Assembly (NCBI RefSeq): GCF_003046545.1
Contig: NZ_QAAA01000001.1
Span: 248,001-312,000, forward strand
Reading direction: 5' to 3'
Source: Rhodovulum imhoffii
GTDB lineage: Bacteria > Pseudomonadota > Alphaproteobacteria > Rhodobacterales > Rhodobacteraceae
Length of the DNA stretch: 64,000 nt
Positions 1 through 64,000 of the stretch are shown here, piece after piece. The stretch's first letter is position 1, and each line of letters begins with the position of its first letter. Under the pieces are notes generated by a model. The model was not told the DNA's origin. It did not search any database and was given only the letters and a program-made list of their open reading frames with translations. The position numbers and the translations under genes were made by a program.

Positions 1-1
1 C

Positions 2-1369
2 GCGGGAAAGGTGTTGGAAGTCCGTGCCACCCGGTTGCCCGGCGGCGGCTTCGTTGTCGAGGTCAGGGACGTGACGCTTGAGGTGCGGACCACCGAAATG
101 CTGGAAGAGCGTGTCAAGGAGCGCACGGTCGAACTGACCATGGCCAATGAAAGGCTGAGGATGGAATATCGCGAAAAAGCGCGGGTCGAGGAAGAACTGC
201 GCATCGCGCGTGACCGGGCCGAAGCGGCGATTTCTTCCAAGACGCGGTTTCTCGCGGCGGCCAGCCATGACCTGTTGCAGCCGATCAACGCGGCGCAGCT
301 TTTGATTTCGACGCTCCGGGAAACCACCCGGCAAAGTGCCTTCCACCCGATGGTGGAGCGGTTGTTCGGGGCCTTCGGGTCGGTGGAACAGTTGTTGCGC
401 TCCTTGCTGGACATTTCCAGGCTCGAAAGCGCAGATGCCGATGCGGTTTCGATCGAACCGATCCGCCTGGATACCTTGATGAGCGGGATACAAGGCGACC
501 AGGCGTTGATGGCAGAACAGAAGAACATCCGTTTCGATGTCGTCTTGTCTTCTGCTGTCGTGATCTCGGATTCGATCTACCTGTTGCGGTCGATCCAGAA
601 CCTCGTGGTCAATGCGATCCAGTACACGCCGCCGGGCGGGCGGGTGCTGGTGGGGTGCCGCCGGAAAGGCAAAGAAGTCGAGCTTCAGGTCTGGGACACC
701 GGAATCGGGATTGCGCGGGCCGATCAGCTGCGGATCTTCGAGGAATTCACGCGCGGCGAAGGCGCCGGGCTGAGCGCGGGTGTCGGGCTGGGCCTGTCGG
801 TCGTCGACCGGGCTTGCAGGCTTTTGGGGCACAAGCTTTTCGTGCGTTCCGCACCGGGGGTCGGGTCGATGTTCTCGATCACCATGGGCGTGGCCGAAGA
901 CGCACCCAGGCGGGGGGAGCCGCCGCGCGCGCTGACGCAGTCCGAAGACCTGAGGCTGGATCACATTGTGCTTGTGATAGAGAACGACGAGGACGTCCTT
1001 TACAGCACTACCAAATGGCTTGAACAGGCGGGCGCAAGCGTTCAGCCGGCCCGTTCGGTCCGCGAGGCGATCGAATTCGTCAACGACATGGGAATGCCCC
1101 CCGACATCATCCTGGCGGATTATCAACTGGATCAGGGAGAAACCGGGGTGGAGGCGATCTCATGCGTGCGTGCTTTGACCAATGCCCATGTTCCGGCAAT
1201 CATGATTACGGCGAACCGCAGTGAAAGCCTGCGTGAGGCGGGTTTGCTCAATGACGTGTCGGTGATGGCCAAGCCCGTCAAGATGGCGCGCCTGAAGCAG
1301 CTCATCGACTGGAAGATCAAAATGAAGGGAAGGCGCAGGCTCGGGGGCACCGATAAAAGTCGGCAGTGA
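2..1369 (+). CDS. flhS: Hybrid sensor histidine kinase/response regulator, FlhS-like (5' truncated by window edge)
   Basis: Cytoplasmic or membrane-linked two-component kinase. The frame is open to the left edge, so the N-terminus lies outside. From the first GTG (position 11) a coiled-coil linker (about residues 30-75) leads to the H-box SHDLLQP with His86. An N-box Asn201, G1 DTGIGIA (229-235) and G2 GVGLGLSVV (257-265) define the ATPase domain. A C-terminal receiver (about 318-440) has its phosphoacceptor Asp370 in ADYQLD. This H-box type is shared by FlhS/NahK-like kinases. FlhS with FlhR controls formaldehyde and methanol genes in Paracoccus, and the position beside frmA and xoxF fits that role. 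The specific name is inference; no FlhR-type regulator is visible in the window. Confidence 0.75.
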   Translation, partial: AGKVLEVRATRLPGGGFVVEVRDVTLEVRTTEMLEERVKERTVELTMANERLRMEYREKARVEEELRIARDRAEAAISSKTRFLAAASHDLLQPINAAQLLISTLRETTRQSAFHPMVERLFGAFGSVEQLLRSLLDISRLESADADAVSIEPIRLDTLMSGIQGDQALMAEQKNIRFDVVLSSAVVISDSIYLLRSIQNLVVNAIQYTPPGGRVLVGCRRKGKEVELQVWDTGIGIARADQLRIFEEFTRGEGAGLSAGVGLGLSVVDRACRLLGHKLFVRSAPGVGSMFSITMGVAEDAPRRGEPPRALTQSEDLRLDHIVLVIENDEDVLYSTTKWLEQAGASVQPARSVREAIEFVNDMGMPPDIILADYQLDQGETGVEAISCVRALTNAHVPAIMITANRSESLREAGLLNDVSVMAKPVKMARLKQLIDWKIKMKGRRRLGGTDKSRQ

Positions 1370-1412
1370 CTGCTGTGCCGGACGGTATAAACTCGGACCC
1401 GGGAGGAATAGC

Positions 1413-2090
1413 ATGATGAAACGACCGATCATCGCCGTGGCCGTGGCGCTTGGTGCCGCTATGGGGGCTGCCCTGGCCGCCGGGGCGCAGGAGACGAAGA
1501 GCTACGATCTTCTGTTTCGCAACGGAACGCTGGACACCGTGGGTCGGGATGCCGCGCTGGTCTATCGCCGTGAGGTAACCAGCCCGCTGGTTCCAGGCGC
1601 CGAAACCCGCGATAGCGGGCATGTCATGCTCAGTTTCAGTGCGGATGACATGTCGATGGTGGAACTGACACTGAAACAGGCGGGCGGGGATCGTGTCCTT
1701 GGGCGGTTTCCGGCCAGCGTTGGCAACCCGATGATCATGTATTTCTACGAAAGCGTCATCCGCGACATGGCCGAGGCGGCAGGCGGCAGTCCGTTTTACA
1801 TCCGCAATCGGGTCAAGGAGGCGCTCGGCTCCCCCGCCGAAACACAGGCCGGTCAGGCCGTCCTGAACGGCCGGGTCATTCCGACCACCACGATCAGCCT
1901 GCGGCCTTTCGAATCCGATCCCAACCGTGACCGCATGAAGGGCTTTGACGATCTGGTGCTGCGTGTGGCCATGTCGGATGAGGTGCCCGGCTGGTATGTC
2001 AGCCTGATCGCGGAGGCTGGCGACGCCCGGACGCACGCCCAAGTCTACCGTTCGGTTCTGATTCTTGAAGGGGTTGGAGACACGCAATGA
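1413..2090 (+). CDS. Periplasmic protein of unknown function, methylotrophy cluster
   Basis: A 225-aa protein with a clear Sec signal peptide (hydrophobic residues about 5-27, cleavage near AGAQE). The start ATG follows GGAGG at 1402-1406. No cofactor motif or membrane anchor is visible, and the mature part looks like a beta-rich soluble domain. It overlaps the next gene by 4 nt (ATGA), so the two are probably co-translated. It lies between the FlhS-like kinase and a SoxYZ-like carrier, so a periplasmic accessory role in quinoprotein-dependent oxidation is likely but inferred. I do not recognise a named family. Confidence 0.7.
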   Translation: MMKRPIIAVAVALGAAMGAALAAGAQETKSYDLLFRNGTLDTVGRDAALVYRREVTSPLVPGAETRDSGHVMLSFSADDMSMVELTLKQAGGDRVLGRFPASVGNPMIMYFYESVIRDMAEAAGGSPFYIRNRVKEALGSPAETQAGQAVLNGRVIPTTTISLRPFESDPNRDRMKGFDDLVLRVAMSDEVPGWYVSLIAEAGDARTHAQVYRSVLILEGVGDTQ

Positions 2091-2437
2091 AACCGATATG
2101 GGCAAGCCTTCTTCCGGCGCTTCTGGCGGGCGCCGCCCTTGCGCAAGACGAGGCGGCGCGTTTGAATGACTATCCCACCGAAGCGCGTGCGGATTATGTT
2201 TTTGCCTGTATGGCCGCCAATGGTCAGAGCCGTGAAATGCTGTCCCGCTGTGCCTGTTCGATCGATGAAATCGCGGCGATCCTGCCTTACGAAAAGTACG
2301 TGCAGGCGGAGACGGTCCTGTCCATGCGCCGCGTCGGAGGCGAGCGCATGGCGATTTTCCGCAGTTCCGCAGAGGCCGAACACATGGTGGCCGATCTCAG
2401 GCGTGCACAGGCAGAGGCCGAACTGGTCTGTTTCTGA
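2087..2437 (+). CDS. Small secreted protein with three-cysteine motif
   Basis: A 116-aa protein with signal peptide (cleavage about ALAQD). The mature part has the pattern FACMAANGQ..ML.RCACSID, three clustered cysteines that could form a disulfide or bind metal, and a further Cys near the C-terminus. The start overlaps the stop of the upstream periplasmic gene by 4 nt. Proteins of this look accompany PQQ dehydrogenase loci in Rhodobacterales. I cannot assign an activity. It ends 13 nt from the convergent SoxYZ-like gene. Confidence 0.65.
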   Translation: MKPIWASLLPALLAGAALAQDEAARLNDYPTEARADYVFACMAANGQSREMLSRCACSIDEIAAILPYEKYVQAETVLSMRRVGGERMAIFRSSAEAEHMVADLRRAQAEAELVCF

Positions 2438-2450
2438 CCCGCGCGCGTTT

Positions 2451-3263
2451 TCAGGTGGCAGGATTCTTGAGAAGGGTCGTTTCGAACCTGTTCCCCTCGG
2501 TGTCGGTGGCCTTTACCGTCAGCGAAGGTGCGCCATTGTCCAGATAGGAAAAACGGAACACCGGGTTTTCCGAAATCGAAATTCCGCCATCCATGGTGAA
2601 TAAAACGTCTTCCCCCTGCCAGACTTCCAGGTGGTCTATGAAATGTGCCGGGATGAACAACTGCGTGATCTGATCCCGCTGAAGACCGGAATAATTCGGG
2701 TGGCGCACCATAACTTGTGCCTGGCGGCGCGCGGTCGAGACTGCGGGGGTGTCGCCGGTGTCGAACATTCTCAGCTTCATTTCGCCCATCGTGGCCAGCG
2801 CGACCTGCGGATCGCGCGAGGCCGGTGCCGAACAGCCACCGGAGGCCTTGACGTAGCGACCCGTCATGAACAGCCCGTTTTCCGTTTCGGCGATGACACG
2901 AATGTTGGAATACTGGTTCACACGCACGCGCATCTCGAAATCAAGCGGCGCCATCGCTTCGGAAAACGTGAAGGTTCCGGCGACCGGGGCGGGGTTTTCG
3001 TCGACGACAACGGAGATGTCCGTGATCGTTTGCGCCGGGTCTGTCTGGGTCAGAGTCACCGGGACGGTTGCGGCGTCATGCGCGCGGTAGGGGGCATCGA
3101 CCACAAGCAACGTATCGCCATTCGCTGTTTCGGCATCCCCCAGAATGTCGTAGCGCAGGTCGTCCCATGTCGGGCTTTCGGCCAGCGGGTTGGGCACGGT
3201 CTCTGCGGCGGCGGTCGAGACCTGTACCACACAGGCCGCGACAGCGAGAAATCTCAGGGCCAT
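2451..3263 (-). CDS. Quinoprotein dehydrogenase-associated SoxYZ-like carrier protein
   Basis: A periplasmic fusion related to the SoxY and SoxZ thiosulfate-oxidation carriers. After a signal peptide (cleavage about TAAAE) comes a SoxY-like Ig-type domain ending in KASGGCSAP, which resembles the SoxY swinging-arm cysteine motif. A SoxZ-like beta domain follows (from about residue 160 to the end). The start at 3263 was chosen over an upstream in-frame ATG (3308) because GAGGAG lies 7 nt before it and the signal peptide then begins normally. Family knowledge: such fused carriers accompany PQQ dehydrogenases and a beta-lactamase-fold hydrolase (the next, divergent gene). The carried group is unknown. 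A second paralogue lies at 11463-12272. Confidence 0.85.
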   Translation of the reverse strand: MALRFLAVAACVVQVSTAAAETVPNPLAESPTWDDLRYDILGDAETANGDTLLVVDAPYRAHDAATVPVTLTQTDPAQTITDISVVVDENPAPVAGTFTFSEAMAPLDFEMRVRVNQYSNIRVIAETENGLFMTGRYVKASGGCSAPASRDPQVALATMGEMKLRMFDTGDTPAVSTARRQAQVMVRHPNYSGLQRDQITQLFIPAHFIDHLEVWQGEDVLFTMDGGISISENPVFRFSYLDNGAPSLTVKATDTEGNRFETTLLKNPAT

Positions 3264-3329
3264 CGCGCATCTCCTCACATGCGGCTTCGCCCGAATGCAT
3301 ATCACCAATTGCGGCTAGTGTATATCTGG

Positions 3330-3339
3330 ACCTTTGTAT
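3330..3339 (+). promoter_or_regulatory. Shared 10-mer ACCTTTGTAT in divergent promoter (copy 1)
   Basis: Lies between the divergent SoxYZ-like gene (start 3263) and the zinc hydrolase (start 3388), in a visibly AT-richer stretch. The identical 10-mer recurs at 5115-5124 in the next divergent intergenic region of the same cluster. A regulator site, perhaps for an FlhR-like protein, is inferred. Confidence 0.4.
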
Positions 3340-3387
3340 GGGCCTTGTGCGCTAACTTGAAAGATAGAGTTTTACGGGGCCCTTGCA

Positions 3388-4425
3388 ATGTATGAAGCCG
3401 TGATCGCCGTTTGCCTTTCCATCGCGCCGGGGACCTGCCGCGACCAGCTTTTGCCGGGATACGAAGCCCCGGACGCCGCCGCGTGCCAAGCCGCCCTGGC
3501 GGCACGGCCTCCGGAACTTCCCCCTGCGGGGGTCTTGTCCGGTGCCGCACGATGTGCTCCCGCGGGGGAGACCATCCCGTTTGAGGAGGTCGCGCCAGGA
3601 TTGTTCGTGCATGCCGGCCTTGTTGAAGAGCCGGATGAATATAACCTCGGGGATGTTTCCAATATCGCCTTCATCGTGGGGCGCGAAAGCGTTGCGGTGG
3701 TCGATACCGGCGCCGCCCGCTGGATCGGAGAAGCTCTCTGGCGCAGTATCCGCGCCCGAACCGCCAAACCCGTCAGCCATGTCATACTGACCCATATGCA
3801 CCCCGATCATGTCCTGGGGGCCGGACCCTTTGTCGAGGCCGGCGCCAAGGTCGTTGGTCATGCGGACCTCCCACGTGCTTTGGCCGACCGGGCCGGGAAT
3901 TATCTTGAAAGCCTAGAACGCCTGATCGGGTCCGAAAGCTTCCTGGGAACGGCCCCTCCGCTGATTTCCGAAACGATCGGCGGGAGGGCCGAGATCGATC
4001 TGGGGGGACGGGTTCTTGATCTGGAAGCATGGACTCCTGCGCACACGGTTGCGGACCTGACCGTGTTTGACAGGGTTTCGGGTGTGCTTGTGGCGGGGGA
4101 TCTGATGTTCGACCGTCATACCCCGGCGCTGGATGGCAGCCTTGTAGGATGGCGGCGCGCCCTGTCCGACCTGAAGACGCGGGATCTGGCGGGAATCGTG
4201 CCCGGACACGGGGCGGCCTTGCTGGACTGGCCCGAAGGGGCGGAGGGTTTGCAGCGTTATCTGGATGTGCTGGAGCGTGATACTCGCACCGCCCTTGAAC
4301 GCGGTGAGCGGCTGGGAAAAGCCGTCACGGCCATTGCCGCTGCCGAAGCCCCGAACTGGGACCTGTTCGAGGCCTATAACATGCGCAATGCAACCGTTGC
4401 CTACACGGAACTCGAATGGGAATAG
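3388..4425 (+). CDS. Quinoprotein relay system zinc metallohydrolase (SoxH-like MBL fold)
   Basis: A 345-aa metallo-beta-lactamase-fold hydrolase. The metal motif HMHPDH is at residues 136-141, followed by HTVAD, GDLMF and PGHG, which supply the remaining zinc ligands. An N-terminal extension of about 60 residues carries four cysteines (positions about 9-56), typical of the 'quinoprotein relay system zinc metallohydrolase 2' type. No strong Shine-Dalgarno is visible, but the start gives the usual N-terminus. It is divergent from the SoxYZ-like carrier, its usual partner. Substrate is unknown; it is thought to act on the carrier-bound group. Related to SoxH. Confidence 0.85.
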   Translation: MYEAVIAVCLSIAPGTCRDQLLPGYEAPDAAACQAALAARPPELPPAGVLSGAARCAPAGETIPFEEVAPGLFVHAGLVEEPDEYNLGDVSNIAFIVGRESVAVVDTGAARWIGEALWRSIRARTAKPVSHVILTHMHPDHVLGAGPFVEAGAKVVGHADLPRALADRAGNYLESLERLIGSESFLGTAPPLISETIGGRAEIDLGGRVLDLEAWTPAHTVADLTVFDRVSGVLVAGDLMFDRHTPALDGSLVGWRRALSDLKTRDLAGIVPGHGAALLDWPEGAEGLQRYLDVLERDTRTALERGERLGKAVTAIAAAEAPNWDLFEAYNMRNATVAYTELEWE

Positions 4426-4434
4426 AGGGCGGCG

Positions 4435-5052
4435 CTATTGCGGTTCGTCCACAAATGTCTCCAGCAACTGGCCGATGGCGAATAATCTGCGCTCAATGAT
4501 CTGCGGGGTTTCGCACAGATAGGCGATCGATTTCTGGCGGTCGGTATAGATGACCTGATCCCAGTCCAGCCGTTCCTCCAGGATGTCCACCCTGTCGAAA
4601 TCGGGGCTGTCCAGCGCCATTTGCCGGTCCAGTTCCAGGCGGGTCTCGTCAATCTGCCCGGCCAGGGCGATCTGGCTTGAAGACAGCTCCCCGATGCCGG
4701 CGACGATCCGTGTCCTGCGTTTTGACAGGGAGTCGAAGCTGTGGCGAAACACGCGGCCCATCACATCCGCCCCGTTGCCATGCCGGGCGGCGAAAGCCTC
4801 GACCCGCGGGCGCAGGTCTTCGGGGTCTACACGCCGGAGCGACAAGGAGTCCGCCAATGCCGCAGCATCCGCCGACAGGGCCGCTGCGGCCGGATCTTCC
4901 GGTATCGGGTGCTGCCACATCAGTCCGATGGAAAGACGTTCGACCTTGCGCTGAATGCACGGCCACGAAGGGTCGGAGAAATCCGCCGCCCCGGCGGGCA
5001 GCGTTCCGAGCAGAACAAGGGCGAAAGCCCGCAAAGGTTTCTGGATGTTCAT
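4435..5052 (-). CDS. Periplasmic protein of unknown function, divergent from frmA
   Basis: A 205-aa protein starting at ATG 5052, directly after GGGAGGGACC. It has a signal peptide (cleavage about GAADF) and a mature part that is mostly helical, rich in Arg, Glu and Leu from about residue 80 on, compatible with coiled coil. Two cysteines are visible (Pro-Cys-Ile near the N-terminus and one near Ala-Tyr-Leu-Cys). The in-frame extension to 5208 is rejected because it crosses the promoter region and lacks a signal. It is convergent with the zinc hydrolase and divergent from frmA, so it probably shares regulation with the XoxF pathway. Function unknown. Confidence 0.7.
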
Positions 5053-5114
5053 GGTCCCTCCCGTTGGCCAAGTATGGCGCCAGTCCGGGGGCGCGTCCAT
5101 CGGGGCGAGTATAC

Positions 5115-5124
5115 ACCTTTGTAT
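5115..5124 (+). promoter_or_regulatory. Shared 10-mer ACCTTTGTAT in divergent promoter (copy 2)
   Basis: Identical to 3330-3339. It lies 62 nt from the minus-strand start at 5052 and just upstream of the proposed frmA -35. In copy 1 the distance to the minus-strand start is 66 nt. A common activator site is inferred from the repeat and its position. Confidence 0.4.
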
Positions 5125-5126
5125 TA

Positions 5127-5156
5127 TTGTCCGACTTCGAGGCTGGCTCTTATATT
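5127..5156 (+). promoter_or_regulatory. Candidate sigma-70 promoter of the frmA-xoxF operon
   Basis: TTGTCC (5127-5132), an 18-nt spacer and TATATT (5151-5156) lie 43 nt before the TTG start of frmA. The shared 10-mer sits just upstream, as expected for an activator next to a weak -35. Assigned by eye only. Confidence 0.4.
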
Positions 5157-5198
5157 CTAAGAAACACCCCAAAAAGGGGGCTTTGGGAGGATATCGAT

Positions 5199-6311
<1,113 letters not shown>

Positions 6312-6315
6312 GCCC

Positions 6316-7146
6316 ATGGGACTTGATGTCGTCTCTGAAAATCGCAGTTTCGGCGGCATTCAGGCGGTGTATTCACACGACTCCGTCGCCTGCGATTGCA
6401 AGATGACCTTCGGGGTTTTTCTGCCCCCGCAGGCCCGGTACGGGCCCGTGCCGGTTCTGTGGTATCTGTCGGGGCTGACCTGCACGCACGAAAACGCCAT
6501 GACGAAGGGCGGCTTCCAGGAGCATGCCGCAAGGCATGGGCTTGCAGTGATTTTTCCCGACACCTCCCCCCGAGGGGAAGGCATCGCCGATGACGAGGCC
6601 TATGATCTGGGGCAGGGCGCGGGATTTTACGTCAACGCGACCGAAAAACCCTGGGCGCCGCATTTCCGGATGTATGACTACATCGCCGAGGAATTGCGCG
6701 CGCTCGTGACCAGCCAGTTCCCGGTCACGGATCGCCACGGGATTACCGGCCATTCGATGGGGGGGCATGGGGCGATCACCATGGCCCTGCGCAACCAGGA
6801 CATGTTCGCGTCTCTTTCCGCCTTCGCGCCGATCGCGCATCCGACCCAGTCGGACTGGGGGCGCAAACAGTTGAGTGCGTATCTGGGCAATGACGAGTGC
6901 GGGTGGGCCGAACATGATTCCACGTTGCTTCTGGAGGAGCACGGCTGGAAGGGCGACCTGTTGATCGATCAGGGTTCGGCGGACCAGTTTTTGCCGCTTT
7001 TGAAGCCGGAAGCTCTGGCCAACATGATGGCCTTGCGCCGGCAATCGGGGGAGATGCGAATTCAGCCGGGATACGACCATTCTTATTTTTTCGTGAACAC
7101 GTTTGCGGGCGATCATGTCGCCTGGCACGCGGCACGCTTGAAATAA
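6316..7146 (+). CDS. fghA: S-formylglutathione hydrolase
   Basis: Alpha/beta hydrolase (esterase D type) that splits S-formylglutathione into formate and glutathione, completing glutathione-linked formaldehyde oxidation. It has 276 aa. The nucleophile Ser147 is in GHSMGG, Asp223 is in DQGSADQF and His255 is in YDHSYFF. The oxyanion region LSGLTCTHEN near residue 51 is typical. It lies 4 nt after the frmA stop, and its Shine-Dalgarno GGAG overlaps the frmA 3' end, so the two are tightly coupled. Confidence 0.97.
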   Translation: MGLDVVSENRSFGGIQAVYSHDSVACDCKMTFGVFLPPQARYGPVPVLWYLSGLTCTHENAMTKGGFQEHAARHGLAVIFPDTSPRGEGIADDEAYDLGQGAGFYVNATEKPWAPHFRMYDYIAEELRALVTSQFPVTDRHGITGHSMGGHGAITMALRNQDMFASLSAFAPIAHPTQSDWGRKQLSAYLGNDECGWAEHDSTLLLEEHGWKGDLLIDQGSADQFLPLLKPEALANMMALRRQSGEMRIQPGYDHSYFFVNTFAGDHVAWHAARLK

Positions 7147-7164
7147 CACAGGAGGGACAAGCAG

Positions 7165-7566
7165 ATGAACCGAATTCTCACGGCCGTATGCGCGTTTGTG
7201 ACCTTGCCGGTTATGGCCGTCGCCGACAGCTCCGATCAGGAAGCCGCCGCGGCGGGCGAAAGGATTTTCCGCAAGTGCCAGGCCTGCCACATGGTCGGTG
7301 CCGACGCCGTGCACAAGACCGGCCCGGTGCTGAACGGGGTCGTCGGCCGGCCGGTCGCCGTTGTCCAGGATTTCGGGTATTCCGATACGCTGCGTGCCCT
7401 GGGGGCGGAGGGCAAGGTCTGGACGCCTGAAGAACTGATGGAGTTCCTGGCCAAGCCGAAAGACTACGCCAAAGGCACAAAGATGACTTTTGCCGGACTC
7501 CGGAAAGAGGAAGAGCGGGCACACGTTATCGCGTATCTTGCAACCTTTATCGCCGAAGACGGCTAG
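7165..7566 (+). CDS. cycI: Class I c-type cytochrome, iso-cytochrome c2 type
   Basis: Periplasmic mono-haem electron carrier of 133 aa. It has a signal peptide (cleavage about AVADS), a haem site CQACH near residue 38, and the methionine ligand in TKMTFAGL near residue 108, as in cytochrome c2. AGGAGGGAC precedes the ATG. In Rhodobacter the iso-cytochrome c2 gene cycI lies just downstream of the glutathione formaldehyde dehydrogenase gene; here fghA is in between. It could take electrons from XoxG and pass them to a terminal oxidase. The name is inferred from context. Confidence 0.75.
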
Positions 7567-7647
7567 CAAGAGCGGGATTGGCCGACCGGGCCATCAGAGT
7601 CCGGCGGCACCAGATGCATCCGATCAAGGAGGGTCGGTTGCCAACAG

Positions 7648-7664
7648 ACGGCGCAGGGCGCCGT
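7648..7664 (+). other. Hairpin in the xoxF leader
   Basis: ACGGCGC - AGG - GCGCCGT forms a perfect 7-bp stem just before the xoxF Shine-Dalgarno (GGGAGGA). The 117-nt gap from the cytochrome gene holds no other recognisable feature. It may protect the 5' end of a processed, strongly translated xoxF message; this is inference. Confidence 0.4.
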
Positions 7665-7683
7665 ACTTACGGGAGGAACTCGA

Positions 7684-9486
7684 ATGAGAAAGCTAACGCT
7701 TTTTGTTTCCGGGATCGCTCTTTGCGCGGCCACTACCGCCTTTGCAAATGACGATCTTGTCAGCCAGATGGGGAACCCGTCGCAATGGGCTATCCAGACC
7801 GGCGACTACAAGAACCAGCGGTTTTCGCAACTCGATCAGATCAACGCCGGAAATGTCGGGGATCTTCAGGTTGCGTGGACATTCTCGACCGGCGTGCTGC
7901 GGGGCCACGAAGGGTCGCCCCTGGTTATCGGCGATATCATGTATGTCCACACGCCGTTCCCGAATATCGTGTATGCGCTGGATCTGGCCAACGATGGCAA
8001 GATTCTCTGGAAATACGAGCCCAAGCAAAACCCCGACGTCATTCCGGTGATGTGCTGTGACACTGTGAACCGCGGCGTCGCCTATGCCGAGGGCAAGATC
8101 TTCCTGCATCAGGCCGATACCAAGGTTGTCGCGCTGGACGCCAAGACGGGGGAAGTGGTCTGGGAGGTCCAGAATGGTGACCCGACCATAGGCGAAACCA
8201 ACACCGCGACCGTTCTGCCGGTCAAGGACAAGGTGATCGTCGGCATCTCGGGGGGCGAATTCGGCGTGCGCGGCTCCGTGACCGCCTATGACATGAGCAC
8301 TGGCGAGCTGGTGTGGCGCGGTTATTCGATGGGGCCGGATTCGGACATCCTGTTCGACCCGGAAAAGACCACCCATCTGGGCAAGCCGGTCGGCGCGGAT
8401 TCAGGGACCAATACCTGGGAAGGCGATCAGTGGAAAATCGGCGGCGGCACCACCTGGGGCTGGTACTCCGTCGATCTGGAAGAAAACCTGATGTACTACG
8501 GATCGGGCAACCCCTCTACGTGGAACCCGGCCCAGCGTCCGGGGGACAACCGGTGGTCCATGACCATCTTCGCCCGCGATATCGATACCGGCGTGGCCAA
8601 GTGGGTCTACCAGATGACCCCCCACGATGAGTGGGACTACGATGGCATCAACGAGATGATCCTGACCGAGCAGACCGTGGATGGCGAGATGCGCAAGCTT
8701 CTGACCCATTTCGACCGGAACGGTCTGGGCTACACCCTCGACCGTGTGAGCGGGGAACTGCTGGTGGCCGAAAAATACGATCCGGCGGTCAACTGGACGA
8801 CGGGCGTGGATATGGACCCCGGCTCCGACACCTATGGGCGTCCGGCCGTCGTGGCCCAATACTCCACCGAACAGAACGGCGAGGACGTGAACTCGACCGG
8901 CATCTGCCCGGCTGCCCTGGGAAGCAAGGACCAGCAGCCCGCTGCCTATAGTCCGAAGACGGAAACGTTCTACGTGCCGACCAACCATGTCTGCATGGAT
9001 TATGAGCCGTTCCGTGTCAGCTATACTGCGGGCCAGCCCTATGTGGGGGCAACCCTGGCGATGTATCCGGCCCCCGACAGCCACGGCGGTATGGGCAACT
9101 TCATTGCCTGGGATAACCTCAAGGGTGAAATCAAGTGGTCGATCCCCGAGCAGTTCTCGGTCTGGTCGGGCGCTCTGGCCACGGCTGGAGACATTGTCTT
9201 CTACGGTACGCTTGAGGGCTACCTGAAAGCGATCAGCGCCGAAACGGGCGAAGAACTTTACAAGTTCAAGACCCCGTCCGGGATCATCGGAAACGTCATG
9301 ACGTACGAACATGGCGGGAAGCAGTACGTGGCGATCCTTTCGGGCGTCGGGGGCTGGGCAGGGATCGGTCTCGCGGCCGGTCTGACCAACCCCAATGACG
9401 GTCTGGGTGCCGTGGGCGGCTATGCGGCCCTGAGCGATTATACCGCTCTGGGCGGTCAGATGACCGTTTTCGCACTGCCCGACTGA
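7684..9486 (+). CDS. xoxF: Lanthanide-dependent PQQ methanol dehydrogenase XoxF
   Basis: Periplasmic quinoprotein that oxidises methanol (and possibly formaldehyde) and passes electrons to XoxG. It has 600 aa, a signal peptide with cleavage about TTAFAN, and the eight-bladed propeller with repeated W-motifs (such as [10 protein letters not shown] and GELVWRGYS). The adjacent cysteines Cys124-Cys125 form the disulfide ring facing PQQ. Metal ligands are seen at Glu192 (GGEFGVRG), Asn276 (GSGNPS) and the pair Asp318/Asp320 in DEWDYDG. The second Asp of this pair marks rare-earth-binding XoxF; calcium MxaF has Ala there. No mxaFI genes are in the window. It belongs to the frmA operon and is followed by xoxG and xoxJ. 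Confidence 0.97.
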
Positions 9487-9516
9487 TCCGGCCTGCGAAG
9501 ACGACTGACGCAACGT

Positions 9517-9547
9517 GGCTGGTGCCGCACAGGATGCGGTGCCAGTC
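9517..9547 (+). other. Hairpin between xoxF and xoxG
   Basis: A 13-bp stem (9517-9529 with 9535-9547, allowing G-U pairs, 5-nt loop) lies 30 nt after the xoxF stop and ends 22 nt before xoxG. No U-run follows, so it is not a standard terminator. It could shield the xoxF mRNA 3' end or attenuate xoxGJ, which would let XoxF exceed its partners. Confidence 0.45.
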
Positions 9548-9569
9548 GCTAACAAGTTGAGAATCCGAC

Positions 9570-10085
9570 ATGAACGCACCCACAAGACTTCTGGCCGCGT
9601 GCCTGATGACGGCGGTTCCCTTTGCCGTGCAGGCGCAGGAGATCGACAACCTGACCGCTGTTTATTCCGAAGACGGGCGGTATTTCACGGAAGATGACGT
9701 GCCGACCTACAACGTTGCCGAGGATGGCACTGTCGACTGGCTGACCTATTCCGGCTTTCGCCGGTATCATTCGGAATGCCATGTGTGCCACGGTCCGGAG
9801 GGAGAAGGGTCGAGCTACGCCCCGGCTTTGAAAAAATCCGCCATCGACATGGATTATTATGAATTCCGGGATGTCGTCACGAACGGGCGCACCAAGGTGA
9901 ACGCCGCCGAAAACTTCGTGATGCCCGCGTTTGGCGAAAATCCCAACGTGATGTGTTACCTTGACGACATTTACGTTTACCTCAAGGCCCGGGGCGCCGA
10001 TGTCGTGCCGCGCGGGCGCCCAGGCAGGAAAGAGTCGAAATCCGACGTGATCCGCGAGGACGAAAATGCCTGCCTGGGCCACTAG
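9570..10085 (+). CDS. xoxG: XoxG, c-type cytochrome electron acceptor of XoxF
   Basis: Periplasmic mono-haem cytochrome (cytochrome c-553i, CycB type) of 171 aa. The signal peptide ends about VQAQE; the haem motif is CHVCH near residue 68; a methionine in FVMPAFGENP is the likely sixth ligand. The C-terminal tail is charged and basic. It lies directly downstream of xoxF and overlaps xoxJ by 20 nt. In characterised systems XoxG is the physiological electron acceptor of XoxF. Confidence 0.92.
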   Translation: MNAPTRLLAACLMTAVPFAVQAQEIDNLTAVYSEDGRYFTEDDVPTYNVAEDGTVDWLTYSGFRRYHSECHVCHGPEGEGSSYAPALKKSAIDMDYYEFRDVVTNGRTKVNAAENFVMPAFGENPNVMCYLDDIYVYLKARGADVVPRGRPGRKESKSDVIREDENACLGH

Positions 10086-10905
10086 CCTGCGGGCCCTGAT
10101 CTGCCTCGCGGCGATCGGGGCGGCAAGCGTCGGGGCCGCGCAGACTTCGGACCTGGTTTCCCGAAATGCGTTTCGTGTATGCGCGGATCCGGCGAATTTC
10201 CCGATATCGGACAAGGCAGAAGCCGGGTACGAGAACGAACTGGCCGGGCTTTTCGCGCAAAAGCTCGGCCTTCCTGTCAGGTACACCTGGTTTCCGCAGG
10301 CAACGGGGTTTATACGCAATACGCTGAATGCCCGGCAGTGCGATGTGGTCATCGGCTACGCGCAGGGGCATGAACTCGTCCTCAATACCAACCATTACTT
10401 CACCTCGGTCTATGTGCTGATCGTGCCCCGGACCGGCGATCTTGCCGGGGTGGAGACCTTGGACGATGGCAGGCTGAAAGGCCGGCGGATCGGTATTATT
10501 GCCGGTACCCCGCCTGCCGCGCATATGGCGCGCAACGGTCTGATCGGTATGGCCCGGCCCTACAACCTTGTGGTGGACCGCCGCCATGAAAACCCGGCGC
10601 AGGACATGCTGGATGACCTCGGGGCGGGCAGGATCGACGCCGCGATCCTCTGGGGGCCTTTGGGCGGGCCGCTGGTCAAGTCCTCCTACCCGGAAATGAA
10701 GGTCATTCCGCTGGTCGGGGAAACCCTGCCGCCGCGGCTGTTCTTTCGTATAACGATGGGGGTCCGGCAGGGCGAAAAGGTCTGGCAGCGCAAACTGAAC
10801 GGATTGATCCGCCGCCATCAGGAGGAAATTGATGCCATATTGATCGAGGCCGGTGTCCCGCTGGTCAACGATCTCGGCTCCGGGGTTCTGGAGCCCCGGA
10901 AATGA
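10066..10905 (+). CDS. xoxJ: XoxJ, periplasmic binding-protein-like partner of XoxF
   Basis: A 279-aa solute-binding-protein fold (MxaJ-like, quinoprotein dehydrogenase-associated). It has a signal peptide (cleavage about GAAQT) and two lobes, with typical stretches FRVCADPANFP, YENELAGLFA and CDVVIGYAQG, but no transporter genes beside it. Family knowledge: XoxJ is thought to help activate or mature XoxF. The start lies inside xoxG (20-nt overlap) and the stop overlaps the rhodanese gene by 4 nt, so xoxG, xoxJ and the next gene are coupled. Confidence 0.9.
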   Translation: MPAWATSLRALICLAAIGAASVGAAQTSDLVSRNAFRVCADPANFPISDKAEAGYENELAGLFAQKLGLPVRYTWFPQATGFIRNTLNARQCDVVIGYAQGHELVLNTNHYFTSVYVLIVPRTGDLAGVETLDDGRLKGRRIGIIAGTPPAAHMARNGLIGMARPYNLVVDRRHENPAQDMLDDLGAGRIDAAILWGPLGGPLVKSSYPEMKVIPLVGETLPPRLFFRITMGVRQGEKVWQRKLNGLIRRHQEEIDAILIEAGVPLVNDLGSGVLEPRK

Positions 10906-11450
10906 TTGTCCGCCAGTGTATTGCGGCTCTGCTCCTGTGTGCCGGATCTGCGGTGTCGGCGGAAATGGTGGCGGAGCCGGACAGTTACCGGATGGACGCC
11001 TATCGCAGTCCTGTGCCCGCAACGCTCAATGGCGGAACGGTTATCGGCCCCGAAGCGGCCTACGCCTTGTGGCAGAGCGATGCGGCCGGGTTCATCGACG
11101 TTCTGCCACAGGCGCCCAGACCGGAAAACCTGCCCGAAGGGACAATCTGGCGCGACAAGCCGCGCGTGTCCATTCCCGGTGCGATCTGGCTGCCCAATGT
11201 GGGGTATGGGGCGATTGCAGATGTCACGGCGGCCTATTTCCGGCGCGGGCTCGACAAGGCAACCGGGGGGGACCCGACCCGCCCGATCGTGATCTTTTGC
11301 CTTGAAGACTGCTGGATGAGCTGGAACGCTGCCAAACGGGCCGTGGAGTGGGGCTACTCCGACGTGTATTGGATGCCGGAGGGCACAGATGGCTGGAAAC
11401 TCTGGGGATATCCCCTGGCGCGGATCTTGCCGGAACGGCCCCAACCCTGA
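10902..11450 (+). CDS. PQQ-dependent catabolism-associated rhodanese-like protein (C...CW motif)
   Basis: A periplasmic rhodanese-fold protein of 182 aa with signal peptide (cleavage about VSAEM). The key stretch is FCLEDCWMSWNAAKRA near residue 131, with two cysteines three residues apart and a Trp. This motif defines the small rhodanese family found beside PQQ dehydrogenases. It might carry or transfer sulfur together with the SoxYZ-like carriers; the biochemical role is unknown. It is the last gene of the frmA-xox operon and ends 12 nt from the convergent SoxYZ-like gene. Confidence 0.85.
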   Translation: MIVRQCIAALLLCAGSAVSAEMVAEPDSYRMDAYRSPVPATLNGGTVIGPEAAYALWQSDAAGFIDVLPQAPRPENLPEGTIWRDKPRVSIPGAIWLPNVGYGAIADVTAAYFRRGLDKATGGDPTRPIVIFCLEDCWMSWNAAKRAVEWGYSDVYWMPEGTDGWKLWGYPLARILPERPQP

Positions 11451-11462
11451 CGTCCCTGCGGC

Positions 11463-12272
11463 TCAATACCCTTCCAGGGTCTTGTGGGCATGGGTGATCG
11501 TGCCGCCGGTATCTGTCATTGTGACATCCACCGATTGTGTTCCGGACGGCACAGAAAGGCCGATGCGCGGGTTCTCGGAAAGTGAAATCGACCCGGTCAT
11601 CCGGGCGTAGCCGCCCCCGTTCACACCGATATCGAGCGTTTCGATATAGCGCATCGGTGTGAACAGCAGCGAAACCTGATCCATCTGCATGCCCGAATGG
11701 GAAGGGTGATCCAGAGTCACGTCAATTTGGTTCAGCCTCTGCGTCAGGGTTGAAGGGGAGCCGCAGCATGTGTTGTCGGGGACCCGCCCGGCCAGTTCGA
11801 TCCGCATCTCGCCCAGGGTTTGCAGCGCCAGTTCGGCATCGGTGCCGGGGGGGGCGGAGCATGCGCCCTGGCCGGTGGTCTTGACGAAGGTTTCGGCCAC
11901 GAACAGGCGCCCATCCGTGGTTCGGGCAACCACATGCAAAGGAGTCGGCCCGTTGATCCGCATGGTGACATCGAAAAAGAAGCGCGTCGGTGCCGTGGCA
12001 AGCTGAAACACCGCCGAAACGGGCATGGGGTTCTCATCAAGGATCAGGGTTATCTCGCGCAGTTCCGTCCCCGCGGGGGCGGTGACGAGCGCGGCAATGT
12101 CCGTGCGCGCATCGTCGGAGGTGCGATAGGGCACATCGATCGCGATCAGGCCGGACCCGTCCAGAAGAAACCGCTCCCCATACAGGGCATGGCGAATATC
12201 GTCCCAGGCCGCTTCTGCGGCGAAGGCCGGGGCGCATACGATCAGGCCGATGGCCAGAACAAGACGCTTCAT
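11463..12272 (-). CDS. Second SoxYZ-like quinoprotein-associated carrier
   Basis: A 269-aa paralogue of the carrier at 2451-3263. Signal peptide (cleavage about AFAAE), SoxY-like domain ending in TTGQGACSAP (swinging-arm-like Cys), then a SoxZ-like domain. It also has DNTCCGSP, two adjacent cysteines absent from the first copy. It overlaps the upstream propeller gene by 4 nt and is last in a four-gene minus-strand operon (DUF, SRPBCC, propeller, carrier). Two different carriers in one locus suggest two relay reactions or two partner hydrolases, but only one hydrolase is visible. Confidence 0.82.
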   Translation of the reverse strand: MKRLVLAIGLIVCAPAFAAEAAWDDIRHALYGERFLLDGSGLIAIDVPYRTSDDARTDIAALVTAPAGTELREITLILDENPMPVSAVFQLATAPTRFFFDVTMRINGPTPLHVVARTTDGRLFVAETFVKTTGQGACSAPPGTDAELALQTLGEMRIELAGRVPDNTCCGSPSTLTQRLNQIDVTLDHPSHSGMQMDQVSLLFTPMRYIETLDIGVNGGGYARMTGSISLSENPRIGLSVPSGTQSVDVTMTDTGGTITHAHKTLEGY

Positions 12273-13255
12273 TTGACGTCTCCAGGGGCAAGAAAGGTGC
12301 CGAAGGCGCGCGGCCCGTCACATGTATCGAAAGTTTCCCTAACGTCGAGCGTATCCGCGTCGATGGTCATCAGGGTATTTCCGAACCAGTTGACCAGTAC
12401 GATGAACTTGCCGTCGCCTGTGGTATCGATCCCTTCGGGATAATCCCCGACGTCTATGCGGCCCACTGCCGAAAGATCTTTCAGGGCGATCACGCTGACG
12501 GTGTTATGGTACTGGTTGGTTACGAAAGCGCGGCCATGGGCGAAGGCGATTGCGTAGGGACGCTCACCGACCGGCACGGTTGCAAGAAGGATGCGTTTTC
12601 GCGGGTCGATCACGCTGACATCGTTGCTGCCGACATTGGCGACGAACAGCCGCCCGTCGGGTGCAAAACGCAGGCCGTAAGGGCGGCTTCCAACGGGAAC
12701 TGCACCCAGCCGGACAAGAGACCGGGCATCGAACAGCGATACCTGGTCTGCGCCCTTGTCCGCGGAGGCGAGAAAAAGCCCATCTTCCGACAGGGCGATG
12801 CCGGCGGGGGATTTGCCGGTGGCAAGTTCTGCAAGTGTGGCCAGCGTGGCGGCCTCCAGAACCCAGAGCCGGGCATTGAACCAGTCGGACACGAACAACC
12901 GCCCACGTTTCGCATCCAGGGCGATGCCCGTTGGCCCCCCCTCCAGCGTGGTGTGGGCCAGAGCCTTCCCCGTTGCGCGGGCCAGACGGTGGACTGCCTT
13001 GGCACCGGGCGCGACGATGTAAATGTCGTCCCGCTGACCGATGGCCACCCCCGCCGGCTGGCCGGGTATGGGCCAGAGTGCGCCGCTTTCCCCGGTATCG
13101 AGGTCCGTAACGCCGACCTCTTGCGAAGACTGGCAAGTGATGTATGCCGTTTCCGCATGCGTTGCGCCTGCCGTGCCAAGGCAGACGGCTGCCAGCCTAA
13201 GAGCCCGCAACGCCGAAACGGTCAACCAGCGCATCGAGACCCGCCTTGTAAACAT
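12269..13255 (-). CDS. YVTN-type beta-propeller protein, PQQ-associated
   Basis: A 328-aa periplasmic propeller with about seven repeats of roughly 42 residues containing G.RPYG / V.VGERPYAIAF / F.TNQYHNTVSVI-type motifs. Signal peptide cleavage about ATHAE. An internal ATG at 13234 is an alternative start that leaves a better-sized signal peptide; neither start has a strong Shine-Dalgarno. It overlaps the upstream SRPBCC gene by 38-59 nt. The family resembles the PQQ-dependent catabolism-associated propeller also encoded at 15573. It probably scaffolds periplasmic partners; no catalytic residues are evident. Confidence 0.8.
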   Translation of the reverse strand: MFTRRVSMRWLTVSALRALRLAAVCLGTAGATHAETAYITCQSSQEVGVTDLDTGESGALWPIPGQPAGVAIGQRDDIYIVAPGAKAVHRLARATGKALAHTTLEGGPTGIALDAKRGRLFVSDWFNARLWVLEAATLATLAELATGKSPAGIALSEDGLFLASADKGADQVSLFDARSLVRLGAVPVGSRPYGLRFAPDGRLFVANVGSNDVSVIDPRKRILLATVPVGERPYAIAFAHGRAFVTNQYHNTVSVIALKDLSAVGRIDVGDYPEGIDTTGDGKFIVLVNWFGNTLMTIDADTLDVRETFDTCDGPRAFGTFLAPGDVK

Positions 13256-13742
13256 TCATCACGGCGACCACCGCAGCATCGTCATTCAGGTGTTCCGGCG
13301 GATCGTTGTTGGGATAACCGCGATAGAACGCGCCGCGCCATTCGATCAGGGTTCCGCCATCTTCCCGCGGGCTGACCTTCAGGTGCGAGGAGTAGTTCGT
13401 CACGGGCAGAACATCGACGGAAACTTCGGTTATACGGTAGGAATAGGTCATCTTTTCGGCGTCGTGTTTGTAAAGCACCTCGTCGATCCGGGGGCCGTTC
13501 GCATCGCCCAGGGTCAGGATTCGGGTGGCGTCGATCGCGTTGCCGTTCGTGCCTGTCGTTGCAAAAACGGCGGGATGCCAGGACATGTCCTGAAAATTCC
13601 CGATTACCGCCCAGACCTCTTCGGGGCTGGCCGCGACCGCGACGGAGAGCGTGACCTTCTGGCGGGTCGGGCCGTGGGCCAGAACCAGCGACGGCGAAAC
13701 TACAAGGGCGGCAGTCGCAGCGATGACCGTTCTTCTTTTCAT
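13197..13742 (-). CDS. SRPBCC (START/Bet v1-like) periplasmic protein
   Basis: A 181-aa protein. The start ATG at 13742 follows GGAGGA by 9 nt; a longer in-frame extension (13982) is rejected. A signal peptide (RRTVIAATAALVV, cleavage about LAHG) precedes a polyketide-cyclase/START-like fold, recognised by ASPEEVWAVIGNFQDMSWHP and the C-terminal helix. Such folds bind hydrophobic ligands. Homologues occur in methanol-oxidation gene clusters of Rhodobacterales; ligand unknown. It overlaps the upstream gene by 4 nt. Confidence 0.8.
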   Translation of the reverse strand: MKRRTVIAATAALVVSPSLVLAHGPTRQKVTLSVAVAASPEEVWAVIGNFQDMSWHPAVFATTGTNGNAIDATRILTLGDANGPRIDEVLYKHDAEKMTYSYRITEVSVDVLPVTNYSSHLKVSPREDGGTLIEWRGAFYRGYPNNDPPEHLNDDAAVVAVMNVYKAGLDALVDRFGVAGS

Positions 13743-14233
13743 TGGGGGCTTTCCTCCTCCTTGAATATCCTGTTGTCCAGGATGTAGCGCATTCCACGGC
13801 GCCAGCTTTCGTCCGTGTTGCCCCGGATATCGACGACGGCGCCGCGCACCATGGTCCCCGTCCGGGTTTCCCGCATTTGCAGGTTCAGTGTCAGAATGAG
13901 GTTGGAAACTTTCTGAACCTCGCCGACCAGCGCATAGTCCGCCCCAAGCCTGGCCGCCATTCGCGTATCGCAGCCATAACACTTTGCGGGGTTTTTAACC
14001 CGGTTCAATTCCTCCGCCACCGGGCTCAGGTCGACCAGCAGGTAGCCTTCGGACCGGAAGCGGGCTTCCACCATGTCGTGGAGCATCTGTACGCGTGCGA
14101 CCTCCTCCGGGTTTTGCCCCAGTTCAGCGGTTTGCAGCGAGGTGTCCAGCATGTGCATGCCGAAAAAGGCGACCTTGCTTCCCGCCAGTGCGGGGGCCGC
14201 CAAGAACGCAAGCAAAAGGACCAGAACACGCAT
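13739..14233 (-). CDS. DUF3280/DUF2380-like periplasmic protein
   Basis: A 164-aa secreted protein (cleavage about APALAG). The mature part begins VAFFGMHMLDTSLQT, typical of this family, and contains CYGCD (possible metal or disulfide site) near residue 93. ATG 14233 is chosen over the TTG at 14236 immediately before it. It is the first gene of the minus-strand operon and is divergent from the binding protein at 14366, so 14234-14365 holds two promoters. That gap contains CAAAGGT (14301-14307), partly matching the reverse of the 10-mer in the two other divergent promoters. Confidence 0.7.
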   Translation of the reverse strand: MRVLVLLLAFLAAPALAGSKVAFFGMHMLDTSLQTAELGQNPEEVARVQMLHDMVEARFRSEGYLLVDLSPVAEELNRVKNPAKCYGCDTRMAARLGADYALVGEVQKVSNLILTLNLQMRETRTGTMVRGAVVDIRGNTDESWRRGMRYILDNRIFKEEESPQ

Positions 14234-14365
14234 CAAGCCTTCTTAATAAATAAGAGTCGCGGCCCATGATGACCCGGCTAAGCTTGCTGAACAACTTGGC
14301 CAAAGGTAGCGGCTGATCTTTGTCCCGGACATGCGATAAACGATGCGACCGCATGGGAGGGAGGC

Positions 14366-15559
14366 ATGGTGCGTCACGTTCTCCATCTTGTTTTTCCGGC
14401 ACTTTGCCTGTGGGCGCTGACCGGTGTGCAGGCCGGTGCCCTGGATGTGCGTGCGGCCGTGCTGCGGATCGATTACCAGGTTCGGCTTCCGGTTTCGCGC
14501 TTTGAACTTTTACCCGCAGACAGGGGATTTGCTGGCGCGACCCTTGCGAACGAAGACAACAGCACCACCGGCGGTTTTCTGGGGCATCGCTATGAAACCG
14601 TGTTGCGGGCTGTCGCTCCTGACGGGGCGGATGCCGCGCTGGAGGATATTCTGGCAGAGGGGATACGTTTTGTGGTGGTTATCGCCCGGGCCGACGATCT
14701 TTTGCGGCTGAGCGACCGGGCCGCGCAGTCGGGGGCGTTGGTTTTCAATGCCCAGGCCCCGGACATGGCACTGCGTGACGGGGATTGCCGTGCCAACCTG
14801 CTGCATACCGCGACCAGTTTGCAGCAACAGGCCGATGCGATCCTTCAATTCGCGGTCTGGAAAAAATGGACGCGCCTGGTGCTGATATCTGGGTCCAACC
14901 CCGCCGATATCGCCATGGCCGGAGCCTATCGCGAGGCGGCGGCCAAGTTCGGCGCAACCATCGTCGGGGAACGTGTGTTCGAGTATTCCGGCGGCACGCG
15001 GCGTACCGATTCCGGGCATGTTCTGGTCCAGCGGCAGTTGCCGGCCTTCATGCAGGACCTGCCGGAGCATGACGTGGTGATCGCCGCCGATGCCAGCGAT
15101 TATTTCGGCCCATACCTGACCTATCATCTTTGGACACCGCGCCCGGTGATGGGGGCGGCTGGCTTACGCCCGGTGCAGATGCATGGCGGCCATGAAGCAT
15201 ATGGCGCCACGCAACTTCAGAATCGTTTCGAAGCCATCGCCGGGCGATACATGACCGATATCGATTACAATGCCTGGATCGCCCTGCGTGCGCTGGGCGA
15301 AGCGGTGACGCGAACCGGATCGGCCGCCCCTGAAACGGTCAGGGGGTTTCTTTTGTCGGACCAGTTCGAACTGGCGGGATTCAAGGGACATCAGGTCGAT
15401 TTCCGCGACTGGAACGGCCAGATGCGGCAGGAGGTGATCCTTTTCGACGGGCGGATCACCGTCAGTGTCAGCCCTCAGGACGGGTTTTTCCACCAGACAG
15501 CTTTGCAGGACACGCTTGGGCGCGACCGGGCAGAATCCGCTTGCGAGATGTTCAACTGA
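14366..15559 (+). CDS. PQQ-system ABC transporter substrate-binding protein
   Basis: A 397-aa periplasmic binding protein (type I fold, branched-chain amino acid receptor-like). Signal peptide cleavage about VQAGAL. It resembles the 'ABC transporter substrate-binding protein, PQQ-dependent alcohol dehydrogenase system' family, whose Pseudomonas relative is part of the Ped transporter implicated in lanthanide uptake. GGGAGGGAGG precedes the ATG. It leads a plus-strand operon with a propeller, two small secreted proteins and a complete SsuABC-like transporter. The ligand (lanthanide complex, PQQ or other) cannot be read from sequence. Confidence 0.82.
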   Translation: MVRHVLHLVFPALCLWALTGVQAGALDVRAAVLRIDYQVRLPVSRFELLPADRGFAGATLANEDNSTTGGFLGHRYETVLRAVAPDGADAALEDILAEGIRFVVVIARADDLLRLSDRAAQSGALVFNAQAPDMALRDGDCRANLLHTATSLQQQADAILQFAVWKKWTRLVLISGSNPADIAMAGAYREAAAKFGATIVGERVFEYSGGTRRTDSGHVLVQRQLPAFMQDLPEHDVVIAADASDYFGPYLTYHLWTPRPVMGAAGLRPVQMHGGHEAYGATQLQNRFEAIAGRYMTDIDYNAWIALRALGEAVTRTGSAAPETVRGFLLSDQFELAGFKGHQVDFRDWNGQMRQEVILFDGRITVSVSPQDGFFHQTALQDTLGRDRAESACEMFN

Positions 15560-15572
15560 CCGGGAGAGCCGC

Positions 15573-16544
15573 ATGAAACACCTTCTCGTATCAACGGTCC
15601 TCGTCTTTGGCGCTGCCACGCCCGGATTCGCGGGGAAGGCGTTTGTCACAAACGAACGGGGCAATACGATCACCGTCGTCGATACGCAAACCTGGGAAGT
15701 GACCGGAGAGTTTTTCGGCGGCAACCGCCCGCGAGGCATCACCGTCAGCCCGGACGGAACGCGGCTTTATGTCTGTGCTTCCGACGACAATCTCGTAAGG
15801 GTATTCGACACGGCAACTTATCGCGAATTGCCAAGCCTGCCGTCCGGTCCGGACCCGGAACTGTTTGTGATCGAACCCTCGGGCAAGCGCCTTTATATCG
15901 CGAACGAAGACGACAATCTCGTCACGGTGACGGATACCGAGGACCGTACGGTTCTGGCCGAAATTCCGGTCGGGGTCGAACCCGAGGGCATGGGCATCAG
16001 CCCCGACGCGAAATGGGTCGTCAATACGTCCGAAACCACCAACATGGCGCATTTCATTTCCACCGAGGATTACGAGATCAAGCACAACGTTCTGGTCGAC
16101 CAGCGCCCGCGCTTTGCCTTGTATACCGCGGACGGAACGCGCCTGTTCGTCACGTCGGAAATCGGCGGGACGGTCACGGTCATGGATATCGACGGGCAGG
16201 GCAAGCCGACGGTTGCCGGAAAAATCTCCTTTGAAGTCCCTGGCGTTCTGCCCGAGTGGCTGCAACCCGTCGGGGCCCGTGTGACGCAGGATGGCCGGCG
16301 CCTGTTCGTGGCGCTTGGCCCGGCCAACCGGGTGGCGGTTGTGGATGTCCAAAGCCTCGAGGTCACGGATTACATTCTGGTAGGTCAGAGGGTGTGGCAA
16401 CTGGCGTTCACGCCCGATGAGAAATACCTCCTGACAACCAATGGGAACTCCAACGACATCACGGTCATCGACGTGAAACGGGAAAAAGCCCTGCGTTCGG
16501 TCCCGGTGGGGGATCAGCCCTGGGGTGTCGTGGTTATCGACTGA
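15573..16544 (+). CDS. PQQ-dependent catabolism-associated beta-propeller protein
   Basis: A 323-aa YVTN-family propeller; start ATG 15573 after GGGAGAG. Signal peptide cleavage about GFAGK. Seven repeats with VTNERGNTITVVDT, NRPRGITVSPDGTRLYV and similar motifs. This family regularly follows the PQQ-system binding protein, as here (13-nt gap). It probably presents a binding surface in the periplasm. It is a paralogue of 12269-13255 in fold but clearly divergent. Confidence 0.85.
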   Translation: MKHLLVSTVLVFGAATPGFAGKAFVTNERGNTITVVDTQTWEVTGEFFGGNRPRGITVSPDGTRLYVCASDDNLVRVFDTATYRELPSLPSGPDPELFVIEPSGKRLYIANEDDNLVTVTDTEDRTVLAEIPVGVEPEGMGISPDAKWVVNTSETTNMAHFISTEDYEIKHNVLVDQRPRFALYTADGTRLFVTSEIGGTVTVMDIDGQGKPTVAGKISFEVPGVLPEWLQPVGARVTQDGRRLFVALGPANRVAVVDVQSLEVTDYILVGQRVWQLAFTPDEKYLLTTNGNSNDITVIDVKREKALRSVPVGDQPWGVVVID

Positions 16545-16561
16545 TGCGAAGGAGCAGACAC

Positions 16562-16999
16562 ATGAACCCCTTTCTTGCCCTTGTATTCGCCCTTGGCCTT
16601 GGTGTGCCCGCCGCGGCTGCGCCACTTTGTGACGATCTCGGTTTTGCGGGGCTTCTGGCCAAGTGCAACCGGGGCGAAACTCTCAAACTCACGCTGGCAT
16701 CGGGCAAGCCCCTGGGGGACGATGCGATCCTGCAGTCGGGCGCGTATTACAAGCTTGAGATCACGGCGGACGGTTCGGCGGAACTGGCGGTCGAGGGGCC
16801 GGGCTTCTTTCGCGCGATCTGGATGAACGAAATCGTGATCAACAAAATCGAAATCCGCCCGATGGCCATAGAGTCCATCGAGTTCGACAAGGCCGGAACC
16901 GCCGAGTTGTCTTTCATCGCGATCAAGCCGGGAACGCATGTGCTGCGTATTCCCGGCACGTCCGGGGACAGTCAGCAGGTCCGCTTCACCATTCAGTAG
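16562..16999 (+). CDS. Small secreted beta-rich protein of unknown function
   Basis: A 145-aa protein; start 16562 is set by AAGGAG 7 nt upstream and a clean signal peptide (cleavage about AAAAP). The mature part has an early Cys pair (LCDDLG..LLAKCN) and a strand-rich second half ending GTHVLRIPG, reminiscent of a cupredoxin-like or Ig-like sandwich but without copper ligands that I can identify. It lies 17 nt after the propeller gene. Function unknown; it is probably part of the quinoprotein accessory set. Confidence 0.65.
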   Translation: MNPFLALVFALGLGVPAAAAPLCDDLGFAGLLAKCNRGETLKLTLASGKPLGDDAILQSGAYYKLEITADGSAELAVEGPGFFRAIWMNEIVINKIEIRPMAIESIEFDKAGTAELSFIAIKPGTHVLRIPGTSGDSQQVRFTIQ

Positions 17000-17012
17000 G
17001 GAGACCGTTCAC

Positions 17013-17261
17013 ATGAAAAGGCTCACGGCACCGTTTTTTGCCTTTTGTCTTGCCGCTTCCGGACAGGCTGGCGAAATCGACCCCATGACCATCGGGAAGA
17101 TCGAGGCCTGGCTTGCCTCGATCGACTGCCAGATGGACCCCGACGATATCGAGCGCGAGGACAGCGGTTACGATCTGGATGACGTGATCTGCAAGGGTGG
17201 TCAGCAATTCGACATCACGCTGGATGAAAACCTGAACGAAACGGGGCGCCGTGCCGAGTAA
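17013..17261 (+). CDS. PepSY-domain small secreted protein
   Basis: An 82-aa protein starting at ATG 17013 after AGGGAG. Signal peptide cleavage about GQAGE. The mature part fits a single PepSY-like domain (helix KIEAWL, then DSGYDLDDVICKGGQQFDI and a closing strand). It has two cysteines. PepSY proteins often inhibit or chaperone secreted enzymes. It sits 13 nt after the preceding gene and 22 nt before the binding protein of the ABC transporter. Confidence 0.65.
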   Translation: MKRLTAPFFAFCLAASGQAGEIDPMTIGKIEAWLASIDCQMDPDDIEREDSGYDLDDVICKGGQQFDITLDENLNETGRRAE

Positions 17262-17283
17262 GGCTTGAGGGAGGACCAAAATC

Positions 17284-18252
17284 TTGAAGATTTTCAAATA
17301 TCTTGTCACCATCTTGTCTGTTCTGGGCGCGCCGGCGTTTGCCGAAGGCGATTTGCCCGTGATCCGTGCGGCGGTTCTCAAGATCGGTACCGTCAACTGG
17401 GAGCTTGCGACGATCGCCCAGCACGGCCTTGATGAAAAGCATGGCTTCACGCTTGAAGTTCAGCCTTACGCCGACAACGCCGCCACGCGCATCGCCGTCG
17501 AAGGGGGGCAGGCCGATATGGCCGTTGCCGACTGGATCTGGGTTGCCCGTCAGCGGGCCGATGGGAAAGATTACGTGTTTCTTCCTTATTCGCGTGCCGT
17601 GGGGGGCGTTGTGGTGCCCAAGGACAGCCCGGCCACCAGCCTCAGGGATCTGGCAGGGGGCAAGATCGGCATTGCCGGGGGGCCTCTGGACAAGTCCTGG
17701 CTGATCCTGCGCGCTTATGCCCGACAGGAATACGGTCTGGACCTCAAGGCGGAAACCGAACAGGTCTTTGGGGCGCCGCCGCTGATCTTCAAGTCCGCCT
17801 TGGGCGGCGAGTATGCGGGAGCAATCAACTTCTGGCACTTTCTGGCGAAAATGAAATCTTCCGGCATGCGGGAGCTGATCTCCGTCGAAACCGCCGGCCA
17901 GGCGCTGGGTCTCGACCCGGACATGCCGCTTTTGGGCTATTATCTCAAAGAGAGCTTTCTGGCCGATCGGCACGGCCTGGCGCAAGCCCTGTTCGAGGCC
18001 AGCCGGGAGGCCAAAGAGCTGCTGAGAAGGTCCGAAGACGCATGGCAGGCGATCCGTCCTTTGATGAACGCCAGGTCCGACGCCCAGTTCGCGCAACTCA
18101 AGGCGGACTGGATCGCGGGCATTCCCGAACGGATGCCGGTCGATTCAACCGCCGCAAACAATTTTCTGGCGCTGATGGCAGATCTTGGGGGGGAGGAACT
18201 TGTGGGCAAGGCCGCGACCGTTCCCGCCGGGCTGTTCGCGAATGTCAGATAG
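17284..18252 (+). CDS. ABC transporter substrate-binding protein, NMT1/SsuA-like
   Basis: A 322-aa periplasmic binding protein of the nitrate/sulfonate/taurine type. Start TTG 17284 follows GAGGGAGGA by 9 nt; signal peptide cleavage about AFAEG. Typical features are IRAAVLKIGTVNWELA, the EGGQADMAVADW ligand loop and a hinge near SAVGGV. It belongs with the permease and ATPase that follow. Since it lies inside a PQQ/XoxF locus rather than a sulfur locus, the ligand may be related to methanol oxidation (metal chelate, PQQ, thiamine precursor); that is speculation. Confidence 0.85.
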   Translation: MKIFKYLVTILSVLGAPAFAEGDLPVIRAAVLKIGTVNWELATIAQHGLDEKHGFTLEVQPYADNAATRIAVEGGQADMAVADWIWVARQRADGKDYVFLPYSRAVGGVVVPKDSPATSLRDLAGGKIGIAGGPLDKSWLILRAYARQEYGLDLKAETEQVFGAPPLIFKSALGGEYAGAINFWHFLAKMKSSGMRELISVETAGQALGLDPDMPLLGYYLKESFLADRHGLAQALFEASREAKELLRRSEDAWQAIRPLMNARSDAQFAQLKADWIAGIPERMPVDSTAANNFLALMADLGGEELVGKAATVPAGLFANVR

Positions 18253-18258
18253 CCCCCC

Positions 18259-19008
18259 ATGCCGACCTGTCGTTTCATACCTGTGCTGTCGATCACGGGG
18301 CTGCTTGGTGTCTGGATAACGGCAGCCCTTCTGACAGGGGACCCGCGCATTCTGCCGATGCCGTTCGACCTGGTGCCCGGCTTCGTGCGCGAAATTTCCT
18401 CGGGGGAGTTGCCCCGGCACCTCGGAGCCACCCTTGTCCGTGTCCTGTGGGCTTTCGTGCTGGCCATGGGGCTGGGCCTTGCGCTTGGTCTTGCCATGGG
18501 GCGTTCCCCGGCTTTGAACCGATGGCTCGACCCCTGGCTGGTAATCTTTCTCAACCTGCCGGCGCTGGTTCTGATCGTGTTGTGCTACCTGTGGATCGGC
18601 CTCAATGAAACCGCCGCCATCCTTGCCGTCACTCTGAACAAGGTGCCAGGCGTCACCACCGTCATTCGCGAAGGCGCCCGTGCGCTCGACCCAGACCTGG
18701 ATGCCATGGCGAAGGTCTATCGCATGTCTTGGTACGTGCGCCTGCGCCATGTCGTCTTGCCCCAACTGGCCCCGTTTGTCATCGCGGCGGCCCGGTCCGG
18801 CGTCGCCGTGATCTGGAAGATCGTTCTCGTGGTTGAGTTTCTGGGGCGCTCGTCTGGAATCGGATTCCAGATTCACCTGTATTTTCAGCTTTTCGACGTC
18901 CCGATGGTGATGATCTACGCGTTTTCCTTCATCGCCGTGATGCTGCTGGCCGAATGGGTATTCCTGCAACCCTGGGAGCGGCGCGTGGCCCGCTGGAGGT
19001 GGGCGTGA
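18259..19008 (+). CDS. ABC transporter permease, SsuC/TauC-like
   Basis: A 249-aa inner-membrane permease with about six helices. The cytoplasmic EAA loop reads REGARALDPDLDAMAKVYRMS near residues 136-155, the contact site for the ATPase. It starts 6 nt after the binding-protein stop, and its stop overlaps the ATPase GTG start. It is of the binding-protein-dependent family 1 (SsuC), unlike the ABC-2-type permeases that normally accompany PQQ-system binding proteins. Confidence 0.88.
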   Translation: MPTCRFIPVLSITGLLGVWITAALLTGDPRILPMPFDLVPGFVREISSGELPRHLGATLVRVLWAFVLAMGLGLALGLAMGRSPALNRWLDPWLVIFLNLPALVLIVLCYLWIGLNETAAILAVTLNKVPGVTTVIREGARALDPDLDAMAKVYRMSWYVRLRHVVLPQLAPFVIAAARSGVAVIWKIVLVVEFLGRSSGIGFQIHLYFQLFDVPMVMIYAFSFIAVMLLAEWVFLQPWERRVARWRWA

Positions 19009-19646
19009 TCGCGGTTGATATCCGGTCCAAAACGTTCGGCGGCAATGCCGTCCTGGGCCCTGTTTCCTTTTCCATCGCGCCTGGTGAAACGGTTGCGCTT
19101 GTCGGGCCGTCCGGGATCGGGAAGTCCACGCTGCTCCGGATTGTGGCCGGGGTTGATACGCAATTTCGCGGCACCATCGCCCGCCCCGGTGCGATGGCAA
19201 TGGTGTTCCAGGACCCTACTTTGCTGCCGTGGCGCAGTGCCATGGATAATCTGCGCACGGTGCATCGCGGGTTGACCCGGCAGGCGGCGGCGCGGGCGAT
19301 GGCCGAAACAGGCCTGACCGGCAAGGAAGAAATGTTCCCCGGCCAGTTGTCGCAGGGGCAAAGGCGCCGTTTGGCCCTGGCGCGGGCGTTCGCAGGGCAG
19401 CCCGAGCTTCTGATCATGGACGAGCCCTTTGTCTCGCTGGATGCCGAAACGGCGGAAACCATGCTGGCGCTGACCGAGAACCTGATCGCGCATCATCGCC
19501 CGGCGACCTTGTTCGTCACCCATGCGCAGAACGAAGCGGAAAGACTGGCCACCCGGATTCTGACGCTCGTTCCCGGCCCTGAGGGCGCGGTGCTCGGGAC
19601 GTCCTGTCAGAGGTTCCGGGTGCGGGAAAAACATACGGCGGGGTGA
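19005..19646 (+). CDS. ABC transporter ATP-binding protein, SsuB/TauB-like
   Basis: A 213-aa ATPase. Start GTG 19005 (GGAGG five nt upstream) overlaps the permease stop; the longer in-frame start inside the permease gene is rejected. Walker A GPSGIGKST, Q-loop MVFQDPTLLPW, signature LSQGQRRRLALARAF (a Gln in place of the usual second Gly), Walker B LLIMDEPF and the H-loop VTHAQNEA are all present, so it should be active. It ends the XoxF-associated operon. GCCCCGTTGGGGC at 19650-19663 could form a short hairpin just after the stop, without a U-run. Confidence 0.88.
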   Translation: MIAVDIRSKTFGGNAVLGPVSFSIAPGETVALVGPSGIGKSTLLRIVAGVDTQFRGTIARPGAMAMVFQDPTLLPWRSAMDNLRTVHRGLTRQAAARAMAETGLTGKEEMFPGQLSQGQRRRLALARAFAGQPELLIMDEPFVSLDAETAETMLALTENLIAHHRPATLFVTHAQNEAERLATRILTLVPGPEGAVLGTSCQRFRVREKHTAG

Positions 19647-19760
19647 CCGGCCCCGTTGGGGCAAGGCTGTCCTGGCGCTCGATTCGGCATGGGTGGCCAC
19701 GGCGTTTTGTCAGCAGGCCGGCCGGTTAAAATTCAGGCGCCTTTCAAAAGAATGATTAAA

Positions 19761-19776
19761 TATCAATATTTTGATA
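19761..19776. promoter_or_regulatory. Palindrome upstream of the PotA-like operon, candidate operator
   Basis: TATCAA - TATT - TTGATA is a perfect inverted repeat in an AT-rich island of the 273-nt gap (19647-19919) before the PotA-like gene. Its position fits an operator or the core promoter of the transporter operon. Nothing else is recognised in this gap. Confidence 0.4.
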
Positions 19777-19919
19777 AAACATTCGATCCCGTTTGCGGAA
19801 CCGCACGCGAAGCATTTCAAAGTTACGCGTTGAACTCCGTGCACAGGATGTTACCGTTCCCGAAGGGTAAAGGCCCGCAAGCGCCGAAGAGCGTGGCAAA
19901 AAAACAGGGAGTCGTTTGT

Positions 19920-21014
19920 GTGACCGAAGCCGACGCCGGTTTCGTGGTTTTTGACCGCGTGCAGAAAAGTTACGATGGCGAAACGCTTGTCGTGAAGGAT
20001 CTGAACCTTTCCATCGGAAAGGGGGAGTTTCTGACGATGCTGGGGCCCTCCGGGTCCGGCAAGACGACCTGTCTGATGATGTTGGCAGGGTTCGAAAGCG
20101 CCACCCACGGTGAGATTCTTCTGGACGGGCACCCCATCAACAACATTCCGCCTCACAAGCGGGGCATCGGCATGGTGTTTCAGAACTATGCGTTGTTCCC
20201 GCACATGACGGTGGCCGAGAACCTCGCCTTTCCGCTGGAGGTGCGCAAGATCGGCAAGTCCGAGCGCGAAGCGAAGGTGAAGCGCGCGCTGGAAATGGTG
20301 CAGATGGGGGCTTTCGGCGGGCGCCGGCCCGCACAACTGTCGGGGGGACAGCAGCAGCGCATCGCGCTGGCGCGTGCGCTGGTGTTCGAGCCGGAGCTGG
20401 TGCTGATGGACGAACCGCTCGGCGCGCTGGACAAGCAGTTGCGCGAGCACATGCAATTCGAGATCACGCGCCTTGCCCATAGTCTTGGGATCACAACCGT
20501 TTACGTGACCCATGACCAGACCGAGGCGCTGACCATGTCGGACCGTGTCGCGGTGTTCGATGACGGGCGCATCCAGCAGCTTGCCCCCCCGGATCTGCTT
20601 TACGAGGCGCCGGAAAACAGTTTTGTCGCTCAGTTCATCGGTGAAAACAATACCCTGGAAGGCACGGTGGAAAATATCACCGACGGTGTCGCCGTCGTGC
20701 GCCTCGATGACGGGGAACTGATAGACGCCAAGCCCGTGAACGTCTCAAAGCCGGGGGAGCGGACGCTCGTGTCGATCCGGCCGGAGCGGGTGGAAATCGA
20801 CAAGTCCCGCCTCAGCCCCGGTGTGCACACCGTTCACGCCGAGGTGCTGGAGTTCATCTACATGGGCGATATCTATCGTACCCGCCTGCGCGTGGCCGGA
20901 AACGAGGATTTCGTCATCAAGACGCGCAACGCGCCCGATCAGCGCCGCCTTCGCCCCGGCGAGCACATCGAGATCGGCTGGCTGCCCGAGGATTGCCGGG
21001 CGCTTGACGCCTGA
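19920..21014 (+). CDS. PotA-like ABC transporter ATPase (polyamine/opine type)
   Basis: A 364-aa cytoplasmic ATPase. Start GTG 19920 follows AGGGAG by 8 nt and gives the usual N-terminus (TEADAGFVVFDRVQKSY); the in-frame extension to 19656 crosses the promoter region. Walker A GPSGSGKTT, Q-loop MVFQNYALFP, signature LSGGQQQRIALARAL, Walker B LVLMDEPLGALD and a C-terminal TOBE domain (about 270-360) are visible. With the next four genes it forms a spermidine/putrescine-type importer. The real substrate is not predictable. Confidence 0.9.
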   Translation: MTEADAGFVVFDRVQKSYDGETLVVKDLNLSIGKGEFLTMLGPSGSGKTTCLMMLAGFESATHGEILLDGHPINNIPPHKRGIGMVFQNYALFPHMTVAENLAFPLEVRKIGKSEREAKVKRALEMVQMGAFGGRRPAQLSGGQQQRIALARALVFEPELVLMDEPLGALDKQLREHMQFEITRLAHSLGITTVYVTHDQTEALTMSDRVAVFDDGRIQQLAPPDLLYEAPENSFVAQFIGENNTLEGTVENITDGVAVVRLDDGELIDAKPVNVSKPGERTLVSIRPERVEIDKSRLSPGVHTVHAEVLEFIYMGDIYRTRLRVAGNEDFVIKTRNAPDQRRLRPGEHIEIGWLPEDCRALDA

Positions 21015-21076
21015 GCGCCGCCCGTATCCCCGGCGGGTGGAAAGAAAAACAAGGGGATCAACACGGAGAGATACGC

Positions 21077-22180
21077 ATGAAACGCAAAACCATTCTTTTC
21101 ACGACCTGTGCGGCGCTTGCCGCGCCCGTGGCTCTTGCCGCAGAGATGTCCGGTTCCATGACCGTCGTGTCCTGGGGCGGGGCCTATCAGCAAAGTCAGA
21201 TCAACGCCTATACCGAGCCGTACAAGGCGATGCATGACGGGCTGGAGGTCATCTGGGACGAGAGTTCCAACGAAGCCGTCGCGAAGTTGCGCGCGATGAA
21301 TGAGGCCGGGAACATCACCTGGGATCTCGTGGATGTGACCGCTGCCGATGCCATGCGCCTGTGCGATGAGGGGCTGGCGATGGAAGTCGACCATGATGAA
21401 GTTCTTGCCCCGGCGCCGGACGGGACCAAGGCTTCGGAGGATTTCGGCGAAACGCTGGTAAGCGACTGTTTCATCCCGCAGATCGTGTATTCCACGACTT
21501 TCGGGTACCGTACCGACATGGTGGGAGAAACCCCGCCAGAAAGTGTCTGTGCGATTTTCGATACCGAAACCTATCCCGGCAAGCGCAGTCTCGAAAAGCG
21601 CCCCATCAACAACATGGAATGGGCGTTGCTGTGTGACGGCGTCGCGAAAGAGGATATCTACGATGTCCTCGAAACCGATGAGGGGCAGGACCAGGCGCTT
21701 GCCAAGCTTGGCACCATCAAGGACGATGTGATCTGGTGGTCTGCGGGGGCCGATACACCGCAGCTTCTGGCCGATGGCGAAGTGGTGATGGGCTCTACCT
21801 ATAACGGGCGGCTGTTCAGCCTGATCGAGGAGCAGGACCAGCCGGTTGCGATGCTCTGGGACGGGCAGGTCTATGACCTCGACGGCTGGATCATCCCTGC
21901 GGGCCTGCCCGAGGACCGGCTCGCCCGGGTGAAGGACTTCCTGTACTTCGCCACCGACACGCAGCGCCTTGCCGATCAGGCCAAGTTCATCTCCTACGGC
22001 CCGGCGCGCGTCTCGTCCGCGCCGCTGGTGGGCCAGCACGCGGAACTGGGCATCGACATGGCCCCGCATATGCCAACCGATCCGGCGAACGCGGCCAATA
22101 CCTTCCTTCAGAACTACGAATGGTGGGCCGATTATCGCGACGACCTGGATGCCAAGTTCCAGGCCTGGCTTGCCAGGTAA
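21077..22180 (+). CDS. PotD/PotF-like extracellular solute-binding protein
   Basis: A 367-aa periplasmic binding protein with signal peptide (cleavage about LAAEM). SMTVVSWGGAYQQSQINAY is the typical start of this family, and ITWDLVDVTAADAMRLCDEG matches the ligand loop region. It lies 62 nt after the ATPase. It is followed by a very stable UUCG hairpin (22188-22211), which would help keep binding-protein mRNA in excess over the permease genes. Confidence 0.9.
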   Translation: MKRKTILFTTCAALAAPVALAAEMSGSMTVVSWGGAYQQSQINAYTEPYKAMHDGLEVIWDESSNEAVAKLRAMNEAGNITWDLVDVTAADAMRLCDEGLAMEVDHDEVLAPAPDGTKASEDFGETLVSDCFIPQIVYSTTFGYRTDMVGETPPESVCAIFDTETYPGKRSLEKRPINNMEWALLCDGVAKEDIYDVLETDEGQDQALAKLGTIKDDVIWWSAGADTPQLLADGEVVMGSTYNGRLFSLIEEQDQPVAMLWDGQVYDLDGWIIPAGLPEDRLARVKDFLYFATDTQRLADQAKFISYGPARVSSAPLVGQHAELGIDMAPHMPTDPANAANTFLQNYEWWADYRDDLDAKFQAWLAR

Positions 22181-22187
22181 ATGCTTT

Positions 22188-22211
22188 GCCGGGCGCGTTC
22201 GCGCGCCCGGC
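22188..22211 (+). other. Stable UUCG tetraloop hairpin after the binding-protein gene
   Basis: GCCGGGCGCG - TTCG - CGCGCCCGGC: a perfect 10-bp GC stem with a UUCG loop, 8 nt after the stop. There is no U-run and genes continue downstream, so it is likely an mRNA-stabilising or attenuating element rather than a full terminator. Confidence 0.6.
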
Positions 22212-22230
22212 GTCCAAAAGGAGGTGACCC

Positions 22231-22518
22231 ATGCCCAAGGGCTACATTATCGGCCATATTACCGTGAATGACCCTGAGGCCTATGCCGAGTATATCCGCC
22301 GCGACACGCCCATCCTGACCCGGTTGGGCGGACGGTTCATCGTGCGTGGCGGACAGGCGGAGGTGGCGGAGGGGGCGGCCCATAAACGCCATGTGGTCAT
22401 CGAGTTTCCCGATTACGCAACCGCCCGGGCCGCCTACAACGACCCCGGATACCAGGAGGTCGCCGCGATCCGGCGGGCCTCGGCGGAAAGCGTCATCATC
22501 TTGGTGGAAGGCGCATGA
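22231..22518 (+). CDS. DUF1330 family protein
   Basis: A 95-aa dimeric ferredoxin-like (alpha+beta) protein. MPKGYIIGHITVNDPEAYAEY and the strand HVVIEFPDYATARAAYNDPGYQ are classic for DUF1330. AAAGGAGGTGACCC precedes the ATG. Its stop overlaps the permease start by 4 nt, so it is a real member of the transporter operon, unusual for PotABCD. It may act on the imported compound. Substrate unknown. Confidence 0.9.
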   Translation: MPKGYIIGHITVNDPEAYAEYIRRDTPILTRLGGRFIVRGGQAEVAEGAAHKRHVVIEFPDYATARAAYNDPGYQEVAAIRRASAESVIILVEGA

Positions 22519-24092
22519 GCAAAGATGGCCCGGTCCTGGCCGCTGATGGCCGTCCGCTGAAACACAGCCTGCGGCGGGCCTTGCGCGCCGAAAAGATGCG
22601 TGCGCTGGCTCTGATCGCGCCGTTGCTGATTTTCATACTGATCACCTTCATCGCGCCGATCGGTTCGATGCTGTTTCGTTCCGTCGAGAACGAGATCGTG
22701 CCCGACACGTTGCCGCGCGCGACCAAGGCCTTGCAGGGTTGGGACCAGAGCGCGGGGATCCCGCCGGACGAGGACATCTTCGCCGCGATGGCCTATGATC
22801 TTGTCATTGCGGCCGAGCGCAAGCTGCATACCCGGCTGGGGACCCGGCTGAATTACGAATATACGGGGATCTCCTCGATCTTTCGCAAGACCGGGCGCCG
22901 GGTCGACGATTTCGGGGAAGCCTACCAGGATGCCCTGACCGGCCTGAACCCGGCCTGGAAATCGCCCGGAACATGGGTTTCGCTGATGACCGCGCCGGAC
23001 GAACGCGCACGCCCTGGCGCGGCGGCGGAACTGTTACCCGAAACCTCGGACCTTTATCAGAGCTTTGCTCGTCTGGTGAGGGATGAAGGGGACGACCTTT
23101 CCGAAGAACGCCCTTGGGCACCGGTCTATGCGGCGCTTGTGCGCGATCTGCGCCAGACGGACCAGGCTGTTCTGGAGTCCTATTCCGGCCCGCAGGCCGC
23201 CTTGCTGAGCGAAGCGAAGGCCGCCTTGCCGGACTTCCCGGTCACGACCTTCCGTGAGGAGTTCCTGACTGCGGATGAGGGTTGGGCCGATCCGCAGGTC
23301 TGGGCCACGATTCAGGCCTTTTCGGGCGATTATACCAGCGGGTATTTCCTCAACTCCGTCGATTTGCGCAAGACACCCGATGGGGTGGCCCCGCAGCCCG
23401 AGGACGAACGGATCTATATCATGCTTTTCAAGCGGACGCTGATCATGAGCATGATCATCATGGGCAGCTGTGTGCTGCTGGGCTATCCCATCGCCTACTT
23501 GCTGTCCAACCTGCCGTTGCGCACCTCGAACCTGCTGCTGATCCTCGTGCTTTTGCCGTTCTGGACCTCGCTTCTGGTGCGCACCTCGTCCTGGAAAGTA
23601 TTGCTGCAACAGCAGGGGGTCATCAATGACGTGCTCGTCTGGAGCGGCCTGATCAGCGACGCCGGACGGCTTGTGATGATCAACAACCAGACCGGCACCA
23701 TCATTGCCATGACGCATATCCTGCTGCCGTTCATGATCCTGCCTCTTTACTCGGTCATGAAGACCATTCCGCCGACCTATGTGCGGGCGGCGAAATCGCT
23801 GGGCGCCACCAACTGGACGGCTTTCTGGCGGGTCTATTTTCCGCAATCGGTTCCGGGGATCGGGGCAGGGTGCATCCTCGTGTTCATTCTCGCCATCGGT
23901 TATTACATCACTCCCGAACTTGTGGGAGGGACGAAGGGCGTCTTCATTTCGAACCGGATTGCCTACCATATTTCCAGTTCGCTCAACTGGGGGCTTGCGG
24001 CGGCGCTGGGCAGTATCCTGCTGGCGGCCGTACTGATCCTGTACTGGGTCTATGACAGGCTCGTGGGTATCGACAACGTCAGCCTGGGATAA
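22515..24092 (+). CDS. PotB-like ABC permease with large insertion
   Basis: A 525-aa inner-membrane permease, far longer than the usual PotB (about 300 aa). Helix 1 is at about residues 29-52. A hydrophilic segment of about 250 residues follows (about 55-300), probably periplasmic as in the MalF P2 loop. The remaining helices (from about 305) carry the EAA loop YVRAAKSLGATNWTAFWRVYFPQ. The insertion might contact the binding protein. It overlaps DUF1330 by 4 nt and lies 13 nt before the second permease. Confidence 0.88.
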   Translation: MSKDGPVLAADGRPLKHSLRRALRAEKMRALALIAPLLIFILITFIAPIGSMLFRSVENEIVPDTLPRATKALQGWDQSAGIPPDEDIFAAMAYDLVIAAERKLHTRLGTRLNYEYTGISSIFRKTGRRVDDFGEAYQDALTGLNPAWKSPGTWVSLMTAPDERARPGAAAELLPETSDLYQSFARLVRDEGDDLSEERPWAPVYAALVRDLRQTDQAVLESYSGPQAALLSEAKAALPDFPVTTFREEFLTADEGWADPQVWATIQAFSGDYTSGYFLNSVDLRKTPDGVAPQPEDERIYIMLFKRTLIMSMIIMGSCVLLGYPIAYLLSNLPLRTSNLLLILVLLPFWTSLLVRTSSWKVLLQQQGVINDVLVWSGLISDAGRLVMINNQTGTIIAMTHILLPFMILPLYSVMKTIPPTYVRAAKSLGATNWTAFWRVYFPQSVPGIGAGCILVFILAIGYYITPELVGGTKGVFISNRIAYHISSSLNWGLAAALGSILLAAVLILYWVYDRLVGIDNVSLG

Positions 24093-24105
24093 GAGAGGAG
24101 CCCCC

Positions 24106-24957
24106 ATGGAACTACCCCCTTATGCCACCCTCGGGCAACGTATCTGGCACTATGGCTTCAAGCTACTGTGCGGGCTGATCTTTTTTTTCCTGATCGCGCC
24201 GATCCTCGTGATTATCCCGCTCAGCTTCAACGCCGAGAATTTCTTTACCTTCACCCCGGGCATGCTGGCCCTGGACGCCGATGCGTATTCGCTCAAGCAC
24301 TACCAGGATTTCTTTACCAACCCGGACTGGCAGCAGGCGCTCCGCAACTCTCTGAGAATCGCACCGGTGGCGACACTTCTGGCGGTGTCTCTTGGGACGC
24401 TGGCCGCGATCGGGCTGAGCCAGCCGCATGTACCGTTCCGCCGGGCGATCATGGCAATCCTGATTTCACCGATGATCGTGCCGCTGATCATCTCGGCGGC
24501 GGGAATGTATTTCTTCTATTCCGATATCAGGTTGCAGGGCACCTATCTTGGTGTCGTGCTGGCCCATGCGGCGCTGGGTATTCCTTTTGTGATCATCACC
24601 GTCACAGCGACGCTTGTGGGGTTCGACCATTCGCTGACCAGGGCTTCCGCCAGCCTGGGGGCCGATCCGGTGACAACCTTTTTCAAGGTGCAGATGCCGC
24701 TGATCCTGCCCGGGGTCATTTCGGGGGCGCTGTTTGCCTTCATCACCTCGTTCGACGAGGTCGTGGTGGTGCTGTTCGTCGGTTCGGCCAACCAGCAGAC
24801 TCTGCCGTGGCAGATGTTCACGGGCCTGCGCGAACAGATCAGCCCGACGATTCTGGCAGTGGCGACGCTCCTGGTGGTCATTTCCATCGCGCTGCTGACT
24901 ATGGTCGAGGTTCTGCGCCGCCGGTCGGAAAAACTGCGCGGGATGAGCCCCGGCTAA
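24106..24957 (+). CDS. PotC-like ABC permease
   Basis: A 283-aa permease; start ATG 24106 after GAGAGGAG. About six helices, with the EAA loop LTRASASLGADPVTTFFKVQMPL. It pairs with the long PotB-like subunit. Its 3' end overlaps the convergent AEC transporter by 4 nt. Confidence 0.9.
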   Translation: MELPPYATLGQRIWHYGFKLLCGLIFFFLIAPILVIIPLSFNAENFFTFTPGMLALDADAYSLKHYQDFFTNPDWQQALRNSLRIAPVATLLAVSLGTLAAIGLSQPHVPFRRAIMAILISPMIVPLIISAAGMYFFYSDIRLQGTYLGVVLAHAALGIPFVIITVTATLVGFDHSLTRASASLGADPVTTFFKVQMPLILPGVISGALFAFITSFDEVVVVLFVGSANQQTLPWQMFTGLREQISPTILAVATLLVVISIALLTMVEVLRRRSEKLRGMSPG

Positions 24958-25883
24958 GGCAGGATCGCCAGCCAGACCCAGATTGTCAGGATCGATGCCG
25001 CCGTGCCGATCAGAACAGAAGAGGCCGCGACCCGTTTCGCCGCTCCGTACATGTTGGCGAAGACATAGGCATTGATCCCCGGCGCCATGGACGCGGTCAG
25101 AACGGCCGACCGGAGTTGCCCCGTGCCCAGCCCAAGCGCGCCGCCCATCATCCATGCAATGCCGGGATGCAGCACCAGAGATGCCGCACAGGCCCACAGA
25201 ATGACCCGAAGGTCGCCCTCGGGCCGGTAGCGCAGCAAGACACCGCCCAGCCCGAACAGCGCCGCAGGCAGCGCCGCGCGTGCCATCAGGCCCACCGCGT
25301 CCATGATTGGCACGGGCATCGACAGGCCGGAAAGATTTACCACCAGGCCCAGCGCGATACCGATGATCAGCGCGTTCCGGAACATGGCCCGCAAGACAGC
25401 CCCAGAGGTGCGCAGCACACCGCGTCCGCGGGCGCGCACGATCTCCATTGCCGTAATTCCAATGCAGTAGCAAAACGGCGAATGGATCGCGATGATGGCG
25501 TAGTTGGGTTCGAGTGCGCCGGCGCCGTAGGCGCGTTCGGTGATCGGCAATCCAAGCAGCAGCGCATTCGAGAAAAGTCCGATGAACCCGATGGCGACCG
25601 CATCTTCCAGGCTGCGCCCGAACAGGATCCGCGCCCCAAAGAGCGCAACACAAAACCCGGTCAGCGCACCTGTGTAAAAGCTGGTCAGCAGCCGCCAGTC
25701 GAAGTTCTGGTCAAGGTCGAGGGTTGAAATCGCCTGAAACAGAAGGCACGGGATAGCGAAGTTCTGGGTAAAGCGCATCAGGCCGTCGATGGCGTCGTCG
25801 GGCACAAGGCCCCGCCATGCAGCGGCATAACCGAAGCCCAGAACCAGAAAAACCGGCAGGATGACTTCGACCAGGATCTGCAT
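24954..25883 (-). CDS. AEC family transporter (auxin efflux carrier-like)
   Basis: A 309-aa membrane protein with about ten helices arranged as two five-helix halves. The N-terminus MQILVEVILPVFLVLGFGYA and the NFAIPCLLFQAIS and APGINAYVFANMYG motifs are typical of AEC carriers, which export or exchange organic acids. Its start overlaps the stop of the MBL hydrolase by 1 nt, placing it at the end of the dacC-tmk-holB-tatD operon. Confidence 0.88.
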   Translation of the reverse strand: MQILVEVILPVFLVLGFGYAAAWRGLVPDDAIDGLMRFTQNFAIPCLLFQAISTLDLDQNFDWRLLTSFYTGALTGFCVALFGARILFGRSLEDAVAIGFIGLFSNALLLGLPITERAYGAGALEPNYAIIAIHSPFCYCIGITAMEIVRARGRGVLRTSGAVLRAMFRNALIIGIALGLVVNLSGLSMPVPIMDAVGLMARAALPAALFGLGGVLLRYRPEGDLRVILWACAASLVLHPGIAWMMGGALGLGTGQLRSAVLTASMAPGINAYVFANMYGAAKRVAASSVLIGTAASILTIWVWLAILP

Positions 25884-26683
25884 CAGGGGGTCAGGCTCAG
25901 AACCAGGCCGTCATGGGCCGGCAGGACATGGGCCGGCGTTTCGGCGGCGATCGTGGCGTAATCCAGATCGATATGCATGTTTGTGAGCACGGCTTGTTCG
26001 GGGGCAAGCCTTTCAATCCAGGCGAGGGTCTTTTCCAGGTGCAGATGCGTCGGGTGGGGCGTGCGGCGCAGGGCGTCGATTACCAGAATTTTCAGCCCCC
26101 CCAGAATGGGCCAGCTTTCCTCGTACATCTCCGAAACATCGGGGATATAGGCCAGGTCTCCGATGCGAAAGCCCAGCGCGTCGATCGCGCCGTGATTTAC
26201 CCGCACGGGCATCAGCGTTACCGCTCCGCCGGAGCCCTCGATCGTGACCGGGCCATCGATCGTATGCATTTCGAGAATCGGCGGATAAGGGGACCCTTTG
26301 GGCTGCACGAAAGCGTAGCCGAACCGGGAGTAAAGCGCATCCTGCGTCGCCCCATCGGCCCAGACGGGCAGGCGGCGGCGGGTGTTGAACACGATCTGGC
26401 GCAGGTCGTCGATGCCGTGCACATGGTCGGCATGGGCGTGGGTATAGATGACGGCGTCCACCTCTCCGATGCCGGCTTTCAGAAGCTGGGCGCGCAGGTC
26501 CGGGGTGGTGTCGATCAGCACGCGTGTGGTGCCGTCCTGCCCGTCCCGCTCGACAAGCATCGAGCAACGCAGGCGGCGGTTTCTTGGGTTTTCTGGATCG
26601 CATTCGCCCCAGTGGCCGCCCAGCCGCGGCACGCCCCCGGAGGATCCGCAGCCAAGAATGGTAAAGCGGAATCGGTTGGTCAC
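25883..26683 (-). CDS. MBL-fold metal-dependent hydrolase (PhnP/RNase Z-like)
   Basis: A 266-aa enzyme. The metal motif THAHADHVHG lies near residues 97-106; the N-terminus FTILGCGSSGGVPR is typical of PhnP-like phosphodiesterases, and later ligands are in RVNHG and PDVSE. It overlaps tatD by 4 nt. This position after tatD is conserved in Rhodobacterales. The probable function is cyclic phosphodiester hydrolysis; substrate not known. Confidence 0.88.
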   Translation of the reverse strand: MTNRFRFTILGCGSSGGVPRLGGHWGECDPENPRNRRLRCSMLVERDGQDGTTRVLIDTTPDLRAQLLKAGIGEVDAVIYTHAHADHVHGIDDLRQIVFNTRRRLPVWADGATQDALYSRFGYAFVQPKGSPYPPILEMHTIDGPVTIEGSGGAVTLMPVRVNHGAIDALGFRIGDLAYIPDVSEMYEESWPILGGLKILVIDALRRTPHPTHLHLEKTLAWIERLAPEQAVLTNMHIDLDYATIAAETPAHVLPAHDGLVLSLTP

Positions 26684-27489
26684 GCCGCGTTCCTCCAGCG
26701 TGCGGCCTTGGTGAACAGCCGGTCGAAATTGGCCTGCGTACGGGCGGCAAAATCGGCATAGTCCAGCCCGAACACATCCGCACCGACATGGCCGGTATGA
26801 ACGGTATGCGCGGGTTCGTTGCGTTTGCCGCGATGGGGCGGCGGCGCAAGGTAGGGGGCGTCGGTCTCCAGCAGGATACGGTCCAGCGGCGCGATGGCAA
26901 AGATATCGCGCAGATCCTGTGAGCGGGGGAAGGCCGCGATCCCCGACATCGACAGGTAGAAGTCAAGCTCCAGCGCCGCGCGGGCGAGGGCGGGGCCGGA
27001 ACTGAAGCAGTGCATCACGCAGCCGTAAGCCCCGTTTCGGTATTCTTCCCGCAGGATGCGGGCCATGTCCTCATCTGCGGCGCGCGCGTGGACGATCAGC
27101 GGGAGGCCCGTTTCCCGTGCCGCGGCAATGTGGATGCGCAGGCTGTCCTGCTGTATTTGCGCCGAGTCGGCGGTGTAGTGATAGTCCAGCCCCGTTTCCC
27201 CGATACCCACGAATTTCGGATGCCGGGCGAGGGCGGCCAGATCCTCCACGGTCGCCATCGGTTCTTCGGCGGCGCTCATCGGGTGGGTGCCGGCAGCGTA
27301 GAAAACGGGGTCGAACGCCTCGGCGATGGCCCGTACCTGCGGCTCTGACTTCAACTTCGTGCAGATGGTTACCATGCGTGTCACGCCCGCCTGTTGCGCG
27401 CGTGTGACGACGTTGGGCAAGTCGTGGCTGAAATCGGGAAAATCGAGGTGACAATGGCTGTCGGTGATCTCGGGGGTCTGGTCGGTCAT
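26680..27489 (-). CDS. tatD: TatD family metal-dependent DNase
   Basis: A 269-aa TIM-barrel amidohydrolase-type nuclease. Metal ligands: DSHCHLDF at residues 10-17, GETGLDYHY, LIVHARAADED and the C-terminal LETDAPYLAP. TatD removes nucleotides 3'-5' from single-stranded DNA and is implicated in repair. It lies 9 nt after holB and is part of the minus-strand replication/cell-wall operon. Confidence 0.94.
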   Translation of the reverse strand: MTDQTPEITDSHCHLDFPDFSHDLPNVVTRAQQAGVTRMVTICTKLKSEPQVRAIAEAFDPVFYAAGTHPMSAAEEPMATVEDLAALARHPKFVGIGETGLDYHYTADSAQIQQDSLRIHIAAARETGLPLIVHARAADEDMARILREEYRNGAYGCVMHCFSSGPALARAALELDFYLSMSGIAAFPRSQDLRDIFAIAPLDRILLETDAPYLAPPPHRGKRNEPAHTVHTGHVGADVFGLDYADFAARTQANFDRLFTKAARWRNAA

Positions 27490-27498
27490 ATGCTCGCC

Positions 27499-28599
27499 TC
27501 AGGCGACACACTTGGCCGCCGTTTCGTCCATTCTGAGCACGGTATCAAGGATGAGCGCCGCAGGGTCAAGGTTCACGGCCCGCCCCTGCCGTGCCCGTAT
27601 GCCCAGCGTCTGCGCGGATTCGGCCCAGTGGCGCGCAATATCCGGGTTGGGGCAAAGGCGGGTGAGCAGCGCGGCCTCCCCCGGTGTGGCCTCCGGTGTG
27701 GGAGGGCCGGCAATGCCGGTGCGCGCGGTGCGGGCCAGGAACAGATCTACCAGCCCGAGGAACAGATCGAACCGGGCCTGTGCCTCACGTGCGGCGAGGG
27801 TTTGCGCCAGTTTGATCGCGCGGGCACGGTCCAGTTTCGGAATTCCCCCCATCAAGGCGACGATCTCGGCGTAAAGCTCCAGACCGCCGAGATTTGCCAG
27901 CCGGATCGCCTCCCCCACGGACCCGCCCGACAAGGCTGCAAGGGCGGCGGCGTCTTTGCCGGGCGCCGTGCCCGCCTGTTCCAGCGCCAGCGCCATGGCG
28001 TCGGGGGGCAGCGCAGGCAGGCGCAATTCCCGACAGCGGGAGCGGATGGTCGGCAGCAACCGTGCGGGCTGGTGGCTGATCAAAAGCAAGGTGGCCTTGG
28101 CCGGGGGCTCCTCCAGCAGCTTCAGCAATGCGTTGGCGGCGTTTGGGTTCATCTCGTCGACGCAGTCCACAAGAACCACGCGCGGCCCGCCATCGGTGGC
28201 CGCAAGGGCGAAGAATTCTTTCAGTTTGCGCACCTCGTCCACGGTGATGACAGCCTTGAGACGCTGCGGGCGGGCCTTCTCATCCCAGGTCCGGCGCAAA
28301 AGGAACAGGCCGGGCTCCGACAGGGCGGCCACGCGGCGCGCCACGGGGTGGTCCGGGGGCAGGGCGAGTGTCTGCGGAATACCTTCGGGTTGTGCCAGAA
28401 GAAACCGTGCGATTCGCCATGCCAGCGTTGCCTTGCCCACGCCGCGCGGGCCGGTCAGCAGCCAGGCATGATGTATCCGGCCGGTGGTGAAGGCGTCGAG
28501 AAAGGCGGCTTCCGCCGTGTCCTGGCCAAACAGGCGTGCGGTTTCGCGCGGATGGGGGGCCCCTTCGATACGGTCCGGTTCTTCGATCCGGTCGGTCAT
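27499..28599 (-). CDS. holB: DNA polymerase III subunit delta'
   Basis: A 366-aa clamp-loader subunit. P-loop GPRGVGKATLAW near residue 47 and the ALLKLLEEPP sensor region are present. The zinc-binding cysteines of the E. coli type are not evident, as usual in alphaproteobacteria. It overlaps tmk by 4 nt. Confidence 0.94.
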   Translation of the reverse strand: MTDRIEEPDRIEGAPHPRETARLFGQDTAEAAFLDAFTTGRIHHAWLLTGPRGVGKATLAWRIARFLLAQPEGIPQTLALPPDHPVARRVAALSEPGLFLLRRTWDEKARPQRLKAVITVDEVRKLKEFFALAATDGGPRVVLVDCVDEMNPNAANALLKLLEEPPAKATLLLISHQPARLLPTIRSRCRELRLPALPPDAMALALEQAGTAPGKDAAALAALSGGSVGEAIRLANLGGLELYAEIVALMGGIPKLDRARAIKLAQTLAAREAQARFDLFLGLVDLFLARTARTGIAGPPTPEATPGEAALLTRLCPNPDIARHWAESAQTLGIRARQGRAVNLDPAALILDTVLRMDETAAKCVA

Positions 28600-29228
28600 G
28601 GCAGTGCCCGGCGGACAAGGCGAAAAATGTCGGCCGCGATGATGTCGGGGGCGCGGTTCGCATCGATCACACGGCAGCGATGGGGCAGGGTCTGCGCAAG
28701 TTCCAGGAACCCGGTGCGCATCCTTTCCTGCATCCCGAGTCCGAAATCCTCGAAACGTTCCTCCCCGTTGTTGCGGGCCCGTGCGCGGGCCAGCCCCTTG
28801 TCCGGCGGCATGTCGAGCACGAAGGTCAGGTCGGGGTCCCGCCCGATCATAAGGTCGTGCAAGGCATCGACCTTGCCGCGAAGATCCCCCCGCGTGATGC
28901 CCTGATAGACGCGGGTGGAATCGGCGAAGCGGTCACATACCACAATCCGGCCGGCTTCAAGCGCGGGTTGGATGGTTTTTTCCATGTGGTCGCGCCGGGC
29001 AGCGGTGAAAAGCAAGATCTCCGTTTCCGCGGACCATCGGTCGGGGGGGCCTTCCAGCAGCAGGCGCCGGATTTCCTCCGCGCCCGTGCTGCCGCCGGGC
29101 TCGCGGGTCAGGAGAACCTCGCGCCCCATCTCGCGCAGGGCCCGAGCCAGTGCCATGGATTGCGTGGATTTGCCGGTGCCGTCGATGCCTTCGAGCGTGA
29201 CGAACAGCCCCCGTTCCGCCCCCCTCAC
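28596..29228 (-). CDS. tmk: Thymidylate kinase
   Basis: A 210-aa kinase converting dTMP to dTDP. P-loop EGIDGTGKST near residue 13, DRF motif in VVCDRFADSTRVYQG, and a lid region RARARNNGEERFE. It overlaps dacC and holB by 4 nt each. Confidence 0.95.
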   Translation of the reverse strand: MRGAERGLFVTLEGIDGTGKSTQSMALARALREMGREVLLTREPGGSTGAEEIRRLLLEGPPDRWSAETEILLFTAARRDHMEKTIQPALEAGRIVVCDRFADSTRVYQGITRGDLRGKVDALHDLMIGRDPDLTFVLDMPPDKGLARARARNNGEERFEDFGLGMQERMRTGFLELAQTLPHRCRVIDANRAPDIIAADIFRLVRRALP

Positions 29229-30403
29229 AGGCCTTGCACCGCCATGGCGGCCCGCCCAAGAAGAGCTTCGGCCGCTGTGCGCAGATGCGGGATGACCCCC
29301 CCCCGCGGCACGTCTTTCGCGGCGATCAGCGGTACGGATTTTTCCGCGATTCCCGGAAGGTCGAAGACCAGCGCGCCCAATTCATCGCCTGCCTTGATCG
29401 GGGCGCGCAGCGGGGTCTGAAAGACGGCCTCGGCGGCGATTTCCCCGCGCAGCAGGGCAGGAACGAGAATTTCCACATCCTCCGCCACGGTCAGGCCGAC
29501 CCGGCGGGATGCACCCATCCAGACCTTGGCCTCGGCAAGCTGTGTCCCTTTCAGGGCAACGGTTTTCCGCGCAAACTGACGGAAGGCCCAGTTGACGATA
29601 CGTTCGGCTTCCTCCGCGCGCTCGGTCGGGCTGCTGAGGCCGGTCAGCACGAAAACGATCCGCCGGTTGCCCTGTATGGCGGAGCCGACCAGCCCGTAGC
29701 CGGCCTCCTGAGTATGGCCGGTTTTCAGGCCATCCGCGCCGATGTCAAGGGACAGAAGCGGGTTGCGGTTAAAGCGATTCTGAGGCGCGCGCCCGTCGTA
29801 GCCGAATTCTTTCAGGGCAAAATAGTCATAATATTCCGGGAACTCGGTTATCAGCCTGCTGGCCAGAGTCGCGAGATCCTTCATGCTCATGCGGTGGTTC
29901 GGATCCGGCCAGCCCGAGGCATTGGCGAAGGTGGAGTTCGTCATCCCCAGGGCCGCGGCGCGTTCATTCATCAACCGGGAGAAGGCATCTTCGGTCCCGG
30001 CCAGCCCTTCGGCCACGGCAACGCAGGCGTCATTGCCCGATTGCACGATAATACCCTTGATGAGGTCCTCCACCGTGGGGCGATCGGCTTCGGTGAGAAA
30101 CATGGTCGAACCGCCCATTGCTTTTGCGCGCGACGACACCGAGAACCGGGTATCGAGCCGCACGCGTCCGTCGCGAAGGGCTTCGAACAACATGTTGAGG
30201 GTCATCAGTTTCGACATCGATGCCGGTGGCAAAGGTGTGTCTGCGTTCTTGACCAGGAGAGTGCTGTCAGTTGTCAGGTCCAGCACGTAGGCGGCACCGG
30301 CACGGGTTTCGAAAGCCGCGCGGGCGGGCGGGGCCGCAATGAGGCAGGCCATCAGCCCGGCCAGCAGGAAGGAGAAAAATCGGGAAGGGGCTATGAAGGT
30401 CAT
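29225..30403 (-). CDS. dacC: D-alanyl-D-alanine carboxypeptidase (class C low-molecular-weight PBP)
   Basis: A 392-aa periplasmic enzyme that trims peptidoglycan stem peptides. Start ATG 30403 with AAAGGAAAACC upstream; the in-frame extension to 30655 runs through the tRNA and is rejected. Signal peptide cleavage about PARAAF. Active-site motifs Ser62-X-X-Lys65 (SMSK), Ser122-Gly-Asn124 and Lys227-Thr-Gly are in order. A C-terminal PBP5-like domain and a terminal amphipathic helix for membrane attachment follow. Confidence 0.93.
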   Translation of the reverse strand: MTFIAPSRFFSFLLAGLMACLIAAPPARAAFETRAGAAYVLDLTTDSTLLVKNADTPLPPASMSKLMTLNMLFEALRDGRVRLDTRFSVSSRAKAMGGSTMFLTEADRPTVEDLIKGIIVQSGNDACVAVAEGLAGTEDAFSRLMNERAAALGMTNSTFANASGWPDPNHRMSMKDLATLASRLITEFPEYYDYFALKEFGYDGRAPQNRFNRNPLLSLDIGADGLKTGHTQEAGYGLVGSAIQGNRRIVFVLTGLSSPTERAEEAERIVNWAFRQFARKTVALKGTQLAEAKVWMGASRRVGLTVAEDVEILVPALLRGEIAAEAVFQTPLRAPIKAGDELGALVFDLPGIAEKSVPLIAAKDVPRGGVIPHLRTAAEALLGRAAMAVQGL

Positions 30404-30564
30404 GGTTTTCCTTTTGCGGTGTGCGTGCCGCTCTGCTCGCCTGATTTTCGGGGATGATACCCTCACGATCAGGGCAAGAAAAGCAGGCCGGTTCCGATCG
30501 GCCCAAAATCGGCCGGAGGGCGCTTTCCGAATCGCGCCCGCTATCGTAACTCTTCCCGCTATCC

Positions 30565-30654
30565 GGAGGAGTGGCAGAGTGGTCGATTGCACCGGTCTTG
30601 AAAACCGGCGTGCGTGAAAGCGTACCGTGGGTTCGAATCCCACCTCCTCCGCCA
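30565..30654 (+). tRNA. tRNA-Ser (anticodon UGA)
   Basis: A 90-nt cloverleaf: acceptor GGAGGAG pairs with CTCCTCC (30644-30650), discriminator G, encoded CCA at 30652-30654. The anticodon stem CCGGT/ACCGG encloses loop CTTGAAA with anticodon TGA at 30599-30601. A long variable arm and T-loop GGTTCGAATCC are present, as in serine tRNAs. It marks the left edge of the accessory DNA. Confidence 0.97.
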
Positions 30655-30682
30655 CTTGCCCTCGCGAAAGCTTTCTCTCGAT

Positions 30683-30702
30683 CCGGCTGCGGCCGGGTTT
30701 TT
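30683..30702 (+). terminator. Rho-independent terminator of tRNA-Ser
   Basis: CCGGC - TGCG - GCCGG followed by G and five T residues, 29 nt after the tRNA end. Confidence 0.75.
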
Positions 30703-31062
30703 CCGTTGTTTTCTAGGGTTATGCGGGTGAGGCTGAGCACTGGCGTCCTCAGCACAGCAGCCGGACACATTCTCTTGAGCCCGATATTCTCCGGACCTCT
30801 CGACTGCGCGCATTCGGTGTAGAGCCCGTAACCAGTTGAAAGCATAGGGACAGTTCCTCCCAACACCTGAACACTTCGATGCCAGAGGCGTTCGACGGGA
30901 AGGAACCGGGGGCGAACTACTGGTCGGGACTTGCAGATCGCAAGGGTCTCCTCGCTCAATGGATATTGCTAAGGCCTCAGGAAGCAAGCGGAGCCCACGC
31001 TCCTTGACGCAGGAATAGAACAGCATCACGGTGAAAACCGAAGTGAAGCGATCAACCAGAAC
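30703..31062. other. Non-coding boundary, tRNA-Ser to defence island
   Basis: About 360 nt without a convincing gene on either strand. A minus-strand open frame crosses it but reads through the ATPase gene and has no family features. Composition shifts here toward lower GC than the core genes. It may contain the junction of the acquired DNA, but no direct repeat of the tRNA 3' end was found elsewhere in the window. Confidence 0.5.
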
Positions 31063-32418
31063 ATGAGCCGTATTCCTATGCCGAACGAAGAACTGCACAT
31101 TGATGCGATGCCGACAAAGGCATTCTTTGTCGACATGCTGGTTCGGGATATCCCCTTGGAGCGTGCCGTACTTGACTTGGTCGACAATTGTATTGATGGC
31201 GCGAAACGCATGCGCCCCGGAGAAGAGCCCGATTTTCACGGGCTTAACGTTTCGGTCCACTTGGACGGGGACGGGTTTGAGATTGCAGACAATTGTGGCG
31301 GCTTCGATGTGGAAACCGCTCGGAATTATGCCTTCCGGTTCGGCAGGCCCGAAAAAGCAGCGTCCACCGACTATTCGATAGGCCAATTCGGCGTTGGAAT
31401 GAAGCGCGCCCTGTTCAAATTCGGACGCTATTTCGAAGTGCATTCCACCACCACCAAACAAAGATGGTCGATGCATGTCGATGTAGACACCTGGGAACGG
31501 GACGAGGGAAACTGGTATTTTGACTTCGCGAATGTTGAAGAGGGTCAATTTGCAGACGCCGAAGTAGGGACAAGAATCATAGTTAAGCGCCTGCGGCCGG
31601 AGGTCTCGCGTCAGTTTGCATCTGAGCACTTCAAGCGCCAGCTCTCCGAGATGATCCGCTCACACCAGCGGCAGTTTCTGGCTTTTGGCCTGGCAATAGA
31701 TTTCGGCGGTTTGCACTTGACTAACACGGACCTTCGCATTCGGTCAGGCGGTCAGTTTAATCCAGCAATCGAGGAGTTTGCCGTCGATGATGACACCGAT
31801 GCACCCGTAAACGTCCGTATCGTCGCAGGTATCTCGGAGTCCTCTCCTACAGCCGCTGGCTGGTATGTAATCTGCAATGGCCGGGTGATCCTTTCAGCGG
31901 ATAGATCCGAGTCAACCGGATGGAACTCCGTTGCCGAACAGAAGGACGGAATACCCAAATACCACAACCAATACGCCCGATTTCGTGGTGCTGTTTTCTT
32001 CAGTTGCCGCGATTCAAAAAAGCTCCCATGGAACACGACCAAAACCGGTCTCGATGCGTCCACTACGGTTTGGCAACTGACCTTCCCCAAGATGCTGGAT
32101 CACACTCGAACGGTCATCAATTTCTTGAACGCTCTTGACAACAGCATTGAGGAATATGGCGCGAAAGCGTCGCCCTTGTTGGTCGCGCTCAACAAGGAGA
32201 CGTTAGCGAAGGAAGTCGAGAAGTTTCGGGGCCCGGCGACGTTCTCTTGGAACCGAACTCCCCAAGTGCCTGGGCCCAAGACGATCAAAATACAGTACTC
32301 GAGAGAGGAGACAAAGATTCAGAGCCTTATGACCGCGTTGGGCGTCACTTCGGCGAAAGCGGTTGGAGAAAAGACTTTCGATATCATTTTCGAAGAGCAG
32401 GGTGGTGAAGATCAATGA
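31063..32418 (+). CDS. GHKL (Hsp90/MutL/MORC-like) ATPase, restriction-associated
   Basis: A 451-aa cytoplasmic protein. Bergerat-fold motifs: helix with LVDNCIDGA (Asp41-Asn42), ADNCGGFD (75-82) and lid GQFGVGMKRAL (107-117). The rest (about 180-440) has no recognised domain; a predicted transducer region is likely around 160-330. Such ATPases clamp on DNA or remodel partners using ATP. The start ATG has no strong Shine-Dalgarno; ATG 31078 is an alternative. It overlaps the next gene by 4 nt, so the two probably form one functional pair. Codon use is visibly less GC-biased than in neighbouring core genes, suggesting recent transfer. Confidence 0.8.
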   Translation: MSRIPMPNEELHIDAMPTKAFFVDMLVRDIPLERAVLDLVDNCIDGAKRMRPGEEPDFHGLNVSVHLDGDGFEIADNCGGFDVETARNYAFRFGRPEKAASTDYSIGQFGVGMKRALFKFGRYFEVHSTTTKQRWSMHVDVDTWERDEGNWYFDFANVEEGQFADAEVGTRIIVKRLRPEVSRQFASEHFKRQLSEMIRSHQRQFLAFGLAIDFGGLHLTNTDLRIRSGGQFNPAIEEFAVDDDTDAPVNVRIVAGISESSPTAAGWYVICNGRVILSADRSESTGWNSVAEQKDGIPKYHNQYARFRGAVFFSCRDSKKLPWNTTKTGLDASTTVWQLTFPKMLDHTRTVINFLNALDNSIEEYGAKASPLLVALNKETLAKEVEKFRGPATFSWNRTPQVPGPKTIKIQYSREETKIQSLMTALGVTSAKAVGEKTFDIIFEEQGGEDQ

Positions 32419-33383
32419 CCGCCAGCTATAGGATTATTGACTATTCGCTACGGCCAGCGAAATTCGCCGAGAGAAAAATGCTCAGCGAAATATTCTCAAG
32501 ATTAAAAGTCTTCGCTTCACTTGAAAGCTATCGCTACATCGGTTTTGGCTCAATTTGGTTTTCGGATTGCATTCTATTCCACAAAGCCCTTGGCGTCGAA
32601 GATGTCATTTCCATCGAAAAAGAGCAGGCACATAAGGCCCGATTTGAATTCAACAAGCCGTATAAAGGCATTCGACTCATGATGGGGTCTGCGGCAGATG
32701 TCTTGCCAGGACTGGATTGGGCGCATCGTTCCATAGTGTGGCTCGACTACGATGACCCGCTCAACCCAGGGATTCTGGACGACGTCAGAACAGTTGCGAC
32801 GCGTGCAACCAGCGGGACGGTTCTGGCCGTCTCTGTGCAGGCTGAAGGCCTTGTGGACAAGCGACCTCATTTGGAGGAACCGCTGGAGATTACATCCGCT
32901 CAGGGATTTCGCGATTGTTTCGGCGATGCTCGCACACCACAAGACCTTGAACCAGCGGGTCTGCGCGGATGGTCGCTTTCCAAAACATCTCGACGGATAA
33001 TTCGCGACGAGATCGACGCAGGGCTTCATTCCGTTAACGCAGGGCGCAATCCCGGGCAAGTCCTGCGCTTTAATCAAATCAGCGCTTTCGAATACGCCGA
33101 TGGTGCAAAGATGACGACTATTGTCGGGGTGTTTGTCGACCATGGCCAAAACGGTCATTTCGAGGCTGCTGGCTTTCGTACCCTACCTTTCTTTCGCGAT
33201 GGTGACGAAGCCTTGCGGGTTAAGGTTCCGATGCTCACGCCCCGAGAAATGCGCCACCTGGACCGCAGCCTTCCCTGTCACGATTCTGGGCAACTGGACT
33301 TGGGCCCAATCCCAGAGGCGGACGGAAAACACTACGCGAAGCTCTACCGATACCTGCCGAATTTTGCCTCGTTCGAGCAGTAG
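32415..33383 (+). CDS. Methyltransferase-fold protein paired with GHKL ATPase
   Basis: A 322-aa protein. The Rossmann MTase pattern is visible: YIGFGS (41-46, motif I-like), acidic end of strand 2 VISIEKE (Glu68), and IVWLDYDDPL (107-116) in the position of motif IV. DYDDPL resembles but does not equal the (D/N)PP(Y/F) motif of amino-methyltransferases, so it may modify something other than DNA bases, or be a sensor. The last 150 residues are unassigned. Translationally coupled to the ATPase gene. I do not recognise a characterised homologue. Confidence 0.65.
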   Translation: MTASYRIIDYSLRPAKFAERKMLSEIFSRLKVFASLESYRYIGFGSIWFSDCILFHKALGVEDVISIEKEQAHKARFEFNKPYKGIRLMMGSAADVLPGLDWAHRSIVWLDYDDPLNPGILDDVRTVATRATSGTVLAVSVQAEGLVDKRPHLEEPLEITSAQGFRDCFGDARTPQDLEPAGLRGWSLSKTSRRIIRDEIDAGLHSVNAGRNPGQVLRFNQISAFEYADGAKMTTIVGVFVDHGQNGHFEAAGFRTLPFFRDGDEALRVKVPMLTPREMRHLDRSLPCHDSGQLDLGPIPEADGKHYAKLYRYLPNFASFEQ

Positions 33384-33501
33384 CGGTTGGACAAGCAGCT
33401 CGGATCGAAGACTTCAGTGGAAGATCTAGCAGGGAATCGAAGTGCTTCGCAGTTTTCTTCTACGGATTGGGATTGATTGGATGCTTACGCTTGGGCGATA
33501 A

Positions 33502-34374
33502 GTGCTTGAGTTCCAAGTGGGAAGAGGTCGATTGGCACGCTCGCAGAAAACAAAGGTCGTGGAGCACCTGTTTGGCAAGTACTGGAACGCTTCGACGGGC
33601 GCTCTGGACAAGAGCCTTATGAGCTTGGACGACGTCGCGCAGGCCATTCGCGAGTGCAACGATCTTTACGGCTCGACGCTCAGCGACCGAAATCCTGCGA
33701 ATTTCATGAAAGATCTGCTGCGCGGCGCAAATGCCTCCAGCAACTGGCCGACCTCGGTCGCGGCCAAACGCTTCGCCGCGGTCCAGCGGACCGGCGACGG
33801 AGAGTGCTTCGAGTTCATACCCTACCGACCAGGACAGACCGAGCCGTTCCCCGATGCGTTCGGAGTTCGCGAAGATGCGCCGCGGTATCCAGTCCAGTCG
33901 ATTAGTATTCCGCTCGTTACCAAGTCGCTGGGGCGTTCCGACGAAACCTGGTTGGTTCAAACTGCGATCAACCTGCGTGTTGTGGAGACCCATTTCGCGG
34001 TGGCAGCCGCGTTTCCATTGCTCGAACTTGCCCATCTTCAAATGGGGATCAAGCTGCGCTCGACTGAAATCGACGCCCTCTTTCTTGGCAAGACCGGCGA
34101 TCCGCAACGCCCGGAATCCGTTCTGGTCACCTGCGAAGCGAAGCAGGCCAAGGACCCGCTTATTCAGAGTCAGATTATCAACCAAGTCCGTGCCGCCTTC
34201 GCGGAAGCGGAGGTGGACACGGTCGTTCCCATCGGTTTGCGGACGATCAAAGGCGTCGGGTTCTACCTGACCGAGTTCACTGCCGTGAAGCGGTCGGAAG
34301 TGTCGGCGCTGGAGGAATTGACCCTAGCCAGCGACGCCATCTACGAGTTGCGCCCCCCTGTGAAGGGCATATGA
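33502..34374 (+). CDS. Type II restriction endonuclease, PD-(D/E)XK
   Basis: About 290 aa. Nuclease core: Glu189-Ile-Asp191 (STEIDALFLG), a loop, then SVLVTCEAKQ with Glu212-Ala-Lys214, followed by a helix with Gln-rich QSQIINQV, a standard PD-(D/E)XK layout. GTG 33502 is the outermost start; TTG 33532 is an alternative that follows GGAAGAGG. It faces the dcm gene and overlaps its 3' end by 51 nt. It probably cleaves the sequence protected by that C5-methyltransferase. The recognition site cannot be inferred. Confidence 0.75.
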   Translation: MLEFQVGRGRLARSQKTKVVEHLFGKYWNASTGALDKSLMSLDDVAQAIRECNDLYGSTLSDRNPANFMKDLLRGANASSNWPTSVAAKRFAAVQRTGDGECFEFIPYRPGQTEPFPDAFGVREDAPRYPVQSISIPLVTKSLGRSDETWLVQTAINLRVVETHFAVAAAFPLLELAHLQMGIKLRSTEIDALFLGKTGDPQRPESVLVTCEAKQAKDPLIQSQIINQVRAAFAEAEVDTVVPIGLRTIKGVGFYLTEFTAVKRSEVSALEELTLASDAIYELRPPVKGI

Positions 34375-35637
34375 AGCCTCGATCTCTTCCTGTTTCCGCT
34401 TTCGCGCACCGCTCTTCTTGTCGCGGCGTCCGATAGGGTTCTGGATATCGAAATACGCAGCGGCCTCGGTGTTCCCCATACTCAGGAGCTTTTCGTCGCC
34501 GAGATCCACAGCCTCGGTCGGTCGCGTGGGGCGGACCCCCAGCGCAGCGATAACGACGCTGGCTACCGCACGCGCCAGCGGGGGTGGCACTGAGTTTCCG
34601 ATCTGGCGAGCACCATGCCATTTGGTAACGTTGAAGCGAAACCAGTCTGGAAAGCCGTGGAGGCGCGCCATTTCGCGCACAGTTACGCACCGGTCGAACG
34701 CGTAGTGAATCGGTCTCGGGCTAGTGAACGCGCCACGAGCAGAATCCGTCCCCGCTCTCAGCGTATTCGAAACGCCGTCGGCCGGCAGCTTGAACAAACG
34801 CGAGATCGGTTCCACGCGACCCTGTTCCGTTTCGCGAAAGCGCCGACGGGAAATCTCGGTGTGTTCAGTACGAGCGCTGGAGGTCAGTTTCTTCGGATCC
34901 CAATTCCGAGGGTGACCATACGCCCATGCGTCGTTGCCAAGGCCCCGCAGCGGCTCGGCGTAGGTGCTGGGCTTTCCGAAGGCCGCTGTCTTGATGGAGT
35001 CGGAATTTCGAAGGCGCTCGAACTCCTCTGCGTTTGGAAGATCGGCAAGAGCGTCCTGACAGGTCGGGCGTTCTGCGATTGCCTTGGGGTAGTCCGGAAG
35101 AGAGCGGCCCTTCTTTGCTCCCATCAAGATCAAGCGCTGACGATCCTGCGGCACGCCATAGTCAGCCGCGTTCAGAACCCGCCAGTCGCGTTGAACAGAG
35201 TAGCCGATTTCTTCGAATTCCTCGATCAGTTCGAAAAGAAACTTACGGTGCTTGCCTACAGTTAGCCCCTTCACGTTCTCGAAAACGAAGTAGTTCGAAT
35301 CCAGTTCGCGAACCAAACGTACGAAATCCTTCACCAGCGCGTTTCGCGGGTCGTCGAGAGCGCGCTGCCCGATCAATGAGAACCCCTGACATGGAGCTCC
35401 GCCGAACACGACATCGACCGTCCGATCGCCAATCCCGGCCTCGGCGCGGATATCCTCGCCGGAGACGTCCGTCACCGATCGAGGGATGACCGCGCAGTCC
35501 GGGAAATTGAACTTGTGGACCGCAGCATGAACGGGATCGATCTCGACAGCTGCAACGACATCGAAACCGGCCTGCTCGAAGCCAAGGCTCATACCGCCCG
35601 CGCCTGCGAACAAATCGATTCCAATAGGTCTTGCCAT
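34324..35637 (-). CDS. dcm: DNA (cytosine-5) methyltransferase of the R-M system
   Basis: A 437-aa C5-methyltransferase. Start ATG 35637 follows GGAGG by 7 nt. Motif I IDLFAGAGGMSLGFEQAG (7-24), catalytic Cys83 in GGAPCQGFS, motif VI FENVKG (119-124), QDRQRLILMGAK (VIII) and the C-terminal RQIGNSVPPPLA (X). The target-recognition region lies between VIII and IX. It is followed by about 60 residues of basic tail that overlap the restriction gene antisense. A functional partner of the facing REase is likely. Confidence 0.92.
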   Translation of the reverse strand: MARPIGIDLFAGAGGMSLGFEQAGFDVVAAVEIDPVHAAVHKFNFPDCAVIPRSVTDVSGEDIRAEAGIGDRTVDVVFGGAPCQGFSLIGQRALDDPRNALVKDFVRLVRELDSNYFVFENVKGLTVGKHRKFLFELIEEFEEIGYSVQRDWRVLNAADYGVPQDRQRLILMGAKKGRSLPDYPKAIAERPTCQDALADLPNAEEFERLRNSDSIKTAAFGKPSTYAEPLRGLGNDAWAYGHPRNWDPKKLTSSARTEHTEISRRRFRETEQGRVEPISRLFKLPADGVSNTLRAGTDSARGAFTSPRPIHYAFDRCVTVREMARLHGFPDWFRFNVTKWHGARQIGNSVPPPLARAVASVVIAALGVRPTRPTEAVDLGDEKLLSMGNTEAAAYFDIQNPIGRRDKKSGARKRKQEEIEASYALHRGAQLVDGVAG

Positions 35638-35698
35638 GCCGCCGCCTCCAACGTTTTCGCCCAACATATCGGTGTGCCGCTCGCTTGACCAGCGAAAC

Positions 35699-36106
35699 CT
35701 AGCTTCTCAGGAAGGCTTCCACACGGCCGACGGCTCCTTCGAGGTCCCTCAGTTCGCACTGCCAGACAACGAGCGGCTCCCATCCAGCTTCCCGCAACTC
35801 AGTTAAGGCTCTCTTATCACGTTCTCTGTTTGTTTCAATCTTCGGCTTCCAGTACTCCGGCCTAGACTTCGGCAGTTGGCCCCACTTGCAGCCATGGCCA
35901 TGCCAGAAGCAGCCATGCACGAACACGACCTTCTTCCGCGACGGGAACACGATGTCGGGGCTGCCCGGAAGATCGCGACGATGGAGCCTGAAGCGATATC
36001 CGAGCCGGTGAAGGGCGCGGCGCAGGGCGAGTTCAGGCTTTGTGTCCTTCTGGCGGACCATCGACATTATGTACGAGCGGCGGTCCGCAGTTACGTGGTC
36101 AGCCAT
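35699..36106 (-). CDS. vsr: Very short patch repair endonuclease Vsr
   Basis: A 135-aa nickase that repairs T:G mismatches arising by deamination of 5-methylcytosine at Dcm sites. Motifs: DRRSYIMSMVRQKDTKPE, LPGSPDIVF (Asp51), FVHGCFWHGHGCKW (zinc and active-site region). Start ATG 36106 overlaps the stop of the J-protein gene by 1 nt; the frame extends further upstream but only as antisense of that gene. It lies 61 nt before dcm, its expected partner. Confidence 0.93.
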   Translation of the reverse strand: MADHVTADRRSYIMSMVRQKDTKPELALRRALHRLGYRFRLHRRDLPGSPDIVFPSRKKVVFVHGCFWHGHGCKWGQLPKSRPEYWKPKIETNRERDKRALTELREAGWEPLVVWQCELRDLEGAVGRVEAFLRS

Positions 36107-38223
36107 CACGATGGACGCATGGGAATTGCCTGGAACGGATCGCCGGGTCTCTTCGGAACCGCGCGGATCCCACGGAAGCTCCCCCGTTGCGTCCGCGTTT
36201 CCACGACGACGTCGCCATTGTCGACATACGCCCGCCGGATGGGCGCCTTGGTCAGGGCGATCCCCAGCGGCCGGCCATCTTCCGTGAAGACGCGAACGCC
36301 CTTGCCTTCGACCAGGAGGACCATGCCTCCGCTGACGAGCAGATCGCATTTTGGCGAACAATCATGCAACGCGATCAGGCGGTCGCCGTCGAGCACATAG
36401 AGACGCGTCGTGGTCATCACATAGAGGAAGGATTCGGTCTCAACGATGCGGACAGGCACGGAGCCCACGTCGTAGATCGTGGTCGGCGAGCCGCTGCGGT
36501 CCACCCGCACCACCCGCCCGGCATAGGTGCCGAGCAGAGCGGTTTCTCCCGTCCCGGAGAAGGCTGCGGCATAGATCCAGTCAGCCTCGGCCGCGGGGCC
36601 AAAGCTGATCACGATTTCAAAACCGGCTTCACCTCCTCCACTTCCGTCCAGCTGCTCAGGATCGAGGCCGGTTAGCCGCTCAGATGCGACATTCACGGCC
36701 TTCATCCTCTCTTCGTTTCCGGGACTCACGTCAGGGTGCAGTTCACGCACGAGCTGCCGGTACCGCTTCCGGATCTCGTCGGGCGTGACCGGCATCTGAA
36801 GACCCATGACCTGTAGGGCTTGATCGATTTCCGCCGCGGTCCCGAAGCTGGAGCCGCCCACCCTGATGCGGGTCGGCTCTTTCGCCGGCATCCTGAGCCC
36901 CCATAGGCGCTCTCCTTCCCGGTTAAAGCACCACGCTTCGTCGACGTGAGTGAAGAGGTAGCGGTTTCGATCCGGTGTCAGTGCTATACAGCGCAGGGCG
37001 CGATGTGCCTCGCTTTCTGCTAAGCCGAGGCGTTCGCGGTTGGCGGCGACTTCTGGGGCGGCCTCTAGATCTGTCTCGAAATCGATGGCGAGGTCGCCAC
37101 GATAGACGGTCATCACACCGCTCTTCGAGCGCAGCGCGAAGCCCTCGCCCTCTGGATGAACGGAGATGTGGTAGGCATCGCGGTGTAGGGGCACCGGTGT
37201 CCCAGGTCGTCCGCTCGCGTCGCTGAACATCACCGCTCCAGGAGCGCCCAGGCTGGCTTCTGACTTCGCAAGATCGTCGAACGACAGTGCGCCGCCACGC
37301 GTGCTGTAGTGCTTGCGAAAGGCCGGATCCGGTCGATCCGATTTTTCAATTGTCTTGACGACAATTTCGCTCCAGCCCCCCTGAGGGTCTGCAAAAGCTT
37401 CCTCGGTGGCAGGCAGCTCGACGGGTCGCTCCCACGCATTCGGCGAAGGCGGAAGCGGCACGATGTTCACACGCTTTGGGTCGAGTTCGTGCGGACGCCC
37501 GGCGCTTCGGTCGCGTCGGTGCGATCCCGGCCTTGCTGGTTCATTGTAGATCGTCGCGGCAGAGGCCTTGGGCATCTCGGCATCGGCGAGGTAGAGCTCA
37601 TAGGTCTTTCCGCTCTTCGCGCGACGGACTTCTCCCGACTTCTCGAGGTAGGAGATGAGCCGACTGGCGCGGCGCCCGTCATCGACGCCCAGCACGGTTT
37701 TGATCCGGCTTTGCAGGATGCCCGGACTTGCGCGGATCGCTTCCCGGAGCCGGTCGAAAAGGTCGAGGTCGACGAAGTGTTCCTCCGCCTCGGTTCGGTA
37801 AGCTTGCAGATGGTCGAAACTCTGCACCAGGTCCCGCAACTCGCAGAGTCCGTCCCGATCTCCGACGATGGCCATCGTCGTTCCGCCGTGCGACAGGGCC
37901 GGAATCCGAATGTCGAGCCGCTTCCCGTCGCCTTGAGGATCTTTCAGCCAGTCGCGCAGCAGCGGTAGACTTGCGCGCGCGGCTGCGGCCGCGGTCACAT
38001 AGTCCTTTGCGGAAACCGAGGAGGTGAAACGTTCGAGCTGCGCGAAATAGAGCTGCCCGGGCAGAGAAGGGTCCGCCATCCGGAGGATCTCAGGCTGCGG
38101 CTCGGCAGCGGCCCTACTGCAAGGCTCATCTCGCGCAGTATCCAGTGCCTTGGACTCGCGGGCAGAAGATCCGCCAAATAACCATCTGAAAATGCCCGAC
38201 ATGATACGCCCCAATATCCCCAA
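36106..38223 (-). CDS. J-domain and beta-propeller-like protein of the defence island
   Basis: A 705-aa protein. The N-terminus (MGILGRIMSGIFRWLFGG) is amphipathic and may attach to membrane. The middle has a winged-helix-like segment (about 165-215: LQSRIKTVLGVDDGRRASRL). A J-domain sits at about 470-520 with MPVTPDEIRKRYRQLVRELHPDVSPGN; the HPD tripeptide is at about 497-499, as needed to stimulate Hsp70. Strand-rich repeats follow to the end and also precede the J-domain, compatible with a propeller. It is the first gene of the vsr-dcm operon (1-nt overlap with vsr). A role in restriction is inferred from linkage. Confidence 0.75.
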   Translation of the reverse strand: MGILGRIMSGIFRWLFGGSSARESKALDTARDEPCSRAAAEPQPEILRMADPSLPGQLYFAQLERFTSSVSAKDYVTAAAAARASLPLLRDWLKDPQGDGKRLDIRIPALSHGGTTMAIVGDRDGLCELRDLVQSFDHLQAYRTEAEEHFVDLDLFDRLREAIRASPGILQSRIKTVLGVDDGRRASRLISYLEKSGEVRRAKSGKTYELYLADAEMPKASAATIYNEPARPGSHRRDRSAGRPHELDPKRVNIVPLPPSPNAWERPVELPATEEAFADPQGGWSEIVVKTIEKSDRPDPAFRKHYSTRGGALSFDDLAKSEASLGAPGAVMFSDASGRPGTPVPLHRDAYHISVHPEGEGFALRSKSGVMTVYRGDLAIDFETDLEAAPEVAANRERLGLAESEAHRALRCIALTPDRNRYLFTHVDEAWCFNREGERLWGLRMPAKEPTRIRVGGSSFGTAAEIDQALQVMGLQMPVTPDEIRKRYRQLVRELHPDVSPGNEERMKAVNVASERLTGLDPEQLDGSGGGEAGFEIVISFGPAAEADWIYAAAFSGTGETALLGTYAGRVVRVDRSGSPTTIYDVGSVPVRIVETESFLYVMTTTRLYVLDGDRLIALHDCSPKCDLLVSGGMVLLVEGKGVRVFTEDGRPLGIALTKAPIRRAYVDNGDVVVETRTQRGSFRGIRAVPKRPGDPFQAIPMRPS

Positions 38224-38295
38224 TTTGTCTCAGGGTCATCTGAAACCCAAGCTGACGCAATCCCCGTATCGAGGGGAATTTCATTTGGCGGGCAC

Positions 38296-38679
38296 TCAGG
38301 AAAGCAGCGCCATCTGTGATCGCCACTCCAACGGAAATGGCTCCATGAACCACTTCAACGTGACGTCCGAGCTCTGTTTCCCTTCGAGGATAGCTTCGAC
38401 GATGTCGGGCGCAAGCAGCGTAAGGCGCAAGACACGGGCCATGTAGGTGAAGGCAATCGCCTCGCGCTCGGCCAATTCCGCGATGGTGGCGTATTCGCCC
38501 GACTCGAGCATCCGCTTCCATCGGAACGCACGGGCCAGCGCCTTGACCAGCGTGTTGTCAGTCCGCTGCGAGTGCGTGGCGCATTCGGGCATCTGCATCT
38601 CTTTCTTCCCGCCGCGTTTCACGATGCGGAACGGGACATGGAGCGTCACAGTCTCCGAGATCGGCGTGCTGCGGGTCAT
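38296..38679 (-). CDS. Small helix-turn-helix-like protein of the recombinase module
   Basis: A 127-aa protein. The centre (about 55-95) reads AKRAFRWKRMLESGE-like helices followed by ATIAELAEREAIAFTYMARV, a likely helix-turn-helix. Genes of this type regularly follow DUF2924/recombinase pairs in alphaproteobacterial phages. Its start overlaps the recombinase stop by 4 nt. It may be a recombination directionality or repressor protein; not proven. The 72-nt gap to the J-protein gene has no strong terminator, so the operon may continue into the defence genes. Confidence 0.7.
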   Translation of the reverse strand: MTRSTPISETVTLHVPFRIVKRGGKKEMQMPECATHSQRTDNTLVKALARAFRWKRMLESGEYATIAELAEREAIAFTYMARVLRLTLLAPDIVEAILEGKQSSDVTLKWFMEPFPLEWRSQMALLS

Positions 38680-39998
38680 GCGGCCTCGATGCCGGCGGCC
38701 AGCATCTCGCGGGCCAGGCTGCCGAGCCCATCGACGCGGAGCCGGACGCTCAGCCCGTCCGTGCCTATCTCCACCCGTTCAACCAGCAGCGCCACGATGC
38801 GCGCCTGTTCGGCGGGGAATAGTTCATCCCAAAGTGGGTCGAGCTGCTGCAGGGCCGCGCGGGCGTCAGATTCGGTGATGTCTTCGTCGTGTGCTCGCGC
38901 CGCCTTCCACGTCCCAGCCACGATCTCGGGTTGGCGGAACACGGCGCGGAGTTGGCCGATGGCTGCGGCCTCGATATCGCCTGCGGGTACGCGACCGATG
39001 GGACACGCCCCCGCGCCGTGCTTGAGTACCGTCTGGCTGACGTAGTAGCGGTAGAGTTTGCCGCCCTTGCGGGTGTGTGTCGGCGAGAACGCGGCTCCAT
39101 CGGGACCGAACAGCAGCCCCTTCAGCAGCGCGGGCGTCTCGGCACGGGTCCGAGCCGCCCGTTTGCGCGGACTCTCTTGCAAGATCAAATGGACCCGTTC
39201 CCATGTCTCACCGTCGATGATCGCATCGTGCTCGCCGGGGTAGCTGTCGCCCCTGTGGACCGCCTCGCCGATGTACGTACGGTTTGAGAGCATCCGGTAG
39301 AGATACTTCTTGTCGATCCGGTTGCCGCGTGGCGTGCGGATGCCGCATGTGCCGACCTCCCGCGCCAGTTCCGTGCAGGATCCGATCTCGATGAATCTGG
39401 CGAAGATCCAGCGCACATGCGCGGCGGTGTCCTCGTCGACGAGCAGCTTCCGGTTTTCCACCCGATAGCCGAAAGGCGGTACCCCGCCCATCCACATCCC
39501 CTTCTTGCGGCTGGCGGCGACCTTGTCGCGGATGCGCTCGGCCGTCACCTCGCGCTCGAACTGCGCGAAGGAGAGCAGGATGTTCAGCGTCAGTCGGCCC
39601 ATGGAAGTCGTCGTGTTGAAGGACTGCGTGACCGAGACGAAGGTCACGCCGTTCCGGTCAAACACCTCGACCAGCTTGGCGAAATCCGCCAGCGACCGGC
39701 TGAGGCGGTCGATCTTGTAGACCACCACCACATCGACCAGCCCGTCCTCGATGTCGGCCATCAGTCGCTTCAGGCCGGGGCGTTCCAGCGTGCCGCCCGA
39801 TATGCCGCCGTCGTCATACTGATCGCGGACCAGCACCCAGCCCTCGGAACGCTGGCTGGCGATGTACGCCTCGCAGGCTTCGCGTTGGGCATGAAGGCTG
39901 TTGAATTCCTGCTCCAGCCCTTCCTCGGAGGATTTACGGGTGTAGACGGCGCACCGCAGCTTGCGGACGACCTTCGATTTTTCGGGCGGCTTCGTCAT
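38676..39998 (-). CDS. Large serine recombinase (phage integrase)
   Basis: A 440-aa site-specific recombinase; start 39998 after GGGGGCGGAC. The resolvase domain begins CAVYTRKSSEEGLEQEF with nucleophile Ser23 (YxRxS pattern) and has VVVYKIDRLSRSLADF and LSFAQFEREVTAERIRDK. A Recombinase domain (GGVPPFGYRVE onward) and a zinc-ribbon-like region follow, then a C-terminal coiled-coil segment. It would integrate and, with a directionality factor, excise the prophage. It overlaps DUF2924 and the downstream gene by 4 nt each. Confidence 0.93.
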   Translation of the reverse strand: MTKPPEKSKVVRKLRCAVYTRKSSEEGLEQEFNSLHAQREACEAYIASQRSEGWVLVRDQYDDGGISGGTLERPGLKRLMADIEDGLVDVVVVYKIDRLSRSLADFAKLVEVFDRNGVTFVSVTQSFNTTTSMGRLTLNILLSFAQFEREVTAERIRDKVAASRKKGMWMGGVPPFGYRVENRKLLVDEDTAAHVRWIFARFIEIGSCTELAREVGTCGIRTPRGNRIDKKYLYRMLSNRTYIGEAVHRGDSYPGEHDAIIDGETWERVHLILQESPRKRAARTRAETPALLKGLLFGPDGAAFSPTHTRKGGKLYRYYVSQTVLKHGAGACPIGRVPAGDIEAAAIGQLRAVFRQPEIVAGTWKAARAHDEDITESDARAALQQLDPLWDELFPAEQARIVALLVERVEIGTDGLSVRLRVDGLGSLAREMLAAGIEAA

Positions 39999-40450
39999 GT
40001 CCGCCCCCTGTGGTTCTTGAGGCCGAAAAAGACCCAGCCGTTCCAGCGCGTGCCGGTGATCGCGCGGGCGATGGCGGACAGCGACTTGTAGGAGCGTCCC
40101 TGCCATTCGAAGCCATCGGCGGTGACCGTGACGACATACTCGACGCCCTGCCATTCACGCAGGAGGCGCGTGCCGGTGATGGGGCGGTCGCGGTCGAGGC
40201 GCAGTCCGCGCTTCTTCTTGTCGCCACCGTCAAGTTCCTCACCCAGCCGCTCCAAACGCCGGATGGTCTCCGGCTTCAGCCCGCCATAGGCGAGTTCCTG
40301 GATGCGGTAGGCCAGGCGGGATTCGAGGTAGCGTCGGTTGAACGGCGGCGGCTCGCTGTCGAACAACTCGCGCCACTGCTTCTTCAGGTCAGGCGTCGGG
40401 GTGGTCTTCAACGCGGCAAGGCGCGCGGGGATGGGGTCGTGAGTCGTCAT
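39995..40450 (-). CDS. DUF2924 protein of the recombinase module
   Basis: A 151-aa basic protein; start 40450 after ACGGAGAAAAC. Signature stretches are KKQWRELFDSEPPPFNRRYLESRLAYRIQELAYGG and RSYKSLSAIARAITGTRWNGWVFFGL, the latter resembling a RAMA-like fold often seen beside restriction and recombination genes. It lies directly before the serine recombinase (4-nt overlap) and is thought to assist integration or bind DNA. Function unknown. Confidence 0.88.
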   Translation of the reverse strand: MTTHDPIPARLAALKTTPTPDLKKQWRELFDSEPPPFNRRYLESRLAYRIQELAYGGLKPETIRRLERLGEELDGGDKKKRGLRLDRDRPITGTRLLREWQGVEYVVTVTADGFEWQGRSYKSLSAIARAITGTRWNGWVFFGLKNHRGRT

Positions 40451-40650
40451 GTTTTCTCCGTTGAGTTCGGGGTTGCATGACGGCACTGGTCGGCCTGATA
40501 GTGTAGGCGAATTTCTCCAGTATCGTCAGAAGGTTCGCCCCGATTTCGCCGCATCAGGCGGACCAGGCCGAGGGCGAGCAGGCCACACAGCTCAGTGCGG
40601 CGTTCGGCGGGCGTCATCTGAGCGGGCGGGAGCGGATTGGGGCGTTTCAT
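40447..40650 (-). CDS. Small basic phage protein upstream of DUF2924
   Basis: A 67-aa protein, MKRPNPLPPAQMTPAERRTE followed by a helix LCGLLALGLVRLMRR. This conserved short gene typically begins the recombinase operon. It overlaps DUF2924 by 4 nt and starts 17 nt from a perfect inverted repeat (40668-40686). No function known. Confidence 0.75.
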   Translation of the reverse strand: MKRPNPLPPAQMTPAERRTELCGLLALGLVRLMRRNRGEPSDDTGEIRLHYQADQCRHATPNSTEKT

Positions 40651-40667
40651 GCGGGGATCGGCCGTGT

Positions 40668-40686
40668 TCGGTAGAGTTGCTACCGA
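40668..40686. promoter_or_regulatory. Candidate operator in the recombinase/747-aa divergent region
   Basis: TCGGTAG - AGTTG - CTACCGA: perfect 7-bp arms, 5-bp spacer. It lies in the 192-nt divergent gap 40651-40842, which otherwise shows only promoters-to-be and the Shine-Dalgarno of the plus-strand gene. Geometry equals the repeat at 57872-57890, with different arms. Confidence 0.45.
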
Positions 40687-40842
40687 TCAAAAGCCATCCG
40701 GCTGATCGAGACGGGACATCACGGCGTCACGACATTCCTGGATGCGAACAGGTTGAGAACATCTGGGCTTGCAGGGCGAAGTTTTGTCCACGATTATCGG
40801 AAGTTGAATCAATCAAGAGAATGTATTCGTTGAGGTGGTTTC

Positions 40843-43086
40843 ATGGCGCGAAAGGCATCCCCGGTTGGCCCGCACATCCATAGCCTGATCGAGGATGCCC
40901 GCATTGACCTCGTCCGGGCCGTCCTCGCGGTGCGAGAGGGCGACAACGAGCCCGATTTCGGCCTGCCCACAGATATTCCAGATCCCTCGGACGAGGAATT
41001 GGCTCACGGGTTTCGGCAGAGCCTGTTGCAGATCTTATCGAAATTCGATGCAGACGAATTGCGGCCCGCCGAGCAGAGATCACGCCGCGTCCTGGCGCTC
41101 TCCGAAGGCAAGGGTATCGATTCGCTCACGGCAATCACCGAACAACAACTCGACGATGAGCAAACGCTCGAGTTCGATCGGCAACCCGATCCGCTCTGCA
41201 AGAGCATCTGGGCATTTCTGAATGCCCGCCAGACATTCGAAGATGCCGAGAGTTTCCACTTCGCTCGAAAATTCAGGGACTATGGCAAGCTTTACGATGC
41301 CTTTGAGGTGGAACTGGAAAAGGCGGTCAACCTCAATTCAGGGTCGATCGACGAGAAAGCTCTGGCCGCGAAGATTACGGCGGTGCTGCAACTCAAGACC
41401 GCCTGCACGGTGAAAGCGCTGGATTTGCCCGCCACTGCCGCGCACCCAGCCTCGATCATGCTGATCGTTCGCCATGGCGGGCCGCTGTCGAGCGTCCATG
41501 ACCATCGTGACGACGGACGCCGGGGCACGATCTATTATCGCCCGCCGAACGAGGCCACTCTCATCTACACGCCCGCCATCCGACAGATCGAGGTCTGCGC
41601 GGACAGCCCGGTGGTGCGGCAGGGCGTTGCAGGGTCATTCGCTGAGGAGGCCTTGGGGCACGACGTTTCACAGAAACCGCTGACCTGGAAGCGCTACAAC
41701 CTTTCGCGATTCCGCAGTTCGCTGCGGCTCGATCTGCCGCGTATCTCTGGCTACGAGATCACGGACGCTCGTGTCCTCGAGGCTGAAATCCGCCTTGGCT
41801 CATGGAGCCGGAAGCTTCTTCTCAAAGTGGCGGCCGACGACGACATCGAGGAGGTCGCCGACCGCTATCTGAAGCCCAACAACATCTTCCGCCGCGCCGA
41901 TGGCTTCAGCCGCGTGGGGATCGCCGTCAGCTACAATCGCATCGGTGACGACAAGGTGCGCACGCTCAACATTACCATTTCCGGCTCGAAGAGCTGCAAC
42001 CTTCAGAGCAACAAGGATCCCGATGAACGCAATCTCGGGTTCGCGCTTCTCGACGCCTGGGGCATTCTCAGCGCCTTCAAGCAGATCGAGCCCACCGACC
42101 TTCGCGGGATCTTCCCGCAACTGGTCATGCTTCACGACCGGATCGAGGACGTTGTCAGCGGAGAGCATTTGCGCGAAATCGGTCTCGATCCGGATCGCAT
42201 GATTCAGGGTGGTCTTCTCGACCGCCGGGGGCGCCAAGACATCGTGCTCATCGACGATGACGACATGGGCGGCGAAGCCGAGGTCAAGCCATCCGGCCTC
42301 GAGGGCATGTCGCGCGTCGTCGGAGCCTTCGGAAAGGATGGGGGCCTGAGGCCGACATCGGATCTCGAGATGTACGAGATCAACCGCGAGTGGTTGCACG
42401 AAACCGTGGTTGGGCTTTTGAAGCCGTTGCTGAACAAGCTCGCGGCGCAGGTGCTGGATCCGGACCTGTCGCTGCTCGGCTCCATGCGGATCGACGGTGC
42501 CGATGTTCCGATCTACTTCGCCCGCCGCCTTCACGACCTCAAGACGATTTCGCGCCTAGACCAGCTGATGCGCGCGCGCAACGCGGCAGGCGTCGGAATC
42601 GTGCTGTCGGCCAGCACTGAAGGTCCCGGATACCTGGGGCCGAACCTCGTCGTCCCCGTTTCTGGTTGCATCTCAACCGGCACAGACGATCTTCTTCTCT
42701 CCCGAGATGCGCTCGAACTCGCCTACCGAACCAATCGTTCTCTGGCGCGGGGTGGTGCGACACCGCAGGTCCTTCGATCGGGCACGCAATCGGCGACGTT
42801 GCACATTCCTGGCAAGACATCGCTCGCGCTGACGGGTGCGGATCAGATCACGATCTTCGAACGACTGGTCGCGGCCGAGAAGGCTGGCAGCCCCGATGTC
42901 CAGGTCAAGCAGCTGATGGAAGGACTTGGGTCGCGCAGTCCGCAGCAGGCCTTCCGGAAGGAAACCTGGGACAGCATCCGCGACGTCTACATCGGCGCGG
43001 GCGCGAAACGGGGATACTGGCGCCTTCTCGTTGAAGCACAGCCAGCCGAAGACGTAGCCGAAGCCCCGGTCGAGGAACCCGTCTAA
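40843..43086 (+). CDS. 747-aa protein of unknown function, prophage cargo candidate
   Basis: A large soluble, acidic protein with no signal peptide or membrane helix. GAGGTGG lies shortly before the ATG. The N-terminal third is helical. The middle (about 230-420) has alternating strands, such as GRRGTIYYRPPNEATLIYT. An acidic run IDDDDMGG lies near residue 470. The C-terminus (about 680-730) reads ERLVAAEKAGSPDVQVKQLMEGLGS, which could be a helix-turn-helix. No ATPase, nuclease or protease motif could be identified. It is oriented away from the integrase module and is not needed for the phage life cycle, so a lysogenic-conversion or defence role is plausible. Unassigned. Confidence 0.75.
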   Translation: MARKASPVGPHIHSLIEDARIDLVRAVLAVREGDNEPDFGLPTDIPDPSDEELAHGFRQSLLQILSKFDADELRPAEQRSRRVLALSEGKGIDSLTAITEQQLDDEQTLEFDRQPDPLCKSIWAFLNARQTFEDAESFHFARKFRDYGKLYDAFEVELEKAVNLNSGSIDEKALAAKITAVLQLKTACTVKALDLPATAAHPASIMLIVRHGGPLSSVHDHRDDGRRGTIYYRPPNEATLIYTPAIRQIEVCADSPVVRQGVAGSFAEEALGHDVSQKPLTWKRYNLSRFRSSLRLDLPRISGYEITDARVLEAEIRLGSWSRKLLLKVAADDDIEEVADRYLKPNNIFRRADGFSRVGIAVSYNRIGDDKVRTLNITISGSKSCNLQSNKDPDERNLGFALLDAWGILSAFKQIEPTDLRGIFPQLVMLHDRIEDVVSGEHLREIGLDPDRMIQGGLLDRRGRQDIVLIDDDDMGGEAEVKPSGLEGMSRVVGAFGKDGGLRPTSDLEMYEINREWLHETVVGLLKPLLNKLAAQVLDPDLSLLGSMRIDGADVPIYFARRLHDLKTISRLDQLMRARNAAGVGIVLSASTEGPGYLGPNLVVPVSGCISTGTDDLLLSRDALELAYRTNRSLARGGATPQVLRSGTQSATLHIPGKTSLALTGADQITIFERLVAAEKAGSPDVQVKQLMEGLGSRSPQQAFRKETWDSIRDVYIGAGAKRGYWRLLVEAQPAEDVAEAPVEEPV

Positions 43087-43121
43087 CAACGGTCTAACAT
43101 GCGACGGAGGACGGTCTAACA
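43081..43121 (+). repeat. Three GTCTAACA direct repeats, helically phased
   Basis: GTCTAACA occurs at 43081, 43092 and 43114, that is 11 and 22 nt apart. The first copy contains the stop codon of the 747-aa gene. They lie in the 78-nt gap before the Com-like gene, so they may be an operator for it. Confidence 0.5.
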
Positions 43122-43164
43122 AACCGCTGATTATTGGAAGGGCTCCACATAGAGGAGCTTTTTC

Positions 43165-43410
43165 ATGCCGACTCCCTTCCCCCCGCGCCAGGCAGCCCCG
43201 ACGAGCTGGTCCGGCGCCGCGAACACCAAGCCCACCACCCTCAACTCGGAATGGCGCTGCACGCGCTGTGACAAGCTGCTCGGCGTCTGCCGGGACGGCC
43301 GCATGCACCTGCGCTTCGCGCGGGGGCACGAGTATCTCGTGGGCTTTCCGGTTCAGGCCACCTGCCGCGGCTGCGGCACGCTGAACCACGCGACCGCGAC
43401 CGCGCGCTGA
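43165..43410 (+). CDS. Com-like zinc-ribbon protein
   Basis: An 81-aa protein with CTRCDKLLG near residue 31 and CRGCGTLN near residue 70, two CxxC knuckles as in phage Mu Com and related ribbons. Com activates translation of the mom DNA-modification gene in Mu; here orphan methyltransferases lie about 10 kb downstream, so direct pairing is uncertain. GAGGAG precedes the ATG. Confidence 0.75.
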   Translation: MPTPFPPRQAAPTSWSGAANTKPTTLNSEWRCTRCDKLLGVCRDGRMHLRFARGHEYLVGFPVQATCRGCGTLNHATATAR

Positions 43411-43480
43411 CGCGCGCATTCACCCAACCCCCTGAAATCGCAGAGACGCGCGACGTCCTGACCTGGCCACGAGAAGGCGC

Positions 43481-43509
43481 CGGACGCCTGGCCGCAAGGC
43501 AGGCGTCCG
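43481..43509 (+). other. Hairpin abutting the start codon of the sigma-like gene
   Basis: CGGACGCCTG - 9 nt - CAGGCGTCCG: a perfect 10-bp stem whose 3' arm ends directly before ATG 43510. It would hide the only Shine-Dalgarno-like bases (AAGGCAGG), so translation from this ATG may be regulated, or the true start is 43546. Confidence 0.55.
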
Positions 43510-44232
43510 ATGTCCTTCGCGTGGCACGAGATCCGTGATCACCTTATGCAATCTTCCTCCAACCTTCACTTCCAGCGCAGTTTCGACGCCGTCCGGCGTG
43601 AACAGGCCGCCCTTGCGGCGTTCCGGGATCCGGCGGCCCTGCTGGACGGGCTGCACCGCAGGACCGGCGATCCGGCCCGGAAGAACGTGATCCTCTCCTC
43701 GCTGGTCGGGGCGGCGCAGGGCGACGGGCCCGCGTCCGACTGCGCCCTGACGCTGCTGTTGCTGGCGCTCTGGCCCGGTCTCGACGCCATCCGCCGCCGG
43801 TCGATCTGGCGCAGGATCGGCACCGCAGACGAGGTCGCGTCCGATGTTCTGGCACGCACCACCGAGGCTCTCCGCGGCCTCGACCTCGGGCGCGTCAACT
43901 GGATCGCGGCCACGGTGCTGCGGAATGTCGAGCGCGACATGATCCGCGTGCGCCAGCGCGACCAGGCGCGCGAACATCTCGCCAGCGGCGCCGATCCCGA
44001 CGAGGTGGCGGACAGCGGCGACAGCGGGATCGGCGCGACTGGATACGCACGACTGAACGGCGCCGTGCGGAAGCTGCTCGGCGATGACGCGCTGCTGGTG
44101 ATCCGCGTGGCGATCGAGGGTTTCTCGCAAGCCGAGGTCGCCGTCGAACTGGGGCTGACCGAGGCCGCCGCCCGCAAGCGGTACCAGCGCGCCATGCGCC
44201 GGCTGCACGACGCCCTCCAGGAAATCCCCTGA
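43510..44232 (+). CDS. Sigma-70-like / HTH regulatory protein of the phage
   Basis: A 240-aa protein. Residues about 150-235 look like sigma region 4: LLGDDALLVIRVAIEGFSQAEVAVELGLTEAAARKRYQRAMRRLHDAL, a clear helix-turn-helix. A region-2-like helix set with ADEVASDVLARTTEALRGLD and NWIAATVLRNVERDMIRVRQR precedes it. It may drive phage promoters. Start ATG 43510 is embedded behind a hairpin; ATG 43546 is an alternative. Confidence 0.7.
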   Translation: MSFAWHEIRDHLMQSSSNLHFQRSFDAVRREQAALAAFRDPAALLDGLHRRTGDPARKNVILSSLVGAAQGDGPASDCALTLLLLALWPGLDAIRRRSIWRRIGTADEVASDVLARTTEALRGLDLGRVNWIAATVLRNVERDMIRVRQRDQAREHLASGADPDEVADSGDSGIGATGYARLNGAVRKLLGDDALLVIRVAIEGFSQAEVAVELGLTEAAARKRYQRAMRRLHDALQEIP

Positions 44233-44235
44233 ACC

Positions 44236-44316
44236 GATGTCCCGATCCGGTCCCGCCGGTGGCTTTTTCCATTCGAGCGCCCCGAGCGCCTTCCCTCCAA
44301 CCGAAAGCAGACACGT
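44236..44316 (+). repeat. Duplicated leader element, copy 1
   Basis: Begins GATGTCCCGATCCGG, includes a CCGG...CCGG hairpin and a T-run (CTTTTT), then CCTCCAACCGAAAG before ATG 44317. It matches 45740-45822 over most of its length. It looks like an attenuator or terminator-promoter unit copied in front of two early genes. Confidence 0.55.
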
Positions 44317-44511
44317 ATGAACCGCACTGCCGATCTGTCGCTCGAGGATTTCAGGCGTCTTCCGGGGCTCTATCGCCGCTGGGAGCTGACCGAGGTCTGC
44401 GAGCCCAACCGCAACTATCAGATCGAGGACGCCGGCGCCCATGCCGACGGGACGCCGCTGCTGGCGATCTACGTCGCCGAGCCCGCGCCCAACGTCCGCG
44501 AGGCCGCGTGA
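44317..44511 (+). CDS. Small hypothetical phage protein
   Basis: A 64-aa acidic protein (LSLEDFRRLPGLYRRWELTE...). It is preceded by the duplicated leader element. No known domain. Its stop overlaps an upstream alternative start of the next gene. Confidence 0.6.
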   Translation: MNRTADLSLEDFRRLPGLYRRWELTEVCEPNRNYQIEDAGAHADGTPLLAIYVAEPAPNVREAA

Positions 44512-44549
44512 TGCGCCTCCTCGATCACCTCATCTCACGGAGAACCGCC

Positions 44550-44846
44550 ATGCCGGACCAGCCGGACGACATCACCCGTCTTCGCAAGGCGAGCTACGCG
44601 CTCGAAGACCTCCCCGAAACCATCGCCCTCCCGCAGCGCGCCGGTGACGAGCCGCGGGAGCCGCTGCCGGTCGTCGAGGCGACCGTCGACGAGATCGCCT
44701 TCGCGATCGTGGAGGCGGAGCGCGAGAGCTCGGCCGCCTACCGCCGCGCCGATGCGCTGAAGCGGCTCTACAAGCTCGCCCGCGAGGCGGGGTGCATCGG
44801 CGCCGATCGCGCCGCCGCTGCAGTGATGAAAAAGGAGGGCCGGTGA
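44550..44846 (+). CDS. Hypothetical phage protein, helical
   Basis: A 98-aa protein; ATG 44550 has ACGGAGAACC upstream (an in-frame ATG at 44511 is possible). Strongly helical and acidic, ending with a cluster of Lys and Arg. Its stop overlaps the start of the ATPase by 1 nt. It is possibly a partner of the Sak4-like ATPase. Function unknown. Confidence 0.6.
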   Translation: MPDQPDDITRLRKASYALEDLPETIALPQRAGDEPREPLPVVEATVDEIAFAIVEAERESSAAYRRADALKRLYKLAREAGCIGADRAAAAVMKKEGR

Positions 44847-45721
44847 TGGCCCTTCTCATCATCGGCGCCGACGAACGGCTCGCGCAGCGCAAGGGGATCA
44901 AGGGCGTCATCTTTGGCCGGTCCGGCATCGGCAAGACCAGCCTGCTCTGGACGCTGAACGCCTCGACCACGCTCTTCCTCGACCTCGAGGCTGGCGACCT
45001 GGCGGTCGAGGGGCTGGAGATCGACACGCTCCGGCCCCGCACCTGGAAGGAATGCCGCGACTTCGCGGTGTTCATCGGCGGGCCGAACCCGGCGCTGCGC
45101 GAGGACCAGCCCTACAGCCAGGCGCATTTCGATGAGGTCTGCGGGCGCTACGGCGATCCCACGGTGATCGGGAAATACGAGACCGTCTTCATCGACTCGA
45201 TCACCGTGGCCGGGCGGCTCTGCTTCCAGTGGTGCCGCGGGCAGCCCGAGGCGTTCTCGGAGAAGACCGGCAAGCCAGATATCCGCGGCGCCTACGGGCT
45301 GCACGGCCGCGAGATGATCGGCTGGCTGACCCACCTGCAACACACGCGCGGCAAGCATGTCTGGTTCGTCGGGATCCTCGACGAGCGGCTCGACGACTTC
45401 AATCGCAAGGTCTTCCAGCCGCAGATCGACGGCTCGAAGACCGGGCTCGAGCTGCCCGGCATCGTCGACCAGGTCATCACCATGGCCGACATCCCGGACC
45501 CCGGCGGCCAGCCGCAGCGCACTTTCGTCTGCCAGACACTGAACCCCTGGGGCTATCCGGCCAAGGATCGCTCCGGTCGCCTCGACAGGGTCGAGGCCCC
45601 GCATCTCGGACGGCTGATGGAGAAGATCCAGCGCCCCGCGGCGCCTGCCTCCGAACGTCTGACCTGGCCGCCGGTGACCCCGGCCGATCCCGCGCCCGCG
45701 CAGGAGCCCGACCATGGCTGA
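44846..45721 (+). CDS. Sak4-like phage recombination ATPase (RecA-like)
   Basis: A 291-aa P-loop protein. Walker A FGRSGIGKTS near residue 24, Walker B-like KYETVFIDSI near 108-117, and a HVWFVGILDERLDD strand. This layout is that of phage AAA ATPases of the Sak4/Erf-replacing type, which anneal single strands with a cognate SSB. GGAGGGCCGGTG precedes the ATG. The SSB-like gene follows after a copy of the duplicated leader. Confidence 0.8.
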   Translation: MALLIIGADERLAQRKGIKGVIFGRSGIGKTSLLWTLNASTTLFLDLEAGDLAVEGLEIDTLRPRTWKECRDFAVFIGGPNPALREDQPYSQAHFDEVCGRYGDPTVIGKYETVFIDSITVAGRLCFQWCRGQPEAFSEKTGKPDIRGAYGLHGREMIGWLTHLQHTRGKHVWFVGILDERLDDFNRKVFQPQIDGSKTGLELPGIVDQVITMADIPDPGGQPQRTFVCQTLNPWGYPAKDRSGRLDRVEAPHLGRLMEKIQRPAAPASERLTWPPVTPADPAPAQEPDHG

Positions 45722-45739
45722 GCGCATCTCGCCATCCCC

Positions 45740-45822
45740 GATGTCCCGATCCGGGCGCCGGGGTGGCTTTTCCCTATCGACGCCGCTGCGCGTCCCATCC
45801 TCCAACTGAAAGGAGCCGCGCA
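45740..45822 (+). repeat. Duplicated leader element, copy 2
   Basis: GATGTCCCGATCCGGG, CCGGGGTGGCTTTTCCC and CCTCCAACTGAAAGGAG, then ATG 45823. Same order and near-equal spacing as 44236-44316. Here the element ends in a good Shine-Dalgarno (AAAGGAG). Confidence 0.55.
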
Positions 45823-46446
45823 ATGTCCGGACCCTGGAACGACTTCAACTCCGCGCAATCCAACACCAACGTCATCCCGAAGGGCACGCTCGCCAAGGTG
45901 CGCCTGACGCTCCGCCCCGGCGGCTTCGACGACCCCTCGCAGGGCTGGACCGGCGGCTGGGCGCGCCGCGCCGCCACCGGCGCCGTCTATCTCGACGCCG
46001 AATACACGGTGCTCGAGGGTCCCTATGCCCGCCGCAAGGTCTGGTCGCTGATCGGCCTCTACAGCCCGAAGGGCCCTGACTGGGCCAACATGGGGCGCGG
46101 CCTGATCCGCGGCATCCTCAACTCGGCGCGCGGCGTGTCCGACAAGGACAATTCGCCCGAGGCGCAGGCCCGCCGCCGGATCAACGGCTTCGGCGATCTC
46201 GACGGCGTCGAATTCGTCGCCCGCATCGACATCGGCACCGACACCAACGGCGAGGACAAGAACGAGATCCGCGCCGCGGTCACGCCCGACCATCGCGACT
46301 ACGCCGCGCTCATGGGCGCGGTCGCGCCGCAGGTGTCCGCCGCCCCGGCGCAGGGCCACGCCCCGCAGCAACCCACCACGGCCACCCAGCCCAGCCAGCC
46401 CGCGTCCGCCCCCGGCGCCGCCGGTCGGCCGAGCTGGGCGCAGTAA
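45823..46446 (+). CDS. Probable phage single-stranded DNA-binding protein
   Basis: A 207-aa protein starting MSGPWNDFNSAQSN. The core (10-150) is strand-rich, with aromatic residues placed as in OB-fold or DUF669-type proteins. The tail (about 160-207) is Pro/Ala/Gln-rich and disordered. Position between a Sak4-like ATPase and a helicase is typical for a phage SSB. Assigned mainly from context and composition. Confidence 0.6.
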   Translation: MSGPWNDFNSAQSNTNVIPKGTLAKVRLTLRPGGFDDPSQGWTGGWARRAATGAVYLDAEYTVLEGPYARRKVWSLIGLYSPKGPDWANMGRGLIRGILNSARGVSDKDNSPEAQARRRINGFGDLDGVEFVARIDIGTDTNGEDKNEIRAAVTPDHRDYAALMGAVAPQVSAAPAQGHAPQQPTTATQPSQPASAPGAAGRPSWAQ

Positions 46447-46460
46447 GGGGGAGACCGGCC

Positions 46461-48149
46461 ATGCGCCTGCGCCCCCGCCAGAAGACCTTCGTCGAGCGCA
46501 GCGTGGCTGCGCTCGCCTCCCGCGGCAACACGCTGGGCGTGGCGCCCACCGGTGCGGGCAAGACCATCATGCTCTCGGCGGTCACAGGCGAGATGATCGC
46601 AGACGGCGCGAAGGCCTGCGTGCTGGCGCATCGCGACGAGCTGACCGCGCAGAACCGCTCCAAGTTCCAGCGCGTGGTGCCGGGCGTCGCCACATCGGTG
46701 ATCGACGCCACGGAGAAGTCTTGGGGCGGCCAGGTCGCCTTCGCCATGGTGCCGACGTTGGCGCGGGCCTCGAACCTCGCCGACATGCCGCGCCTCGACC
46801 TGCTGGTTGTCGACGAGGCGCACCATGCCGTCGCCGACAGCTATCGCCGCATCATCGACCGGGTGCGCGAGGCCAATCCCGACGCCCGCATTTTCGGGGT
46901 CACGGCGACGCCGAACCGGGGCGACAGGAAGGGCCTGCGCGAGGTTTTCGATAATGTCGCCGACCAGGTGCGGCTGGGCGAGTTGATCGCCTCGGGCCAC
47001 CTCGTGCCGCCGCGCACCTTCGTCATCGACGTGGGCGTGCAGGACGAGCTGCGTTCGGTCCGCAAGACCATGGCGGATTTCGACATGGCGGAGGTGGCGG
47101 GCATCTTGGACCGCGCCCCCGTCACCGACGAGGTGATCCGCCACTGGAAGGAAAAGGCGGGCGACAGGCAGACCGTGGTGTTCTGCTCCACCGTCGCGCA
47201 CGCCGAACACGTCACCGAGGCGTTCAGGGCGGCGGGCGTGTCCGCCGCGCTGATCCACGGCGATCTGGCGGCAGAAACCCGCAAGGCGATCCTCGCAGAC
47301 TACGCGGCGGGGGACATCCGCGTCGTGGTCAACGTGGCGGTGCTGACCGAGGGCTGGGACCATCCGCCCACCTCCTGCGTCGTGCTGCTGCGGCCCAGCT
47401 CCTACAAGTCCACCATGATCCAGATGGTCGGGCGCGGCCTGCGCACCGTCGACCCCGAGGAACATCCCGGCGTCGTCAAGACCGACTGCGTCGTGCTGGA
47501 TTTCGGGACGTCGAGCCTGATCCACGGCACGCTGGAACAGGACGTCGATCTCGACGGCAAGACCGAGGCTGGTGACGCCCCGACGAAGACCTGTCCGGCC
47601 TGCGAGGCAGAGATCCCCCTGGCCGCCACCGAATGCCCGCTCTGCGGCGAGGTTTTCCGGCGGGAGGACGAAGAGGCCGGTGAAGGCGGAGGTGCCGCAT
47701 CGCTCTCGGGTTTCATGATGACCGAGATCGACCTGCTGAAGCGGTCCAGCTTCGCGTGGGTCGACCTCTACGGCACGGACGACGCGCTGATGGCCACGGG
47801 CTTCGCGGCCTGGGGCGGCATCTTCTGGCTGGACGGGGTCTGGTACGCCATCGGCGGCGCGAAGGGCGAACGCCCGCATCTGCTGGGCGTGGGCGAGCGG
47901 ACCGTCTGCCTCGCGCAGGCCGATGACTGGCTGAACACCCACGAGACCGACGAGAGCGCCTTCAAGACCCGCTCCTGGCTGCGCCAGCCGCCGACCGAGA
48001 AGCAGCTGCAGTACCTGCCGCCCGAGTGCCGCCATGACTTCGGCCTGACGCGCTACCGCGCCTCGGCGCTGATGACCTTCGGCTTCAACAAGCGCGCCAT
48101 CCGCCAGCTGATCGACACGGCCGCCCGGCCCGAACGGAGGGCGGCATGA
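46461..48149 (+). CDS. DEAD/DEAH-box (SF2) helicase with zinc ribbon
   Basis: A 562-aa helicase. Motif I VAPTGAGKT near residue 28, motif II VVDEAHH near 118, motif III VTATPNR, motif V NVAVLTEGWDHP and motif VI QMVGRGLRT. A zinc ribbon CPACEAEIPLAATECPLCGE follows near residue 375. The C-terminal 170 residues are phage-specific. It is probably involved in phage DNA replication or recombination. It is preceded by GGGGGAGACC and followed by a DUF6511 gene after 3 nt. Confidence 0.9.
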   Translation: MRLRPRQKTFVERSVAALASRGNTLGVAPTGAGKTIMLSAVTGEMIADGAKACVLAHRDELTAQNRSKFQRVVPGVATSVIDATEKSWGGQVAFAMVPTLARASNLADMPRLDLLVVDEAHHAVADSYRRIIDRVREANPDARIFGVTATPNRGDRKGLREVFDNVADQVRLGELIASGHLVPPRTFVIDVGVQDELRSVRKTMADFDMAEVAGILDRAPVTDEVIRHWKEKAGDRQTVVFCSTVAHAEHVTEAFRAAGVSAALIHGDLAAETRKAILADYAAGDIRVVVNVAVLTEGWDHPPTSCVVLLRPSSYKSTMIQMVGRGLRTVDPEEHPGVVKTDCVVLDFGTSSLIHGTLEQDVDLDGKTEAGDAPTKTCPACEAEIPLAATECPLCGEVFRREDEEAGEGGGAASLSGFMMTEIDLLKRSSFAWVDLYGTDDALMATGFAAWGGIFWLDGVWYAIGGAKGERPHLLGVGERTVCLAQADDWLNTHETDESAFKTRSWLRQPPTEKQLQYLPPECRHDFGLTRYRASALMTFGFNKRAIRQLIDTAARPERRAA

Positions 48150-48152
48150 CCG

Positions 48153-48563
48153 ATGTCCACATCTACCCCCATCACGGCCGAGGACCGGCGGCGGCTCTGG
48201 CATCCGCGTGGAACGCTCTGTGCTGTCTGCCGGCAACCCACCCGTGGGTTTGGCTGGTTCGATCCGGTCCGGTCGAAGCGGCGCCGGCCCTCTGTCTGGT
48301 TCTGCTCGATGCCCTGCCAGTCCTTCTGGACGCGCTTGGCCAGGGAGCGTTTCGCCATGGTTGACCTGACCGAGGAAGAGCGCGCCGCGATCACCGCCAC
48401 CATGAAGCGCGTGGCGCTGCTGATGGACGAGATCGGCTGGGCCACCCCGCTTGCGGATCTGACCGAGGCGCAGGTGCGCGCGCTGATCGAGGAAGCCGTC
48501 GAGGGCTTCCGCGAGGCCATGTCCGACATCGCCCGGGCGCAGACGCCGGAGGTGCCGTTTTGA
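48153..48563 (+). CDS. DUF6511-like zinc-binding phage protein
   Basis: A 136-aa protein. LWHPRGTLCAVCRQPTRGFGWFDP and VWFCSMPCQSFW give a four-cysteine zinc site, typical of DUF6511. The C-terminal half is helical. An ATG at 48146 in another frame (ATGA overlap with the helicase stop) is rejected because this frame carries the conserved motif. It overlaps the nuclease gene by 4 nt. Confidence 0.75.
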   Translation: MSTSTPITAEDRRRLWHPRGTLCAVCRQPTRGFGWFDPVRSKRRRPSVWFCSMPCQSFWTRLARERFAMVDLTEEERAAITATMKRVALLMDEIGWATPLADLTEAQVRALIEEAVEGFREAMSDIARAQTPEVPF

Positions 48564-49330
48564 CCCTCGACTACAATCGCCGCCCCAGCTTCGCCGACCG
48601 GGTCAACGCCGCCGTCGATCGGGCGCTGACCGCCGATCAGGCGACGCGGCCGCCCCGCGACTACCTCGGCGGCTCGCGCCTCGGCCATGCCTGCGAGCGC
48701 GCCCTGCAATTCGAGTTCACGGCGACGTCGAAGGACGAAGGCCAGGACTTCAGCGGCCAGTTGCTGCGCATCTTCGCCATCGGCCACGCGCTCGAGGATC
48801 TGGCCGTCGCCTGGCTGCGTGGCGCGGGCTTCGACCTCTACACCCGCAAGGGCAACCGGCCCGATGGCGGCCAGTTCGGGTTCTCCGTCGCGGGCGGGCG
48901 CATCCGCGGTCATGTCGACGGCATCATCGCTGCTGGGCCGGAGGGGTTCGGTCTCGCCGTTCCCGCCCTCTGGGAATGCAAGACGATGAACGCGAAGAAC
49001 TGGCGCGCCTGCGTCAAGGACGGCGTGACCAAGTCGAAGCCGGTCTACGCCGCCCAGATCGCAGTCTATCAGGCCTACATGGAAGCGACGGTCCCCGGCA
49101 TCTCGACCGCGCCCGCGCTCTTCACCGCGATCAACAAGGACACGGCCGAGCTGCACCACGAGCAGGTCGCCTTCGATGCCGATCTCGCGCAGCGCATGTC
49201 CGACCGGGGCGTGCGGATCCTGCAGGCGACCGATGCGGGCGAGCTTCTGCCACGCGTCGCCACCACGCCCGACTTCTTCGAATGCCGCTTCTGCCCGTGG
49301 TCCGCGCGCTGCTGGGGGCTTCCCGCATGA
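48560..49330 (+). CDS. PD-(D/E)XK nuclease, Cas4/RecB-like
   Basis: A 256-aa nuclease. The order is GGSRLGHACERALQF (N-terminal Cys and helix), GHALEDLAVAWL, RGHVDGIIA (Asp), LWECKTM (Glu-Cys-Lys catalytic), AQIAVYQAYM and a C-terminal ECRFCPWSARCW. The Cys set suggests an iron-sulfur cluster as in Cas4/AddB. It is likely the phage recombination exonuclease partner of the Sak4-like ATPase. It overlaps neighbours by 4 nt on both sides. Confidence 0.85.
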   Translation: MTLDYNRRPSFADRVNAAVDRALTADQATRPPRDYLGGSRLGHACERALQFEFTATSKDEGQDFSGQLLRIFAIGHALEDLAVAWLRGAGFDLYTRKGNRPDGGQFGFSVAGGRIRGHVDGIIAAGPEGFGLAVPALWECKTMNAKNWRACVKDGVTKSKPVYAAQIAVYQAYMEATVPGISTAPALFTAINKDTAELHHEQVAFDADLAQRMSDRGVRILQATDAGELLPRVATTPDFFECRFCPWSARCWGLPA

Positions 49331-51648
49331 GTGACGACGGCATCCTGCATTTCAACCCGTGGATGGACTTCAACGACGGGCCACCGTCCGAGAACCCCTT
49401 CGGCTGCGACCCCGACCCCGAGCAGATCGCCGTGTTCCTCGACACCGTGTTCAGCTGGTGCGAGGGGCTGATCCCGCTGCGCGGCTTCGTCGACAAGGGT
49501 CAGGGCCGGGACGGCAAGCCGCACAACATCTGGATCCCCGCCGACGACACCGCGCCGGGGAAACTCACGACCTTTGCCGCATGGGCGAACCGCGAGGGCG
49601 CGGCCGTTTATGTCATCCCCGGCACGGTCGAGCAACAGGGCCAGGCCCGCGCCGCCGACGTGCTGCAGATGCAGGCCATCGTGGTCGATCTCGACGCGGG
49701 CGACATCCCGGCGAAGCTGGGCCATGTCACCCGCCACCTCGGCGCGCCGACGCTCATCATCGAAAGCGGCGGGAGGACGCCCGAGGGCGCGGCGAAGCTG
49801 CACGTCTGGTGGAAACTGACCGAACCGGCCGAGGGTGAGGACCTGGTCACCCTCTGCCGCCTGCGCGGCGAGATCGCCGTGAAGGTCGGCGGCGACACGC
49901 ATTTCCGCTCGGCGCACCAGCCGATCCGGGTGCCCGGCACGGTCTATCACAAGCACGGTCATCAACGCCTCGTGCAGATCCGCGAACATCGAGACGTCGA
50001 GGTGGACCTGGCGGATTTCGCCGAGAAGGTCGCCGAAATGCCGCCGCTGCCAGGCGTAGGCTTCGCCAGCGACGTTGCCGCGCCGACCACGAAGCCCGGC
50101 ATCGATGCGGTGCTCACCACGCCGGTGCGCGAAGGCGCGGTCGACGACTGGTCGCGGTTCCAGGGGGCCAGCGCCGCCATCGGCCATTACGTACGCCTCG
50201 TCCACGAGGGCCGCCTCGATCCCTTCGCGGGCTGGGAGGCGATCTGCGGCTACAACGCCGCCATGCTGCGCCCATCCTGGCCGCTCGATCGGCTGATGGC
50301 CGAGTCAGAACGGCTCTGGGCGTTGCATGTGAAGCGCAACGGCCCGCCGCTCCTGCGTGCGGCCCATGTCGATGCCCCGGCCAGCCCGCTGCCGACCTTC
50401 AGCCTCGGCGCGCTGCTCGACGACACCAGTCCGATGCCCGAGGACATCATCGGGCCGCGCGTACTGACGCCGGGTGGGCTCCTGGTGCTGGGCGGCGCGC
50501 CGAAGGTCGGCAAGAGCGACTTCCTGATCTCCTGGCTCGTCCACATGGCGGCGGGCGTGCCGTTCCTCGGCTTCACCCCGCCCCGGCCGCTGCGCGTGTT
50601 CTACCTGCAGGCCGAGATCCAGTATCACTATCTGCGCGAGCGCATGCAGCAGATCGCGCTGCCCACCGCCGTCATTGCCGCCGCGCGCGACACCTTCATT
50701 GCCACGCCGAAGCTGAAGCTGCTGCTCGATGCCGAGGGCGTCGCTTGCGTGGCCGAGGCGATCCGGGCCGCATTCGCCGACGCGCCGCCCGACATCATCG
50801 TCATCGACCCGATCCGCAACCTCTTCGACGGCGGACCCGAGGGGGGCGGCGAGAACGACAACACCGCCATGATGTTCTTCCTGAAGGACCGGGTGGAGCT
50901 CTTGCGCGAGGCGGTCAATCCGGACGCGGGCGTCATCCTCGCCCACCACACCCGCAAGGTCACCAAGCACCAGGTCAAGGAAGATCCCTTCCTCGCGCTC
51001 TCCGGCGCCAGCGCGCTGCGTGGCTTCTACACCTCGGGGCTGCTCATGCACCGGCCCGACGAGGACAGCAGCGTTCGCAAACTGGAGATCGAACTGCGGA
51101 ACGGTCCCGCGCTGCCCGGCAAGCTGATCGACAAGGTGAAGGGCGAGTGGGTCGAACTGAACCCGATGAACGAGCGCTTGGTGCGCAAGGAGGTCGGCGC
51201 CAAGCTCGACGCCGAGCGGCTGCGCAAGCACGATGTCATCCTCGGCATGCTGCTGGATGAGGCGGCGAGCGAGCGCCTCTACACCGCCATGCAGTTCGCC
51301 GAGACCTTCGAGAACCGGGGCGGTCTGGGCAGCAAGCACACGATCCGCGAGCGCCTCAGCGTGCTGGCGACCAAGGGCTTCGTGAAGTTCCTGCGCGACC
51401 CCTCGGGGTTCGGCTTCCCCGTCACCCGGTCGCGGTTCGGCTATCTCTGCGTCGAGGGCATGCAGTTCGGCGCACCCGCCGAGGAGGTCGATCCGGCCAC
51501 CGGCGAGGTCACCACGGAGGTCCGTCCGGTCCTGCCCAGCCACTTCAAGTGCCCCCAATCCGGGCTCTGCCTGCAGGTCGAAAACCCCGCCGTCTGGGTC
51601 TACCCGGAGGGGCTGGAGGACGACCTAACTCATATGAGTGAGGCCTGA
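49327..51648 (+). CDS. Phage primase-helicase (RepA-like AAA ATPase with primase-type N-domain)
   Basis: A 773-aa replication protein; start ATG 49327 overlaps the nuclease stop by 4 nt. The N-terminal 270 residues contain VVDLDAGDIPAKLGHV and a GGDTHFRSAHQPIRVPGT stretch, as in RepB/Prim-Pol-like domains. The RecA-like domain has Walker A GGAPKVGKSDF near residue 400, LQAEIQ and Walker B DIIVIDPIRNLF, with AHHTRK as the motif-3 region. A winged-helix-like C-terminus follows. It resembles RepA/DnaB-type helicases encoded by phages. Confidence 0.8.
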   Translation: MSDDGILHFNPWMDFNDGPPSENPFGCDPDPEQIAVFLDTVFSWCEGLIPLRGFVDKGQGRDGKPHNIWIPADDTAPGKLTTFAAWANREGAAVYVIPGTVEQQGQARAADVLQMQAIVVDLDAGDIPAKLGHVTRHLGAPTLIIESGGRTPEGAAKLHVWWKLTEPAEGEDLVTLCRLRGEIAVKVGGDTHFRSAHQPIRVPGTVYHKHGHQRLVQIREHRDVEVDLADFAEKVAEMPPLPGVGFASDVAAPTTKPGIDAVLTTPVREGAVDDWSRFQGASAAIGHYVRLVHEGRLDPFAGWEAICGYNAAMLRPSWPLDRLMAESERLWALHVKRNGPPLLRAAHVDAPASPLPTFSLGALLDDTSPMPEDIIGPRVLTPGGLLVLGGAPKVGKSDFLISWLVHMAAGVPFLGFTPPRPLRVFYLQAEIQYHYLRERMQQIALPTAVIAAARDTFIATPKLKLLLDAEGVACVAEAIRAAFADAPPDIIVIDPIRNLFDGGPEGGGENDNTAMMFFLKDRVELLREAVNPDAGVILAHHTRKVTKHQVKEDPFLALSGASALRGFYTSGLLMHRPDEDSSVRKLEIELRNGPALPGKLIDKVKGEWVELNPMNERLVRKEVGAKLDAERLRKHDVILGMLLDEAASERLYTAMQFAETFENRGGLGSKHTIRERLSVLATKGFVKFLRDPSGFGFPVTRSRFGYLCVEGMQFGAPAEEVDPATGEVTTEVRPVLPSHFKCPQSGLCLQVENPAVWVYPEGLEDDLTHMSEA

Positions 51649-51857
51649 CTCATATGACAGCGCCAACTGTGCACTCAATGAAATCAACGGGTTACGGGCA
51701 AATAAGAGTTAGGTCCCTGACTCATGCCCGAAGACTTCATGAAGTCTTATTCCGTAATGATTTCAGCCGCTTGCCTGCTCCGGAACAGTTAGGTGTCAAA
51801 CACCCATACTACGTATGGGAGGGCCACCCCACAGGGTTGGCCACTCCTCCCATACGT
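51623..51857. repeat. Palindrome and repeat cluster, candidate phage origin or control region
   Basis: ACTCATATGAGT (51628-51639) is repeated as ACTCATATGA (51648-51657). GTTAGGT lies at 51708 and 51788, with its complement ACCTAAC at 51623. AAGACTTCATGAAGTCTT (51731-51748) is an 18-bp perfect palindrome. ACGTATGGGAGG/CCTCCCATACGT (51811-51822 with 51846-51857) is a 12-bp stem. Most of this falls in the 340-nt gap 51649-51988, where no convincing gene is seen. Confidence 0.5.
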
Positions 51858-51988
51858 CCGGGCCAGCCGCGCGCGCCGCCGTGACGGTCTGTTGTGCTTC
51901 CCGATCCGACGACGGCGGCCCCGTACCGCCAAGCACCAGACCGCCGTCGTCTTCCACCACCACAGGCCACCGGCAAAGGAGACCCATC

Positions 51989-52528
51989 ATGGCTCAGCCG
52001 ACTCTGATCCCGAATTGCGACGGCGCAAGGTTTGAATCGCTGCCGCTCGACACGCCCCGCAACCGCTGCATCCTCGCGCTCGACCTCGGCACCTCGACCG
52101 GCTGGGCGATCCGCGGACATGACGGCCTGATCACCAGCGGCACCGTCTCGCTGCGCCCCGGCCGCTTCGACGGCGGCGGCATGCGCTACCTGCGCTTCAC
52201 CAACTGGCTGACCGAGATCGACCGCCTGTCCGGGCCCGTCGCCGCCATCTGGTTCGAGGAAGTCCGCCGCCACGCTGGCACCGACGCGAGCCACATCTAC
52301 GGCGGGCTCATGGCCACGCTGACCGCATGGGCCGAACTGCGCGGCGTGCCCTACGAGGGCGTTCCGGTCGGCACGATCAAGCGCCACGCCGCTGGCAAGG
52401 GCAACGCCGACAAGGCCGCCATGGTCGCCGCCGTCTGCGCCCGCGGCTTCAACCCCGCCGATGACAACGAGGCCGATGCCATCGCCATCCTGCTCTGGGC
52501 GATCGAGACGAAGGGAGGTGTCGCATGA
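51989..52528 (+). CDS. RuvC-like Holliday junction resolvase/endonuclease of the phage
   Basis: A 179-aa RNase H-fold nuclease; start 51989 after AAAGGAGACC. ILALDLGTSTGWAI (first Asp near residue 32), VAAIWFEEVRRH (Glu), and NADKAAMV...DDNEADAIAILLWA (C-terminal Asp pair) match the RuvC catalytic pattern. Probable role: resolving branched phage DNA before packaging. It overlaps the next gene by 4 nt. Confidence 0.85.
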   Translation: MAQPTLIPNCDGARFESLPLDTPRNRCILALDLGTSTGWAIRGHDGLITSGTVSLRPGRFDGGGMRYLRFTNWLTEIDRLSGPVAAIWFEEVRRHAGTDASHIYGGLMATLTAWAELRGVPYEGVPVGTIKRHAAGKGNADKAAMVAAVCARGFNPADDNEADAIAILLWAIETKGGVA

Positions 52529-52725
52529 GATGGCATCCCCAAGGCTACGGCGGCCGACGCCGGGATCCCGAGCAGGTCAAGCGCGAGGGCTGGCAGGAAC
52601 AGGGCGTCCTCGCGGTCTCCGCCGATGACGACCGCCTCACCTGGCCCGAGCGTGAACTGGTCCGCCAGCTCGGCGAAAAGCTCTACGGCCCGCGTCCCTC
52701 CGACAGGGAGGTGCGCCATGGCTGA
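52525..52725 (+). CDS. Small hypothetical phage protein
   Basis: A 66-aa charged protein (MRWHPQGYGGRRRDPEQVKREG...). It overlaps RuvC by 4 nt and the next gene by 8 nt, which supports it being translated. No recognised domain. Confidence 0.65.
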   Translation: MRWHPQGYGGRRRDPEQVKREGWQEQGVLAVSADDDRLTWPERELVRQLGEKLYGPRPSDREVRHG

Positions 52726-53098
52726 TCGCGAATGGACCGCCGACTGCGTCGCCGATCATTTCGAGGAGGCGTTCCGCACCCTGCGCAAGCTGCCGCCGGT
52801 GAAGGCGCAAGGCTACTTCAACACCTGGCCGGACATCGTGCGCACCAGCCGCGAGATCGCCGCGATGGAGCCGCAGCCGATGCGGGTCTGGCCCTCGGCC
52901 GCCGCGATCACCCGACTGGAGCAGACCTTCGACTGGGTGCTCTGGATCGAGGAAGGAGAGCGCAAGCTCGTGTGGTCGCGCGCGGCCCGCGTGCCGTGGA
53001 AGCAGATCAGCGGGGAGATGGGCTGCGACCGCACCACCGCGTGGCGTCGCTGGCAACTGGCGCTGACCAAGATCGCCGCGCGCCTGAATGCGCAGTGA
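52718..53098 (+). CDS. DUF6362-like phage protein with HTH
   Basis: A 126-aa protein; start 52718 after AGGGAGG. The core WPDIVRTSREIAAMEPQPMRVWPS and FDWVLWIEEGERKLVW are typical of the family. The C-terminus RVPWKQISGEMGCDRTTAWRRW is a helix-turn-helix, so it probably binds DNA, perhaps as a late regulator. A terminator follows 70 nt after the stop. Confidence 0.8.
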   Translation: MADREWTADCVADHFEEAFRTLRKLPPVKAQGYFNTWPDIVRTSREIAAMEPQPMRVWPSAAAITRLEQTFDWVLWIEEGERKLVWSRAARVPWKQISGEMGCDRTTAWRRWQLALTKIAARLNAQ

Positions 53099-53167
53099 CT
53101 CCAATGTGTTGCAACACTTTTTCCTTCGACATCTGCAACAGATCCATGCTATTCCGAAGGCAAGATG

Positions 53168-53201
53168 GGGAGAGTGCGCTGGAAGGCTCGCTCTCCCTTT
53201 T
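53168..53201 (+). terminator. Rho-independent terminator of the early operon
   Basis: GGGAGAG (53168-53174) pairs with CTCTCCC (53191-53197), followed by TTTT. It closes the long early operon. Confidence 0.6.
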
Positions 53202-53525
53202 GCGTTGACGGGGGCCTTCTGGACCCCGGTATCCAGCGAGGGTCCGGCCGGGGTCCAGCCCACGGCAGTTTCCGGTTCCTTCCTGGCGATATTCGTATGC
53301 TGGCGGGCTTGGCTCGGCATTTCGCTAGCGACAGGGCCGGATTTTTGGGAAGCCACCGGAGACCAGCGTCCAACCGCGACGCCTGAAACCCTCGCAAAAT
53401 CAAATATCTGACGGGCCGCGCGGGGTGGATACCCCGCGGATACCGGAGTCCAGCCGGAAGCCGGTGGACCCCGCCGTGCCGGAGTCCACCCGGCGGATGC
53501 CGATCGACCATCGACAGGAACCTGC
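53202..53525 (+). other. Structured non-coding gap before the methyltransferase gene
   Basis: No credible gene. GGACCCCGG (53221) pairs with CCGGGGTCC (53248). CGCGGGGT-GGAT-ACCCCGCG spans 53419-53438. CCGGAGTCCA is repeated at 53443 and 53479. It must contain the promoter or leader of the methyltransferase operon. Confidence 0.5.
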
Positions 53526-54866
53526 ATGACCCTCGCCTTCGCCCCCGAGCGGATCGAGATGTGGCCGCTGTCGCGCCTCCAGCCCTACGCAAGGAACGCG
53601 AAGGTACATGGCGCGGACCAGGTCGCGAAGATCGCCGCCAGCATGGCCGAGTTCGGCTGGACCGTGCCCTGCCTCGTCGGCGAGGACGGCGAGTTGATCG
53701 CGGGGCATGGCCGGGTGCTGGCGGCAACGCAACTCGGTCTGACCGAAGCGCCGGTGATCGTACTCGGGCATCTGACCGAGGCGCAGCGCCGGGCATATCG
53801 CATTGCGGACAACAAGCTGACCGAACTCGGCAGCTGGGACGAGGCGCTGCTGTCGGCCGAACTGAACGATCTGCTGGCCGAAGATTTCGACCTGTCACTG
53901 GTCGGCTTTTCCGACGGCGAGTTGGACAAGCTGCTGGCCTTCGTGCCGGAGGGGGACGGAGAAGAAGATGGCACCGGGGGCTCCGTGCCGCCGGTGACCA
54001 TCCCCGAACCGCCGCGCAATCCGGCGTCGCGCACCGGCGATCTGTGGATCCTCGGCGATCACCGGCTCCTTTGCGGTGACAGCACCAGCGCGGCCGATGT
54101 GCGCCGCCTGATGAATGGCGAACGGGCGATCCTGTTCGCGACCGATCCGCCGTATCTGGTGGATTATGACGGTTCCAACCATCCGACCCGCAACAAGGAC
54201 TGGTCGGCGTCCTACGGCACGACCTGGGATGACAGTTCGCAGGGCGCGGAACTCTATGACGGGTTCATCGCTGCAGCCGTGGCGGAAGCCATCACCGAGG
54301 ATGCCGCCTGGTACTGCTGGCACGCCTCGCGCCGCCAGGCGATGCTTGAGGCCTGCTGGGAGAAAGCGGGCGCCTTCGTCCATCAGCAGATCATTTGGGT
54401 GAAGGATCGCGGTGTCCTGACCCGGTCGCACTACCTCTGGAAGCACGAACCCTGCTTCATGGGCTGGCGCCGCCCGAACCGCCCGCCGAAGGTGGCCGAG
54501 GAAACGCTGCCATCGACATGGGCGCTGCCGAGTTTCGCCAAGGACGACCGGCCCGACCATCCGACGCCGAAACCGCTCGACGCCTTCGGAATTCCGATGC
54601 GCCAGCATGTGGCGCGGGGTGGTCTCTGCTATGAGCCGTTCTCAGGTTCGGGCTCGCAGATCATGGCAGGTGAAGCCAATGGCCGCCGCGTCTTTGCGAT
54701 GGAAATCAGCCCGGCCTATGTCGACGTCGCCGTGGAACGCTGGCAGGCCGAAACCGGCCGCGACGCGATCCTTGATGGCGACGGCCGGACCTTCGCGCAG
54801 GTGAGGACGGAGCGGCTGGGCGCAACCCTGGCCGCACCCGCACCACATCCTGAACCCGCCGCGTGA
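53526..54866 (+). CDS. ParB-domain / N-class DNA methyltransferase (orphan, phage)
   Basis: A 446-aa fusion. N-terminal ParB/Srx-like domain (about 5-100) with LIAGHGRVLAATQLG and RAYRIADNKLTELG; then a beta-class amino-methyltransferase with DPPY at 207-210 (ATDPPYLVDYDG) and the SAM motif YEPFSGSGSQ near residue 370. It methylates adenine-N6 or cytosine-N4. Such orphan enzymes protect phage DNA from host restriction. It is the first gene of the methyltransferase pair after the structured gap. Confidence 0.92.
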   Translation: MTLAFAPERIEMWPLSRLQPYARNAKVHGADQVAKIAASMAEFGWTVPCLVGEDGELIAGHGRVLAATQLGLTEAPVIVLGHLTEAQRRAYRIADNKLTELGSWDEALLSAELNDLLAEDFDLSLVGFSDGELDKLLAFVPEGDGEEDGTGGSVPPVTIPEPPRNPASRTGDLWILGDHRLLCGDSTSAADVRRLMNGERAILFATDPPYLVDYDGSNHPTRNKDWSASYGTTWDDSSQGAELYDGFIAAAVAEAITEDAAWYCWHASRRQAMLEACWEKAGAFVHQQIIWVKDRGVLTRSHYLWKHEPCFMGWRRPNRPPKVAEETLPSTWALPSFAKDDRPDHPTPKPLDAFGIPMRQHVARGGLCYEPFSGSGSQIMAGEANGRRVFAMEISPAYVDVAVERWQAETGRDAILDGDGRTFAQVRTERLGATLAAPAPHPEPAA

Positions 54867-54867
54867 C

Positions 54868-55890
54868 ATGCATGACCTGGCTTTACCTTCCTCCGGACGC
54901 GCTTCCGGAACCGGAGACGCATGCATGTTCGGCCTCTCTCTCTGCTCCGGCGCAGGCGGCCTTGACCTCGGGCTCACCATCGCCATCCCCGGATATCGTG
55001 CTGTGGGCCATGTCGAACGGGAAACCTACGCCGCAGCCACTCTCGTGGCGCGGATGGAAGACGCGTCCCTGGATCAGGCTGTTGTCTGGGACGACGTTGG
55101 AACCTTCGACGGCCGCCCGTGGCGCGGCGCGGTGGACATCGTCACTGCGGGCTATCCGTGCCAGCCGTTCTCCGTCGCGGGCAAGCGCCGGGGCGCGGAC
55201 GACCCGCGCCACCTCTGGCCGCATGTCGCCCGCATCATCTGCGAGGTCGAACCGCCCTTCGTCTTCCTCGAGAATGTCGCCCATCATCTCCGCCTCGGCT
55301 TCCCCGAAGTCGCCAGCGGACTGGTCGGCATGGGGTACCGCCTTGCGGCGGGCCTCTTCACGGCGGCGGAAGTCGGTGCGCCGCATCGGCGCGAGCGGCT
55401 CTTCATCCTCGCCCACCGCGAGCGCGACCACCTGGCCGACCCCGCGCGCCTGCTCGGGGACGCGCTCGAGCGGCGGGAACCGGACGGAGATGATGCGGCT
55501 CTGGCCGACGCCACTCGCCGGCGACAGCAAGGGCACGCGGAACCGGACGAGCAATCGCAGCGAGACGGCGCGCCCGCGCAACGACGGGTCCACGCTCTGC
55601 GATGCGACGCGGATGTGGATGACGCCGACGGCGCGGGATCACAAGGACGGGGCGACGAGCCTCGCGAACACGCCGGTGAACGGGCTGCTTGGCCGCCAGG
55701 TCCTGGTGACGCCGACGGCTGGCGGGCGTTCCTGCGACACGCCCCGGACGTTGAACCCGCTGTTCGTCGAGGCGCTGATGGGCTGGCCCACCGGGTGGAC
55801 CGGCTTCGGCTCTGTGGCAACGGAGTGGTCCCGCTGGTCGCGGCGCATGCGCTGCGAACTCTCGCGGCTGAACTGCTGGCCGATGGATGA
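54868..55890 (+). CDS. Phage DNA (cytosine-5) methyltransferase, frame break near 55,440-55,490
   Basis: A 340-aa open frame. The first about 205 residues are a clear C5-methyltransferase: LCSGAGGLDLGL (motif I), AGYPCQPFSVAG with Cys98, FLENVAHH (135-140), APHRRERLFILAH (VIII). ATG 54925 is an alternative start with GGAG upstream. Beyond about 55,490 this frame loses the strong G/C third-position bias, while the +1 frame (55490-55903) gains it and shows the WPTP and GWPTGW repeats usual in phage Dcm C-termini. The end of this frame (LCGNGVVPLVAAHALRTL) still resembles motif X, so the case is ambiguous. Confidence 0.7.
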   Translation: MHDLALPSSGRASGTGDACMFGLSLCSGAGGLDLGLTIAIPGYRAVGHVERETYAAATLVARMEDASLDQAVVWDDVGTFDGRPWRGAVDIVTAGYPCQPFSVAGKRRGADDPRHLWPHVARIICEVEPPFVFLENVAHHLRLGFPEVASGLVGMGYRLAAGLFTAAEVGAPHRRERLFILAHRERDHLADPARLLGDALERREPDGDDAALADATRRRQQGHAEPDEQSQRDGAPAQRRVHALRCDADVDDADGAGSQGRGDEPREHAGERAAWPPGPGDADGWRAFLRHAPDVEPAVRRGADGLAHRVDRLRLCGNGVVPLVAAHALRTLAAELLADG

Positions 55891-55903
55891 GGCCGCGGCA
55901 TGA
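55490..55903 (+). CDS. C-terminal part of phage Dcm in the +1 frame, or separate gene
   Basis: A 137-aa frame starting at the ATGATG at 55490 inside the dcm frame (the frame is open further upstream). It contains LWPTPLAGDSKG, MWMTPTARDHKDG, LNPLFVEALMGWPTGW, all typical of the C-terminal half of phage cytosine methyltransferases. Its codon third positions are almost all G or C, and its stop overlaps the next gene start by 4 nt (ATGA) like most genes here. So this frame is very probably translated, by a frameshift from the upstream frame, from its own start, or it is the remainder of a mutated gene. Confidence 0.65.
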   Translation: MMRLWPTPLAGDSKGTRNRTSNRSETARPRNDGSTLCDATRMWMTPTARDHKDGATSLANTPVNGLLGRQVLVTPTAGGRSCDTPRTLNPLFVEALMGWPTGWTGFGSVATEWSRWSRRMRCELSRLNCWPMDEAAA

Positions 55904-56220
55904 AGCAGTCCCGCCTCATGTCGCTGGTGGAGGCTGTCGCCAACGTGTCGTTGGGCTACGGCGTCGCGGTGGTGACGCAGATCCTGATCTTCCCGGTCTT
56001 CGGGCTGCACACGACGCTGGCGCAGAACCTCAAGATGGGCGCGGTGTTCACGGTGGTGAGCATCGCGCGCTCCTTCGCCCTGCGGCGACTGTTCGAAACG
56101 ATCCGGGTCAAGACGACAGGGGCGCCGCTCGATGCGAGCGGCAGCCCAGTTCGTCGTCGGTTGCCATATCGGCGCGATTTCGGTCCAGTCATAAAGCGAG
56201 GTCAGGCTTCCAAACGATAG
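55900..56220 (+). CDS. DUF7220 small membrane protein, C-terminus altered
   Basis: A 106-aa protein. SRLMSLVEAVANVSLGYGVAV..ILIFPVFGL..LAQNLKMGAVFTVVSIARSFALRRLFE is the full DUF7220 domain with two membrane helices (about 12-33 and 45-62). From about residue 70 the sequence becomes a basic, non-conserved tail (SPVRRRLPYRRD...), which coincides with a remnant of a DUF3489 gene on the other strand. This suggests a rearrangement joint inside the 3' end. Confidence 0.8.
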   Translation: MKQSRLMSLVEAVANVSLGYGVAVVTQILIFPVFGLHTTLAQNLKMGAVFTVVSIARSFALRRLFETIRVKTTGAPLDASGSPVRRRLPYRRDFGPVIKRGQASKR

Positions 56221-56336
56221 ACCCGTCCGCGCCGCTCGACCTTCTCGGAGATGATCGTCAGGGCGCGTTTCTTCTTCAACGAGCCGGGCATGGCGCCGGG
56301 AATGGCGCGCGGGGCACGATCAAAACGACCTGAAAC
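56202..56336 (-). pseudogene. 3' remnant of a second DUF3489 gene
   Basis: Minus-strand translation gives about 44 codons ending GSLKKKRALTIISEKVERRG then RVYRLEA and a stop. This matches the C-terminus of the intact DUF3489 protein at 56861-57442 (ALKKKLGLEVTSEKVEGRG then RVYNLPRD). The 5' part is missing; a stop lies at 56337-56339. It indicates duplication followed by deletion or replacement. Confidence 0.65.
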
Positions 56337-56417
56337 CTAGATCAGGAGTGCTTGCGATGCCGATGCGTCCTCCGTTAATCGTTGCCTCCGGCAGGAACAA
56401 CGAGTTGCGGAGGAAAC

Positions 56418-56789
56418 GTGTATTTCGAGTATCCCGAAACGCTCGAAGGTTTGGAGCAGGCAAAGAAGCACCTCGAACGACTGGAGGAGCGAGATAGTAT
56501 GGATACGTCCGGGAACCCGGATAAATACCATACCAGGATCAATAGCGCTCGAATGGAAGTCAGGCGGATAACGGAGAGCCTGAAAGCCCAAGGCTTGCTT
56601 CCCTACACGGAGCAAGAGCTTCTGAACCACCGTTTGGACGAAGCCTTCCCAAAGGCCAAGTCTAGGGAAATCGTCGAGTTCGAAGGTGCAAGGTACCAAA
56701 AGCGATTCAGCCCAGCGACCAAGAGTCGGTCGGGAAAGACGGTCACTTCTTGGAATCAATGGTGGCAAAAGCTGCCTGATGTAGACTGA
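56418..56789 (+). CDS. Unknown 123-aa protein, inserted cargo (moron) candidate
   Basis: Start GTG 56418 follows GGAGGA at 56403-56408. The protein begins VYFEYPETLEGLEQAKKHLERLEERD and is helical and charged, with a basic C-terminus (KRFSPATKSRSGKTV). Base composition and codon use are clearly less GC-rich than in the flanking phage genes. It lies between a DUF3489 remnant and the intact DUF3489 gene, both on the opposite strand. No recognised family. Confidence 0.65.
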   Translation: MYFEYPETLEGLEQAKKHLERLEERDSMDTSGNPDKYHTRINSARMEVRRITESLKAQGLLPYTEQELLNHRLDEAFPKAKSREIVEFEGARYQKRFSPATKSRSGKTVTSWNQWWQKLPDVD

Positions 56790-56860
56790 TGCCGCTGTAG
56801 GCGAATGCGCCGTCGGCGCGTCCCTGAAGTCTGAGGCGCGTCTCTGGCCGTCTTCGTTTG

Positions 56861-57442
56861 TCAGTCGCGCGGCAGGTTGTAGACCCTCCCGCGACCCTCG
56901 ACCTTCTCCGAGGTGACTTCGAGCCCGAGCTTCTTCTTGAGCGCGCCAGCGAATGCCCCGCGCACGGTGTGAGCTTGCCAGCCCGTCGCTTCGACGATCT
57001 CGTCGATGGTCGCGCCTCCCGGCGCGCGGAGCATCGCGATCAGCGCGGCCTGCTTGGTTCCCGTGCGCGGCGTACGCGCCTTGGGCGCTGGGTCGGCCTC
57101 GGCGGAAGCTTCCTCTTCCACGGATGGCGCAGCGTCGGCGCCCGTGGACGCACTGGCGCCGCCTACCGGCTCGATGCCGATGGCGGCGAGGCCCGCGTCG
57201 GTGATGTGCAGGAGGATGGCGCGCCCGTCCTCGTCGTTGCGCCACATGCGGTTGAGCGCGGTGTCGGCCTTGGCCCGGCTGTCGGTCGCGGTCTCGACGA
57301 TCAGCCCGCGGGAGAGGAGCGCACCGACCACCTTGGTGGCGGCTCCGCCGCGGAGCGAGCCGGGGAGCGGCAGGACGCTGCGATCCTCGCGCTGCGCGGC
57401 GGCGCTGAGGATCACGAGTTTTGCATCGGAAAGCTTGGTCAT
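56861..57442 (-). CDS. DUF3489 protein
   Basis: A 193-aa protein. The N-terminal part (LSDAKLVILSAAAQREDRSVLPLP, GGAATKVVGALLSRGLIVE) resembles a winged helix. An Ala/Pro/Glu-rich linker (about 95-125) leads to the DUF3489 domain (TKQAALIAMLRAPGGATIDEIVEATGWQAHTVRG onward), a second winged helix. It is probably a DNA-binding regulator. CGGAGACC lies before the ATG. It is transcribed away from the head operon together with the next minus-strand gene. Confidence 0.88.
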   Translation of the reverse strand: MTKLSDAKLVILSAAAQREDRSVLPLPGSLRGGAATKVVGALLSRGLIVETATDSRAKADTALNRMWRNDEDGRAILLHITDAGLAAIGIEPVGGASASTGADAAPSVEEEASAEADPAPKARTPRTGTKQAALIAMLRAPGGATIDEIVEATGWQAHTVRGAFAGALKKKLGLEVTSEKVEGRGRVYNLPRD

Positions 57443-57537
57443 ACGGGGTCTCCGTGTTCGAGGCCCGCGTCATGCGGCGCCTTCTACGACCCCGAGCCGC
57501 GCAGGGTGCGCGGCGGGAGTTCCGGCGGTGCCGGAGA

Positions 57538-57810
57538 TCAGCGGGCGTGCTCGCCCTCACCGAAGGCGCTGTCGGTAATGCGCTTCAGGAGGCTGGCGTA
57601 GTGTTCGAGGGTGCCGACCATGGCCCAGCCCACCTCGTCGGGGTGGCAGTTGAAATGGTCGTCGCTGAGCGACTGCAGGCGGGCGAGCATCTCGTCAATC
57701 TCGGCTTTCTTGCCGATGAAGGCGTTCAGGGCTGCTTCCTTGTTCCGGCGCGCCTTCTCGGCGCGGAGTACGTGACGCGGGGTTGTGATCGGGTTCAGGC
57801 GGGTTGTCAT
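57538..57810 (-). CDS. Hypothetical phage protein
   Basis: A 90-aa protein (RHVLRAEKARRNKEAALNAFIGKKAEIDEMLARLQ...), helical, with one Cys-His (NCHPDE). It precedes DUF3489 (95-nt gap) on the minus strand. Its start faces the head operon across a 111-nt divergent gap with a perfect inverted repeat. Function unknown. Confidence 0.7.
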   Translation of the reverse strand: MTTRLNPITTPRHVLRAEKARRNKEAALNAFIGKKAEIDEMLARLQSLSDDHFNCHPDEVGWAMVGTLEHYASLLKRITDSAFGEGEHAR

Positions 57811-57871
57811 CGTGGTGGCTCCGGGTGAGTTGCATCGTCCTTGTGGGATCTAAGTTCGCTCTGCCCGCGAG

Positions 57872-57890
57872 GCTTATCAACTCGATAAGC
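57872..57890. promoter_or_regulatory. Candidate operator between DUF genes and head operon
   Basis: GCTTATC - AACTC - GATAAGC: perfect 7-bp arms, 5-bp spacer, in the divergent gap 57811-57921. It is well placed to control both the minus-strand DUF operon and the late packaging operon. Confidence 0.55.
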
Positions 57891-57921
57891 AACTGACTTT
57901 GAATGATAATCGGGGCTGGCG

Positions 57922-58506
57922 ATGCAGGGCATGAGCGAGCGCCAGTACGCCGCCCATGTCGGGTTGTCGCGCGGCGCGATCCAGAAGGCGAAGGCCGCCG
58001 GCCGGCTCGTTCTGCACGAGGATGGCAGCATCGACGCCGCCGCTTCAGACGAGCGGCGGGCCGAGACGACGGACCCGTCGAAGACCCGCAAGCCGCCTGC
58101 GCCGAAGCTGAAGCCCGTGCCCGAGGCCGCCGTCGCCGCCGTCGGCGATACGCTACGGGAACAGGGGCTTTCAGCCCCGGCCCTCGGCGGCGGCACGACG
58201 TTCCTTCAGGCCAAGACCGCGAACGAGGTGCTGAAGGCGCAGGAGCGACGCATCCGGCTCCAGAAGCTGAAGGGGGAGCTGGTCGACCGTGCGCGGGCGG
58301 AGACGTTGATGTTTCGGCTCGCGCGCGACGAGCGCGACGCGTGGGTGACCTGGCCGGCGCGGGTTGCCGCGCTCATGGCCTCTGAACTCACCGCGGCGCT
58401 TGGGGACGGGTGCGAGGTGGAGGCGGCGCTGATGCAGAAAGTTCTGGAGGCCCATGTCCGCGCCCAGTTCGACAGCCTCGCAGAGATCCGACCCGGGCTT
58501 GGATGA
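57922..58506 (+). CDS. Terminase small subunit-like protein
   Basis: A 194-aa protein. The N-terminus SERQYAAHVGLSRGAIQKAKAAGRL is a helix-turn-helix as in Nu1-type DNA-recognition subunits; the C-terminal half is helical (ERRIRLQKLKGELVDRARAE is typical). ATG 57931 is an alternative start. It directly precedes and overlaps (53 nt) the large terminase. It would recognise phage DNA for packaging. Confidence 0.8.
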   Translation: MQGMSERQYAAHVGLSRGAIQKAKAAGRLVLHEDGSIDAAASDERRAETTDPSKTRKPPAPKLKPVPEAAVAAVGDTLREQGLSAPALGGGTTFLQAKTANEVLKAQERRIRLQKLKGELVDRARAETLMFRLARDERDAWVTWPARVAALMASELTAALGDGCEVEAALMQKVLEAHVRAQFDSLAEIRPGLG

Positions 58507-60448
58507 CGACCTCTTCGGGTTCGACGGCGCCGCCGCGCTGATCCGCGCCTGGTCGCGGGGTCTGCGTCCTGATCCTGACCTGACCGTCTCGAGCTGGGCC
58601 GACCGCCACCGGAAACTCGCCTCGCGGGCCTCGGCCGAGCCGGGGCAGTACCGGACCGCGCGCACGCCCTACATGCGCGAGATCATGGACCGGCTCTCGC
58701 CCGGCGATCCGACCCAGCGCATCGTGTTCATGAAGGCCGCGCAGGTTGGCGCGACCGAGGCCGGCAACAACTGGATCGGCTTCGTGATCCACCAGGCGCC
58801 GGGGCCGATGCTCGCGGTCCAGCCGACCGTGGAACTGGCCAAGCGCAACTCGCGCCAGCGGATCGACCCGCTGATCGACGAGAGCCCGGACCTGCGGGAG
58901 CGGGTGAAGCCCGCCCGCTCGCGGGATGCGGGCAACACGATGCTGTCGAAGGAGTTTGCCGGCGGCATCTTGATCATGACGGGCGCGAACTCGGCGGTCG
59001 GACTGCGGTCGACTCCGGCTCGGTACATCTTCCTCGACGAGGTCGACGCCTATCCGGCCTCGGCCGACGAGGAGGGCGATCCGGTCACGCTGGCCGAGGC
59101 GCGTTCTCTGACCTTCGCCCATCGGCGCAAGGTCTTCCTGGTCTCGACGCCTACGATCCGGGGGCTCTCCCGGATCGAGCGGGAGTTCGAGGCCTCCGAC
59201 CAGCGCCGGTTCTTTGTGCCGTGCCCGCATTGCGCCGCGATGCAATGGCTGCGCTTCGAGCGGCTGCGCTGGGAGAAGGGGCGGCCCGAGACGGCCGAGT
59301 ATCACTGCGAGGGCTGCGAACGGCCCATCGCCGAGCATCACAAGACCAGGATGCTCGAGCGCGGCGAGTGGCGTGCGACCGCCACGGCCGCCGATCCGGC
59401 GACGGTCGGCTACCACTTGTCGGCGCTCTACTCGCCGGTGGGTTGGCTCAGCTGGCAGCGGATCGCGCGGGCGCACGAGGCGGCACGGGGCAGCGACGAG
59501 GCGATGCGGGCGTTCCGGAACACCATCCTCGGCGAGACCTGGATGGAGACCGGCGAGGCCCCCGACTGGCAGCGGCTGGCGGACCGGCGCGAGGCATGGG
59601 CGCCGGGCACGGTGCCTGAGCGCGGCCTGTTCCTGACGGCCGGAGCGGACGTGCAGAAGGACCGGATCGAGGTCGATGTCTGGGCCTGGGGCCGTGGGCT
59701 GGAAAGCTGGCTGGTCGATCACCTCGTGTTCGAGGGCGGGCCCGGCGATCCGGGCTGCTGGCAGCAGTTGACCGACCTGCTGGGTCGGACATGGGCGCAT
59801 GCCTCGGGCCAGACGATGACACTCGCGCGGCTCGCCATCGACACGGGGTATGAGACCAGCGCGGTCTATGCCTGGTCACGCCAGGTGGGTTTCGCGCAGG
59901 TGGCGCCGGTGAAGGGCGTCGAGGGGTTCACGCGAACGAGTCCGGTGACCGGGCCGACCTATGTCGACGCCACCGTCGCGGGCAAGCGACTGCGGCGCGG
60001 GGCCCGGCTCTGGACGGTGGCGACCTCGACCTTCAAGGCCGAGACCTATCGCTTCCTGCGGCAGGACCGGCCGACCAGAGAGGAACAGGCCGCCGGCGCG
60101 CTGTGCCCGCCCGGCACGATCCATCTGCCGGACTGGGCGGATGGCGAATGGCTCAAGCAGCTGACCGCCGAGCAGCTGGTGACGGTGAAGGGCAAGCGTG
60201 GCTTCGCGCGGCTCGAATGGCAGAAGCTGCGCGAGCGGAACGAGGCGCTGGACACACGCGTCTACGCCCGCTCGGCGGCGTGGATCGCGGGCGCTGATCG
60301 CTGGCCCGAAGCACGCTGGGCTGATCTGGAAGCTCAACTCGGTTTGGTGAAACAGGACGGGCCGGAGGCCGGTCCAGCGACGGCGCCGTCCGTCCTGACA
60401 AGAACGACCCCGCGCCGGCGCACGGTGCGGTCAAGCTACATGGGGTGA
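58454..60448 (+). CDS. Terminase large subunit, GpA family
   Basis: A 664-aa packaging motor and nuclease of the lambda GpA type. ATPase: MKAAQVGATEAGNN (Walker A variant near residue 94) and RYIFLDEVDAYPAS (Walker B near 190). A CPHCAAMQW...CEGCERPIAEHH zinc-ribbon-like segment follows, then the C-terminal nuclease region (TAGADVQKDRIEVDVWAWG, with Asp). GGAGG lies before the ATG. It is followed by a convergent cargo gene. Confidence 0.95.
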   Translation: MSAPSSTASQRSDPGLDDDLFGFDGAAALIRAWSRGLRPDPDLTVSSWADRHRKLASRASAEPGQYRTARTPYMREIMDRLSPGDPTQRIVFMKAAQVGATEAGNNWIGFVIHQAPGPMLAVQPTVELAKRNSRQRIDPLIDESPDLRERVKPARSRDAGNTMLSKEFAGGILIMTGANSAVGLRSTPARYIFLDEVDAYPASADEEGDPVTLAEARSLTFAHRRKVFLVSTPTIRGLSRIEREFEASDQRRFFVPCPHCAAMQWLRFERLRWEKGRPETAEYHCEGCERPIAEHHKTRMLERGEWRATATAADPATVGYHLSALYSPVGWLSWQRIARAHEAARGSDEAMRAFRNTILGETWMETGEAPDWQRLADRREAWAPGTVPERGLFLTAGADVQKDRIEVDVWAWGRGLESWLVDHLVFEGGPGDPGCWQQLTDLLGRTWAHASGQTMTLARLAIDTGYETSAVYAWSRQVGFAQVAPVKGVEGFTRTSPVTGPTYVDATVAGKRLRRGARLWTVATSTFKAETYRFLRQDRPTREEQAAGALCPPGTIHLPDWADGEWLKQLTAEQLVTVKGKRGFARLEWQKLRERNEALDTRVYARSAAWIAGADRWPEARWADLEAQLGLVKQDGPEAGPATAPSVLTRTTPRRRTVRSSYMG

Positions 60449-60459
60449 GTAGGAAGGGA

Positions 60460-61074
60460 TCAGTTGAGCCGCGTGGCCCGGCTGCGCTGGAAGGCCTCGT
60501 AGGCGGTCTTGCGCCGCGCGGCGATCTTCCGGACGCGCTTAACGATCTCGGCCTCGCCGAAATCGGTCGGAAGAAACGGCCCGCCATCCCAGTGCAGCAT
60601 CTCCTTGTGTCGTGGATGCTGGCGGTTAGAGACCGCCTCAAGGAAGTCCATGAAGCCGGGCAGGCCGCCGACGTCTTCGGGCGGGCAGCGGCGCTCGCCG
60701 CCGAGGAACACCGGGTAATCGACACCGGGGGCGGCTGGCTCCACCGCCTCGATCACGACGCGGTGCCGCCAGTCGTCCCCGAAATCATACGTATAGAGCA
60801 GCTCCGTGACGCCACTGTTGACCAGGGTCGAGAGGCGCAAGCCCTTGGCCTGGTAGACCTTGTGGCCCCAGTGCGCATCGTCGGGATCGGGCTCGCCGTA
60901 GACCCGGTCGCCCAGGGCAAACTGATAGAGGTGACAGTCCTCCCAGGGCATGACTGCCTGGATGAGCTCGTGGAGCGCGCGCAGGTTGGTCGAGAGGCTG
61001 ACCTCGACGCGGCGCCATATGCGCGGTTCGAGACCTTCGAGGTCGATGCGGATCCGGGCGATCTGGTCGGTCAT
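60460..61074 (-). CDS. Plasmid pRiA4b ORF-3 family protein, cargo
   Basis: A 204-aa protein; start ATG 61074 after AAAGG. The domain reads ARIRIDLEGLEPRIWRRVEV, LHELIQAVMPWEDCHLYQF, YTYDFGDDWRHRVVIE and LGGERRCPPEDVGG, all classic for PRiA4_ORF3. Function unknown. It lies on the opposite strand between the large terminase and the gpW gene, interrupting an otherwise unidirectional head module, so it is probably a moron. Confidence 0.9.
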   Translation of the reverse strand: MTDQIARIRIDLEGLEPRIWRRVEVSLSTNLRALHELIQAVMPWEDCHLYQFALGDRVYGEPDPDDAHWGHKVYQAKGLRLSTLVNSGVTELLYTYDFGDDWRHRVVIEAVEPAAPGVDYPVFLGGERRCPPEDVGGLPGFMDFLEAVSNRQHPRHKEMLHWDGGPFLPTDFGEAEIVKRVRKIAARRKTAYEAFQRSRATRLN

Positions 61075-61123
61075 TGGTGCCTTTTGCCGAATGGGGCTGG
61101 CCTGACGATAGAAGGTGGACGGA

Positions 61124-61339
61124 ATGGCGACAATCACAGATCTCCGCAGCCGCCGTGAGGCGCTGTCCGCGCAGCGGTCGTCGGGCGTGGCGCGGGTCAG
61201 CTACGACGGCAAGACCGTGGACTATCGCAGCGTGGCCGAAATCGATCGCGCCCTCGAGGCGCTTGACCGCGAGATCGCCGCGGCCGAGGGACGGCAGATC
61301 GTCCGTCAGGTCCGCGTGACGACGGCGAAGGGGCTCTGA
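61124..61339 (+). CDS. gpW-like head-tail joining protein
   Basis: A 71-aa protein (start 61124, AAGGTGG upstream). RVSYDGKTVDYRSVAEIDRALEALDREIA and the end VRVTTAKGL are the signature of the gpW family, which sits between the head portal and the tail connector. It lies 4 nt before the portal gene. Confidence 0.9.
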   Translation: MATITDLRSRREALSAQRSSGVARVSYDGKTVDYRSVAEIDRALEALDREIAAAEGRQIVRQVRVTTAKGL

Positions 61340-61343
61340 TCCC

Positions 61344-62864
61344 ATGGGTCTCTTCGACCGCTTTCGCCGTCGGTCCGCTGGCGGCCCCGCTGCCGTGCGC
61401 GCCCGTCTCGAAGGCGCCATGGCGAAGCGTCGGCTGCGGGGCTGGAACCCGCCCTTGGAGAACATCAACGCGCTGGTCGCCTCGGGCGGTCCGCGTCTGC
61501 TGGCGCGGTCGCGCGAGCTGGTGGTCACGAACGGCTATGCCGCCAATGCCTGCGAGGCCTTCGCCGCGAACCTCGTCGGCGACGGGATCAAGCCCTCCTC
61601 GCTGATCGGTGACGCCGACCTCCGCGACCGAGTCCAGCGGCTCTGGCTCGCCTGGACCGACGAGGCCGATGCGGATGGGCTGACCGACTTCTACGGCCTG
61701 CAGGCCATGGTCGCGCGGGAGATGTTCGTTGCCGGCGAATGCTTCGTCCGGCTGCGCCCGCGCCGGGCCGAGGACGGACTGCAGGTCCCGATCCAGCTGC
61801 AGCTTCTCCAGTCGGAAATGCTGCCCTTCGAGAAGACCGAGACCGCGGCCAATGGCAACCGCATCCGCTGCGGAATCGAGTTCGATGCGATCGGGCGACG
61901 CGTGGCCTATCACTTCCGCCGTCGCCATCCGGGCGACAGCACCGATCAGGGCGCGGTGATGCCGGAGACGGTGCGCGTGCCGGCGGGGGATGTGCTGCAC
62001 ATCTACCGCCCGATTGACGCGGGCCAGATCCGGGGCCTGCCGCATATCGCGCCCGCGATGGTGCGGCTGTTCCTGCTCGACCAGTACGACGACGCTGAAC
62101 TCGACCGGAAGAAGACCGCGGCGATGTTCGCGGGCTTCATCACCAAGACGGCGCCGGAAGAGCCCATGATGGGCGAGGCGGAGGCGGATCTCGACGGGGC
62201 TGCCATCGCGAGCCTCGAGCCCGGCACGATGCAGGTGCTGCTGCCAGGCGAAGACGTGAAGTTCTCGTCTCCGGCCGATGTCGGCGGCGGCTACGAGGCC
62301 TTCCAGTACCGAACGCTGCTGGCGGTCGCGGCCTCTCTCGGGCTGCCCTATCACCTCGTGACCGGCGACGTTCGGCAGGCCAACTACTCGAGCCTCCGCG
62401 CCGAGCTCGTCGAGTTCCGCCGTCGCATCGGCCAGCTGCAGCATGGTGTCATCGTCCACCAGCTCTGCCGCCCGGTCTGGCTGCGCTGGCTGGAGATGGC
62501 GGTACTGTCGGGCGCGGTCGACGCCGATCCGGCGGAGGTTCGGCCGGTGCAGTGGATCCCGCCACGTTGGGATTGGGTCGATCCGCTGAAGGACATCCAG
62601 GCGCAGGTGCTGGCGATGGAGGCCGGCATCACGTCGCGGCGCAAGGTGGTCGAGGCCACCGGTTACGACATCGAGGAAGTCGACCGCGAGAACGCCGCGG
62701 ACGCCGCGCGCGCGACGGCACTCGGCCTGCGCTACCGCACGAGCCCCGGCGAGACGCAAGGGGCAAGAGCGACACCGGCAACAAGGTCCGAGGCCGGTGA
62801 GGGCGCCGGCAACGACACGGATGACGGCGCGGCGGCGACCGATCCGACCACCGAACAGGAGTGA
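61344..62864 (+). CDS. Phage portal protein, lambda family
   Basis: A 506-aa portal (gpB type). Characteristic stretches are RLRGWNPPLENINALVASGGPRLLARSRELVVTNGYAANACEAF, FRPRR-like positions around residue 135, and the stem region near RKVVEATGYDIEEVDREN. The C-terminus is Ala/Thr/Gly-rich and disordered. It forms the dodecameric DNA gate. Confidence 0.95.
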   Translation: MGLFDRFRRRSAGGPAAVRARLEGAMAKRRLRGWNPPLENINALVASGGPRLLARSRELVVTNGYAANACEAFAANLVGDGIKPSSLIGDADLRDRVQRLWLAWTDEADADGLTDFYGLQAMVAREMFVAGECFVRLRPRRAEDGLQVPIQLQLLQSEMLPFEKTETAANGNRIRCGIEFDAIGRRVAYHFRRRHPGDSTDQGAVMPETVRVPAGDVLHIYRPIDAGQIRGLPHIAPAMVRLFLLDQYDDAELDRKKTAAMFAGFITKTAPEEPMMGEAEADLDGAAIASLEPGTMQVLLPGEDVKFSSPADVGGGYEAFQYRTLLAVAASLGLPYHLVTGDVRQANYSSLRAELVEFRRRIGQLQHGVIVHQLCRPVWLRWLEMAVLSGAVDADPAEVRPVQWIPPRWDWVDPLKDIQAQVLAMEAGITSRRKVVEATGYDIEEVDRENAADAARATALGLRYRTSPGETQGARATPATRSEAGEGAGNDTDDGAAATDPTTEQE

Positions 62865-62868
62865 CGAC

Positions 62869-63885
62869 ATGGCAAGCTGGTATGCGATCCGCGCCCGGGG
62901 GACCGGTGCGGAAGTGGCGATCTATGACGAGATCGGCGCCTACGGGGTCTCGGCGAAGGGCTTTCTGGCCGAACTGGGTGCGCTGCCCGAGGGCACGCCC
63001 GTCGATCTGCGGCTGAACAGCCCCGGCGGATCGGTCTTCGACGCGGTCGCGATCCACAACGCGCTGAAGCGCCACGAGGGCACGGTCACCGTCTGGATCG
63101 ACGGCATCGCCGCCTCGGCCGCCTCCTACATCGCGATGGCGGGCGACGAGATCGTCATGCCCGAGAACGCCTTCCTGATGATCCACGACCCCGCCGGCCT
63201 CGTGATGGGCACGGCTGAGGACATGCGCGCGATGGCCGAGGCGCTCGACAAGGTGAAAGGCAGCCTGGTCTCCGGCTACGCCGCGAAATCCGGCCGGACG
63301 CCGGAGGAGGTCTCCGCGCTCATGGCCGCCGAGACATGGTTCGACGCTGGCGATGCCGTGGCGCAGGGCTTTGCCGACCGCCTGATCGAGCCCGTCCGGA
63401 TCGCTGCGCGCTTTGACATCGGGCGCTTCCGCAATGCGCCGCCGGTGTTGGTGGAGCAGGTCGAAGCCGAACCGGAGCCCGGCGACGATGCTGACGGCAC
63501 AAACACCGAGGCCACCGACGACGTCGCCGACGGCGATGAGGTCGAGGACGACGAGGACGACGAGGTCGCCGCTCCCGACACCCCGGAGCCGTCCGCCCAA
63601 ACCCCGCCGCCGAGCGTCGCACCGCCGGATCCCGCCGCGATCCGCGCGGAAGTCATCGAGCATGCTCGGGCCGTCATCGATCTCTGTCGTCTTGCCGGCC
63701 AGCCGCAGATGGCCGGCCGCTTCCTCGAGCAGGATGCCAGTCTCGACGATGTGCGCGCCGCGCTCCTCGCCGCCAAGGCAGAAGCCGAGCCCGAGATCGC
63801 GCCCCATCACCCGCAGCCCGGCCGCTCCTCGGCCGCGCGCCCCTGGGGCGAGATCGTCGCCCGCACCTTCAAGCTGAAAGGATGA
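62869..63885 (+). CDS. ClpP-type head maturation protease (with scaffold-like C-terminus)
   Basis: A 338-aa protein; start ATG 62869 after AGGAGTGAC. The protease domain (1-190) has LNSPGGSVFDA, the nucleophile Ser83 in DGIAASAASYIAM and His106 in LMIHDP. An acidic, Pro-rich linker (about 195-260) and a helical C-terminal domain follow, compatible with an embedded scaffold. It processes the procapsid. It precedes decoration protein D. Confidence 0.93.
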   Translation: MASWYAIRARGTGAEVAIYDEIGAYGVSAKGFLAELGALPEGTPVDLRLNSPGGSVFDAVAIHNALKRHEGTVTVWIDGIAASAASYIAMAGDEIVMPENAFLMIHDPAGLVMGTAEDMRAMAEALDKVKGSLVSGYAAKSGRTPEEVSALMAAETWFDAGDAVAQGFADRLIEPVRIAARFDIGRFRNAPPVLVEQVEAEPEPGDDADGTNTEATDDVADGDEVEDDEDDEVAAPDTPEPSAQTPPPSVAPPDPAAIRAEVIEHARAVIDLCRLAGQPQMAGRFLEQDASLDDVRAALLAAKAEAEPEIAPHHPQPGRSSAARPWGEIVARTFKLKG

Positions 63886-63889
63886 CACC

Positions 63890-64000
63890 ATGACCACGCT
63901 GGTCGAAGGGAAACACCCCGGCGGCTTCCTCGTCTGGGAAGCCTTCCGCGACTACACCCGCGAAACGATCACCGTCGCGGCGGGCACGCTCGAACCCGGC
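63890..64000 (+). CDS. Head decoration protein D (3' truncated by window edge)
   Basis: The first 37 codons read MTTLVEGKHPGGFLVWEAF, then RDYTRETITVAAG. This is the usual N-terminus of lambda gpD-like decoration proteins, and AAAGGATGACACC precedes it. It stabilises the expanded capsid. The rest lies beyond the window. Confidence 0.85.
   Translation, partial: MTTLVEGKHPGGFLVWEAFRDYTRETITVAAGTLEPG

What the first reader, a model, noticed from the sequence alone, without database searches (positions are those of the whole stretch)
31063..36106. Restriction locus combining GHKL ATPase, MTase-fold protein, PD-(D/E)XK nuclease, Dcm and Vsr
A GHKL ATPase and a coupled MTase-fold protein with a DYDDPL motif (not a standard base-methylase motif) accompany a complete Dcm/Vsr/REase set. 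GHKL (MutL/MORC-like) ATPases in R-M loci are known, but the role of the pair, and whether it forms a separate anti-phage effector, is not.
Basis: partly seen in the sequence, partly recalled or inferred. Interest (0 to 1): 0.7.

Follow-up and report, generated by a model that had tools for sequence, protein, structure and literature searches.

The report
MORC-like ATPase with swappable methylase partner
Two tightly linked bacterial genes, a DNA-handling ATPase related to animal MORC proteins and a methyltransferase-like partner, travel and evolve together while the DNA-marking enzyme beside them changes, which suggests that they form the untested attack half of a family of anti-phage systems.

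Summary
The genes described are present: GHKL ATPase (31063-32418), PF20553 methyltransferase-fold protein (32415-33383), REase-like ORF (33502-34374, motif only), Dcm and Vsr.

Relatives change the reading. In 33 PF20553 loci (some near-copies) the pair is constant: GHKL lies within -40..+10 bp upstream in 29 of 30 measured. The neighbour varies: C5-cytosine methylase 25, Dnd/Pbe phosphorothioation genes 5, DISARM 1, SNF2/NOV_C 1, undetermined 1. Vsr was called in 10 of the 25, REase-like genes of two kinds in 6 of 33.

In one genome GHKL-PF20553-Dcm alone is a 3.7 kb insertion, empty in 5 of 6 congeners. The trio also rides on a Pf phage and ten viral contigs (GHKL cut off in one). No nuclease was recognised in the smallest cassettes.

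Distances of the two proteins correlate (r 0.96, 21 loci; 0.88 thinned), PF20553-Dcm less (0.28 or 0.51 by method; 0.10 thinned). The GHKL protein carries the published MORC signature.

Best reading: a sequence-neutral effector docked on exchangeable self-marking enzymes; untested. MORC ATPases in restriction loci are known since 2008; the partner and its exchangeability were not found in the papers searched.

The parts
31063..32418 (+). MORC-type GHKL ATPase (P0001, 451 aa)
   Evidence: HATPase_c_3 E 4.4e-12; AF2 model best matched by MORC3/MORC4/MORC2, Z 20-22, Hsp90 close behind at 20.1; MORC signature at residues 266-276
31858..31890 (+). MORC signature GhXhhpXXRhl (GWYVICNGRVI) in the S5/transducer domain
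   Evidence: motif definition from PMC2292703; present in 27 of 30 family members and 2 of 281 other ORFs
32415..33383 (+). Methyltransf_35 (PF20553) class I methyltransferase-fold protein (P0002, 322 aa)
   Evidence: Pfam E 1.5e-104; AF2 mean pLDDT 85; structural matches to class I MTases, Trm1 over residues 4-315
32745..32762 (+). motif IV DYDDPL of P0002
   Evidence: D111 invariant in 32 of 32, Y112 31 of 32, D113 28 of 32, next two positions variable
33502..34374 (+). restriction-endonuclease-like ORF with an ExD...ExK pattern (unconfirmed)
   Evidence: no profile match; pattern invariant in an alignment of three
34324..35667 (-). C5-cytosine DNA methyltransferase (Dcm type)
   Evidence: PF00145 E 6.5e-68; TIGR00675
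35699..36106 (-). Vsr endonuclease
   Evidence: TIGR00632 E 3e-47, PF03852
30990..35851 (.). cassette: the only block that the fetched 21 kb of Rhabdaerophilum sp. SD176 (L004) shares with the window, 92.4% identity
   Evidence: blastn at E up to 1e-10

Best explanation
The GHKL protein (a prokaryotic MORC) and the PF20553 methyltransferase-fold protein form one co-translated complex that is the effector half of a restriction-like defence system. The other half is a DNA-modification enzyme, usually a C5-cytosine methylase, sometimes the Dnd phosphorothioation machinery or DISARM, which marks self DNA and probably also supplies sequence recognition. When that enzyme meets unmarked DNA, the PF20553 protein, with its likely SAM-site residues kept but without a base-methylation motif, would act as adaptor or reader and load the MORC ATPase, which clamps the DNA on ATP binding and either blocks it directly or licenses a nuclease (local REase, Vsr or a host enzyme). 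Shown here: the pair's conservation, close spacing and co-evolution; exchange of modification partners; the MORC fold and signature; three-gene cassettes without a recognised nuclease. Inferred: complex formation, docking, reader role, DNA clamping, anti-phage effect.
For: GHKL precedes PF20553 within -40..+10 bp in 29 of 30 measured loci, at -4 or -1 in 24 of 30. In the same 21 Dcm loci tree distances give GHKL-Mt35 r 0.957, GHKL-Dcm 0.33, Mt35-Dcm 0.275; thinned to 16 loci with plain identity 0.875, 0.30, 0.103. Partner exchange: 25 Dcm, 5 Dnd/Pbe, 1 DISARM, 1 SNF2/NOV_C. The phosphorothioation partner needs 3 changes on the PF20553 tree, 2 forced by well-supported branches; the DISARM locus groups with a Dcm locus at 100/100, though its branch is long. 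Clean three-gene insertion at an otherwise empty site. Trio in phage PfAC20 and in viral contigs. In L010 dndC-dndD-HerA-pair lies between metabolic genes, with no nuclease directly beside it. MORC fold and motif.
Against: No phenotype exists. The window and other loci also hold REase-like, HNH or Mrr genes, so a normal nuclease partner may be the rule and the small cassettes decayed or dependent on distant genes. Nucleases do occur near some non-Dcm loci: PbeA (helicase with an HKD nuclease domain) and an unmatched 341-aa ORF in L008, an MmeI-type enzyme about 5 kb from the pair in L010, MmeI and drmC genes in L003, NOV_C in L028. Small ORFs beside several cassettes have no family match. GHKL-Dcm and Mt35-Dcm correlations are low but not null: 4 and 13 of 2000 permutations reach them; identity distances unthinned give 0.60 and 0.51, and GHKL-Dcm thinned is reached by 25 of 5000; in 8 Vsr-bearing loci GHKL-Dcm is 0.72. 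The clustering of the Dnd label on the tree is not significant (58 of 500 shuffles as low). DISARM rests on one locus. In L002 about 3 kb separates GHKL from a shortened PF20553 ORF; L038 is broken.
Confidence: 0.5

Rival explanations
1. PF20553 is an active methyltransferase acting on nucleic acid (a second DNA mark, or tRNA/rRNA), with the MORC ATPase as its loader; the pair is an extra modification or an RNA-targeting effector, not a restriction module.
For: G43, G45 and E68, likely SAM-site residues, kept in 31, 31 and 32 of 32 rows. Among the best structural matches are RNA methyltransferases; Trm1 (tRNA G26) aligns over residues 4-315 with Z 14.5, 220 residues, rmsd 4.0.
Against: The residues after D-Y-D vary (16 D, 6 G and others), unlike a conserved base-methylase motif IV. 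Profile search of PDB sequences gives one unrelated-looking match at E 0.14. Many matches with near-equal Z show a shared fold only.
Confidence: 0.22
2. Ordinary type II restriction-modification: the ORF at 33502 (or F4, HNH and others elsewhere) is the only restriction enzyme, and the pair is a regulator or booster, comparable to the proposed HEF_HK/Response_reg_2 elements.
For: REase-like ORFs of two kinds in the window, L002, L004, L005, L006 and L022 and HNH or Mrr-type genes in L005, L026, L027. A regulatory role was proposed for the HEF_HK pair (PMC8011034, passages).
Against: Cassettes with no recognised nuclease (L024; L029; L057). The pair also joins Dnd and DISARM, which are not type II systems.
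Confidence: 0.15
3. The MORC protein is a dedicated MutL-like helper for Vsr repair of 5-methylcytosine deamination.
For: Vsr called in the window and 9 other loci; Vsr acts with MutL in E. coli-type short patch repair (PMC2292703).
Against: 15 of 25 Dcm loci have no full Vsr call (L004 keeps a remnant; some contigs end early), and none was called in the Dnd/Pbe or DISARM loci. GHKL-Vsr r 0.58 against GHKL-Mt35 0.97 in the same 8 loci.
Confidence: 0.05

Closest known systems
Prokaryotic MORC / paraMORC ATPases in restriction-modification loci (Iyer, Abhiman, Aravind 2008, PMC2292703)
   Same: GHKL plus S5 architecture, GhXhhpXXRhl signature, neighbourhoods with Dcm and Vsr; DNA looping proposed
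   Different: In the text read, about 70% have an SFII helicase, and no methyltransferase-fold partner, Dnd or DISARM link is described (part 4 of the text and the figures were not seen)
HEF_HK + Response_reg_2 elements next to C5-methylases and Vsr (PMC8011034, passages)
   Same: A GHKL protein paired with a conserved partner beside Dcm, Vsr and HNH
   Different: P0001 and P0002 list neither domain at E up to 1; the partner here is a methyltransferase fold
VcSduA, a GHKL-Shedu fusion once called paraMORC3 (PMC12137116, passages)
   Same: GHKL ATPase needed for phage defence
   Different: Has its own DUF4263 nuclease; P0001 matches only HATPase families
Dnd/Pbe phosphorothioation systems (PMC10853773, passages) and DISARM
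   Same: Modification machinery found beside the pair in 5 loci and 1 locus
   Different: The main text of the Dnd reappraisal has no GHKL, MORC, HATPase, MutL or histidine kinase
MZA defence system (MzaB ATPase)
   Same: Weak NCBIfam match of P0001, E 0.0034, 15.8 bits
   Different: Cut-off is 850 bits; its partners differ (recalled)

Membership tests
Prokaryotic MORC (sensu Iyer 2008) | GHKL ATP-binding motifs | tested here: met
   HATPase_c_3; motif residues in 29 of the 29 rows that cover them, D45 in 28
Prokaryotic MORC (sensu Iyer 2008) | S5-fold domain behind GHKL | tested here: met
   AF2 model (mean pLDDT 76) aligns with MORC3 ATPase-CW over 16-361, Z 22.4, 294 residues, rmsd 3.5; Hsp90 follows at Z 20.1
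Prokaryotic MORC (sensu Iyer 2008) | GhXhhpXXRhl motif | tested here: met
   GWYVICNGRVI at 266-276; 27 of 30 rows; the misses are one truncated row and two that deviate
Methyltransf_35 (PF20553) | curated Pfam cut-off | tested here: met
   350 bits against cut-off 27
Amino DNA methyltransferase (N6A/N4C) | [DNS]PP[YFW] motif IV | tested here: not met
   DYDDPL; positions after D-Y-D not conserved
Type II restriction-modification | DNA methyltransferase | tested here: met
   PF00145
Type II restriction-modification | cognate restriction endonuclease | tested here: inconclusive
   motif only, no profile match
[quoted passage not shown]
   not listed for P0001 or P0002 at E up to 1
Shedu / paraMORC3 | C-terminal DUF4263 nuclease domain | tested here: not met
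   P0001 lists only two HATPase families at E up to 1
Anti-phage defence system | protection against phage | not testable with these tools
   genomic context only

The most novel reading that the evidence does not exclude
A restriction system without a cutting enzyme: the methylase (or Dnd, DISARM) marks self and scans, and the MORC-PF20553 pair entraps or compacts unmarked DNA so that it cannot be replicated or expressed, a bacterial counterpart of MORC silencing. One effector module would then serve cytosine methylation, phosphorothioation and DISARM alike.
Probability: 0.2. Interest if true: 0.92.

Novelty: new variant of a known kind. Interest (0 to 1): 0.68.

Why it matters
Bacterial MORC proteins have been predicted to work in restriction since 2008. 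The three-gene cassettes found here are small enough to test directly whether a MORC-like ATPase restricts DNA, whether it needs a nuclease, and how one effector can serve several DNA marks. An answer would bear on the origin of MORC silencing in animals and plants and on how restriction systems change specificity.

Tried and rejected
Disfavoured: a MutL-like helper for Vsr (no full Vsr call in 15 of 25 Dcm loci nor in the Dnd/Pbe and DISARM loci). Chance neighbourhood: the own genome holds 4 C5-methylase matches, so a random gene would have one within two genes in under 1% of cases (own arithmetic, about 2,900 genes assumed), against 25 of 33. HEF_HK/Response_reg_2 elements: neither domain is listed.

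Led nowhere: P0002 against viral contigs as a single sequence (no relative); PF20553 by name in papers (0 papers); PDB sequence search with both profiles (one match at E 0.14; weak Hsp90 matches for GHKL); profile comparison of the two REase-like families (probability 7%); search for a second copy of the tRNA-Ser end (none); structure search among viral proteins (mostly methyltransferases in general). The VIA list shows many class I methyltransferases with near-equal Z, so Trm1 is named for coverage only.

Weak points: L005/L006/L007, W/L004, L053/L054 and L029/L060 are near-copies, so 33 loci are fewer independent cases. Context from my own ORF calls and BLAST/HMM clusters can miss short genes. 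Pfam was run on chosen neighbours only. L037 (G143) is a GHKL relative without PF20553 (E 2.5e-32, part of the profile), as is a second GHKL in L011. Dropped before the distance counts: L012, L002, L025, L060 (truncated or cut) and the second GHKL of L011; L038 (broken) was not in the trees. L002 was also left out of the Vsr control.
Full report
What is there. The window holds, left to right, a tRNA-Ser (30565-30654), a GHKL ATPase (31063-32418 +), a PF20553 protein (32415-33383 +), a REase-like ORF (33502-34374 +), and on the other strand a Dcm (34324-35667) and a Vsr (35699-36106). G+C falls to 0.52 around the pair against about 0.60-0.71 outside 30-36 kb, as for an acquired piece. The fetched 21 kb of a Rhabdaerophilum contig (L004) shares one single block with the window, 30990-35851, 92.4% identical: the cassette moves as a unit. 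Its right end lies inside Vsr, so L004 keeps only a Vsr remnant.

The two proteins. P0001 has the GHKL residues and, at 266-276, the motif GhXhhpXXRhl that Iyer et al. 2008 give as the mark of MORC proteins against other GHKL proteins (PMC2292703, text parts 1-3 of 4 plus passages). The motif is in 27 of 30 family members and in 2 of 281 other ORFs. Its AlphaFold model (mean pLDDT 76) is best matched by MORC3, MORC4 and MORC2 (Z 20-22), with Hsp90 close behind at 20.1; the sequence motif is what sets it among MORCs. P0002 gives a good model (pLDDT 85) of class I methyltransferase fold. Trm1 and other RNA methyltransferases are among the best matches, Trm1 with the longest alignment among those shown. 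E68, N80, P82, W109, D111, Y227, E278 and P315 are invariant in 32 of 32 rows; G43 and G45 in the 31 rows that reach them. After D-Y-D the positions vary, so DYDDPL is not a conserved motif of the base-methylase kind.

Neighbourhoods. Partners: C5-cytosine methylase in 25, the nearest neighbour of the pair in most and one to three genes away in the rest. Phosphorothioation genes in 5: dndC-dndD-HerA/DndE-type gene directly before the pair in L009, L010 and L014; a decayed copy of this order (dndD and HerA pieces, broken pair) in L038; PbeA-PbeC, with divergent dndC/dndD, in L008. DISARM in 1: drmD, MmeI-type methylase, the pair, drmA, a DUF1998 gene (drmB by position) and drmC on a Microvirga terrae plasmid. 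SNF2 helicase with NOV_C in 1. One contig (L007) ends too early. Vsr was called in 10 of 25; the two REase-like families in 6 of 33 (window, L002, L004, L005, L006, L022). The converse: with the GHKL profile at E up to 1e-10, 5 of 372 genomes of the class match, four with the PF20553 pair and one partial relative without it.

The smallest unit. In genome G298 the stretch between aspS and an alpha/beta hydrolase gene holds GHKL, PF20553 and Dcm and little else (3.67 kb). In 5 of 6 other genomes of that genus the two flanking genes are direct neighbours; in the sixth they are about 1 kb apart. The Pf phage PfAC20 carries the same three genes. Its describers report a cytosine methyltransferase there as an incomplete restriction-modification system (PMC11878078, passages); the record has two genes so named. 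In viral contigs the trio abuts baseplate genes (L051, L057, L058) or lies one short ORF from an integrase (L055). Of the 10 viral contigs, 10 have the Dcm next to the pair or one gene (Vsr, L058) away, and 9 of 9 with upstream sequence have GHKL. Among the viral neighbours scanned no nuclease family was found, but several short ORFs have no match at all.

Nucleases near other loci. They exist: PbeA, described as an HKD nuclease fused to a helicase (PMC10853773, passages), and an unmatched 341-aa ORF in L008; an MmeI-type enzyme about 5 kb from the pair in L010, beyond a GH57-type gene; MmeI and drmC in L003; NOV_C in L028; Mrr and HNH genes in L026, HNH in L027 and L005. In L010 the genes directly outside dndC-dndD-HerA-pair-aminotransferase are metabolic ones; in L014 this was seen on the right side only. 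So a nuclease-free state is supported for the smallest Dcm cassettes and not shown in general.

Co-evolution. Tree distances of GHKL and PF20553 correlate at 0.911 over 28 loci (0 of 2000 permutations as high), and at 0.957 in the 21 Dcm loci; there GHKL-Dcm is 0.33 (4 of 2000) and PF20553-Dcm 0.275 (13 of 2000). Plain identity distances give 0.957, 0.599 and 0.514 unthinned; thinned to 16 loci 0.875 (0 of 5000), 0.300 (25 of 5000) and 0.103 (871 of 5000). A control shows that Dcm distances do carry signal: Dcm-Vsr 0.824 in 8 loci, where GHKL-Dcm is 0.72. So close relatives keep their Dcm, and over longer spans it is exchanged. On the PF20553 tree the phosphorothioation label needs 3 changes, 2 forced by starred branches, with L008 inside a well-supported group with the window; the shuffle test for clustering is not significant (58 of 500 as low) and is not claimed.

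Mechanism. If the methylase changes while the pair stays, the pair can hardly carry the site specificity; that would come from the modification enzyme. I therefore infer that the pair docks on whichever enzyme scans and marks DNA, and acts when a site is unmarked. MORC ATPases elsewhere entrap and condense DNA (C. elegans MORC-1, stated in the abstract of PMC8277788, search listing), and a GHKL-Shedu protein gives ATPase-dependent phage defence (PMC12137116, passages). Clamping and blocking, or clamping and calling a nuclease, are both open.

Novelty. In the listings of nine paper searches (titles and opening abstracts) and in the passages opened, I saw no description of the PF20553-MORC pair, nor of MORC with Dnd or DISARM; the 2024 Dnd reappraisal lacks the relevant terms in its main text. 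The library lacks most subscription papers, and the figures of the 2008 paper could not be seen, so the pair may be drawn there unnamed. PHROGs already hold both proteins as families of unknown function (phrog_20521, phrog_19983). I rate it a new variant of a known kind, with a bold reading (restriction without cutting) that the smallest cassettes leave open.

Noticed in passing
36106-38223 (-): A 705-aa protein with a DnaJ domain (PF00226 E 3e-8) whose stop overlaps the start of Vsr; no relative among the ORFs clustered from the other loci.
   Followed up: partly
38676-40486 (-): Large serine recombinase next to a DUF2924 protein, between the restriction cassette and phage-like genes; no second copy of the tRNA-Ser end in the window.
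   Followed up: partly
43000-64000 (+): ORFs that look by eye like a prophage (helicase, terminase, portal, protease) with a second C5-methylase match at 54934-55434.
   Followed up: no
40843-43086 (+): 747-aa protein with no Pfam match at E up to 1 and only phrog_37634 of unknown function.
   Followed up: no
L009 6043-7713, L010 7132-8616, L014 7042-8640: HerA-like ATPase just before the pair in the dnd loci; a DndE domain was found at its N-terminus in L009 and L014, DndH/HerA models in L009 and L010.
   Followed up: partly
L011 12440-14170; L037 6800-8392: Related GHKL proteins of 576 and 530 aa without a PF20553 gene directly behind them and with longer C-terminal regions.
   Followed up: partly
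L005 11205-12833: DUF6119 protein (PF19614 E 6e-119) between the pair and the F4 REase-like gene.
   Followed up: no
L026 6666-7883: AspBHI-type Mrr endonuclease gene directly beside the Dcm of this locus, odd since AspBHI enzymes are recalled to need modified cytosine.
   Followed up: no
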